DNA of 43,363 bases, taken from positions 159,384-202,746 of the forward strand of contig JACOUP010000003.1 in assembly GCA_016177765.1 (NCBI GenBank), written 5' to 3'. A model generated the notes under the pieces. The model ran no database searches, was not told where the DNA came from, and saw only the letters and a program-made list of their open reading frames with translations. Both the position numbers and the translations under genes were made by a program. Positions 1 to 43,363 of this stretch are shown here, piece by piece. Source of the DNA: Deltaproteobacteria bacterium (GTDB taxonomy: Bacteria > UBA10199 > JACPAL01 > JACOUP01). Each line of letters opens with the position of its first letter. Positions within the stretch are counted from its first letter, which is position 1.

Positions 1-861
1 ATGCGATCCATGACAGGGTTCGGGTTGAAGAAAGATTCTTTTCGGGGGGCTGTTTTTTCTGTAGAGGCCAAGTCGGTTAATCACCGTTACGCTGAGGTGA
101 ATGTCCGGATGCCTTCCCAATATCTTTTTCTGGAAAGGGAGATCCTTTCAAAGGCCAGAAGGCGGTTTGCACGCGGGAGGATCGATGTGACGATCCGCGA
201 AGACTCTGCAACGACCGATCTCCCCTTTGAGGGGAACGAGGCACAAAAAGTGGCTTCCCTCCTCAAAAAAATGAAAAAGGATCTCAGGCTGGAAGGGGGA
301 GTCACTTTGGATCATCTGATCGCCTGCAGGGACCTCTTTTCCAGGAAAAGAAATTCCTGCGAACAGATCGCCCCTTTCCTCCTCAAGACCGTTGAGGGAA
401 GCCTGGCCGAATTGGAAAAAATGCGTTTTCGGGAGGGGGCTACTCTGGGGCGATGGTTAAAGAAGAGCCTCTCCGTCCTTGTCCGACTGGTGGTGCGGAT
501 TGAAAAAGAATCCCACACGGCGGCGGAGGTTTATAAGAAAAGGCTTAGGGAAAAACTGGGGGAATTGACAGGGGCGATTTCCGTGAGTGAAGAACGAATT
601 GTGACAGAAGCGGCCATTTTTGCTGATCGGGTCGATATTACCGAGGAGATCACCCGCTTGAAGAGTCATCTGGCCCAGTTTGGCCAGTTTCTTTCTTCCC
701 GGGAACCGGTCGGCCGCAAGCTGGATTTTTTGAGTCAGGAGATGGTTCGTGAGATCAATACCGTCGGGTCGAAGTCCCAGAACGCCAAGTTGACCCAAGG
801 GGTGATCCTCTTCAAGAGTGAACTGGAAAAGATCAGGGAACAGATACAGAATATAGAATAA
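1..861 (+). CDS. yicC: YicC family endoribonuclease-like protein
   Basis: YicC-family protein of 286 residues, close to the usual family length. The N-terminus has the family signature RSMTGFG at residues 2-8. The C-terminal DUF1732-type segment (about 205-286) carries VGRKLDFLSQEMVREINT, then GSKSQNA, and ends in the typical REQIQNIE. E. coli YicC is a stress-linked endoribonuclease acting in RNA turnover; that role is taken from the family. The first ATG is base 1 of the window, so one or two more residues and all upstream signals may lie outside; family members usually start with one extra residue before RSMTG. The stop codon abuts the gmk start, so the two are cotranscribed, the common yicC-gmk arrangement. 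Confidence 0.93.
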   Translation: MRSMTGFGLKKDSFRGAVFSVEAKSVNHRYAEVNVRMPSQYLFLEREILSKARRRFARGRIDVTIREDSATTDLPFEGNEAQKVASLLKKMKKDLRLEGGVTLDHLIACRDLFSRKRNSCEQIAPFLLKTVEGSLAELEKMRFREGATLGRWLKKSLSVLVRLVVRIEKESHTAAEVYKKRLREKLGELTGAISVSEERIVTEAAIFADRVDITEEITRLKSHLAQFGQFLSSREPVGRKLDFLSQEMVREINTVGSKSQNAKLTQGVILFKSELEKIREQIQNIE

Positions 862-1407
862 ATGCTGTTCGTTATCTCAGCCCCATCGGGCACAGGCAAG
901 ACCACCCTCATCAAAAAGCTCCTTCAGGAATGTCCCAGGATCCGCCTCTCTGTTTCTTACACCACCCGCCCCCCGAGACGGGGTGAAAAAGAGGGGGTTG
1001 ACTATTTTTTCATAACACCGGCAGAATTTGAGAGGATGAGGGAAAAGGCCGAGTTTATTGAATCCGCCGAGGTCCACGGGGAGTTTTATGGCACGCGTCA
1101 ATCCCAGATTTTGCGGAACGAGGCGGAAGGGTATGACACCCTTTTGGATATCGATACCCAGGGGGCCAGGAACCTGAAGCAAAAAGAACCAAAGGCCCTT
1201 TTGATCTTTCTGATGCCACCGACACTGGGGGATCTGGAAAAACGCCTGAAAGAGAGGGCCACGGAGCCGGAAGAAATTTTGAGAAAACGGCTCTCCCGTG
1301 CCCAGTGCGAAATTGCCGAGAAAGACCGCTATGATTATGTTATCATCAATGACACTATTGAGAAGGCCCTGACCCGTCTCAAGGAAGTAATCCGGAAGAA
1401 AGGATAA
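862..1407 (+). CDS. gmk: Guanylate kinase
   Basis: Guanylate kinase phosphorylates GMP to GDP with ATP in the cytoplasm. The 181-residue protein has the P-loop APSGTGKTT at about residues 7-15, the GMP-binding stretch SYTTRPPRRGEKEGVDYFF (about 32-50), and the EVHGEFYGT and DIDTQGA motifs. The length is slightly short for the family (about 190-210) but complete. Its ATG follows the yicC stop directly, and rel begins 2 bases after its stop. In many proteobacteria rpoZ lies between gmk and the rel/spoT gene; here there is no room for it. Linking GMP kinase to a (p)ppGpp enzyme makes sense because guanylate kinase is a known (p)ppGpp target in several bacteria. Confidence 0.97.
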   Translation: MLFVISAPSGTGKTTLIKKLLQECPRIRLSVSYTTRPPRRGEKEGVDYFFITPAEFERMREKAEFIESAEVHGEFYGTRQSQILRNEAEGYDTLLDIDTQGARNLKQKEPKALLIFLMPPTLGDLEKRLKERATEPEEILRKRLSRAQCEIAEKDRYDYVIINDTIEKALTRLKEVIRKKG

Positions 1408-1408
1408 T

Positions 1409-3565
1409 GTGGTCCGGTTAGAGGAAATCCTGGAAAATGTCAGCCGGTACAATCCCGGCGCCGATTTTGATCTTATCAAAAAGGCCTATGTTTTTTCCGC
1501 CAAGGTTCATCAGGGGCAAAAACGGCAGTCCGGGGAGCCGTATCTGGTGCATCCCCTCGAGGTCGCCTCTGTTCTCGCCGGCATGCGTTTGGATGCCCCC
1601 AGTATCGCCACCGGTCTGTTACACGACACGGTTGAAGATACCCTGACAACCCTGCCGGAAATCGAACAGCTCTTTGGCAAGGAGGTGACCGCCCTCGTGG
1701 ACGGCGTGACCAAACTTTCGAAGATTGATTTCACCTCCAAGGAACAGCGGCAGGCCGAGAATTTCCGCAAGATGTTCATCGCCATGGCCGAGGATGTCCG
1801 GGTCATTCTGGTCAAACTCGCCGATCGGCTCCATAATATGCGAACCTTGAAATACATGACGGAAAATAAACAGATGAGGATCGCCCAGGAGACACTGGAT
1901 ATTTACGCCCCGATTGCCGGCCGTCTCGGAATGCAGGAGATCAAGACCGAACTGGAGGATCTGTCTTTCTATTTCCTCAAACCGGATATCTGGAAACAGA
2001 TTGAGGGAAAAACGGTCGAGCTGAAAAAAAAGAGCGACAAAACCTTAGAAGAGGTGGAAGAGGTTCTCCGGGGAAAACTGAAAGAGTATAATCTTCCAAC
2101 CGAGGTCCAGAGCCGGCTCAAACACCCGTACAGCACCTACCGCAAGATGGAAGAACAAAAAATTGAGTTCGAACAGGTCTACGACCTGATCGCCTTTCGT
2201 GTCATGGTCAACAATGTCCAGCAGTGTTACGAGGCGCTGGGGCTCATCCACTCCCTCTGGAAACCGGTTCCCGGCCGCTTTAAGGATTATATCGGGATGC
2301 CGAAGGCGAACAACTACCAGTCCCTTCATACCACCGTGATCGGCAAAGGGGGCCAAAGGATGGAGTTCCAGATCCGGACGCGGGAGATGCATGAGATGGC
2401 CGAGTGGGGGATCGCCTCGCACTGGAAGTACAAGGAGAAGGGGGGAGTTGCCAACAAAGATGAGATCAAGTTCCGCTGGCTGCGCCAATTTTTAGAGTGG
2501 CAAAAGGAGTTGATGGATCCCGCGGAATACCTGGATACGGTCAAGCTGGACCTCTTTGCCTCCGATGTCTATGTTTTTACCCCCAAGGGAGATATTCGGG
2601 AGTTTCCCAGGGGTTCGACGCCGATCGATTTTGCCTATTCGGTCCACACCGATATCGGCCACCGGTGCGTGGGGGCCAGGATTAATGGAAGGATCGTTCC
2701 GTTGCGCTATCTCTTGAAGAGCGGCGATACGGTCGAGATCATCACCTCTCCCAACCATCACCCCTCAAAGGACTGGATGAAATCGGTTCATACCTCGCGG
2801 GCCAAGGCGAAGATTCGTCAGTACCTGCGGGATGAAGAACGGGAGAGGAGCCAGTTTTTGGGGGAGGAGATACTGGCCAAGGAGTTCCAGAAATTCGGGG
2901 AGGATTTTTCCCGCATGCAGAAATCAGACCTGTTTGACAACTTTTTAAAAAAAGGGGGGTTCAAGGACAAAACCCATTTCTTGTCACTCGTTGGTTATGG
3001 AAAAGTGACCCCTCGTCAGGTGGTTGTCTCGCTCCTTCCCCCTGAGAAGATGGTGGAGACCAAGGCGGATGGGGATTTACCCCTCACCCGCTTTTTCAAA
3101 AAGGCGGTGGAGAAAACAAGGGGGATGGTTCGTGTCGGCGGGCATGACGACATCCTGGTGACCTTTGGGCGGTGTTGCAACCCGATTGTGGGGGACAGTA
3201 TTATCGGTTTTATTTCCAGGGGCCAAGGGGTGAAAGTCCATTCCCTGGAATGCCCCAAGGTCATGGAATCGGATCCCGCCCGGCGGGTGGAGGTGAAGTG
3301 GGATTCCAAGGCGAAAGGGATGTTCAGTCTGGCGAAGGTCCGGGTGGTCTGTGTTGATAAACCGGGTCTGTTGGCCGAGATCAGCAAATCGATTTCATCC
3401 CAGGGGGCGAATATTTCTCACGCCTCCTGTCGGACGACCCCTGACCAGAAGGCGATCAATGTCTTTGACCTGGGTGTGGAAAACCTCTCACACCTTTTTT
3501 CGGTGATCAAATCCTTAGAAAAGGTCAAGGGGGTTATTTCGGTGGAGCGGTTAAAGGGTCAGTAG
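1409..3565 (+). CDS. rel: Bifunctional (p)ppGpp synthetase/hydrolase (RelA/SpoT family)
   Basis: Long RSH protein of 718 residues that makes and degrades the alarmone (p)ppGpp. Domains in order: HD hydrolase with HDTVED at about residues 72-77; synthetase with YDLIAFRVMV (about 255) and RFKD at about 290, the RXKD form typical of bifunctional enzymes rather than the EXDD of RelA-only synthetases; TGS (about 385-450, starting DVYVFTPKGD); a cysteine-containing conserved domain with GRCCNPIVGD (about 585); and a C-terminal ACT domain (about 643-718). Both catalytic halves look intact. The GTG start lies 2 bases after the gmk stop, with AAGAAAGGA a few bases upstream as ribosome binding site; the overlapping ATG at 1407 is in another frame and hits a stop at once. 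Confidence 0.96.
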   Translation: MVRLEEILENVSRYNPGADFDLIKKAYVFSAKVHQGQKRQSGEPYLVHPLEVASVLAGMRLDAPSIATGLLHDTVEDTLTTLPEIEQLFGKEVTALVDGVTKLSKIDFTSKEQRQAENFRKMFIAMAEDVRVILVKLADRLHNMRTLKYMTENKQMRIAQETLDIYAPIAGRLGMQEIKTELEDLSFYFLKPDIWKQIEGKTVELKKKSDKTLEEVEEVLRGKLKEYNLPTEVQSRLKHPYSTYRKMEEQKIEFEQVYDLIAFRVMVNNVQQCYEALGLIHSLWKPVPGRFKDYIGMPKANNYQSLHTTVIGKGGQRMEFQIRTREMHEMAEWGIASHWKYKEKGGVANKDEIKFRWLRQFLEWQKELMDPAEYLDTVKLDLFASDVYVFTPKGDIREFPRGSTPIDFAYSVHTDIGHRCVGARINGRIVPLRYLLKSGDTVEIITSPNHHPSKDWMKSVHTSRAKAKIRQYLRDEERERSQFLGEEILAKEFQKFGEDFSRMQKSDLFDNFLKKGGFKDKTHFLSLVGYGKVTPRQVVVSLLPPEKMVETKADGDLPLTRFFKKAVEKTRGMVRVGGHDDILVTFGRCCNPIVGDSIIGFISRGQGVKVHSLECPKVMESDPARRVEVKWDSKAKGMFSLAKVRVVCVDKPGLLAEISKSISSQGANISHASCRTTPDQKAINVFDLGVENLSHLFSVIKSLEKVKGVISVERLKGQ

Positions 3566-3568
3566 GGG

Positions 3569-3760
3569 TTACGCCGCTTTTTTCACGAGGCCGGAACGGA
3601 GACAGCGGGTGCAGGCAACGATTCTTTTGACCCTTCCGCCGATGACGGCCCGAAGTTGCTGAAGGTTGGGGTAAAAGTATTTCCGGGTTTTGTTGTTGGA
3701 ATGGCTCACCTTGTTACCGGATACTTTTCCTTTTCCGCAGATGAAACAGGAGAAAGACAT
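3569..3760 (-). CDS. rpmB: 50S ribosomal protein L28
   Basis: Ribosomal protein L28, 63 residues, a component of the large subunit. It starts [10 protein letters not shown] and has the L28 core [18 protein letters not shown] and the [17 protein letters not shown] ending. The cysteine pairs CFIC and CTRC show this is the zinc-binding (C+) form. A longer in-frame reading upstream (to 3874) covers low-complexity sequence that belongs to yraN on the other strand, so the ATG at 3760 is chosen. The gene faces rel tail to tail with a 3-base gap and is divergent from yraN. No clear Shine-Dalgarno sequence is visible. Confidence 0.95.
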
Positions 3761-3787
3761 GGGGGGGCTTCTAACAGGGGAGGGGCG

Positions 3788-4180
3788 GTGAGTCAAGAGC
3801 GAATCGCTCCTGAGCGAATCGCTCCCGAGCGAATCGCTCTCGGGAAAGAAGGGGAGGCCTTGGCGGCGGCCCACCTCAAGCGGCTTGGTTTCAAGATCCT
3901 GGAGACCAACTTCCGCTGTCGATTGGGAGAGATCGACATCATTGCCGCGACAGCCGGGAAATTCCTTTTTGCGGAGGTAAAAACACGCCGTTCCTACGAT
4001 TTTGGTTCACCGCTCGAGGCGGTGGATCAGAGGAAACAGAGAAAGATTTTCAAGGTGGCCCAATTTTATCTGATGAAAAAAAAGGGACCGGATCGGGAGA
4101 TCCGTTTTGCCGTCATTGCCGTCGATCTTTCACAATCCCGGGCGACCTGTGAAATGGTTGAATTTACTAATTTATTCTAG
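3788..4180 (+). CDS. yraN: YraN family (UPF0102) endonuclease-fold protein
   Basis: UPF0102/YraN family protein with a restriction-endonuclease-like fold. Visible motifs are [16 protein letters not shown] at the start of the conserved domain, the putative active-site stretch [10 protein letters not shown], and [26 protein letters not shown]. The family role is uncertain; a part in DNA processing has been suggested. The GTG at 3788 is chosen because it follows AGGGGAGGGG and gives a 130-residue protein, normal for the family; upstream in-frame codons run through rpmB on the other strand. Oddity: residues 4-18 read [15 protein letters not shown], encoded by three tandem 15-bp palindromic units (see repeat at 3797-3839) immediately before the conserved domain. 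It is divergent from rpmB by 27 bases. Confidence 0.88.
3797..3839. repeat. Palindromic 15-bp repeat, three tandem units, in yraN
   Basis: Three copies of the perfect 13-bp palindrome GAGCGAATCGCTC begin at 3797, 3812 and 3827, giving an exact 15-bp period with 2-bp spacers CT, CC, then TC. The period is five codons, so copy number changes keep the yraN frame (ERIAP repeats). It belongs to the same family as the copies at 10236, 10355, 10460, 16799, 17289, 37258 and 42779. Confidence 0.9.
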
Positions 4181-4207
4181 ACATTGTTGGTTGGAGAGAT
4201 TATATTC

Positions 4208-6019
4208 GTGGAGAACGTGAGTCCTCCACAAACTATCCTCGATATTTTTTCCGAGAGTTGCGACCGGTTCGCGGGCAAGACCTGTTTTCAATATAAAAAG
4301 AACGGTTCGTGGCAATCGATGAGTTGGGAAGAGGCCTCCCGGCAGGTTGAGGCGATCTCACTCGGTCTTTCCCAGTTGGGGGTCCGGAAAGGGGATACGG
4401 TCGCCCTTTTTTCGGCCACCCGTCTGGAGTGGACCCTCTGTGATCTGGCGATCCTCTCTTTAGGGGGGGTGACGGTTCCGATCTATCAATCGAACACGGC
4501 CGAACAGGCGCAGTATATTATTGAGGATGCCGGGGCGAAGGTTGTTTTCGTCGAGGGGGAGGCCCAGGCAAAGAAGATCCAGTCGGTTCAGTCCTCTCTC
4601 CCCCAACTCCAGAAATTAATACTCATGGAAGGGGCTTCGGAATTTTTGCCCCTCATCACTACCCTCGAGGCCCTCTGTCAGTCGGGTGCCAAAGAGGCCC
4701 AAGAGAAAGGATCAGTCTGGGAAAAGGCCAAAAAAGCAATCGAACCACGAGACATGGCAACGATTGTTTATACCTCCGGGACGACCGGAAACCCGAAGGG
4801 GGCGATCCTCACCCATGGCAATATCGTTGGGGAGGTCGAGGCCTGCATGAAGATCATCTCTCTGTCGCCGGATCAGGTTGGTCTCTGTTTTCTGCCGCTC
4901 GCCCATATTGTGGCCCGGGCGATCCAGTTTTTTCAGCTGAAGGCCGGTTTTGTCAACGCCTATGCAGAAAGTATCGACAAATTGATCGACAACTTGGCCG
5001 AGGTCCGCCCACACTTTATTGTCAGCGTCCCCCGGATTTTTGAAAAAGTTTATGAACGGGTCCAGTCCCAGGTCCAGGCCGGTTCCCCGATAAAAAAAGG
5101 GATCTTTGCCTGGGCCCTTCAGGTGGGACGTCAGGTCAGTCAGAAACTTCAAAGGCGAGAAGGGGTTCCCCTCTCACTGAAGGTACAGTACTCCCTCGCG
5201 CGGCGGCTGGTCTTCGGAAAAATTTTGCAGAAGCTCGGTGGACGCCTCGAGTTTTCTATTTCCGGCGGGGCTCCTTTGTCCCGGGAGATTGCCGAGTTTT
5301 TCCATGCCATGGGGCTTCTTATCCTGGAAGGGTATGGTTTGACGGAAACGACGGCGGCCATCAACTGCAATTCCCCCAACGATTACCGTTTTGGCACAGT
5401 CGGCCGTCCGGCCCTGGGGGTTGAGGAAAAAATCGCACCCGACGGGGAGATCTTGGTCCGGGGTCCGATGGTCTTCAAGGGGTATTACCGGAAACCGGAG
5501 GCGACCCGGGAGGCGGTCGATGGGGAAGGATGGTTTCGTACGGGAGATATCGGCCTGATGGATGCCGAGGGTTACCTGACTATTACCGATCGGAAAAAAG
5601 ATATTATCGTCACTGCCGCCGGCAAGAATATCGCTCCCCAAAATTTGGAAAACCTGATCAAAATGGACCCGTATATCAGCCAGGTCATGATTCATGGGGA
5701 CAAGAGAAAATATCTTTCGGCGCTGGTCACTCTCAATCAGGCGGAGGTGCAGAAATTTGCCTCTGAAAGGGGGATCGCGTTTCATCATTTCGGCGATCTG
5801 GTGCGGCACCCCCAGATTTACAACCTGATCAAACAGTCGATAGAAGAAAAAAATCAGAAACTCCCCTCCTATGAGACGATCAAAAAATTCGCCATTTTGG
5901 AGAACGACTTTACGCAAGAAGCGGGTGAGCTGACGCCGACGCTGAAGGTCAAAAGAAGATTTGTGAGTGAGAAATACAGGGAGGTTTTGGACAAACTCTA
6001 TCAGGATGGGGAACACTAA
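4208..6019 (+). CDS. Long-chain fatty-acid-CoA ligase (AMP-dependent synthetase)
   Basis: AMP-forming acyl-CoA synthetase of about 603 residues, FadD15/FAA-like; it activates fatty acids to acyl-CoA using ATP. Motifs: the P-loop-like YTSGTTGNPKGAILTHGN at about residues 187-204, GYGLTETT (about 374), WFRTGDIG, and ITDRKKDIIVTAAGKNIAP, the hinge region of this subfamily. The C-terminal lid is present. I choose the GTG at 4208 because GGAG at 4193-4196 lies 11 bases upstream; a TTG at 4184 would add eight residues and cannot be excluded. It sits close behind yraN. It could supply acyl-CoA to the beta-oxidation-like operon at 36090-41892 or to lipid synthesis; the substrate chain length cannot be read from the sequence. 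Confidence 0.93.
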   Translation: MENVSPPQTILDIFSESCDRFAGKTCFQYKKNGSWQSMSWEEASRQVEAISLGLSQLGVRKGDTVALFSATRLEWTLCDLAILSLGGVTVPIYQSNTAEQAQYIIEDAGAKVVFVEGEAQAKKIQSVQSSLPQLQKLILMEGASEFLPLITTLEALCQSGAKEAQEKGSVWEKAKKAIEPRDMATIVYTSGTTGNPKGAILTHGNIVGEVEACMKIISLSPDQVGLCFLPLAHIVARAIQFFQLKAGFVNAYAESIDKLIDNLAEVRPHFIVSVPRIFEKVYERVQSQVQAGSPIKKGIFAWALQVGRQVSQKLQRREGVPLSLKVQYSLARRLVFGKILQKLGGRLEFSISGGAPLSREIAEFFHAMGLLILEGYGLTETTAAINCNSPNDYRFGTVGRPALGVEEKIAPDGEILVRGPMVFKGYYRKPEATREAVDGEGWFRTGDIGLMDAEGYLTITDRKKDIIVTAAGKNIAPQNLENLIKMDPYISQVMIHGDKRKYLSALVTLNQAEVQKFASERGIAFHHFGDLVRHPQIYNLIKQSIEEKNQKLPSYETIKKFAILENDFTQEAGELTPTLKVKRRFVSEKYREVLDKLYQDGEH

Positions 6020-6033
6020 AAAAGGGAGGATTT

Positions 6034-6402
6034 ATGACGGAGAGTAAAGGAAGCGGGCTGGCCCCGAACATCGCCAGTGTTGTGGCCTATCTTTGCGCCC
6101 CGATCACCAGTGTCATTATGATACTGGTCGAAAAGGAGAACAAGGAGGTGCAGTTTCATGCCTGGCAGGGGACCGCCTTCGGGGTTGTCTACATTGGCCT
6201 GGTGATTGCCCTGGAGATCGTTTCTGCGCTCCTGGGGGCGATCATCAGTTTCCTGGGGGTTCTTGTGGGGCTTCTGGTCCCGGTAGCTGGTTTGGCGGCG
6301 TTTGTCCTCTGGATCATCTGTCTGGTGAAGGCCTACCAGGGGGAACGCTGGAAGATCCCGTATATCGGTGACTTTGCCGCGCGGAAGGCGGGTTTAGAGT
6401 AA
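6034..6402 (+). CDS. DUF4870 domain membrane protein
   Basis: Small integral membrane protein of 122 residues of the DUF4870 (Tic20-like) type. Features are a first hydrophobic segment AYLCAPITSVIMILVE, the conserved loop NKEVQFHAWQGTAFG (about 36-50), two long hydrophobic segments (about 52-75 and 78-103), and the end KAYQGERWKIPYIGDFA typical of the family. The function is unknown; these proteins are often found next to lipid or secretion genes. A good ribosome binding site (AAGGGAGG) precedes the ATG. It is 14 bases after the acyl-CoA ligase and 15 before the next small membrane gene, so probably cotranscribed with both. Confidence 0.9.
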   Translation: MTESKGSGLAPNIASVVAYLCAPITSVIMILVEKENKEVQFHAWQGTAFGVVYIGLVIALEIVSALLGAIISFLGVLVGLLVPVAGLAAFVLWIICLVKAYQGERWKIPYIGDFAARKAGLE

Positions 6403-6417
6403 GCAGGTAAGGAACGG

Positions 6418-6642
6418 ATGTGTGCCATTCAATATTTCCTGGGGGTTCCCTGTCCGGGGTGCGGGTTTTTGCATGCCCTCTGGGCCGTCGGGCATTTACG
6501 ATTTGCCGAATCGTTCCACCTCTTCCCGATCTGGCCTCTTCTCATCCTTCTCTTTCCCTGGCGCGGGCAAAAGTGGGTCGGTCACACCTTTCTTGTGGCC
6601 CTCTTTGGACAATGGTTTTTAAGGATTCTCTTCCCCCTCTAA
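6418..6642 (+). CDS. DUF2752 domain membrane protein
   Basis: 74-residue protein of the DUF2752 family, recognised by the CPGCGFLHALWAVGHL motif (family form CPGCGLTRA) at about residues 12-27, followed by hydrophobic segments (SFHLFPIWPLLILLF and HTFLVALFGQWFLRILF). Function unknown, membrane location inferred. AAGG lies just upstream of the ATG at 6418. Overlapping alternative frames over this gene lack any family signature. It is the last gene of the run that starts with yraN. The 57 bases that follow contain a short hairpin but no T-run. Confidence 0.85.
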   Translation: MCAIQYFLGVPCPGCGFLHALWAVGHLRFAESFHLFPIWPLLILLFPWRGQKWVGHTFLVALFGQWFLRILFPL

Positions 6643-6699
6643 ACCACGCAACCTTCCCAAGCTCTGTCCGATAAGCCCTGGCAAGACGGGGCTTTCAAC

Positions 6700-9600
6700 A
6701 TGGGCGGCGAATCTTGTAATCCTGGGAATAGTTGTTGTCGTGAGCCAGAGCGGGTGGCCTCATTTTCGGCGGGTCCGGAGACTTTTATTCACGAGGGACA
6801 GGGGGACCCGGAGCCAGGACCCGCCGTTTCGTCTTTCTATGTTGATTCTGCAACAAGCTCCAGTTTTGATTACTTACAACTCATTGGCGGTGGTGGACCA
6901 ACGTCTACTGCCGCTTCTCCTGGTGCGATTGGGGGTGGGGAAACCCCGCCGTCCACCCCGCCCCCGCCGCCGGGAGGTTCTTCGGGAGGGAAAGAGGATC
7001 CGCCGGAAGAGATCCACCGCTCGGCCGCAGAAACCCTGGCCCTCATTCGGGGATTACTGGTGGGACCGGCCCTGCCGGTGGGACCCGGTGTTCGTTATCC
7101 CATCCTGAATCGGACAGAGAGGGGAAAACTGGTCGGGCACAACCGGAGTCTTCACCGCCCCTTTATCTTGGGTGAGGGGTTTACGACCGTTGGGAAAAAT
7201 CGGGGGGCGATCCTTGCCGTTCAAAGAGAACTAGACCGGCGGCCTGCCGAGGATCCTTTCCAGGTCCTCGTTATCGGTGCCGGCCTTCACGATCCGGCGA
7301 CGGCTGATTCCCCCTGGGTTCGGGATCGGCATCCGGAGGCCTACAGAATTTTAGAATGGGTGGCCCTCCTGGCGCAGAAGAGACCGGACTCCCGCATTGA
7401 TGTTATCGACAGTAACGGGGAAGTGGCGGCCTATTTTGAGAAATTGTCCCGCGAAGAAGAACATCGTTTTACTCTTTTTGTCTCAGAAGATCTTTTGCCC
7501 TACGCAAGGACCGTTTTTGGAAGATTCTGGCAGGAAGTTACAACAGATGATGAGGGGGATCTGCCGGGGGAGGCAACGCATGCCTTTGAAGTGACCCTTC
7601 CCCGAGAAGCCCTCGCCATGGTTCATTTTCAAAGACAGTCTGTGGTCCATCCATTGCCGGCGACTGGCTATGACGGGGTCGATTGTGAGAATGTCCTTTA
7701 TTACCTGAAGACCGATAACCGCTTTGATCGGGATGCCAATGATTACCTGTCGGCCCTCGCACTGCGGAATATTGTCCTTAATCTTCGAGAGGGGGGATGG
7801 CTCTCTGCCAATTTTCTTGGAGATCCGGTCCGAACAGGGGCATTAGGGTTGGAGGGGGTCAGGGGGGTAGAAGATTTTTACCGTTTTCGCGGTGTCAAAA
7901 ACATCCCTTATCTGGAACGCCGGGAAGAAGGGAGATGGTCTCTCCGGATTCCGGAAACTTCCAGTCTCACCGCCGTAGAGACAGAAAGACCACGATTTAC
8001 GGCGGCCGGCGCGTTGCGGGATGAAAGGGGTCTCACAACTCCCGCACTGCCGGAATTGATTGAGGAAATCGCCCGTGAAATAGCCTCTGATTTTTACGAA
8101 ACCGGAAGGGCTGGACTTTTATCCCTGGAATCCCTGGATGAGGGAATGGGGGGTTGGCGGGTTGGCAGAGGTGAACGATTGAAGGATCGATTGGATCGGT
8201 TGAGACGGGAGTATGATATTGATGCCCGTCTGGAGGCCCGTTCAGCCCGGCGGGGCGATATTGCCGATTATGCCGGAGAACTCGACCGGATCGCCGAAAG
8301 ATTTCGTGACGAAGTGATCCGGCGCCTCGGAGAGGATCATTCGATCAGTTTTGACCCCTCCGGTTTGAGGGAGTTGGACCTTTCCTATCGAAGGTTTGTG
8401 GTCGAGTTGTGTCAACATTGGGAATCGATACGATCGTTTGCCCATTATCATTCAGAGGAGATTGTCTTTGTCCTCCAACTCTTTGGTGTGGTTCCCGAAT
8501 TGGAACTTTCAACCCTGGAGGCGCTTGTGAGGAGAGAGCAACCCTCTCTTGCCGGTTCATTGAATTCAAGCCTGACCTATTTACGAGGGATGGGGATTCT
8601 GACCATGACGGTTACGCCTGAAGGGGTGGTGATCTACCGGTGTCCCACCGCCGCTCAGGGCGGCCGGTTGAGATCACCAAAAGGCCCTGTTCCCTTACCC
8701 GACCCTGAAAGACAAGAGGCGGTCAAGGCCTTTGTCAGGGAGAGTTTGAAAAGAGGACGGTCGGGACCAGGAGAGCTTTCTTCAACAGAAACGGAAATGG
8801 CACTCCGAAATCTGGGCAAAGTCCTCCGCCTGGTCTATGGTTTTGATCCCTATGTCTCTTATCTCGACACTCATCTGGCAAATCATTTGGCCACCCCTTT
8901 ATTGGGGGAGAGACGCCTTTTGGGGGCCTTGGATACCCTGCAGTTTGTCCTCCGCTGGATGACCCGCAACGGGGATGAAATGGAGGCGGTTGCCGGCCGG
9001 TTGGAATCGATCTTTGAGATTCATGATCCTGAGGTGATGGGGAGGGGCAACTTTGTCAACAGCCCTGAGGCGATGGTCGAGGCTTTGGTCCTTCTTGCGG
9101 ATGGCCTTCGAAATTACCGCCGTGAACGGGCTATTTCCCGTCCGACCAGTTCCTTTAAAGATTATCTCACCGTGGCCGGGTGGGAAGCGGGCAGGACGCT
9201 GGTTGTGGAAAACTCCCCCGGGTTTCCTGTCGGCCGTTCCTTTTTGCATGAAGCCCTTCCTGTGGAAGCGGTTGGTGTCGACTTCGCCAATGTCGATCTT
9301 GATAAAAAACGACCGACTCGTCTCGTCTGGCATCGTGCCGATCCGGCTGAATTTCACGTTGAAAGGGGGGAGTTGGTGGATCGCCTCCTGATTCCGGATT
9401 TTGAGAAATCCCTCCTGCCCCCCGATTACCCGGTTTCTGACGCGGACCGGTTGGTGGAGATGGGAGTTCATCGGCGAGGGGTTGTTGGTCTGGGACTGCA
9501 GGCCTTGAGAGCAGGGGGAGAGTTCGTGCTGGAGACGGAGGATCGAGAGCTTGCCGAGGCGGTCAAGGGGGGTTTGAAGGAGGGAGGTTTTTTTAGGGAG

Positions 9601-10419
9601 GCCAGGGTTGTTACCAGAGAGGGGTTTTTTTTCCCTCTCCTGACAAAACGTACTTTCCTGGTTGTAGCGAGGCGGCGAGAGATCTCCTGGTCCCCAATCC
9701 CGGGGAGGGAGGGACCGAACTCTGGACGGGTTGTTACTTCTCAAGGAGGGCCTTATTCCGGAACCGTGCTCGATTGGGTCGGTCATGCCGACTACCACCA
9801 GGTCAGGGCTCTTTATGAACGATATCAAAGGGAACGATTTGGAAAGGGACCGGCAGAACTCTTTGGATCTGCCGGCATAGTCAACCATACCGATCGGGTC
9901 ATCTTTGAAGAGGCGGAGAGGTTGATCGCGGCGCTGGAAAAGGGAGAAACAGGATTTGAAAGAGAACTTTCCCGGATTGAGAATTTAGCCCTTTTTTACA
10001 GAGAGGTCTCTGATCGTATGAACCAGCGTGGTTTTACCGTTACCCAGGAATTGGTGTTCCTCCGCGTTCGTCAGCAACGGAGCGACCTCACTTTAAGGCT
10101 GGCAAGGATTCTGGACCGGGATGACGACGATCCTTCCGGATCAGGGGGGGGAACGGGAGGGACACTCGCTCAAGGATCGATTCCCCCGGAGGAATTGGTC
10201 TCTCCTTCCGACCCTTCTTTTCGGACTTTTCCTTTGGGTGATTCACCCAAGGGTGACACACCCTTGCCAGGGCAGGACCTTTTGACACCGGCGGCACGCC
10301 TTTTTTTAAGAGAGACCGACCCGAGTAGCCGCCTGCCGGAGGGCTCCCTGGAGAGGGCGATTCACCCAAGGGATTTGGCAAGGGTACGCTGGGAACGGGT
10401 TAATCCTTTGTTTCGGTAA
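6700..10419 (+). CDS. Large orphan protein with two methyltransferase-like domains
   Basis: Predicted protein of 1239 residues that I do not recognise. It has a Pro/Gly-rich N-terminus (1-105, with a run of prolines near 90); a first Rossmann-like domain with VLVIGAG (about 189), VIDSN (about 234), [13 protein letters not shown] (about 323) and [11 protein letters not shown] (about 361), the pattern of class I SAM methyltransferases, closest in feel to CheR; a helical middle; a winged-helix-like stretch (about 600-650); a second Rossmann-like domain with TLVVENSPG (about 830), [17 protein letters not shown] and [13 protein letters not shown] (about 932-947); a helical segment; and a low-complexity acidic tail. 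The glycine motif of the second domain is degenerate. The tail holds copies of the palindromic repeat. No signal peptide and no clear ribosome binding site. It converges with dnaK, overlapping by 20 bases. The start is uncertain; the C-terminal nine-tenths is firm. Confidence 0.8.
10236..10263. repeat. Palindromic 15-bp repeat, two units, in the large orphan gene
   Basis: GGGTGATTCACCC at 10236-10248 is a perfect 13-bp palindrome, followed after AA by GGGTGACACACCC at 10251-10263, a diverged second unit with the same 15-bp period. In frame it encodes [10 protein letters not shown] within the low-complexity tail. Confidence 0.88.
10355..10367. repeat. Palindromic repeat, single unit, in the large orphan gene
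   Basis: GGGCGATTCACCC, one mismatch from the consensus palindrome, followed by AAGGG as in other copies. It is read in a different frame from the copy 120 bp upstream, giving AIHPR close to the C-terminus. Confidence 0.75.
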
Positions 10420-12304
10420 ACTCGGCATCCACGACATTGTCGTCTTTGCCTTTGTCCCCGGGTGAATCACCCTTGGGCGAATCGCCCTCGGGTGAACCAC
10501 CCTTGTCGGCCGCCTTGTAGAGCGCCTCGGCCATCTTGTGAGAGGATTTCATCAGAGATTCTGAACTCTTTTTGATCTCGTCCGCCTCTCCTTTTTCCAC
10601 CGCCTTTTTGCAGTCGGCTATCGCGTCTTCGATCTCCTTGACGAGGGAAATCTCCAATTTATCTTTATTTTCACTGAGTGTCTTTTCGGTCCCGTAGACG
10701 AGGGCATCGGCCTGGTTTCTCACCTCGATCTCTTCCTTCCGTTTCTTATCTTCCCCCTCGTGGGAGGCGGCCTCTTTGACCAGCTTGTCGATCTCCTCCT
10801 TGGAGAGGCCGCTGGAGGCGGTGATCGTGATATGCTGTTTTTTATTGGTGGCATTATCCTTGGCGGAGACGTTCAGGATCCCGTTGGCATCGATGTCAAA
10901 GGTGACCTCAATCTGCGGCAGGCCACGCGGGGCTGAGGGAATTCCGTCCAGAACGAAACGGCCCAGTGTCCGGTTATCCTTGGCCATCGGTCGCTCCCCC
11001 TGAAGGATATGGATCTCCACCGAGGTCTGATTGTCGGCCGCCGTAGAGAAGACCTGACTCTTTTTCGTAGGAATGGTGGTGTTTCTTTCAATAAGCGCCG
11101 TGGAAACACCCCCCAGGGTTTCGATGCCGAGGGTCAGGGGGGTTACGTCGAGGAGGAGCAGGTCTTTGACTTCACCGGAAAGCACACCGGCCTGGACAGC
11201 GGCGCCGAGGGCGACCACCTCATCCGGATTGACTCCCTGATGAGGCTCTCTCCCGAATAATTTTTTAACCTCTTCCTGGACTCGTGGGATCCGTGTGGAA
11301 CCACCCACCAGGACCACTTCGTGGATGTCTGAGGCCTTCTTCTTGCCATCAGCCAATGCCTTTTTGCACGGCTCTAAACTCCGGAGGATCAGGTCCTCAC
11401 AGAGCGCCTCCAGCTTGGCCCGTGTCAGCCGGATGTTCATATGTTTTGGACCGGAGGCATCCGCGGTCAGGAAGGGGAGGTTGATCTCCGTCTCCAGCAC
11501 GCTGGAGAGTTCAATCTTGGCCTTCTCCGCCGCCTCTTTCAGACGTTGCAGGACCATCTTGTCACGGGAAAGATCGATCCCCTGATCTTTCTTGAATTCG
11601 GCAATCAGGTAATCGATGACCCTGTGGTCAATGTTGTCACCGCCGAGATGGGTATCGCCGTTGGTGGAGATGACCTCAACGACATTTTCGCCGACCTCCA
11701 GGATCGAAATATCAAAAGTACCGCCGCCAAAGTCGTAGACGGCGATCGTCTCGTTTTTCTTCTTGTCCAGACCATAGGCCAAGGCCGAGGCGGTCGGCTC
11801 GTTGACGATCCTTAAAACTTCAAGCCCGGCGATCTTTCCAGAATCTTTAGTCGCCTGCCGCTGGCTGTCGTTAAAATAGGCGGGGACGGTGATCACCGCC
11901 TGAGTGACCTTTTCCCCAAGATACGATTCCGCCGCCTTTTTCAGCTTCATCAGGATCTTGGACGAGATATCGGGGGGGTTGTACTCCTTTCCCTGGATGG
12001 CCACGAGGACGTCTCCGTTGGAGTTTTTGTTGACTTTGTAGGGGACCATCTTCATCTCTTCGGAAACCTCTCCGTACTTTCGTCCCATGAACCGCTTGAT
12101 GGAGTAAACGGTGTTGTCCGGATTGGTGATCGCCTGACGCTTGGCGATCTGGCCAACGAGCACCTCCCCATCCTTGGTAAAGGCGACCACCGACGGGGTG
12201 AGCCGCGAGCCTTCTTCGTTGACGATGACCTTCGGCTCTTTCCCCTCCATCACCGCCACGACGCTGTTGGTGGTTCCGAGGTCTATCCCTATGATTTTAG
12301 GCAT
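10400..12304 (-). CDS. dnaK: Chaperone protein DnaK (Hsp70)
   Basis: Hsp70 chaperone of 634 residues, working with DnaJ (encoded divergently next door) in ATP-driven protein folding. It starts [20 protein letters not shown], and the ATG at 12304 follows AAGGAGAGAG; a longer in-frame start is discarded because this one gives the family N-terminus. The nucleotide-binding domain has [14 protein letters not shown] and [14 protein letters not shown], the linker [18 protein letters not shown] (about 388-405), then the substrate-binding domain and helical lid. The extreme end [12 protein letters not shown] matches the usual terminal EVDAEF motif. Between lid and terminus is a Gly-Asp-Ser-Pro stretch ([15 protein letters not shown]) made by three palindromic repeat units. 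No CIRCE operator was seen, and grpE is not adjacent. Confidence 0.97.
10460..10502. repeat. Palindromic 15-bp repeat, three tandem units, in dnaK tail
   Basis: GGGTGAATCACCC at 10460, GGGCGAATCGCCC at 10475 and GGGTGAACCACCC at 10490 form an exact 15-bp ladder. The first two are perfect palindromes and differ by compensating changes on both arms (T/A to C/G), which suggests that pairing is conserved. Read on the minus strand they encode [14 protein letters not shown] in the disordered DnaK tail. Confidence 0.9.
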
Positions 12305-12331
12305 GATTTCTCTCTCCTTTTTACGCTCGCA

Positions 12332-12344
12332 CCAGTTAAACTGG
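12332..12344. promoter_or_regulatory. Palindrome in the dnaK 5' leader
   Basis: CCAGTTAAACTGG, a perfect 13-bp palindrome, lies between the predicted dnaK promoter and its ribosome binding site, flanked on both sides by a direct GCTCGC (12325-12330 and 12347-12352). It could be an operator or a small hairpin in the leader. It does not match CIRCE. Confidence 0.4.
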
Positions 12345-12368
12345 ATGCTCGCTTGGGGTTGCAGGCGT

Positions 12369-12396
12369 AATTTAGGCATGAAATCCGGTTTGTCAA
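12369..12396 (-). promoter_or_regulatory. Probable dnaK promoter
   Basis: On the minus strand TTGACA (plus 12391-12396) is followed after 16 bases by TAAATT (plus 12369-12374). Transcription would start about 57 bases before the dnaK ATG, giving a leader that contains the CCAGTT palindrome and the ribosome binding site. The -35 matches the housekeeping consensus exactly; the -10 matches four of six. Confidence 0.5.
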
Positions 12397-12424
12397 GGAG
12401 GGACAGCTTTCCCCCCATCCTGTG

Positions 12425-12452
12425 TTGACTTTAAAAAAATAGCGATTAGTTT
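12425..12452 (+). promoter_or_regulatory. Probable dnaJ promoter, leaderless arrangement
   Basis: TTGACT (12425-12430), 16 bases, then TAGTTT (12447-12452). The -10 ends 6 bases before the dnaJ ATG, so transcription would begin at or next to the start codon. No Shine-Dalgarno sequence is present before dnaJ, which agrees with a leaderless transcript. Confidence 0.45.
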
Positions 12453-12458
12453 ACCCCG

Positions 12459-13565
12459 ATGGCGAAAAGGGATTATTACGAGATCTTGGGTCTTTCCAGG
12501 GAGGCGACCCAAGAAGAGATCAAAAAAGTCTATCGCCAGCTGGCCCTCAAATACCATCCCGACCGGAATCCCGGGGACAAACAATCAGAGGAAAAATTCA
12601 AGGAGGCGGCCGAGGCTTACGAAGTCCTGGCGGATGCCGAAAAGAGGGAGCGCTACGACCGTTTTGGTCATGCCGGTTTGAACGGCACCGGGTTTCACCC
12701 GTTTACCAATGTGGACGATATTTTTTCCTCCTTCGGGGATATCTTTGAGGACTTCTTCGGTTTCGGAGGGAGTTCGAGGGGGCGTCGGGGAAGAAGCCGG
12801 CGCGGGGGAGACCTCTCCTGTGAGGTCGGGATCGAGTTCCTGGAGGCCTGCACCGGTCTTGAAAAGAAGATTGAGATCACTAAAAAGGAAAAATGCACCG
12901 CCTGTCACGGTAGTAGGGGGGCGGCCGGTTCCAGCCGTCAGACCTGCCTTCAGTGTCAGGGGAGCGGCCAGATTGGGCACCGTCAGGGGTTCTTTGTGGT
13001 CAGCGCCACTTGTGACCGGTGTGACGGGGAGGGGACGATTCTCAGCCACCCCTGCGCCGATTGCCGTGGTTCCGGGTTGGTCAAAAAAACGAAGAAACTC
13101 TCCATCAAGATCCCGCCCGGGATTGATAACGGTGTTCGGCTCGTCCTTCAGGGAGAGGGGGAGGCCGGTCAGGATGACGGGCCGTCGGGGGATCTGTATG
13201 TTTTCGTTCGTGTGGGAAGCCACGATTTTTTTGAAAGGGACGGGGATACAATCTACTGTGAGATTCCTGTTTCCATGACCCAGGCGGCGTTAGGCGGTGA
13301 GATCGAGGTGCCAACCCCTTATGGCAACGAAAAGGTCAAGATCCCGAAGGGGATTGAAAATGGAGAGACGATTGTGCTGAAGGGAAAAGGTTTCCCGCAC
13401 TTAAGGGGCCAAAAAAAGGGAGATCAGGTCTTGAAAATCCTGGTGAAGACCCCGAGGCCCCTGAATAAACGTCAGGAGGAACTGCTCCACGAATTTGCCG
13501 TGCTTTCCGGTGAAGAAGGGGTGACACCCCATTCCCCCAAAAAGAAAAAGGGGTTTTTCAGTTGA
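12459..13565 (+). CDS. dnaJ: Chaperone protein DnaJ (Hsp40)
   Basis: Type I Hsp40 cochaperone of 368 residues, which stimulates DnaK ATPase and binds unfolded substrates. It has a J domain with HPD at 33-35, a Gly/Phe-rich region ([19 protein letters not shown], about 98-116), and a zinc domain (about 146-210) with all four CxxCxG motifs: CTACHGS, CLQCQGS, CDRCDGE and CADCRGS. The two C-terminal substrate-binding domains follow, with a short basic tail KKKKGFFS. It is divergent from dnaK, an uncommon alternative to the usual dnaK-dnaJ operon. There is no ribosome binding site upstream (see promoter at 12425). Its stop overlaps the TTG start of the following hydrolase gene (TTGA). Confidence 0.96.
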
Positions 13566-14407
13566 ATTACGAAGAAGCCAGGATTCGGACCGGCCCCGCC
13601 GGCGAGGGTTTTTCCCTCTATTATCAAGCCTGGCGTGTCTCTTCACCGAAGACAATCTTGATCTTTGTCCATGGCCTCGGTGAACACAGCGGCCGGTACA
13701 AAAATCTTGTTACCTATTTTTCCCCACGAAACTACACCCTCTATGGTTATGACCAGAGGGGGCATGGCAAGAGTCCGGGCCCAAGGGCTCATGTGGACCG
13801 GTTCGACCTTCTTCTGGAGGACCTCGATCAACTCATCCGGTTTGTCCGAAAAAATGAACAATGCCAAAAACTCTTTGTCATCGGTCATAGTTTCGGCGGT
13901 CAGGTGCTCTTGAACTACTGTCTGGACTTTCCGGGGAATATGGATGGCGCTATTTTTTCCTCTCCCAATATCCGGGTCGCCTTTCCGATTTCGCCGCTCA
14001 AGGTCAGGCTGGCCCATTTTGTGGATCGATTTTTCCCGGAACTGTCGCTTCCGAATGATCTGAATCCGGATCATATTTCGCACGACCCTGCGGTGGTCAA
14101 GGCCTATACCAGTGATCCCCTTGTCTCAAAAAAGATTACCGTTCGTTTGGGAAAGGAGATCCTGGATAACCAGGCGGTGTTGATGAACAGGGCAGGGCAG
14201 TTTGATACCCCCTCCCTCTTTCTCCATGCTGGGGATGACAAGATCTGTTCCCGTCCGGCCACCGAAGAATTCTTTGACAAGATCCCAATTTCGGATAAAG
14301 TCCTGAAAACCTACGACGGTTTTTATCATGAGCTGTTCAACGAGATCGGTCAGGAGAGGGTCTTTGGGGATATCGAACGATGGCTCGAACAAAAATTAAA
14401 ATTGTAG
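13562..14407 (+). CDS. Alpha/beta hydrolase, monoacylglycerol lipase / lysophospholipase type
   Basis: Serine hydrolase of 281 residues of the Hydrolase_4 (PldB/monoacylglycerol lipase) group. It has the oxyanion-hole motif [11 protein letters not shown] (about 36-46), [10 protein letters not shown] (about 64-73), the nucleophile elbow GHSFGG with Ser110, a likely Asp at 225 (LHAGDD) and His256 (YDGFYHEL). It probably cleaves mono-acyl lipids; no signal peptide is seen, so the site is cytoplasmic or membrane-associated. Start: TTG overlapping the dnaJ stop as TTGA, supporting translational coupling. The next gene starts inside its last 28 bases. The exact substrate is not determinable from sequence. 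Confidence 0.88.
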
Positions 14408-14955
14408 GGGCACTGGTCGTTGTTCTTTTCTCTTTGATGGCCGAGGCCCGTTCCCCTTATAAAGCGGCCCTCAAGAAATGGACCGAGAAAGATTCTGCCT
14501 ATTCCTGGGATAATTTTGAGGCCCGGATGGTCTGGCAGGCCACCTATCAGGGGGCTGAATTTCGCAAGGCACGGGTGGAGGAGCAGGCCCGCATTTACCA
14601 GTTGAGGGAGGAGGAAAAAGCGGCCCTGATGAAGAAGGAGGAAGAAGAGTTGGCGGTCTACGACGATTTCTTTGTCGCACTCTATACCGGCAGTGGTCAG
14701 TGGTCCGATATCGGCAAAGATCTCAAACTCTGGAGAATCGTCCTGGCCCTTCCCGATGAAAGAGAAAACTCTTCCCCCTCCATTGAGGTTGTCAAATCGG
14801 GCGAACTGGAGCGAAAATTTTACCCCTATATTGACAAGTGGTCACGGACCTTCCGGATCCGCTTTGCCAAATTTCTGCCACCGGAGACGAAAGAATTTTC
14901 CCTCAGGATGATCGGGATCCCGGCGACGTCAACACTGGAGTGGAAGGTTAAATAA
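14380..14955 (+). CDS. Hypothetical secreted protein
   Basis: 191-residue protein that I do not recognise. A Sec-type signal peptide is visible: MARTKIK, the hydrophobic core [16 protein letters not shown], with probable cleavage after AEA near residue 22. The mature part has a charged helical stretch with coiled-coil character (about 60-92, rich in E, K and R: VEEQARIYQLREEEKAALMK) and then a beta-like domain ending in SLRMIGIPATSTLEWKVK. It overlaps the upstream hydrolase by 28 bases and the nadB 3' end by 8 bases (convergent). It may be a periplasmic or lipid-interface protein; no function is inferred. Confidence 0.75.
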   Translation: MARTKIKIVGALVVVLFSLMAEARSPYKAALKKWTEKDSAYSWDNFEARMVWQATYQGAEFRKARVEEQARIYQLREEEKAALMKKEEEELAVYDDFFVALYTGSGQWSDIGKDLKLWRIVLALPDERENSSPSIEVVKSGELERKFYPYIDKWSRTFRIRFAKFLPPETKEFSLRMIGIPATSTLEWKVK

Positions 14956-16588
14956 CCGTATCCTTCTCAAACTCCCGCCTGGTTTCAGGATGATCAGTAT
15001 TATAGTGGAGTCCTCGACTTTCCTTTCTTGCCTGGGCGCATTGAATGACCAGATCAGCGACCGTGGCGATATTGCGAAGTTCCAGGAGATCACTGGTTAA
15101 GCGAAAATTCCAATAATACTCCTTGATCTCTTCCTGGAGCAGGTCAATTCTCGCCTTGGCTCTTGCCAGCCTCTTGTCGGAACGAACAATACCCACATAG
15201 TGCCACATCAGACGCCGGATCTCTTCCCAATTGTGGGTGATTACAATCTGTTCGTCGTTTTCAGGGGCTCGCGTCGCCCCCTCCACCGGCAGAGCCGGAT
15301 GGAGCCTCCCCCTCAACGGCCCTTCGGGCCTGTATTCTTTTATTTCTTGGATTGCTGCTTTTGCGGCCCGTTTAGCAAACACCACCGCCTCCAGAAGTGA
15401 ATTGGAGGCGAGGCGGTTTGCCCCATGGAGACCGGTGCAGGAGACTTCACCAGCGGCATAAAGCCCACCGATGCTGGTTTTTCCATCGCTGTCGGTGACA
15501 ACCCCTCCACAAAAATAGTGGGCCGCCGGGACGACCGGGATCGGCTCCGCTGTGATATCGACCCCGTAACGAAGGCACTGGTTGTAAATATTGGGGAATC
15601 GTTCCTTGATAAAGGAGGCCGGCTTGCCGGTGATATCGAGGAGGACGTAGTCGTCCCCTGTTCTTTTCAGTTCGGAGTCGATGGCCCGGGCTACGCTATC
15701 GCGAGGGGCCAATTCCTTTTGCGGGTGGTATTTTTGCATGAACGGTTCGCCATTCTTCAGCCGGAGTGCCGCTCCTTCACCCCGGACCGCCTCTGAAATT
15801 AGAAAACGTCTCCCGTTGGATGAATCACTCTTCGGATAGGAATCTCTGGTGTTAAAAAAACAGGTCGGGTGAAATTGCACAAATTCAAGGTTACCCATCC
15901 GGGCCCCGGCCCGGTAGGCCATTGCCATCCCGTCACCGGTGGCAATATCCGGGTTTGAGGTATAGAGGTAGACCTTTCCGGCCCCGCCGGTTGCCAGAAG
16001 CGTAACCTTGGCCCGGATTGTTTTCACAACCTTTGTTTTTTGATCGAGCAGGTAAAGTCCGAGACAGGCCTCACCTCCTGCCTCCGGCGGTCTAATCCCG
16101 AGTTGACGACTTGTAATCAGATCAATTCCAAAATGATGCTGTAGCATGGAGATATTTTTATTTTTGGCAATAAGGTTGAGGAGCGCCCGCTCTATTTCGG
16201 CGCCGGTCATATCCTGGGCGTGCAGTATCCTTCGCGCTGAATGACCCCCTTCCCGTCCGAGATCAAACTCCTCTTTATTTTTTCTGGTAAAGGCAACACC
16301 CCGCTCAACCATCTTCATCACTTCCTGGGGCCCTTCTTCAATAACCATTCGGACAACCTCAGGGCGGCAGAGCCCGGCGCCGGCGTTCAAGGTGTCCTGA
16401 ATATGGGACTGAAAAGAATCCTGGGAACTGAAGACAGAGGCGATCCCCCCCTGGGCGTAATTGGTATTCGATTCAGCCTGATCTTTTTTGGTGACAACGA
16501 TGACGGAGCCCTGTTCAGCCGCTTCCAGGGCAAACCAGAGGCCGGCGATCCCACTGCCAACCACCAGAAAATCAGTTTCTAATTCCAT
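14948..16588 (-). CDS. nadB: L-aspartate oxidase
   Basis: FAD enzyme of 546 residues that oxidises L-aspartate to iminoaspartate, the first step of NAD synthesis. It has the dinucleotide-binding motif VVGSGIAG (about 9-16), SNTNYAQGGIASVF, EGGHSARRILHAQDMTG, FVQFHPTCF and SEAVRGEGA, and a helical C-terminal domain beginning HNWEEIRRLMWHYVGIVR. The ATG at 16588 is preceded by AGAGGA; a longer in-frame start is discarded. nadA and nadC are not here. Two places are expanded compared with E. coli NadB: a loop RDSYPKSDSSNG before the SEAVRGEG motif, and the linker before the C-terminal domain (GPLRGRLHPALPVEGATRAP), which is encoded by a cluster of palindromes at 15262-15330. The enzyme should still be active, as the changes sit in linkers. 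Confidence 0.95.
   Translation of the reverse strand: MELETDFLVVGSGIAGLWFALEAAEQGSVIVVTKKDQAESNTNYAQGGIASVFSSQDSFQSHIQDTLNAGAGLCRPEVVRMVIEEGPQEVMKMVERGVAFTRKNKEEFDLGREGGHSARRILHAQDMTGAEIERALLNLIAKNKNISMLQHHFGIDLITSRQLGIRPPEAGGEACLGLYLLDQKTKVVKTIRAKVTLLATGGAGKVYLYTSNPDIATGDGMAMAYRAGARMGNLEFVQFHPTCFFNTRDSYPKSDSSNGRRFLISEAVRGEGAALRLKNGEPFMQKYHPQKELAPRDSVARAIDSELKRTGDDYVLLDITGKPASFIKERFPNIYNQCLRYGVDITAEPIPVVPAAHYFCGGVVTDSDGKTSIGGLYAAGEVSCTGLHGANRLASNSLLEAVVFAKRAAKAAIQEIKEYRPEGPLRGRLHPALPVEGATRAPENDEQIVITHNWEEIRRLMWHYVGIVRSDKRLARAKARIDLLQEEIKEYYWNFRLTSDLLELRNIATVADLVIQCAQARKESRGLHYNTDHPETRREFEKDTVI
15262..15280. repeat. 19-bp palindromic repeat shared with dprA (copy in nadB)
   Basis: CAGGGGCTCGCGTCGCCCC is the exact reverse complement of the 19 bases at 18326-18344 in dprA. 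The outer GGGGC/GCCCC arms pair. Here it encodes part of GATRAP in the NadB interdomain linker. Confidence 0.8.
15281..15330. repeat. Hairpin cluster in the nadB linker
   Basis: Directly next to the 19-bp repeat lie CTCC-A-CCGGC-AGA-GCCGG-AT-GGAG (15281-15304, a strong hairpin) and GGCCCTTCGGGCC (15318-15330). Together with 15262-15280 they make about 70 bp of near-continuous inverted repeats within a coding sequence, coinciding with the expanded linker of NadB. Confidence 0.65.
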
Positions 16589-16647
16589 AGTGGTTCCTCT
16601 AATCTTCATTGCCTTGGATGTCAAATAGTGGTACTCAGCCCGGTTCC

Positions 16648-17319
16648 ATGGCATGGCTCGAGAAGAAACCGTTCTTTCGTCGGCGCCGTTTTGAAAGAAA
16701 AGAATTCCTGGGTCTTCCCAATTACCTCACCTATGGGAGGATCGCCGCCATACCGGTCATTGTCTTCCTCCTCATGAGTCTCCATCCGGACGGGGGAAGG
16801 GTGATTCACCCAAGGGTTTACCACTGGGATCATTTTGCCAGTTTTTTGGCCACCGTTATTTTTATCGTGGCCGCCTTGTCGGATGTGGTTGACGGGTATT
16901 ACGCCCGTCGGTACAACTTCACCAGTTCCTTCGGCAAATTTTTGGACCCGTTGGCCGATAAGCTTCTTTCCACAGCAGTCCTGATCCTCCTCATCCCGAT
17001 TCGCCGGATTGCGGCGTGGGTTGTCCTGATACTGATCTCCAGAGAGATTGCCATCACGACCCTCCGTGCGATCGCCGCCGATGAGGGGATTGTGATCGCC
17101 GCCTCCCGATGGGGGAAATACAAGACGGTCATGGAAAACTTTGCCCTCGGGTTTTTCATTTACTACTACCCGGCCCTCGGCCTCAATACCCGAGCAATCG
17201 CCAACATCCTCATCGTGATGACGATCCTCCTTTCCCTCGGTTCCGGAATCCACTACATCATCGGCTTCTTCAGGGAGGTTTTTGCAAAGGGTGATTCACC
17301 CAAGGGGATTTCCAGTTGA
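16648..17319 (+). CDS. pgsA: CDP-diacylglycerol-glycerol-3-phosphate 3-phosphatidyltransferase
   Basis: Integral membrane enzyme of the CDP-alcohol phosphotransferase family, making phosphatidylglycerophosphate for phosphatidylglycerol and cardiolipin. The catalytic signature D-x2-DG-x2-AR-x8-G-x3-D-x3-D is complete (SDVVDGYYARR then SFGKFLDPLAD). It begins MAWLEKKPFFRRRR, basic before the first membrane segment (PNYLTYGRIAAIPVIVFLLMS). Start choice is uncertain: the ATG at 16648 gives 223 residues; an ATG at 16618 and a TTG at 16609 are in frame, and none has a clear ribosome binding site. Two palindromic repeat units sit in this gene: one in the loop after the first membrane segment (GRVIHPRVYH) and one at the C-terminus (AKGDSPKGISS). 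It is divergent from nadB. Confidence 0.93.
   Translation: MAWLEKKPFFRRRRFERKEFLGLPNYLTYGRIAAIPVIVFLLMSLHPDGGRVIHPRVYHWDHFASFLATVIFIVAALSDVVDGYYARRYNFTSSFGKFLDPLADKLLSTAVLILLIPIRRIAAWVVLILISREIAITTLRAIAADEGIVIAASRWGKYKTVMENFALGFFIYYYPALGLNTRAIANILIVMTILLSLGSGIHYIIGFFREVFAKGDSPKGISS
16799..16811. repeat. Palindromic repeat unit in pgsA loop
   Basis: GGGTGATTCACCC, perfect consensus palindrome, followed by AAGGG. It is read in the frame giving RVIHPR, in the loop between the first and second hydrophobic segments. Confidence 0.88.
17289..17301. repeat. Palindromic repeat unit at pgsA 3' end
   Basis: GGGTGATTCACCC followed by AAGGGG, identical to the copy 490 bp upstream but in another frame (KGDSPKG), five codons from the stop of pgsA. 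Confidence 0.88.
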
Positions 17320-17344
17320 CGGAAGCCTCTAAATCGGCTACATT
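17316..17344 (+). promoter_or_regulatory. Probable promoter of the IHF/HU gene
   Basis: TTGACG (17316-17321, overlapping the pgsA stop), 17 bases, TACATT (17339-17344). Transcription would start near 17351, leaving a leader of about 22 bases. That leader has no Shine-Dalgarno sequence but contains CTCCTCCT (17358-17365), the complement of one. Confidence 0.5.
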
Positions 17345-17372
17345 ATTGGTAATTTAGCTCCTCCTAACTGTT

Positions 17373-17678
17373 ATGAATAAATCAGGGTTAGTACAAACGA
17401 TTGCCGACAAGGCGAAATTGACGAAGAAGCGAGCTGAAGACTTGGTTGATCTCATCTTCAATTCCATGTCCGAGGCGTTGCTCCAGGGGGACAGGATCGA
17501 GATCAGGGGGTTCGGCAGTTTCGTTGTGAGGGTTTACGAGTCCTATACCGGGCGCAACCCGCGCACGGGAGAATCGATCCAGGTCAAGCCGAAGAAACTT
17601 CCCTTCTTCAAGGTGGGCAAGGAACTCAAAGAAAAGGTTGACGGCAAAATTGCAAAAAAGTCTCCAGCCGGCGAGTAG
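17373..17678 (+). CDS. IHF/HU family DNA-binding protein
   Basis: 101-residue histone-like DNA-bending protein. The sequence MNKSGLVQTIADKAKLTKKRAEDLVDLIF is the helical dimerisation part, and IEIRGFGSFVVRVYES leads to the DNA-inserting arm with GRNPRTGESIQVKP (Arg-Asn-Pro tip), then LPFFKVGKELKEKV. The RVYESYTGRNPRTGE arm resembles integration host factor beta more than canonical HU, but a single gene cannot be assigned firmly. It could provide the bending needed at the sigma-54 promoter at 34225. Its 3' end overlaps the dprA start by 41 bases. Confidence 0.93.
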   Translation: MNKSGLVQTIADKAKLTKKRAEDLVDLIFNSMSEALLQGDRIEIRGFGSFVVRVYESYTGRNPRTGESIQVKPKKLPFFKVGKELKEKVDGKIAKKSPAGE

Positions 17679-18552
17679 AGAATACCCATCCCTCCTCAAA
17701 GAGATCCCCCAACCTCCCGCTGTTCTCTATTATGAAGGAGAGCTGGATTGTCTCCAAGAGCCGGCCATCGCCATTGTCGGATCGCGACACCCGAGCGAGT
17801 ACGGAAGAACGGTTACTCTCCGTCTTGCCAAAGAGATTGCGGAACGAGGGATCGTCGTGGTCAGCGGTTTTGCCCAAGGGATTGACCTGATGGCCCATCA
17901 GGGGGCCCTTGAAGGGGGAGGGAAGACGATTGCCGTCCTGGGTGCCGGGCTTGATATTGATTACCCGCGCGGGGATCAGGTTTGGAGGAGGGAGATTCGC
18001 CAAAAGGGGCTGTTGCTGACAGAACTACCCCCCGGAACACCGCCTCTTTCGCACAATTTTCCGTTGAGGAACAGGATCATCAGCGGACTCTCTTTGGGAG
18101 TGGTTGTGGTTGAGGCTGCACTCAACAGCGGCTCATTGATTACCGCCCAATGGGCTTTGGAACAAAACAGGGAGATCTTTGCCGTGCCTGGTCCGGTCGA
18201 TTCCCCCCAATCTTTCGGGCCTCACTCCCTCATCCAGAAAGGGGCGAAGTTGGTTCAGCGTGTGGAAGATATTCTGGATGAGTTTCCTTTGTTTCAAGTC
18301 AAACAGCCCCAACGGGATGTTGAGAGGGGCGACGCGAGCCCCTGTGGAAAACCCCTTTACAATCACCTCAAAGAAGAGGAGAAGAAGATTCTTTTGCAAC
18401 TGACCCCGACACCCAAATCGGTGGATGAGATTATGAGGCGAGTCAACATGGAAAGCGGCGCTGTCTTGGCAACACTCCTCTCGCTTGAACTCCGCGGCGT
18501 CATCCAGCAACATCCGGGCAAGCAGTTCAGTATTCTTAGGGAGGGTTCTTGA
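17638..18552 (+). CDS. dprA: DNA-processing protein DprA
   Basis: Single-strand DNA-binding RecA loader used in natural transformation, with the Rossmann-fold core: YPSLLKEIPQPPAVLYYEG at the start, AIVGSRHPSEYG, SGFAQGIDLMAHQGAL, AVLGAGLDIDYP, FPLRNRIISGLS and SGSLITAQWALEQNREIFAVPG. A C-terminal winged-helix domain follows (EEEKKILLQLTPTPKSVDEIM). At 304 residues it lacks the N-terminal SAM/HhH-like domain of full-length DprA. The first possible codon is a TTG at 17638 inside the HU gene (another TTG at 17650), so either this is a naturally short form or the N-terminus was lost. The linker between core and winged helix contains the 19-bp repeat shared with nadB (RGDASP). It ends overlapping the topA start (TTGA). 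Confidence 0.92.
   Translation: MTAKLQKSLQPASREYPSLLKEIPQPPAVLYYEGELDCLQEPAIAIVGSRHPSEYGRTVTLRLAKEIAERGIVVVSGFAQGIDLMAHQGALEGGGKTIAVLGAGLDIDYPRGDQVWRREIRQKGLLLTELPPGTPPLSHNFPLRNRIISGLSLGVVVVEAALNSGSLITAQWALEQNREIFAVPGPVDSPQSFGPHSLIQKGAKLVQRVEDILDEFPLFQVKQPQRDVERGDASPCGKPLYNHLKEEEKKILLQLTPTPKSVDEIMRRVNMESGAVLATLLSLELRGVIQQHPGKQFSILREGS
18326..18344. repeat. 19-bp palindromic repeat shared with nadB (copy in dprA)
   Basis: GGGGCGACGCGAGCCCCTG matches the nadB copy at 15262-15280 exactly, on the opposite strand. Here it encodes GDASP in the linker between the DprA Rossmann core and the winged helix. Confidence 0.8.
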
Positions 18553-20813
18553 AAAAGACGCTTGTTGTCGTCGAGTCGCCGGCCAAGGCGAAGACGATTT
18601 CAAAATACCTGGGTTCCCAGTTTTCCGTAAAGGCCTCCGTAGGGCATATCAAGGATCTCCCGAAGGGGAAACTGGGGGTCGATCTTGAAAACAGTTTTCT
18701 CCCGACCTACGAGCTCATTGCTACCAAGAAGAAGGTGGTTGATGAATTGAAAAAGGCGGCCTCCGGTTCGGAGACAATCTTGCTCGCCCTTGACCCTGAT
18801 CGTGAAGGGGAGGCGATCGCCTGGCATGTTGCCGAAGAACTCAAACCGGCTAAAAAAGTGAAAGGCGCGTCACCCGCGATTCACCGGATACTCTTTAACG
18901 AGATCACCAAAAAGGCGATCACCGAATCGATCAAGAAACCTCTGGCACTGGATAAGTCTCTTTACGAAGCCCAACAGGCCCGTCGTGTTTTAGACCGGCT
19001 TGTCGGTTATCAGATCAGTCCGATCCTCTGGGACAAGGTCCGGCGCGGACTCTCCGCCGGCCGTGTCCAGTCGGTGACCGTTCGTCTTGTTTGTGAGAGG
19101 GAACGGGAGGTCAAGGCCTTCAGTCCGGTAGAGTATTGGACCCTCGCGGCCCAACTCCTGGGGAGCCAGGAGCCTGCCTTCCTTGCCCGTCTGATCACGC
19201 ACGGTGGCAAAAAGATGGAGGTTTCAAAAGAGGTCGAGAGCCACAAGATTGCGATCGACCTCAAGAAGGCCTCTTTTAAACTCTCCAAGATTACCAAAAA
19301 GGAACGAAAGAGATACCCGCTCCCCCCCTTTATCACGAGCAAACTCCAGCAAGATGCCTCGCGCAAACTCGGATTTTCGGCCAAGAGGACGATGATGATT
19401 GCCCAACAGCTCTATGAAGGGGTGGAAGTGGGGGAAGAGGGGTCCGTCGGGTTGATTACCTACATGAGAACCGATTCCACCCGTGTCTCCGACGACGCCA
19501 TCGGTGAAACGAGACAATTTATTTCAAAACAGTTTGGTGCCAATTTCCTGCCCGAAAAACCGATCTTTTATAAAAACAAAAAAGGGGCGCAGGATGCCCA
19601 TGAGGCGATCCGGCCAACGAGCGTTGGCTACCACCCGCAGGAGATCAAAAAATATCTCGATCCGGATCAGCTCAAACTCTACGACCTGATCTGGAAGAGA
19701 TTTGTCGCCTCGCAAATGGTTCCGGCTGTTTTTGACCAGACCGCCTTTGACATCGAGGCGGCCGATTATGGCCTGCGGGCCAATGGTTCCGTTATGAAGG
19801 AGCCGGGGTATACCGTTGTCTATCATGAGGACCGCGAGGAATCCGAGGAAACTGAGGACGAGGGAGAGGGGGTTTTACCCATTCTTTCCGAAGGAGAACT
19901 GCTCAAATTGCTTGACCTTCAGGAGGAACAGCATTTTACGGAACCACCTCCCCGTTTCACTGAGGCCTCGCTGATCAAGGAGTTGGAGATTAAGGGAATC
20001 GGTCGTCCCTCAACCTATGCGGCGATCCTCTCCAACATTCAGGACAAGGAATATGTCAAGAAGGAACAGGGCCGGTTTTACCCGACCGACTTGGGGTTCA
20101 TCGTCAATGACCTGTTGATTGATAATTTTCCGGATATCTTGAGCGTTGAATTCACCGCAAAGATGGAGGAGGAGCTGGACGAAGTCGAAGAGGGGCGTCG
20201 TTCCTATCTTCAGGCGATCACCGATTTCTATGGTCCGTTCAGCAAGACGCTTATTTCTGCCAAGGAGAACATGAAAAATGTCAAGAGGCAGGAGATTGCT
20301 ACCGAACTGGTATGTGACAAGTGCGGCAACCCGATGGTGATCAAGTGGGGACGACGGGGAGAATTTATCGCTTGCACCAACTACCCGGCCTGCAAGAACA
20401 CGAGGGAGTTTGAACGGAAGGATGACGGAAAGATAAAACTCTCCAAGCTGGAGGTGACCGGCGAGTTTTGCGGGACCTGCGGTTCACAGATGGTGATCAA
20501 GAGTGGACGGTTCGGAAAGTTTCTCGCCTGTTCCAAGTATCCTGAGTGTAAAACAAGCCGCGCCATTTCGTTGGGGATTACCTGCCCCCTGTGCAACGGG
20601 AAGATTGCGGAACGGCGGACCAAGAAGGGGAGGGTCTTTTACGGTTGTACCAGTTATCCCAAATGCACCTACGCTACCTGGGATCGTCCTTTAAAGGAAG
20701 CCTGCCCTCAATGCGGTGCGACGTTTTTACTCCTCAAGTCTTCCAAGAAGAGTGGGGACAAGATCAGTTGTCCCAAGGAATGCGGTTTTACCCGCGAAGA
20801 GGGAAAGGTGTGA
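18549..20813 (+). CDS. topA: DNA topoisomerase I
   Basis: Type IA topoisomerase of 754 residues, which relaxes negative supercoils. The Toprim domain has LVVVESPAKAKTISKYLG at the N-terminus and ALDPDREGEAIAWH (about 79-92). The active-site tyrosine is Y305 in GLITYMRTDSTRVS. The C-terminus has four zinc-ribbon-like modules, each with two Cys pairs (CDKC/CTNYPAC; CGTC/CSKYPEC; CPLC/CTSYPKC; CPQC/CPKEC). The TTG start overlaps the dprA stop as TTGA, as with dnaJ and the hydrolase. The order dprA-topA-xerC-hslV-hslU is also that of Firmicutes such as Bacillus (there with trmFO between topA and xerC). Confidence 0.97.
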   Translation: MKKTLVVVESPAKAKTISKYLGSQFSVKASVGHIKDLPKGKLGVDLENSFLPTYELIATKKKVVDELKKAASGSETILLALDPDREGEAIAWHVAEELKPAKKVKGASPAIHRILFNEITKKAITESIKKPLALDKSLYEAQQARRVLDRLVGYQISPILWDKVRRGLSAGRVQSVTVRLVCEREREVKAFSPVEYWTLAAQLLGSQEPAFLARLITHGGKKMEVSKEVESHKIAIDLKKASFKLSKITKKERKRYPLPPFITSKLQQDASRKLGFSAKRTMMIAQQLYEGVEVGEEGSVGLITYMRTDSTRVSDDAIGETRQFISKQFGANFLPEKPIFYKNKKGAQDAHEAIRPTSVGYHPQEIKKYLDPDQLKLYDLIWKRFVASQMVPAVFDQTAFDIEAADYGLRANGSVMKEPGYTVVYHEDREESEETEDEGEGVLPILSEGELLKLLDLQEEQHFTEPPPRFTEASLIKELEIKGIGRPSTYAAILSNIQDKEYVKKEQGRFYPTDLGFIVNDLLIDNFPDILSVEFTAKMEEELDEVEEGRRSYLQAITDFYGPFSKTLISAKENMKNVKRQEIATELVCDKCGNPMVIKWGRRGEFIACTNYPACKNTREFERKDDGKIKLSKLEVTGEFCGTCGSQMVIKSGRFGKFLACSKYPECKTSRAISLGITCPLCNGKIAERRTKKGRVFYGCTSYPKCTYATWDRPLKEACPQCGATFLLLKSSKKSGDKISCPKECGFTREEGKV

Positions 20814-21694
20814 AAGAGTCGCAGGTGAAAGAGTTTTTGGAGGGATTGAGGCATGAAAAGAGGGCCTCGCCGCATACCGTCTTAAGTTATCGAAGGGATC
20901 TTGAAGAGTTTGAAAAATTTCTTTCGAAGGGTCGGGCCCTATCTACAGCCTCCGAATTGGATGTCCGTGGATTCGTCGGATTTCTGTTTTCTAAAAAGAA
21001 TCAGGCCGCTTCCATTGCCCGAAAGATTTCTGCGATCCGGAGTTTCTACCGGTACCTTCAGAGAAAGGACCTGATTGCCCAGAATCCGGCCAAGAGAGTC
21101 CCGACACCCAAACTGCCCAAAAGGATGCCCAAGTTTTTGACCGTTGACGAGGTCGATGCGATCATGAAAAGCGCTTCCGGGTCCGATTGGAAACCGGTTC
21201 GGGACAGGGCGATCCTGGAGATGCTCTATGCCACCGGTCTGCGGGTGAGCGAGGTTGCCTCGCTGCACCTTGAGAATATCGATTTTAAAGAAGGGATCGT
21301 CCGGGTAATCGGCAAGGGTTCCAAGGAGCGGTTGACGATTATGGGGTCGCAGGCTCAATTGGCCCTTGAAAAATACCTATCAATCAGGGCAAAGGTACTG
21401 AAGAGGCCTGCTGAGGCGAGTTCCCTCTTTCTGAACAGAAAGGGGACTCTCCTGACACCGCGGAGTTTGGAACGGCTTGTTTCTTTTTATGCGCTCAAGG
21501 CGGGGATCATGAAAAGGGTGACGCCCCATATGTTCCGCCACAGTTTTGCGACCCATCTCCTGGATGGCGGAGCCGACTTGCGCGGGATCCAGGAACTTTT
21601 AGGACATGCCAGTCTTTCGACGACGCAAAAGTATACCCATGTGAGTCTGGATCGACTCATGGAGGTTTATGACAAAACACATCCGAGGGCTTAA
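20810..21694 (+). CDS. xerC: Tyrosine recombinase XerC
   Basis: Site-specific tyrosine recombinase of 294 residues that resolves chromosome dimers at dif. It has an N-terminal SAM-like core-binding domain ([29 protein letters not shown]) and a catalytic domain with R145 in [12 protein letters not shown], the Lys of [43 protein letters not shown] and nucleophile Y275. The GTG at 20810 overlaps the topA stop (GTGA) and gives a normal-length protein; a longer in-frame reading from 20591 lies within topA and is rejected. No dif site was recognised in the window. Confidence 0.95.
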
Positions 21695-22244
21695 AGAGGG
21701 AACGGGTCCTGTAATTCGTTCTACCACGATCCTCGCGGTCCGCCGCGACGGCCAGGTCGCCTTTGCCGGGGACGGTCAGGTCTCTCTGGGGAATACCGTT
21801 CTGAAATCAAAGGTGGTCAAGATCCGAGCGATGAAAGAGGGAAAAGTCCTGGCCGGTTTTGCCGGTTCTACGGCGGATGCCCTGACTCTCTTTGAAAAGT
21901 TCGAAAACAAGTTGGACCAGTTTAACGGCAATCTCACGCGGGCCGCCGTCGAGCTGGCCAAGGATTGGCGGACGGACAAGATCCTCCGGCGGTTGGAGGC
22001 GCTCTTGATCGTGGCTGACAAGGAAAAAACCTTTACCATTTCCGGGACCGGCGACGTGATCGAGCCGGATGATGGGGTGGCGGCGATCGGTTCCGGGGGG
22101 ATGTACGCCCTGGCGGCGGCCCGTTCCCTGCTTCGTCATACAAAGTTGACGGCCCGTGAGATTGCCGAGGAGTCTTTGAAGATCGCTTCCGAGATTTGCG
22201 TCTTTACCAACAACCAGTTGACCATCAAAGAAATAACCAAATGA
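21669..22244 (+). CDS. hslV: ATP-dependent protease subunit HslV
   Basis: Peptidase subunit of the HslUV protease, an N-terminal threonine hydrolase. The conserved start of mature HslV is [26 protein letters not shown], with [15 protein letters not shown] further on. The catalytic Thr would be residue 19 if translation begins at the ATG at 21669, which lies inside the xerC 3' end. That implies an 18-residue propeptide ([18 protein letters not shown]) that must be removed. No ATG, GTG or TTG occurs between this ATG and the TTI motif; only a non-standard ATT start after GAGGGAAC would shorten it. The stop overlaps the hslU start (ATGA). Confidence 0.94.
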
Positions 22245-23614
22245 GTCAGTTTACCCCCAGAGAGATTGTTTCCGAACTCGACAAGTACATCATTGGTCAG
22301 AAGAATGCGAAGAGGGCGGTCGCGATCGCCCTTCGGAACCGCTGGCGTCGGCAACAGGTCCCGGAAGATTTGCGGGATGAGATCGCCCCCAAAAATATCA
22401 TCATGATCGGGCCGACTGGTGTCGGGAAGACGGAGATTGCCCGGAGGATCGCCAAACTGGCCAATGCCCCCTTTATCAAGGTGGAGGCCTCCAAATTTAC
22501 CGAAGTCGGCTATGTTGGCAAGGATGTGGAAAGCATGATTCGGGAATTGATGGATCTCTCTGTGAAGATGGTGCGGGAAGAGGAGAAAGAGCGGGTTCAG
22601 GTAAAGGCCCAGGAGTTGGCCGAAGAAAGGTTGCTGGATCTGCTGGTTCCGGTGGTGAATCGGAAGAGAAACACGCCGGCCTTTACCATGGCCGGGGTTC
22701 CGCCCCCCCCGGAAGTGGCGATTGAAGAAGAGGAAAATCGTGAAAAGGTAAAGGGGCTCCTCCGTTCCGGCAAGCTGGATGATCGTGTGATTGAAGTCGA
22801 AATCAGCTCCCCTCCGATGCAGATGGTCGAGATTATTTCTTCCGGAGGGGGTGGCATGGAAGAGATGGGGATGAATTTGAAGGATATGTTTGCCAATATC
22901 ATGCCCAAATCGCGCAAGAAGAGAAAGATGAAGATCTCCGAGGCACTTCTGTTTCTGACTCAGGAAGAGGCGGCTAAACTGATTGATATGGATAATGTCA
23001 CCCGCCAAGCGATCGAAAGGGTCGAACAGAACGGGATCGTTTTCTTCGATGAGATCGATAAGATTGCAGGACGGGAATCGGGGCATGGGCCGGATGTTTC
23101 GCGCGAAGGGGTTCAGAGAGATATTCTGCCGATCGTCGAAGGCTCCACAGTTTCCACCAAGTACGGGATGATCAAGACGGACCACATTCTTTTTATTGCG
23201 GCAGGGGCCTTTCATGTCTCCAAACCTTCCGACCTGATTCCGGAACTTCAGGGACGATTCCCGATCCGTGTGGAACTGGAGTCCCTGACCAAGGAAGATT
23301 TTGTCAAGATTCTCACGGAACCGGCAAATTCCTTGACAAAACAATGCATTGCCCTCATGAAGACGGAAGGTTTGACTCTGGAATTAACGGGTGACGCGTT
23401 GGAGGAGATCGCCAATTTTGCGGCACTGGTAAACGAGAGGACGGAAAATATCGGTGCGAGAAGATTGCACACCATCATGGAAAAGGTCCTGGACGAGATC
23501 TCATTTACGGCCCCTGAATCACGGAAGAAGGAGATCACTATCAATGCCAAATACGTCAAAGAAAGGCTGGCTGATGTCGTGAAGGATGTCGATTTAAGCC
23601 GGTATATCCTCTGA
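22241..23614 (+). CDS. hslU: ATP-dependent protease ATPase subunit HslU
   Basis: AAA+ unfoldase of 457 residues that feeds substrates to HslV. It starts [20 protein letters not shown] with the ATG overlapping the hslV stop. Walker A is GPTGVGKT at 57-64, Walker B FFDEIDKI (about 265-272), followed by the I domain and sensor region (GRFPIRVEL). The C-terminus DVDLSRYIL is the tail that docks into HslV. A reading 15 residues longer upstream is rejected because it lies in hslV and breaks the conserved N-terminus. Its last base is shared with the argB ATG. Confidence 0.97.
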
Positions 23615-24495
23615 TGGAAGCGCTTATTGAAAAAGCCTCCGTCTTGATGGAGGCGCTCCCGTATATCCGCAAGTTTTTTGGCAAGACAGTTGTGATCAAA
23701 TACGGCGGCGCCGCGATGGTCGATGATTCCCTCAAAGAAGGGTTTGCCCGTGATGTTGTCCTGATGAAATATATCGGTCTGGAACCGGTGATCGTCCATG
23801 GCGGCGGTCCACAAATCGGAGAGTATCTCAAAAAGATGGGAATCGAGTCCAAGTTTCACAACGGTATCCGGATCACGGATGAGCAGACGATGGATGTTGT
23901 GGAGATGGTCCTGGTCGGCCTCATCAACAAGGAGATAGTGGCCCTCATCAACAAACAGGGGGGAAAGGCGGTTGGGCTTTCCGGTAAGGATGGTGGTCTG
24001 GTTCGGGCCAAAAAGGTCCCCAAAGAGAAGGTCACTTTTGACAAGGAAGGGGTCTCCGAGATTATTGATCTTGGCCGCGTCGGGAACGTCAAGGAGGTTA
24101 ACACCGTTGTCCTTCAGGCATTGCAGTCCCAAAATTTTGTGCCGGTGATTGCCCCTGTCGGTGTAGATCAGGAGGGGGAGGCCTTGAATATCAATGCCGA
24201 CTTGATGGCCGGCGCGATTGCCGGCGCCATGAAGGCCGAAAAACTGGTCCTCTTAACCGACGTGGACGGGATCAAGAATCGGGATGGCAAGCTCCTTTCG
24301 TCACTGAAAACCAAAGAGGTTCAAGGCCTCGTTGAAGAACAGGTGGTCCAGGGAGGGATGATCCCCAAGGTCAAGAGTTGTGTCAAGGCGTTGGAGGCCG
24401 GTGTGAAATCGGCCCATATCATTGACGGGCGTGTCCAGCATGCCCTTTTGCTCGAGATTTTTACCGACAAAGGTGTCGGAACGGTTATTGCATGA
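23614..24495 (+). CDS. argB: Acetylglutamate kinase
   Basis: Phosphorylates N-acetylglutamate, the second step of the cyclic or linear acetylated arginine pathway. The protein has 293 residues with KYGGAAM (about 29-35), [18 protein letters not shown] and the C-terminal [14 protein letters not shown] and LLTDVDGI motifs. The N-terminal helix before the kinase core ([19 protein letters not shown]) is characteristic of arginine-inhibited, hexameric forms, so feedback control by arginine is likely (inference from family). The ATG shares a base with the hslU stop; argD overlaps its end. It begins the argBDFG block. Confidence 0.96.
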
Positions 24496-25682
24496 AGACC
24501 GATCAGATTATCGCCCTCTCCCAAAAATATATCATGAATACCTATCCGCGGATGCCGGTCGCTCCGGTGAAGGGAAAGGGGTGCTGGCTCTGGGATGCCG
24601 ATGGAAAAAAATACCTCGACTTCTTTTCGGGGCTTGCCGTCACCAATTTGGGCCATGCCCACCCCCGCGTGAGTTACGCCATCTCCAAACAGGCGGGAGC
24701 TCTCCTTCATGTGAGCAATCTTTTTCAGATTGATCATCAGGCGGCGTTGGCCGAGAAATTATGCCAGAATTCTTTTGCCGATAAGGTTTTCTTTTGTAAT
24801 TCGGGGGCAGAGGCGAATGAGGCGGCGGTAAAGTTGGCCCGGAAATGGGGAAAAACCCACAAGGACCCCGACTGTTACAAAATCATCACCATGGAAGGTT
24901 CATTTCATGGTCGAACGCTCGCGATGATCACCGCGACTGGTCAGGAAAAAATCAAAAGAGGCTTCGAACCACTCATCCCCGGTTTTCAATATGTCCCGTT
25001 TGGAGATATTGTATCTTTGAAGGAGAAAATGGACAACACAGTTTGTGCCGTCATGATCGAACCGATTCAGGGGGAAGGGGGGGTTCGGATGGCGTCGGTC
25101 GATTACTTCAAAGAGCTCCGTTCTCTTTGCAACGAAAAGAGGATCCTTTTGATTTTTGACGAGGTCCAAACCGGTATCGGTCGGACGGGGACCCTCTTTG
25201 CCTACGAACAATTGGGGATCGAGCCAGATATCATGACGATTGCCAAGGCTCTGGCCGGAGGACTCCCGGTCGGGGCGATGTTGGCGAGAGACTTTGTGGC
25301 CGATACCTTTCAACCGGGCGATCATGCCGCCACCTTCGGCGGCAATCCTTTTGTCACCTTTGTGGCAAGCACTGTCCTGGAGACCTTGTTCCAAGAGAGG
25401 CTTTTGGACAATGTCAGGGAAGTAGGGAGGTATCTCCGAAGCGGTCTGGAGGGATTGAAAAAGAGGTACCCTTTTATCAAGGAGGTGAGGGGACAGGGTC
25501 TTCTTCTGGGTTTGGAGCTGGAGACCGAGGCCAAGCCTCTTGTGATGGCCTGTCTCGAAAGGGGGCTGATCCTCAATGCCGCTCAGGAGAGGGTTTTGCG
25601 GATCCTCCCCCCGTTGATTGTGAGCAAAAAAGAGATTGATCAGGGGTTAAAAATAATGGATGAGGTCTTTAGAGGAATATGA
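24492..25682 (+). CDS. argD: Acetylornithine aminotransferase
   Basis: Class III PLP aminotransferase of 396 residues converting N-acetylglutamate semialdehyde to N-acetylornithine. It has [45 protein letters not shown] and [20 protein letters not shown]; the PLP lysine is K252 in [15 protein letters not shown], then HAATFGGNP. It overlaps argB by four bases (ATGA) and argF by four. The enzyme may also serve in lysine synthesis (succinyl-DAP), as is common for ArgD. Confidence 0.95.
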
Positions 25683-26590
25683 AAAAGGATCTTCTCACTC
25701 TCTTGGATCTGGATGCGGAATCGCTTCACGCCATTCTGCAACAGGCCCGGTCTTTTAAGAAGGAAAGAAAAAAGCAAAAAACTTCCGATATCCTTAAGGG
25801 GAAAAACGTCGCCTTAATCTTTGAAAAACCGTCCACACGGACCAAGGTCTCTTTTGATATTGCGGTGAATGAACTCGGCGGACATTCGATCTATCTGGAT
25901 GCCTCGTCCTCTCAGCTGGGAAGGGGGGAGACCTATTATGACACCGGCCAGGTTCTTTCGCGGTACGTCCACGGGATTGTCATGAGGACCTCGGCCCAGA
26001 AAAATCTTGAAGAGTTGGCCAGGGGGGCCTCGGTGCCGGTTATCAACGCCTTGTCCGATCTTTCGCACCCCTGTCAGATCATTTCAGATTTATTTACAAT
26101 TCAAGAAGTTAATAAAGATTTATCAAAGTTAAAGATTAGCTATATTGGGGATGGAAATAATATCGCCAATAGTTGGATCACGGCCGCCATTCTAGTTGGC
26201 TTCGAGCTCAATATCGCAACCCCGGAAGGGTATGAACCGTCTGCTTCCATTCTCAAAGAGATCGGGAGAGAGAGGCATTCTCATATCCATATCGGCAACG
26301 ATCCTGTTGTTGCCGTGAAGGAGGCCGATGTGATCAATACCGACACCTGGTTTTCGATGGGACAAAAGATTTTAGATGAAAAAAACAGGGTCTTTCAGTC
26401 TTTTCAGGTGAATGCCAAACTGCTCTCTCATGCCAAAAAGGGGGCGATCGTGTTGCACTGCCTTCCGGCCCACCGGGAAGAGGAGATTACGAGTGAGGTG
26501 ATGGACGGCCCGCAATCCCGCATCTGGGATCAGGCGGAAAATCGATTGCATGTCCAGAAGGCTATTTTGGAAATATTATTGAAGAGGTAG
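25679..26590 (+). CDS. argF: Ornithine carbamoyltransferase
   Basis: Forms citrulline from ornithine and carbamoyl phosphate; 303 residues. Carbamoyl-phosphate binding is seen in [13 protein letters not shown] (about 50-62) and HPCQIISDL, ornithine binding in the D-x-W-x-SMGQ stretch (DTWFSMGQ), and catalysis in [11 protein letters not shown]. The start overlaps argD (ATGA). A short stretch around 26085-26165 is locally AT-rich. Between its stop and argG lies a 33-bp near-palindrome (26587-26619) that might slow or end transcription. Confidence 0.96.
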
Positions 26591-26619
26591 GGGTGTCCGC
26601 CTCAGGCGAACGCCCGTAC
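26587..26619. repeat. 33-bp near-palindrome between argF and argG
   Basis: Two 16-base arms around one central base: GTAGGGGTGTCCGCCT and its near reverse complement AGGCGAACGCCCGTAC, with 13 Watson-Crick pairs, one G-T pair and two mismatches. It covers the argF stop and ends 2-3 bases before the argG ribosome binding site. Its look (GTAGGGG...CCC-GTAC) recalls REP-like intergenic repeats; there is no T-run, so it is not a typical terminator. Confidence 0.6.
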
Positions 26620-26631
26620 AAAAAGGAGTTT

Positions 26632-27822
26632 ATGAAAAAAATCGTTTTAGCCTATTCCGGTGGACTCGATACCTCGATCATCCTCAGATGGCTCAAAGAG
26701 ACCTACAGGGCGGAGGTGATCGCCTTTGTCGCCGACCTGGGGCAGGATGAGGATCTGGAAGCGGTTCGTAAAAAGGGGCTGGCGACTGGCGCCTCCAAGG
26801 TGGTGGTTGCCGATCTTCGGGAGGAGTTTGTCAAAGAGTTCGTCTTCCCAATGCTCCGGGCGAATGCCGTTTATGAGGGGAGTTATCTCTTGGGGACCTC
26901 TATTGCGAGACCTCTCATTGCGAAGGAACAGGTTGCGATTGCCCTGAAGGAAAAGGCCGATGCCGTTTCCCACGGGGCGACCGGCAAGGGGAACGATCAG
27001 GTCCGGTTTGAATTGACCTATTACGCGCTTTGTCCGGGGATTCAGGTGATCGCCCCCTGGCGTGACTGGGGTTTTAAAGGGCGGGCCGATCTGATCGCCT
27101 ACGCCAAGAAAAACGGGATCCCGGTTCCGGTCACAAAGGCCAAACCATACAGCTCGGATGCGAACCTCTTTCATATCAGTTTTGAAGGGGGTATTTTGGA
27201 AGACCCCTGGAAGGAGCCCCCGGAAGAGATGTTTGTGATGAGCGTTTCTCCAGAGCAGGCCCCCAATAAACCAGAATATCTGGAGATCAACTATGAAAGG
27301 GGCAATCCGGTTGCGGTAAATGGCAAACAGCTTTCGCCGGCAGTGCTTTTAAAAAGGTTAAATGAGATCGGCGGCCGTCACGGGATCGGCCGGGTCGATC
27401 TGGTGGAAAACCGGTTTGTCGGGATGAAGAGCCGGGGGGTTTATGAAACACCGGGCGGGACCATCCTACACACCGCCCATCGTGCGGTAGAACAGTTGAC
27501 GCTCGACCGCGAGGTCTTGCATCTCCGCGATTCCCTGATCCCCCGTTATGCTGAGCTGGTTTACTACGGCTTCTGGTTTTCCCCGGAGAGGGAGGCGTTG
27601 CAGACCCTCATTGATAAGGCCCAGGAGAATGTCATCGGTACAGCACGGCTCAAACTGTACAAGGGGAGCTGTCAGGTCGTCGGCCGAAAGTCGCCAAAAT
27701 CTCTTTTTGATGCCAAAGTAGCCACCTTCGAGAAAGACTCCGTCTACAACCAGAAGGATGCCGAAGGATTTATCAAGCTGAACGCCCTCCGGCTGAAGAC
27801 CCGTGCCCTTCTGAACCGCTAA
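26632..27822 (+). CDS. argG: Argininosuccinate synthase
   Basis: Ligates citrulline and aspartate with ATP to argininosuccinate; 396 residues. The ATP-binding P-loop [12 protein letters not shown] is at residues 6-17, with [21 protein letters not shown] and the citrulline/aspartate-binding stretch [13 protein letters not shown]. The ATG at 26632 follows AAAAAGGAGTTT, an excellent ribosome binding site; the in-frame start at 26593 lies in the palindrome and is rejected. argH, the next step, is not in the window; an unrelated orphan follows instead. Confidence 0.97.
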
Positions 27823-27830
27823 ATCCGTAA

Positions 27831-27859
27831 TTTACAGCCCCTTCAAAAATCGGTACAAT
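27831..27859 (+). promoter_or_regulatory. Strong promoter of the orphan gene at 27866, leaderless
   Basis: TTTACA (27831-27836), exactly 17 bases, TACAAT (27854-27859): five of six matches in each box. The -10 ends 6 bases before the ATG, so the transcript should start at or next to the start codon. GGAGG (27860-27864) sits only one base from the ATG, too close to work as a normal ribosome binding site. Confidence 0.6.
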
Positions 27860-27865
27860 GGAGGT

Positions 27866-28573
27866 ATGAGTAGCCGACGTGCCACTCCTACAGGTCCTCC
27901 TAGTCCTGGTGATCTGCTCCGCCAGCAGTACAAGGATCTCAAAAGCCGGGCCCCTAAACCTTCTGAGGTTGTGCACTATGCAGAATCCTGCCGGACCTTC
28001 AACCGGTCGGGGAGTGGCATTAAAGGGGCTGGTCGTGTTTTTTCAGATGAAGTGAACGATTTTATCAGAGAAACCTTAACTTTAGCTAATGGTTCCATCA
28101 ATGCTGGGAGATTCGGGGATGCCGAGGCTTATTTGAACGCCGTTCGGGAGGCGCTGAACACAAGCCGGTGCCGAAAGCCGGAGATTGAAATACCCAGGCC
28201 GGTCGTACAAGAAGTTTCGAGACAACCGCCTCCCCCCAGACGCCGCGTGCCCCTTTCCCTGGCTCACTTTAGGGGATCAGACCAGCCGATCCGTCCGGAG
28301 GATTTACGAACCAATATTCGTGCCGAGGCGATCTTTGAGGAAGAAGGGGATGATCGGCGAGTCCGTGCCGTCTTTGACTGGAACAATCAGACCTACGTTG
28401 TCTTGGGCAATTCCATCCATCCTTTGGTGAGTGGGACCTTCTTGGATAGCTTGGCTCTTCAATCCAAACGTCCCTTTGGTGAAATTGTCAGCGACTTGAG
28501 AAACGAAGGGATCTTAGGCCGCTATCTCAAAGAGGGGTTTCGATTGGACGACCTTGATCTCTCAGGGGTCTAA
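27866..28573 (+). CDS. Orphan protein, unknown function
   Basis: 235-residue protein that I do not recognise. The N-terminus is Pro/Ser/Arg-rich (MSSRRATPTGPPSPGD), followed by a helical region (about 35-105, with LTLANGSINAGRFGDAEAYLNAVREAL resembling a helical hairpin repeat), a proline/arginine linker (RQPPPPRRR, about 120-130), and a C-terminal domain of mixed character (RVRAVFDWNNQTYVVLG, about 170-186). There is no signal peptide or membrane segment. It has its own good promoter with a probable leaderless transcript, and converges with the next orphan, overlapping by 12 bases. It is not part of the arginine pathway by any visible feature. Confidence 0.75.
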   Translation: MSSRRATPTGPPSPGDLLRQQYKDLKSRAPKPSEVVHYAESCRTFNRSGSGIKGAGRVFSDEVNDFIRETLTLANGSINAGRFGDAEAYLNAVREALNTSRCRKPEIEIPRPVVQEVSRQPPPPRRRVPLSLAHFRGSDQPIRPEDLRTNIRAEAIFEEEGDDRRVRAVFDWNNQTYVVLGNSIHPLVSGTFLDSLALQSKRPFGEIVSDLRNEGILGRYLKEGFRLDDLDLSGV

Positions 28574-29104
28574 GAAAAAATCGCATTCCACGTCAAACTC
28601 ACACTCAAGGAGTCCCGCCAGTTTGCAGGCGTAACCGAACTCTCTAATAACTTCTGCAGGAACCAGCTCTCCGGCGGCGTAACAGACGCTTTGGAGCGAG
28701 GCGATGACCGGTTGGTAGGCCGCCTCTTTTTGTTCTCTTGGGATACCGGATCTCTCTACCCGTTGTTGCGTTTCATGCCATTGCCTGAGCGCCTCAACTC
28801 CCCATCCATGGGCAACGTCACGGAGAAATTGATCGGCGGTGGGGTAGAAGCAGGGGAGGGTGTTGGCGTTATGAAGCCAAAAGAGAATTAACGCCTCGGT
28901 CAAGGGGGCCAATCGGTATCTGTCATCAATCCCCCTGATTGTTGCCTCGTTCATGATAAAATGGCTGTCCGGATGAACGGAAGAGGAAGCACTGTCAGGA
29001 CCGATAACGATTATCCCGACCTCATCAAACCTTGCCGGTGTCAGGGAATCGGTGACTTCTGGACAATAGGGAGGGGAAAGATCCAAAGAGGAGGGGGGTG
29101 CCAT
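28562..29104 (-). CDS. Orphan protein, unknown function
   Basis: 180-residue protein that I do not recognise. It is largely helical with several Cys (LPCFYPTADQF, SVCYAAGELV, YACKLAGLLECEFDVECDFF) and an acidic C-terminus; no signal peptide or membrane segment. GAGG lies upstream of the ATG. The coding potential is supported by its length and compact placement: it overlaps the plus-strand orphan by 12 bases at the 3' end, and its 5' side opens onto the 42-bp palindrome at 29142-29183. The two orphans could be a small unit of linked function, but nothing in the sequence proves this. Confidence 0.65.
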   Translation of the reverse strand: MAPPSSLDLSPPYCPEVTDSLTPARFDEVGIIVIGPDSASSSVHPDSHFIMNEATIRGIDDRYRLAPLTEALILFWLHNANTLPCFYPTADQFLRDVAHGWGVEALRQWHETQQRVERSGIPREQKEAAYQPVIASLQSVCYAAGELVPAEVIREFGYACKLAGLLECEFDVECDFFLDP

Positions 29105-29141
29105 TTGGCCCTCTTATCGCCCTGAGGTTATGACAAGTTGC

Positions 29142-29183
29142 TTGGTACCGGGTACCTTTTGGCCAAAAGGTACCCGGTACCAA
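29142..29183. repeat. Perfect 42-bp palindrome
   Basis: A perfect inverted repeat with 21-base arms and no spacer, centred on GGCC at 29161-29164. Each arm holds two GGTACC sites (four in total), arranged as GGTACCGGGTACC, TTTTGGCCAAAA, GGTACCCGGTACC. It lies between divergent genes (the 28562 orphan and the aminotransferase), ending about 12 bases before the aminotransferase -35 box. It may be an operator, a REP-type element or a protein-bound site. Confidence 0.9.
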
Positions 29184-29195
29184 ATGACCATTCGC

Positions 29196-29224
29196 TTGAC
29201 ATTTTGACCCCCCCCGTCTAGTCT
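29196..29224 (+). promoter_or_regulatory. Probable promoter of the aminotransferase-serA-purA operon
   Basis: TTGACA (29196-29201), 17 bases including a run of C, TAGTCT (29219-29224). The -10 ends 12 bases before the ATG at 29237, predicting a leader of about 5-6 bases. No Shine-Dalgarno sequence is visible. Confidence 0.5.
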
Positions 29225-29236
29225 CCACCCGCCAAT

Positions 29237-30376
29237 ATGCCCAAATATCGACTATTTGCACCGGGTCCGACACCGGTCTCCGAAGCGGCTTCTCTGGCGA
29301 TGGCCCGGCCAATTATCCATCACCGAACCAAAGATTTTGAGAAGATCTTAGAAGAGGTCCGGGCGGGGCTGAAGTGGCTCTTCCAGACAAAAAATGAGGT
29401 GTTGCTCTTTGCCTCGTCTGGGACCGGGGCGATGGAGGGGGCGGTGACCAACACCCTTTCTAAGGGAGACAAGGCGCTGGTGATCGATGGCGGCAAATTT
29501 GGCGAACGTTGGTGGAAGATCTGCAAGGCGTACGGGATTGAGACCGACATTATTAAGGTAGAGTGGGGAAAAGCGGTTGATCCCAAAGAGGTGGAGAAAA
29601 AACTAAAGGGGGGTGAGTTCCGGGCTCTCTTTGTCCAGGCGTCTGAAAGTTCTACGGGTGTCTACCATCCGATCGAACCGTTGGCCAAGATTGTCGCCAG
29701 CCTTCCCAACACCCTGCTTGTTGTGGATGCGATCAGCGCCCTGGGAGCCATGGATCTGCCGATGGATCGCTGGAAGATCGATCTCCTGATTGCCGGTTCC
29801 CAGAAGGCGATGGGGCTCCCTCCGGGGCTTGCCTTTGCTGCCCTGTCAGACAAGGCGTGGGGTTTCGTTGAAAAAAGCAACCTCCCCAAATTCTATTTTG
29901 ACTTTAAAAAGGAAAAAAAATCGCTGGAGACGAATCAGTCGGCCTACACACCGGCGATCAGTCTTATCCTTGGGTTGCAGGAAGTTTTGAAAACGATGCG
30001 TCTGGAGGGGCTGGAGGGGATGTTTGCCCGGCATGCCCGTTTGGCAGAAGCGACTCGGGAGGGGATAGGGGGGATCGGCCTCAAACTGTATGCGGAAAGT
30101 CCCTCCAATGCCTTGACCGCCGTTTGTTCCCCGGAAGGGATTGACGGACAAAAAGTTTATAAAATCTTGCAGGAAAAGTATAACATGACGATTGCCGGGG
30201 GGCAGGATGAGGTCAAGGGGAAGGTTTTCAGGATCGCCCATCTGGGGAATTTCGATGACCTGGATGTGGTGACCGTTATTGCGGCGGTAGAATGGGCCCT
30301 TGCCGATCTTGGGTATAAAGGGGAATTGGGGCGAGGGGTGGCGCAGGCGATGCAAGTTTTGAAAGGGAATGGGTGA
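29237..30376 (+). CDS. Class V aminotransferase (serine-glyoxylate / phosphoserine type)
   Basis: PLP enzyme of 379 residues of the alanine-glyoxylate/serine-pyruvate aminotransferase group. It has the N-terminal RLFAPGPTPVS, HHRTKDFEKI, FASSGTGAMEGAV (about 59-71), VDAISALGAMDLPMD (about 164) and the PLP lysine in AGSQKAMGLPPG (about 196). serA follows with a 3-base overlap at most, so it probably supplies the transamination step of serine synthesis (3-phosphohydroxypyruvate to phosphoserine) in place of a canonical SerC, or interconverts serine, glyoxylate and pyruvate. The operon context favours the first; the family assignment alone does not decide it. Confidence 0.88.
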   Translation: MPKYRLFAPGPTPVSEAASLAMARPIIHHRTKDFEKILEEVRAGLKWLFQTKNEVLLFASSGTGAMEGAVTNTLSKGDKALVIDGGKFGERWWKICKAYGIETDIIKVEWGKAVDPKEVEKKLKGGEFRALFVQASESSTGVYHPIEPLAKIVASLPNTLLVVDAISALGAMDLPMDRWKIDLLIAGSQKAMGLPPGLAFAALSDKAWGFVEKSNLPKFYFDFKKEKKSLETNQSAYTPAISLILGLQEVLKTMRLEGLEGMFARHARLAEATREGIGGIGLKLYAESPSNALTAVCSPEGIDGQKVYKILQEKYNMTIAGGQDEVKGKVFRIAHLGNFDDLDVVTVIAAVEWALADLGYKGELGRGVAQAMQVLKGNG

Positions 30377-30377
30377 C

Positions 30378-34176
<3,799 letters not shown>

Positions 34177-34224
34177 AATTCTATCTATTTCAGCTGGTTA
34201 GACATCAATTATTAATTTGAATAG

Positions 34225-34241
34225 TTGGCATGCGGTTTGCT
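34225..34241 (+). promoter_or_regulatory. Sigma-54 (RpoN) promoter
   Basis: TTGGCATGCGGTTTGCT has GG (-24) and GC (-12) separated by exactly 10 bases and fits the RpoN consensus (TTGGCAcGnnnnTTGCT) at nearly all fixed positions. Transcription would begin near 34252, about 14 bases before the ATG at 34266. The upstream 40 bases are AT-rich, suitable for bending. No sigma-54 activator gene lies in the window. Confidence 0.7.
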
Positions 34242-34265
34242 GTACCTTTCTAGTAGGAGGTCGTG

Positions 34266-34541
34266 ATGCAGGCACTCTTGAACATCGAACCGGGTCCTGA
34301 AAGGCGGGATCACCCGGGCTATTCACGATGGACGGAGGGGCAGAAAAGGGAAGTCATCGAAACAGTCCTCTTCTGGCTGGAATTTCCCCAGGAAGAGGAG
34401 GTTTCCATTGAGTTCCTGCGCAATCATGCGATCCGGATCCAATACGATCGTCTGCCGGAACTCGCCTGGACCGAGATCACCTACGAACGTTTCGGCACTA
34501 TGCTCCAGAAGTGCGGCGTCCGCCGGGTCTGGTTTGGGTAA
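34266..34541 (+). CDS. Small orphan protein under sigma-54 promoter
   Basis: 91-residue protein that I do not recognise. It begins MQALLNIEPGPERRDHPGYSRW and ends GTMLQKCGVRRVWFG; it is soluble, mixed helical with an acidic patch (FPQEEEVSIEF), with one Cys and no signal peptide. The ATG at 34266 is chosen over the in-frame GTG at 34263 because GGAGG (34256-34260) is then 5 bases away. It is the first gene after the sigma-54 promoter and is separated from the cysteine-rich secreted protein by 28 bases, so both probably belong to one sigma-54 transcript. Confidence 0.7.
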   Translation: MQALLNIEPGPERRDHPGYSRWTEGQKREVIETVLFWLEFPQEEEVSIEFLRNHAIRIQYDRLPELAWTEITYERFGTMLQKCGVRRVWFG

Positions 34542-34569
34542 CAACCTCTGTAAACGATGAGGAGGGATT

Positions 34570-35649
34570 ATGAAACGACTCATACTCTTTGTTGCGGTTT
34601 TTCTTATTGGTCTCTTTCAAGTAAATCAAATTGCCTTTGCCACAGGAGGGTTCCCGACCAGGGGATCCAATAAATCTCTTATCAAGGGCAAAATGCTGCC
34701 TGCTCTTGAGATCACAAAACCGGCCCTGAAAGTTGGGCTGTGGAAGCATGGTGGCGAACAGTGCCAGAAGGATAAAGAATGCTTTTCAAAAATCTGTGAT
34801 GCCGAAAGCCACACCTGTCTTCCAGATCTGGGAGATGCCTGCGATGATTCGCGCGGTCGCCAGTTCCAATGTGCCACGGGAACCTGCTGGAACAAGGTTT
34901 GTCTTCCGGAAGATATCTTTACCAGAAGTTGTCGTTCAGACCGTAACTGCCGTGTTGAAGACAGGGGACCGCTTCATAGTTGGTTCTCCTATGAGAATGC
35001 GTTTGCCTGCATTGACGGAAGATGCAAACTTTTGAATGGAGCCGCAGCTTGCCAGGAGGATAACCAATGTGTTTCAGGTCGTTGTGGTTCTGTCCCATCG
35101 TCAAATCCCTATAGTGTACGATTTAAACAGTGTCTTGGAGATCTTGGGGAGAGCTGCATCGAGAGTGCTTGGAGGTACGAAGACGGTTCAGTTCAGGCCT
35201 ATTGCGCCGTTCAAGGCGACTATAGAGCATTATGTATTAATGGAAGATGCTCTTGGGCTCAATCTGCAGAATCCAATGAAGACTGCACCAGGGAGAACGT
35301 TAGTTGTGATTATGGTCTTATCTGCGAAAGAAATAGAATTGGTCAAATGAGGTGCAATTACATTAAACCGGGAGACCCCTGTGACTCCGACTTATATTGT
35401 GGGGGAGACCCAAGATCAGAGTTTCCGATGAGCTGTCTGAGTGGGCACTGTGTCGTTACCCAGAATAGCCCCGGGAGGAACTGTAACGATGACTATCATA
35501 TTTGTGGTTCTACCCTCATTTGTGACAGTGGCCAATGTCGTTCTCATCAGGTCGGGGATCGCTGTGAGTCCAGTGAAGAATGCAACAGATATCATGAATA
35601 TTATAATCTGACTTGTGATCCAGAAACCCAACGTTGTCGCAACAGGTAA
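34570..35649 (+). CDS. Cysteine-rich secreted protein
   Basis: 359-residue exported protein. The signal peptide is MKRLILFVAVFLIGLFQVNQIAFA with probable cleavage after AFA (about residue 24). The mature part has dozens of Cys in repeated modules of the form C-x-x-D-x-x-C-x-x-x-x-C (for example CQKDKECFSKICD, CQEDNQCVSGRCG, CESSEECN), recalling Dickkopf-type or other disulfide-rich extracellular modules of myxobacterial surface proteins. It has a good ribosome binding site (GAGGAGGG) before the ATG. The 3' half is more AT-rich than its neighbours, which hints at recent acquisition or relaxed composition. The function is unknown; a surface or spore-coat-like structural role, or a binding role, is speculation. 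Confidence 0.82.
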   Translation: MKRLILFVAVFLIGLFQVNQIAFATGGFPTRGSNKSLIKGKMLPALEITKPALKVGLWKHGGEQCQKDKECFSKICDAESHTCLPDLGDACDDSRGRQFQCATGTCWNKVCLPEDIFTRSCRSDRNCRVEDRGPLHSWFSYENAFACIDGRCKLLNGAAACQEDNQCVSGRCGSVPSSNPYSVRFKQCLGDLGESCIESAWRYEDGSVQAYCAVQGDYRALCINGRCSWAQSAESNEDCTRENVSCDYGLICERNRIGQMRCNYIKPGDPCDSDLYCGGDPRSEFPMSCLSGHCVVTQNSPGRNCNDDYHICGSTLICDSGQCRSHQVGDRCESSEECNRYHEYYNLTCDPETQRCRNR

Positions 35650-35668
35650 CAATAGTTCTCCTTGATTG

Positions 35669-35697
35669 TTGACAGTCTCCAGCGAGTTCGCTAGATT
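35669..35697 (+). promoter_or_regulatory. Promoter of the retropepsin-like gene, leaderless
   Basis: TTGACA (35669-35674), 17 bases, TAGATT (35692-35697), then 7 bases to the ATG at 35705. The spacing puts the transcription start on the start codon, and no Shine-Dalgarno sequence is present. Confidence 0.55.
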
Positions 35698-35704
35698 CAC
35701 GGAC

Positions 35705-36073
35705 ATGGGGCTCACTCATATCAAGGCGCGGTTGTTTTCGAATCCTCCTTCAAGAAAGACGAAGAATATTCAATTTCTGGTTGATAGCGGTGCTGTTTAT
35801 TCTGTCCTCCCTGAAAAGGTCTGGAGGTCCTTGGGCCTGAAACCAATGAGGGAGGTGGAATTTACACTGGCCGATGGAACGGTCATATCCCGGTCCATCT
35901 CGGAATGTTCTTTTAAGGTCCAAGGAAAGAAAGGGACATCTCCTGTCGTTTTGGGGGCTAGTGAGGATGCCGCACTTCTTGGCATGGTGACTCTTGAAGT
36001 CCTGGGATTGATGATTAACCCTCTCTCCAGAGAACTCCTTCCGATGAAACTTGTCTTGGCCAGAGTCAAATAA
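35705..36073 (+). CDS. Clan AA aspartic protease (retropepsin-like)
   Basis: 122-residue single-domain aspartic protease-like protein. The catalytic motif is FLVDSGAVYSVLP (family form D-T/S-G-A), followed by the flap-like FTLADGTVISRSISE and the terminal VVLGASEDAALLGMVTLEVLGL, a typical retropepsin hydrophobic motif. Like retroviral enzymes it would act as a homodimer. The ATG at 35705 gives the usual MG start of this bacterial family and fits the promoter; a TTG at 35666 is rejected. No target is known. It stands alone after the sigma-54 genes with its own promoter. Confidence 0.82.
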   Translation: MGLTHIKARLFSNPPSRKTKNIQFLVDSGAVYSVLPEKVWRSLGLKPMREVEFTLADGTVISRSISECSFKVQGKKGTSPVVLGASEDAALLGMVTLEVLGLMINPLSRELLPMKLVLARVK

Positions 36074-36074
36074 G

Positions 36075-36087
36075 GTGTGATTCGCCC
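36075..36087. repeat. Degenerate palindromic repeat unit, intergenic
   Basis: GTGTGATTCGCCC differs from the consensus GGGTGATTCACCC at two positions. It lies just after the protease stop and ends 2 bases before the acyl-CoA dehydrogenase ATG. Being degenerate, membership in the repeat family is only possible. Confidence 0.35.
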
Positions 36088-36089
36088 TG

Positions 36090-37232
36090 ATGAATTTCTC
36101 CCTCACCGAAGACCAAAAAGCGATCCGTGAGATGGTCCGGAACTTTGCCCAAAAAGAGGTGGCCCCCCGCGCCGCGGAACTGGACCGAAAATCAGAGTTC
36201 CCCTCCGAAAATTTGAAAAAGATGGCGGAACTGGGACTCATGGGGATGATGATCCCAACCGAATGGGGTGGGGCAGGGCTAGACGCCATTTCCTATTGCC
36301 TTGCCTTGGAAGAGGTTTCAGCCGCCTGTGCCTCCACCGGTGTGACGATGTCGGTCAACAATTCCCTTTTCTGCGGGCCGGTTTTTAAATTCGGAACAAC
36401 GGCTCAAAAGGAAAAATATTTAAAATCGTTCGCCTCCGGGAAAAAACTGGGGGCCTATGCCTTGTCGGAGCCGGGAACCGGATCGGACGCCGCGAACCAG
36501 CAAACGACCGCCAAAAGGTCGGGGAACAAATACCTTTTAAATGGCCGGAAAAATTTTATCACCAACGGTCCCCATGCCGACGCGATGGTGGTTTATGCGA
36601 TGACCGACAAGGAAAAGAGGCATAAGGGGATCAGCTGTTTTATCGTGGAGAAAAATTTTAAGGGATTTGCGATCGGCAAGATTGAAAAGAAGCTCGGGAT
36701 CTGCGCCTCCAGCACCTCGGAGATTGTTTTGGATAACTGTGAGGTTCCCGCTGAGAATCTCCTTGGAAAAGAAGGAGAGGGGTTTGCGATTGCGATGGCG
36801 ACCTTGGACGGTGGCCGGATCGGAATCGGAACACAGGCCTTGGGGATTTCGCGGGCCGCATTTGAAGCCGCTGTGGCCTACTCCAAGCAGAGGGAGGCGT
36901 TCGGTCAGCCGATCAGCCAGTTTCAGGCGATCCAGCATTACCTGGCCGATATGGCATTAAAAATCGACGCCTCGCGACTTCTGATCCACCGGGCCGCCTG
37001 GTTGAAGGACCAGGGGCAACCTTACAGCAAAGAGGCGGCGATGGCCAAACTCCACGCCTCGGAGGCGGCGATGTGGATTACCACCAAGGCGATTCAGGTT
37101 TTCGGCGGCTATGGCTACATCAAGGATTATCCGGTAGAGCGGCATTTCCGGGACGCCAAGATCACGGAACTGTATGAAGGGACCAGTGAGATTCAAAGAT
37201 TGGTTATTGCGAGGAGTCTTCTTAAATCTTAA
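36090..37232 (+). CDS. Acyl-CoA dehydrogenase
   Basis: FAD-dependent acyl-CoA dehydrogenase of 380 residues, short/branched-chain type. It has the signature [12 protein letters not shown] (about 126-137), [28 protein letters not shown], and the catalytic Glu at 363 in [18 protein letters not shown]. It would form the 2-enoyl-CoA and pass electrons to ETF, which is not encoded here. It is the first gene of a six-gene acyl-CoA operon; its stop shares a base with the mutase start. Given the isobutyryl-CoA mutase signature downstream, a C4 substrate (butyryl-CoA or isobutyryl-CoA) is a reasonable guess. Confidence 0.93.
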
Positions 37233-38851
37233 TGGGAAATTTGCCGGAGCGTCAGAAGGGTGATTCACCCAAAGAATTCAGCACCCTTTCCTCAAGACTG
37301 ATTCGGAGGCTTTACACGCCTGAGGATACGGCGGATCTCGATCCTGACAAGGATATTGGCAAGGCGGGGGAGTACCCGTTCACGCGCGGCATCCATCAGT
37401 CGATGTACCGTGGCAGGCTCTGGACGATGCGCCAGTTTGCCGGTTTTGGAACTGCCGAAGACACCAACAAACGGTTCAAGTATCTCCTCTCCCACGGGAT
37501 GATGGGGCTCTCTACCGCCTTCGATATGCCGACCCTGATGGGGTACGATCCGGATCACCCGATCGCAGGCGGCGAAGTGGGGATCGAAGGGGTGGCGATC
37601 TCGTCGCTCTCTGACATGGAACTCCTGTTTGACGGAATTCCGTTGGATAAGATCACCACCTCCATGACGATCAACGCCCCGGCGATTGTGTTGATGGCAA
37701 TGTATGTTGCCGTCGGTGAGAAACAAGGCCTGCGGCCTGATCAGTTGGGCGGTACCATCCAAGCCGACATCCTTAAAGAATTTATTGCGCAGAAAGAATG
37801 GATCTGCCCGCCGGAGGCGTCCGTCCGGATCCTGATGGATATGGTCGATTGGTGCAGCAAAGAGATGCCAAAGTGGAACTCGATCTCGATCTCCGGTTAC
37901 CATATTCGTGAAGCGGGGGCGACGGCGGTTCAGGAACTGGCCTTCACCTTGGGGGACGGGGTTGCTTATGTAGAGGAAGGGATCCGTCGCGGGATGGATG
38001 TCGATAAATTTGCGCCGCGGCTCTCCTTCTTTTTCGACGTCCACAATGATTTTTTTGAAGAGATTGCCAAATTCCGGGCGGCGCGGAGACTCTGGGCCCG
38101 TCTCATGAAGGAGCGATTCAAGGCAAAGAACCCCCGTTCCTGGATGCTTCGAACCCACGCGCAAACGGCCGGGGTGAGTCTCACGGCGCAACAACCTTAT
38201 AACAATGTTGTCCGGACAACGATCCAGGCGTTGGCGGCGGTCTTGGGAGGGACTCAGTCGCTCCACACCAATTCTCTGGATGAAACTTACGCCCTTCCAA
38301 CCGAAGAGGCGGTTCGGATCGCCCTGCGAACCCAACAGATTATCGCCCATGAGAGCGGCGTTGTCGGTACGGTCGATCCCTTCGGCGGTTCTTATTTCGT
38401 CGAAAGCTTAACCGACGAGATGGAAAAGGAGGCGCAGGCGATCATCCGGAAGATTGACGAAATGGGGGGGATGCTTCGGGCGATCGACCTTGGCTACCCT
38501 CAAAGAGAGATCATTGAATCAGCCTTTCGCTACCAGAGACAAGTGGAAACCAAGGAAAAAATTATTGTTGGGGTGAATGATTTTGTCTCGGAAAAGGAAC
38601 CGCCGATCGAAACCCTGAAAATCTCCAGAGAGGCTGAAAAAAGGCAGTTAAAAAGACTCTCCGAGGTCAAGAAAAAGAGAAATGCCAGAAAAGTGGAAGA
38701 ATCGCTGACCCAACTCAAAAAAGCCGCCGCCTCAAGGGAAAACCTGATGCCTTCTGTCTTGAAAGCGGTCAAGGAATATGCAACGCTGGGAGAGGTCGTC
38801 AGCGTTTTTAAATCTGTTTTTGGAACGTATAAAGATCCGGGGCATTATTAA
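37232..38851 (+). CDS. icmA: B12-dependent acyl-CoA mutase large subunit, isobutyryl-CoA mutase type
   Basis: Catalytic TIM-barrel subunit (539 residues) of a coenzyme B12 mutase; the B12-binding domain is the next gene. Relative to methylmalonyl-CoA mutase, the substrate-pocket Tyr89 is Phe (in TMRQFAGFG, about 62-70) and Arg207 is Gln (in [11 protein letters not shown], about 189), aligned from the conserved SISGYH histidine. Phe/Gln is the pair of isobutyryl-CoA mutase. [11 protein letters not shown] also matches that group, though ethylmalonyl-CoA mutase shares parts of these motifs. [10 protein letters not shown] is conserved. Automated calls may read methylmalonyl-CoA mutase. Residues 9-13 (KGDSPK region) come from a palindromic repeat. 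The ATG shares one base with the acyl-CoA dehydrogenase stop. Confidence 0.85.
37258..37270. repeat. Palindromic repeat unit at the mutase N-terminus
   Basis: GGGTGATTCACCC, perfect consensus palindrome, followed by AAAG. It is read as KGDSPKE at residues 9-15, ahead of the conserved domain of the mutase large subunit. Confidence 0.88.
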
Positions 38852-39255
38852 TGGAACGTAAACTACGTATCTTGGTTGCCAAACCGGGCCTTGACGGCCA
38901 TGACCGCGGGGCAAAGATTATTGCGCGGGCCTTGCGCGATGCCGGGTTTGAAGTGATTTACACCGGCCTTCATCAGACGCCGGAGATGGTGGTGAACGCC
39001 GCCATCCAGGAAGATGTCGATTGTGTCAGTCTTTCCATCCTTTCCGGCGCCCACAATCATTTGTTTGCTGAGGTCCTCCGTCTTTTAAAGAAAAATGGGT
39101 GTGCGGATAAGGTGGTGATCGGTGGCGGGATCATCCCGCCGGATGATATCCCCGGTCTGAAGAAGAAAGGGGTGAAGGCGCTCTTCACCCCCGGAACCGA
39201 TACGAGAGATGTTGTTGACTGGATCCGTAAAAATGTTAAGCCGAGGAGATTATGA
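38851..39255 (+). CDS. icmB: Cobalamin-binding subunit of acyl-CoA mutase
   Basis: B12-binding small subunit of 134 residues. It has the base-off/His-on motif [12 protein letters not shown] (D-x-H-x-x-G with the cobalt-ligating His at about 18), [10 protein letters not shown] (about 60) and [12 protein letters not shown] (about 88-99). It pairs with the large subunit gene, with which it overlaps (TAATG). Such separate small subunits occur in both methylmalonyl- and isobutyryl-CoA mutases; identity follows the large subunit. No MeaB/IcmF-type G-protein chaperone is in the window. Confidence 0.92.
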
Positions 39256-40583
39256 GACCAGTTTATGTGGTCAGTGGCGGCGTCAGTAAATTCAAAAAGG
39301 CCCGTCCCGACAAAACCTTTCAGGCGATCGTCAAAGAGGCGGTTGTCTACGCCCTGCAGGATATTGGGCTCGACTACAGAAAATTTCTGGAAATCGTCGA
39401 CGGGTCGGTTGCCTCTTACTTCTCCGACCACTTTACCCGTCAGCTGATGGCGGGGATCATGGTCCAGGATTACCTCGGGTTGACCCCCAAGCCGTCTCAC
39501 CGTGTCGAAGGGGGCGGGGCGACCGGTGGTCTTTGTTTTCAGGAGGCCTGGAAGTCGGTCGCCTCCGGTACCATGGATCTTTGTCTCGCCTACGGTTTTG
39601 AAACGATGAGCCATGTCAATACCTGGAAGGGGAATGAGTTTATTGCGCTGGCCTCGGATGTCAGCTTTGATTATCCGGTCGGCGGTTTTTATTCCGGCTA
39701 TTACGCGATGATGGTGGTGCGGCATATGAAGGAATACGGAACCACCGTCGAACAGATGGCGCATGTCTCGGTCAAAAATCACAGGAATGCCCTTTACAAT
39801 TCCTATGCGCAGAAGCGGCAGAAATTGACGATCGGTGATGTGCGCGGGGCGCCTGTGGTTGCCTGGCCACTCACCCGTCTGGATATCTGTGTGATGAGTG
39901 ACGGGGCCGCCTGTACGCTGGTCGCCTCCGAGGAGGGGATCCGTAAAATTGAAAAGGCGACCGGAAAACCGGTCAATGCGGTCAAGATCACCGGGATCGG
40001 CCGCGGGACCGATGCGATGCGGATGTCGGATCGTCCCCACAAGGATGTCATTTTACTCCCCCACGAAAAACCGGAGGATTACGTCGGCAAAAAATTTGTC
40101 GGCGGAAAATTGAAATACCCCGGCATCCATTCCTTCCGGGCCGGTCGGGTGGCCTCACTCAATGCCTACAAACAGGCCGGGATCACCGATCCGTTGAGCC
40201 AGATCGATTTTGTCGAACTCCATGACGCCTATACCTCTTCCGAAATCCAGACCTACGAGGATATGGGGCTCTGCCGCTACGGCGAGGGGGGTGAGTTTGC
40301 CGCCTCCGGCAAGACGTTTATGCCGGGGATCGATTACGGCCTGAAGCTAAAGGAGAAACCGGTCTGTCCGGTGAATCCGTCCGGGGGATTGATCGCCTGT
40401 GGTCATCCGGTGGGGGCTACGGGACTGATGCAGGCGGTCTTTGCCACATGGCAACTGCAAGGGACGATTGGAAAACATTTTGGGGACAAGACCCTTCAGG
40501 TGAAGAACCCCAAACGCGGAGTCATCCACTCTCACGCCGGGACCGGAACGTACGTGAGCGTTTCTATTTTGGAGAAAAATTAG
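39252..40583 (+). CDS. Thiolase-fold protein lacking catalytic cysteines (possible aldolase)
   Basis: 443-residue thiolase-superfamily (SCP2/lipid-transfer type) protein. The region that normally reads VExxCASG is VEGGGATGG here (residues 85-93), with Gly89 at the nucleophilic Cys position. The C-terminal Cys motif is replaced by [14 protein letters not shown]. The CoA-site motif [14 protein letters not shown] and the [11 protein letters not shown] histidine are kept. Loss of both cysteines argues against normal thiolytic cleavage. It is followed by a DUF35 gene, the arrangement of Ltp2-type thiolase-fold aldolases of steroid side-chain breakdown, which also lack the Cys. A retro-aldol or other acyl-CoA cleavage is plausible but unproven. 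It overlaps the upstream gene by four bases. Confidence 0.88.
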
Positions 40584-40591
40584 GAGAGCTT

Positions 40592-41125
40592 ATGGCGGAT
40601 AAAACTATACCAACACAGATTGAAGAAACCGATGATGGGCAGATTTTATTCAATGTCCCACTGCCTAAAAATCCGGAACAGTTCAAGGATCTCTCGCCGA
40701 TTATTCTCAAACAGCCGTACCATATCGATTACATCCACAGCTACGGTCAGGACTCCCCCTGGTTTGCCGGTTTGGCCAACAAGAGACTCTTGGGGACAAA
40801 ATGCCAGAAGTGCGGTTACCAGTTTGCCACCCCGAAACTCTCCTGCATGGAGTGTGGGTCGGATTGCGACTGGGTGGAGATGCCTCTAGAAGGAAACCTC
40901 CATACCTTTACCGTCTGCGAGTTTGGCTCCGAGGAGTTTTTAAAGGAGACGCCGTACATCCTTTGTCTCGTAGAGTTCGAAGGATTCAACACCCTCCTCC
41001 TCAGCCGTCTGATCGGGGTCAACCCCCGTGAGGCATCGCTGGATTGGGTGGGGATGAAGGTGAAGGCAAAATTCCGGCGCAATTCCAAGTTCAAACCGAC
41101 TGATGTCTATTTTGTCCCTGCTTAA
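40592..41125 (+). CDS. DUF35 Zn-ribbon/OB-fold protein, partner of the thiolase-fold protein
   Basis: 177-residue acyl-CoA-associated protein. The zinc ribbon is GTKCQKCGYQFATPKLSCMECGS (two CxxC pairs, about 68-90), followed by an OB-fold domain (LHTFTVCEFGSEEF through VKAKFR). DUF35 proteins form complexes with thiolase-fold enzymes, shielding or positioning the acyl-CoA. AGGAGAG precedes the ATG at 40592; the longer in-frame reading from 40448 overlaps the thiolase gene without a family match and is rejected. The gap to the thiolase-fold gene is 8 bases, and to the hydratase gene 5. Confidence 0.92.
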   Translation: MADKTIPTQIEETDDGQILFNVPLPKNPEQFKDLSPIILKQPYHIDYIHSYGQDSPWFAGLANKRLLGTKCQKCGYQFATPKLSCMECGSDCDWVEMPLEGNLHTFTVCEFGSEEFLKETPYILCLVEFEGFNTLLLSRLIGVNPREASLDWVGMKVKAKFRRNSKFKPTDVYFVPA

Positions 41126-41130
41126 AAAAG

Positions 41131-41892
41131 ATGTCCTTCGTCATCCAAAAAGAGGAGGGGCCTCTCACCCGCATTATCCTCAATCGCCCCGAGGTCAAGA
41201 ACAGCCTCAACGAGGAACTGATTTCTGAATTAACAACAGCCCTCCTGAAGGTTTTTAGGGATAAAGACTGCCGCCTGGTTATTCTTTCCGGTCAGGATGG
41301 TTTTTTCTGTGCCGGCGCCGATCTTCAATGGATGAAAGAGATCGTATCGACCTCTAAAAAAACACTCGCAAAAAGGGCGGCAGGATTTCAAAGGCTTCTT
41401 TCATTGCTCAACGATTCCCCTCGGCCGACGATAGCGCAAATCTCGGGCGGCGCCGCGGGAGGGGGGCTTGGATTGATTGCCTGTTGCGATATCGCGATCG
41501 CCTCCGAGGAGTCCTCCTTTGTCTTCAGGGAGGTGAAGGTGGGGCTGATCCCGGCGCTTATTTCTCCGTATCTGATCGCCAAGACCGGTTCGTCATGGGC
41601 ACGACGCTACTTTTTGACCGGCGAGCGATTCAGCGCCCAGGAAGCAAAGCGGGTCGGACTTTTGCATGAGGTTGTTCCGGGAGAACAGCTTGAATCGAAA
41701 ACAATGACCGTGGCGCGGGAACTCTTTACCTCGGGGCCGGAGGCGGTTCAAAGGTGCAAAAAATTAGTTAAAAGTCGAAGCGGGTCAAGGCGGGCCCTTC
41801 GGGAACTCCTTTCCGTTTCTTCCTCGAAAGAGGCCCGAGAGGGGATTCAAGCCTTCTTGGCCGGGAGAAAACCGTCCTGGTCTATCGGGTAG
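41131..41892 (+). CDS. Enoyl-CoA hydratase / isomerase family protein
   Basis: Crotonase-fold protein of 253 residues, adding water to enoyl-CoA. It has the oxyanion-hole motif FFCAGADLQWMKE (about 58-70), ISGGAAGGGLGLIACCDIAIA (about 104-124) and FREVKVGLIPALISPY, with a Glu in the first catalytic position; the second catalytic Glu position is not clearly kept. GADLxWM and VKVGLIPA recall methylglutaconyl-CoA hydratases (leucine breakdown), but the operon points to C4 acyl-CoA chemistry. The 3' end overlaps the convergent membrane gene by 11 bases. It is the last gene of the acyl-CoA operon. Confidence 0.92.
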   Translation: MSFVIQKEEGPLTRIILNRPEVKNSLNEELISELTTALLKVFRDKDCRLVILSGQDGFFCAGADLQWMKEIVSTSKKTLAKRAAGFQRLLSLLNDSPRPTIAQISGGAAGGGLGLIACCDIAIASEESSFVFREVKVGLIPALISPYLIAKTGSSWARRYFLTGERFSAQEAKRVGLLHEVVPGEQLESKTMTVARELFTSGPEAVQRCKKLVKSRSGSRRALRELLSVSSSKEAREGIQAFLAGRKPSWSIG

Positions 41893-42187
41893 GGGCCGGT
41901 TTCAAGACTGTTCTTTTTTCCATTCTTTTCAGGATTTCACGGTTGCGTTTGAGCGAGGTGGAGAGTTCCTGCAAGAGGGTATCGGTCTCCTTAATCATCT
42001 CCTGCAACCCATTTTCCTCTTTCCTCAATTTTTCTAATTTGAAGGGAATGGTATGGGGGGAAAGATACTGCATGTAAAAGTAGAAGAGGGGAAAGGCGAC
42101 TAGCAATCCGACAATAAAGGCCTGCAGTTCGGAAACTCGGAATGGAAGATTTTTTTTAAGACGATCCGCGAGTACAGAAAATGTCAT
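41882..42187 (-). CDS. Small single-pass membrane coiled-coil protein
   Basis: 101-residue protein that I do not recognise. A basic cytoplasmic N-terminus (about 1-18) is followed by a transmembrane helix LQAFIVGLLVAFPLFYFYM (about 21-39) and then a long helical coiled coil to the C-terminus (KLEKLRKEENGLQEMIKETDTLLQELS and on). It is the third of three similar architectures in a row on this strand. AAGGA lies close to the ATG. It converges with the enoyl-CoA hydratase gene with an 11-base overlap. Confidence 0.7.
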   Translation of the reverse strand: MTFSVLADRLKKNLPFRVSELQAFIVGLLVAFPLFYFYMQYLSPHTIPFKLEKLRKEENGLQEMIKETDTLLQELSTSLKRNREILKRMEKRTVLKPAPTR

Positions 42188-42244
42188 GTTCCTTAAACGC
42201 CCCCTTGTTTGGCCTCTTTGTCGAAAAGGTCGGGGTAAAAGTTG

Positions 42245-42613
42245 CTAATTTTTAATTATTTCGTCGTAGTAGACGATGGCGGCGCCGGTCCTGGGATCAA
42301 CCGGGTATCTGGCGGGGGATCTCCCGGAGAGGCTTCTTAATCGCTGAGTCTGCTCCTCGGAGAGCTCAATCGTACGGTGCATCTCATTCAAAAGGGCGGC
42401 GGCCTGGCTGCTAAATTGCTCCAGGTTTTTCTCCTTTTCCTGCAGGAGGGAATATTGTTGCCAGAGGCGGGGGAGGGTGAGAACCCCGGTAAAGAAGGTG
42501 ACGAGTGCCAGTGTCCCTCCCAAGAAAGAGAGGAAAAAACGGCCCCACTGCCTGAGGAGAGTCCTCCCCGTCAGCTGGGTGATTTCATGAATGGCTGGCA
42601 TCTCTCTTTCCAT
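42245..42613 (-). CDS. Small single-pass membrane coiled-coil protein
   Basis: 122-residue protein that I do not recognise: N-terminal amphipathic part, a transmembrane helix (FFLSFLGGTLALVTFFTGVL, about 26-45), then coiled coil (LLQEKEKNLEQFSSQAAALL), ending in YPVDPRTGAAIVYYDEIIKN, which looks like a small conserved tail. The ATG overlaps the stop of the upstream gene (TGATG), implying translational coupling; a GTG one codon earlier is also possible. A 57-base gap separates it from the next gene, in which I see nothing notable. Confidence 0.7.
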   Translation of the reverse strand: MEREMPAIHEITQLTGRTLLRQWGRFFLSFLGGTLALVTFFTGVLTLPRLWQQYSLLQEKEKNLEQFSSQAAALLNEMHRTIELSEEQTQRLRSLSGRSPARYPVDPRTGAAIVYYDEIIKN

Positions 42614-43083
42614 CACGGGGTATTTTCGTAAGGGTAGGTGACTCTCTCTGAGGCAAACCTTCTCTGGAGGTGCCGTGCCTTTTGCATCAATCTCTGGGCC
42701 TCCCTGTTGCCACGGAGGAGGCTCTTTGTCATCCCCTGCACCTTCTGTGAGTCGGTCACGGCAACCTTCGGAGCCTGTCGCTGAACCACCCCTGAGCGAA
42801 TCGCTCTTGGGGGAACCACCCCTTCCCCTAACAAAGAGGGAGGGACAATTTCGATCTCCTGCAAGGCAGTCTGGGTTTCCAGAATCGTTGCCTCAGTCTT
42901 GTCCAGAAGATCTTTTAGATAGGCTTTTTGTCTTTTAATTTCAGACTCATAGGATATTATCTTTGAAGCAAAACTTTGCTTTAAATAATAGGCATTAACC
43001 AGAAGGATAATCCCGAGGGTGAGACTTCCCAGAAAGAGGATGGAGCGGATTCTGTCGAGGAGCGTTCTTGGCCCGTCCGGCAT
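42613..43083 (-). CDS. Small single-pass membrane coiled-coil protein
   Basis: 156-residue protein that I do not recognise: short N-terminus, transmembrane helix (ILFLGSLTLGIILLVNAYYL, about 15-34), then coiled coil (IISYESEIKRQKAYLKDLLDKTEATILETQ) and a basic C-terminal region. Residues about 84-100 (LGEGVVPPRAIRSGVVQRQ) are encoded by palindromic repeat units. It is the first of the three-gene minus-strand set. A TTGACA on the minus strand (plus 43116-43121) could be its -35 box; the -10 is poor. Confidence 0.72.
   Translation of the reverse strand: MPDGPRTLLDRIRSILFLGSLTLGIILLVNAYYLKQSFASKIISYESEIKRQKAYLKDLLDKTEATILETQTALQEIEIVPPSLLGEGVVPPRAIRSGVVQRQAPKVAVTDSQKVQGMTKSLLRGNREAQRLMQKARHLQRRFASERVTYPYENTP
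42779..42821. repeat. Palindromic 15-bp repeat, two to three units, in a coiled-coil gene
   Basis: GAGCGAATCGCTC (42794-42806) is the perfect palindrome also seen in yraN; GGGGGAACCACCC (42809-42821) and CGCTGAACCACCC (42779-42791) are diverged units on the same 15-bp ladder. They are read on the minus strand as VVPPRAIRSGVVQR. Confidence 0.8.
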
Positions 43084-43229
43084 GGTGTTCGGTGATTAAT
43101 AGAGGGGAGCGATCCTGTCAACAAGAAACTAAAAATCGGCTAGACCACCACGAAGAAGAGATCACCCACCTCAAGCAGGCCCACGCTTAGATCTGTTTTT
43201 CCTCGCATTTTTCTAGAAATCTGGGTTAG

Positions 43230-43310
43230 AAATCCCCCCAACCCCCCTTTTTCAAAGGGGGAGGCACAGAATTTTCCCCCTTTAGCAAAGGGGGACACAA
43301 GGGGGATTTT
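43230..43310. repeat. Long imperfect inverted repeat, C/G-run type
   Basis: About 37-base arms: AAATCCCCCCAACCCCC with CTTTTTCAAAGGGGG on one side, and the near reverse complement (CCCCCTTTAGCAAAGGGGG, then ACACAAGGGGGATTT) on the other. This kind of C/G-run inverted repeat is common between genes in many unrelated bacteria. The 43084-43363 stretch holds no gene that I can support. Confidence 0.65.
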
Positions 43311-43320
43311 TGAAAAGGGT

Positions 43321-43347
43321 CTTCGTCGCTACACTCCTCGCAATGAC
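43321..43347. repeat. Fragment of the dispersed GTCATTGCGAGGAG repeat
   Basis: On the minus strand the sequence reads GTCATTGCGAGGAG then TGTAGCGACGAAG, a well-known type of intergenic repeat seen in many bacterial genomes. It directly follows the C/G-run inverted repeat, forming a mosaic of repeat remnants at the window end. Confidence 0.6.
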
Positions 43348-43363
43348 CCTCACCCCCTGCGGG

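Follow-up and report, generated by a model that had tools for sequence, protein, structure and literature searches.

The window analysed here, a stretch of 43,363 nucleotides (G000:C3:159384-202746), belongs to G000, an assembly of 1.92 Mb on 19 contigs that is rated 96.5% complete. The locus under study begins behind the gene of a GcvT-domain protein (33259-34176), the first in the local gene order. This gene is followed on the plus strand by a sigma-54-type -24/-12 element, TTGGCATGCGGTTTGCT, at 34225-34241, and by an AGGAGG ribosome-binding site at 34255-34260, which serves an open reading frame for a cytosolic orphan protein of 91 amino acids (ATG at 34266, stop codon ending at 34541; starting at the in-frame GTG at 34263 would lengthen it to 92 amino acids). 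After a gap of only 28 nt, which contains a ribosome site, comes the gene of an exported cysteine-rich protein of 359 amino acids (34570-35649, plus strand). The next gene (35705-36073, plus strand) encodes a clan AA (retropepsin-like) aspartic protease, with matches to PF13975 (E 4.5e-9) and PF13650 (E 4.8e-8) that both exceed the cut-off. The genes beyond it we take to be an acyl-CoA dehydrogenase and then a methylmalonyl-CoA-mutase-like protein. Possibly, the transcript of the orphan and the cysteine-rich protein ends with the protease gene; a sigma-70-like match (10 of 12) at 35669-35697, which occurs at chance rate, could serve this gene instead. This stand-alone protease adjoins the 3' side of the cysteine-rich gene, and is missing at the corresponding locus of the sister genome G001, which represents another genus of the same family.

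The -24/-12 element is a full match to TTGGCAY-N5-TTGCW, 41 nt 5' of the ATG of the orphan. Its GG occupies 34227-34228 and its GC 34239-34240, with the flanks and spacing of the consensus present, and transcription would be expected to start near 34252. This agrees with the initial annotation, which had placed an RpoN site before the orphan and the cysteine-rich gene. The element is the only exact match to YTGGCA-N6-TTGC on either strand of the window. Within the window taken by itself, the site is no more than suggestive and may be due to chance: shuffled windows contained on average 0.14 matches to this looser pattern, and 12 out of 100 shuffles contained at least one. If the match were accidental, the genes would have to be driven by an unseen sigma-70 promoter, and a weak sigma-70-like match (9 of 12, at chance rate) does lie at 34088-34115. 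We consider such an accident barely credible, because the site is kept in a sister genus and the motif is present in excess genome-wide.

Conservation in the sister genus is apparent from the comparison with G001. Among 46 genomes of the class, including G000, a homologue of the orphan was found only in G001, and within the relatives set the orphan is present in 2 of 40 genomes (G000 and G001). A wider search turned up the sister copy alone; the named record that matches it is JAUSKE010000051.1 (Deltaproteobacteria bacterium isolate E14_metabat.bin.352). The two orphans are 68% identical, with a pN of 0.21 and a pS of 0.66, values that would fit a real gene under purifying selection. In G001, the site reads TTGGCATAAGGCTTGCT and is located 40 nt 5' of the same ATG, a near-equal distance that speaks against a chance match. 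The two sites agree at 14 of 17 bases, and since the three changes all fall in the unspecified spacer, 12 out of 12 specified bases are kept. In the intergenic alignment of G000 and G001, the site, the ribosome-binding site (kept as GTAGGAGG) and the ATG stand out from a poorly conserved remainder. The initial annotation had tied its reading to persistence of the site in sister genomes, and the site does persist in G001, the one relative with the orphan on which this comparison rests.

The genome-wide counts point in the same direction. The scan for further RpoN sites that had been proposed for this genome yielded 15 exact matches to TTGGCAY-N5-TTGCW in G000, compared to 0 matches to the reversed control. 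Over the 46 genomes of the class there were 968 matches versus 22 for the reversed pattern, with at least one match in each of the 46 genomes. An excess and an orientation bias of this size, in the genome and throughout the class, are difficult to reconcile with accidental matches.

The genes behind these sites were surveyed in seven genomes that were not a random sample but picked by kinship, quality and listed coordinates. They contained 104 distinct sites (15 in G000, 11 in G001, 18 in G003, 18 in G006, 12 in G021, 16 in G026 and 14 in G036). Three of these sites lay too near a contig end, leaving 101; in the reverse direction four more had too little DNA, leaving 97. An exported target was defined as an open reading frame of at least 60 amino acids on the strand of the motif, starting 22-140 nt downstream and with an N-terminal signal according to a simple hydrophobicity rule. 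Such a reading frame was found behind 52 of 101 sites, versus 2 of 97 in the reversed direction and 108 of 2020 positions drawn at random from these loci. This rule is home-made, and at least one of the reading frames it counted (G006 L126, with a TTG start) looks to be in the wrong frame. An earlier, stricter rule, which demanded a match to a ribosome site, overlooked several clear signal peptides. The contrast it gave was weaker (36 of 77 versus 31 of 149 background reading frames, or 36 of 104 when sites without a called gene are included). In G000, 8 of the 15 sites have exported targets (L029+, L032, L033, L034, L037, L039, L042 and L043). The window promoter itself was scored as 'other' in this tally, since the cytosolic orphan comes first behind it and the exported protein only second. 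The initial annotation had linked sigma-54 in this kind of bacterium to surface genes, and the strong enrichment of the sites before genes of exported proteins bears this out for the envelope. No sign of a link to predation or to development was found.

Neither of the RpoN domains was found in G000, and the DNA-binding domain was missing in G001 too. Absence of rpoN from the genome, which the initial annotation had named as evidence against its reading, is formally what the G000 assembly presents. One explanation might be a true loss of rpoN from this family, in which case another factor would read the site, or the site would be no more than a relic. In its favour, neither genome of the family has rpoN, whereas it is present in all 38 of the other relatives, and a search for the relatives' pyrG-rpoN block in 24 stretches taken from contig ends and from small contigs of G000 found no trace; its single match came from an open reading frame beside the block in one relative. 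In the five relatives examined for its surroundings, rpoN is part of a block together with what we presume to be hprK-like and phosphotransferase genes, and adjoins a presumed pyrG in four of them but not in G003. Both hprK and pyrG are missing from G000 as well, although pyrG is close to indispensable and was present in each of 14 control genomes. This fits a missing stretch of the assembly. Furthermore, the G001 assembly is only 82% complete, the sites are kept between genera and exceed what a relic would leave, and G000 encodes eight activators with an intact GAFTGA or GSFTGA. The GAFTGA-type loop is the part of these activators that contacts sigma-54. Four of the eight have a full receiver domain, one has a partial receiver below the cut-off and three have an FHA domain. 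Since pyrG and hprK are absent together with rpoN while all eight activators keep the loop, the simplest reading is that rpoN fell into an assembly gap; a true loss seems improbable to us. A more general caution follows for metagenome assemblies, in which 'rpoN absent' can be an assembly gap.

Which activator would act at the window promoter may differ from the situation at other sites. A palindrome close to GTTCGAAAATCGAAC, mostly paired with copies 19-20 nt apart, was found ~40-195 nt upstream of other sigma-54-type sites, in G000 at L029 (1580/1599), L032 (1310/1330), L038 (1436/1456), L040 (1697), L054 (3489/3508) and L066 (5430/5449), and in G001 at L105 (1407/1427). The copies at L054 and L066 were found from the palindrome alone, and proved to lie upstream of CTGGCA(T/C)GCGGATTGTA. 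The paired palindrome appears to serve one activator as its binding site. The window contained no copy of it at up to 3 mismatches, and no activator-binding site was found at the window promoter, where another activator may act from another site.

Some of the sites precede IS200-like (Y1_Tnp) transposase genes, namely at L038:1530-2162 and L066:5539-6141 in G000, L178:2031-2609 in G036 and L105:1731-2390 in G001. Palindromes lie upstream of the transposase genes at L038, L066 and L105. Three of these four transposases exceed the Pfam cut-off for Y1_Tnp; the one at L105 scores just below it, and its gene starts 230 nt from the site. A literature search for REP-associated tyrosine transposases in connection with sigma 54 found no paper.

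Other sites of the class precede small proteins that recur between genomes, which we named after their motifs. The 'SCGG' family follows -24/-12 sites in five of the seven genomes (G000, G001, G021, G026 and G036), the 'SINANYG' and 'W-RIG-FVN' families each do so in three of the seven, and a family of 81-84 amino acids in G000 and G001. The loci of these recurring families are L041, L099, L162, L156 and L184; L170, L155 and L183; L040, L157 and L175; and L036 and L107. They occur in several genera of the class, and most of their members have ~63-90 amino acids, compared to ~173-185 for SINANYG. Representatives of the four families, one each, matched nothing in Pfam up to E 1 (for SINANYG, one partial sequence was used) and gave only chance-level matches to NCBIfam, far below the cut-off. 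Three other small sigma-54-type targets or target families, common to G000 and G001 or more widespread, keep their sites, as the orphan does. Long soluble proteins rich in proline or coiled coil, without a signal peptide, were also seen behind the sites (L031 and L141, which are BLAST relatives, and the similar L096, L124, L168 and L139).

Like these small families, the orphan had no match over a cut-off in profile searches of Pfam and NCBIfam, and a comparison with PDB sequences gave weak matches at most (best E 0.058). The best AlphaFold2 model, built from a two-row alignment, reached a pLDDT of 76, compared to 46-60 for the other four, and is predicted to have the order strand-helix-strand-strand-helix-strand. 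This is the same secondary-structure order as in the ferredoxin-like fold of small regulatory and ligand-binding domains. Foldseek listed ferredoxin-like folds without significance, however (best E 6e-3, none at E ≤ 0.001), and no sequence relationship with them was found. In the cytosol, the orphan might serve as a small regulator of the envelope output, or as an accessory to it.

The cysteine-rich protein combines a hydrophobic N-terminus with 36 cysteines, which the initial annotation had aptly described as dozens of cysteines in repeated modules. All of them can be assigned to nine four-cysteine modules, which span residues 65 to 356; the gaps measure 5-15, 4-19 and 4-15 residues within a module and 7-11 residues between modules. 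No Pfam or NCBIfam family exceeded its cut-off, no NCBIfam family appeared up to E 1, and the PDB sequences gave no match. A model made without an alignment was too poor to use (pLDDT 41). The sole family listed up to E 10 was DUF7107 (PF23416), at E 1.8, with a score of 9.4 bits where the cut-off is 24.6. EB and Dickkopf-like repeats are small disulfide-rich repeat modules. Like DUF7107, they consist of short repeated four-cysteine modules in an exported protein, as is the case here, but the cysteine spacing of the window protein is too variable for a known signature. A literature search for Dickkopf-type cysteine-rich proteins in Deltaproteobacteria found no paper. The possibility of cysteine-rich paralogues, raised in the initial annotation, was not borne out, as none was found elsewhere in G000 at E ≤ 0.1. 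Other targets of -24/-12 sites with cysteine motifs, at L104 in G003 and at L133 and L137 in G006, form a separate BLAST cluster that does not include the window protein.

The base composition of the cysteine-rich gene differs from that of its surroundings. The initial annotation had pointed to an AT-rich 3' half with a history of its own. The low GC content of this half is real (0.459, in the lowest 0.5% of all 540-bp windows, compared to 0.529 for the window as a whole), but it is largely common to the whole gene, as the 5' half has a GC content of 0.485 and falls in the lowest 6%. Similarly, the GC3 of the two halves (0.44 for the 5' half, 0.41 for the 3' half) lies below the 0.53-0.69 of the four other genes measured.

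The two genes behind the promoter also differ in their conservation. Where G000 has the cysteine-rich gene, G001 has an unrelated gene with a lipoprotein-like signal. Of the pair that the initial annotation had regarded as a unit, the promoter and the orphan are conserved, whereas the exported gene behind them is not; a two-gene unit is not conserved. In G001, a long hairpin-like inverted repeat lies 3' of the orphan stop codon, before the lipoprotein-like gene (L023, G001:C151). Possibly, the promoter drives the orphan only, and the neighbouring cysteine-rich gene was acquired independently and is expressed on its own. This explanation is in agreement with the different exported gene in the sister's slot and with the low GC and GC3 of the cysteine-rich gene compared to those of the orphan (0.56 and 0.69). 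Yet, in G000 the gap between the two genes is only 28 nt long and includes a ribosome site, and no terminator-like element was found on the plus strand between or behind them. We therefore regard separate expression as rather unlikely, though clearly less so than the loss of rpoN, and favour a joint transcript.

Our preferred reading, to which we assign a probability of about 0.8, is that 34225-34241 is a sigma-54 promoter of a transcript with the orphan and the cysteine-rich gene, and one member of an envelope regulon. RpoN-polymerase would sit at the -24/-12 element as a closed complex until an AAA+ enhancer-binding activator opens it. This activator would probably have a receiver or an FHA domain, and would respond to a signal from the envelope or from a kinase. 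The transcript would carry first the orphan and then, with its own ribosome site, the cysteine-rich gene, such that both proteins are made together. The cysteine-rich protein would be exported by Sec, and its nine modules, each closed by disulfides, would form a chain located in the periplasm or at the cell surface. The regulon to which the promoter would belong might couple two kinds of output, with roughly half of the examined class sites preceding exported proteins or lipoproteins, and several others preceding recurring small cytosolic proteins.

A role of sigma-54 in the control of the bacterial exterior is already known (Francke et al., 2011, PMC3162934). There, -24/-12 promoters are tied to envelope functions that include lipoproteins, and receiver-type activators are involved, as in our results. 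The theme of that work is mainly the transport and biosynthesis of exterior building blocks, whereas the targets found here are themselves, in most cases, unnamed proteins, either exported or small and cytosolic. In Borrelia, sigma-54 acts upstream of surface lipoproteins in the Rrp2-RpoN-RpoS pathway (PMC3037356). It is reported to do so via RpoS, which differs from our results, where -24/-12 sites immediately precede the exported genes. What is added by our results is a case from an uncultured class with unnamed proteins.

At the level of the class, we see about even odds that these sites make up a sigma-54 regulon with a fast-changing exported output, held together by conserved promoters and by small cytosolic families (the orphan, SCGG, SINANYG and W-RIG-FVN) that may adjust the envelope response or go along with it. 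Within this regulon, one sub-group would have the paired-palindrome activator site and the IS200-like (Y1) transposase genes. With 968 exact sites in 46 genomes, or ~20 per genome, this offers a testable regulon for an uncultured class, with sites from which one can predict which of the unnamed exported and small proteins act in concert. Conservation of the promoter and the orphan next to a swapped downstream gene suggests that the regulation outlives the exported protein that it regulates.
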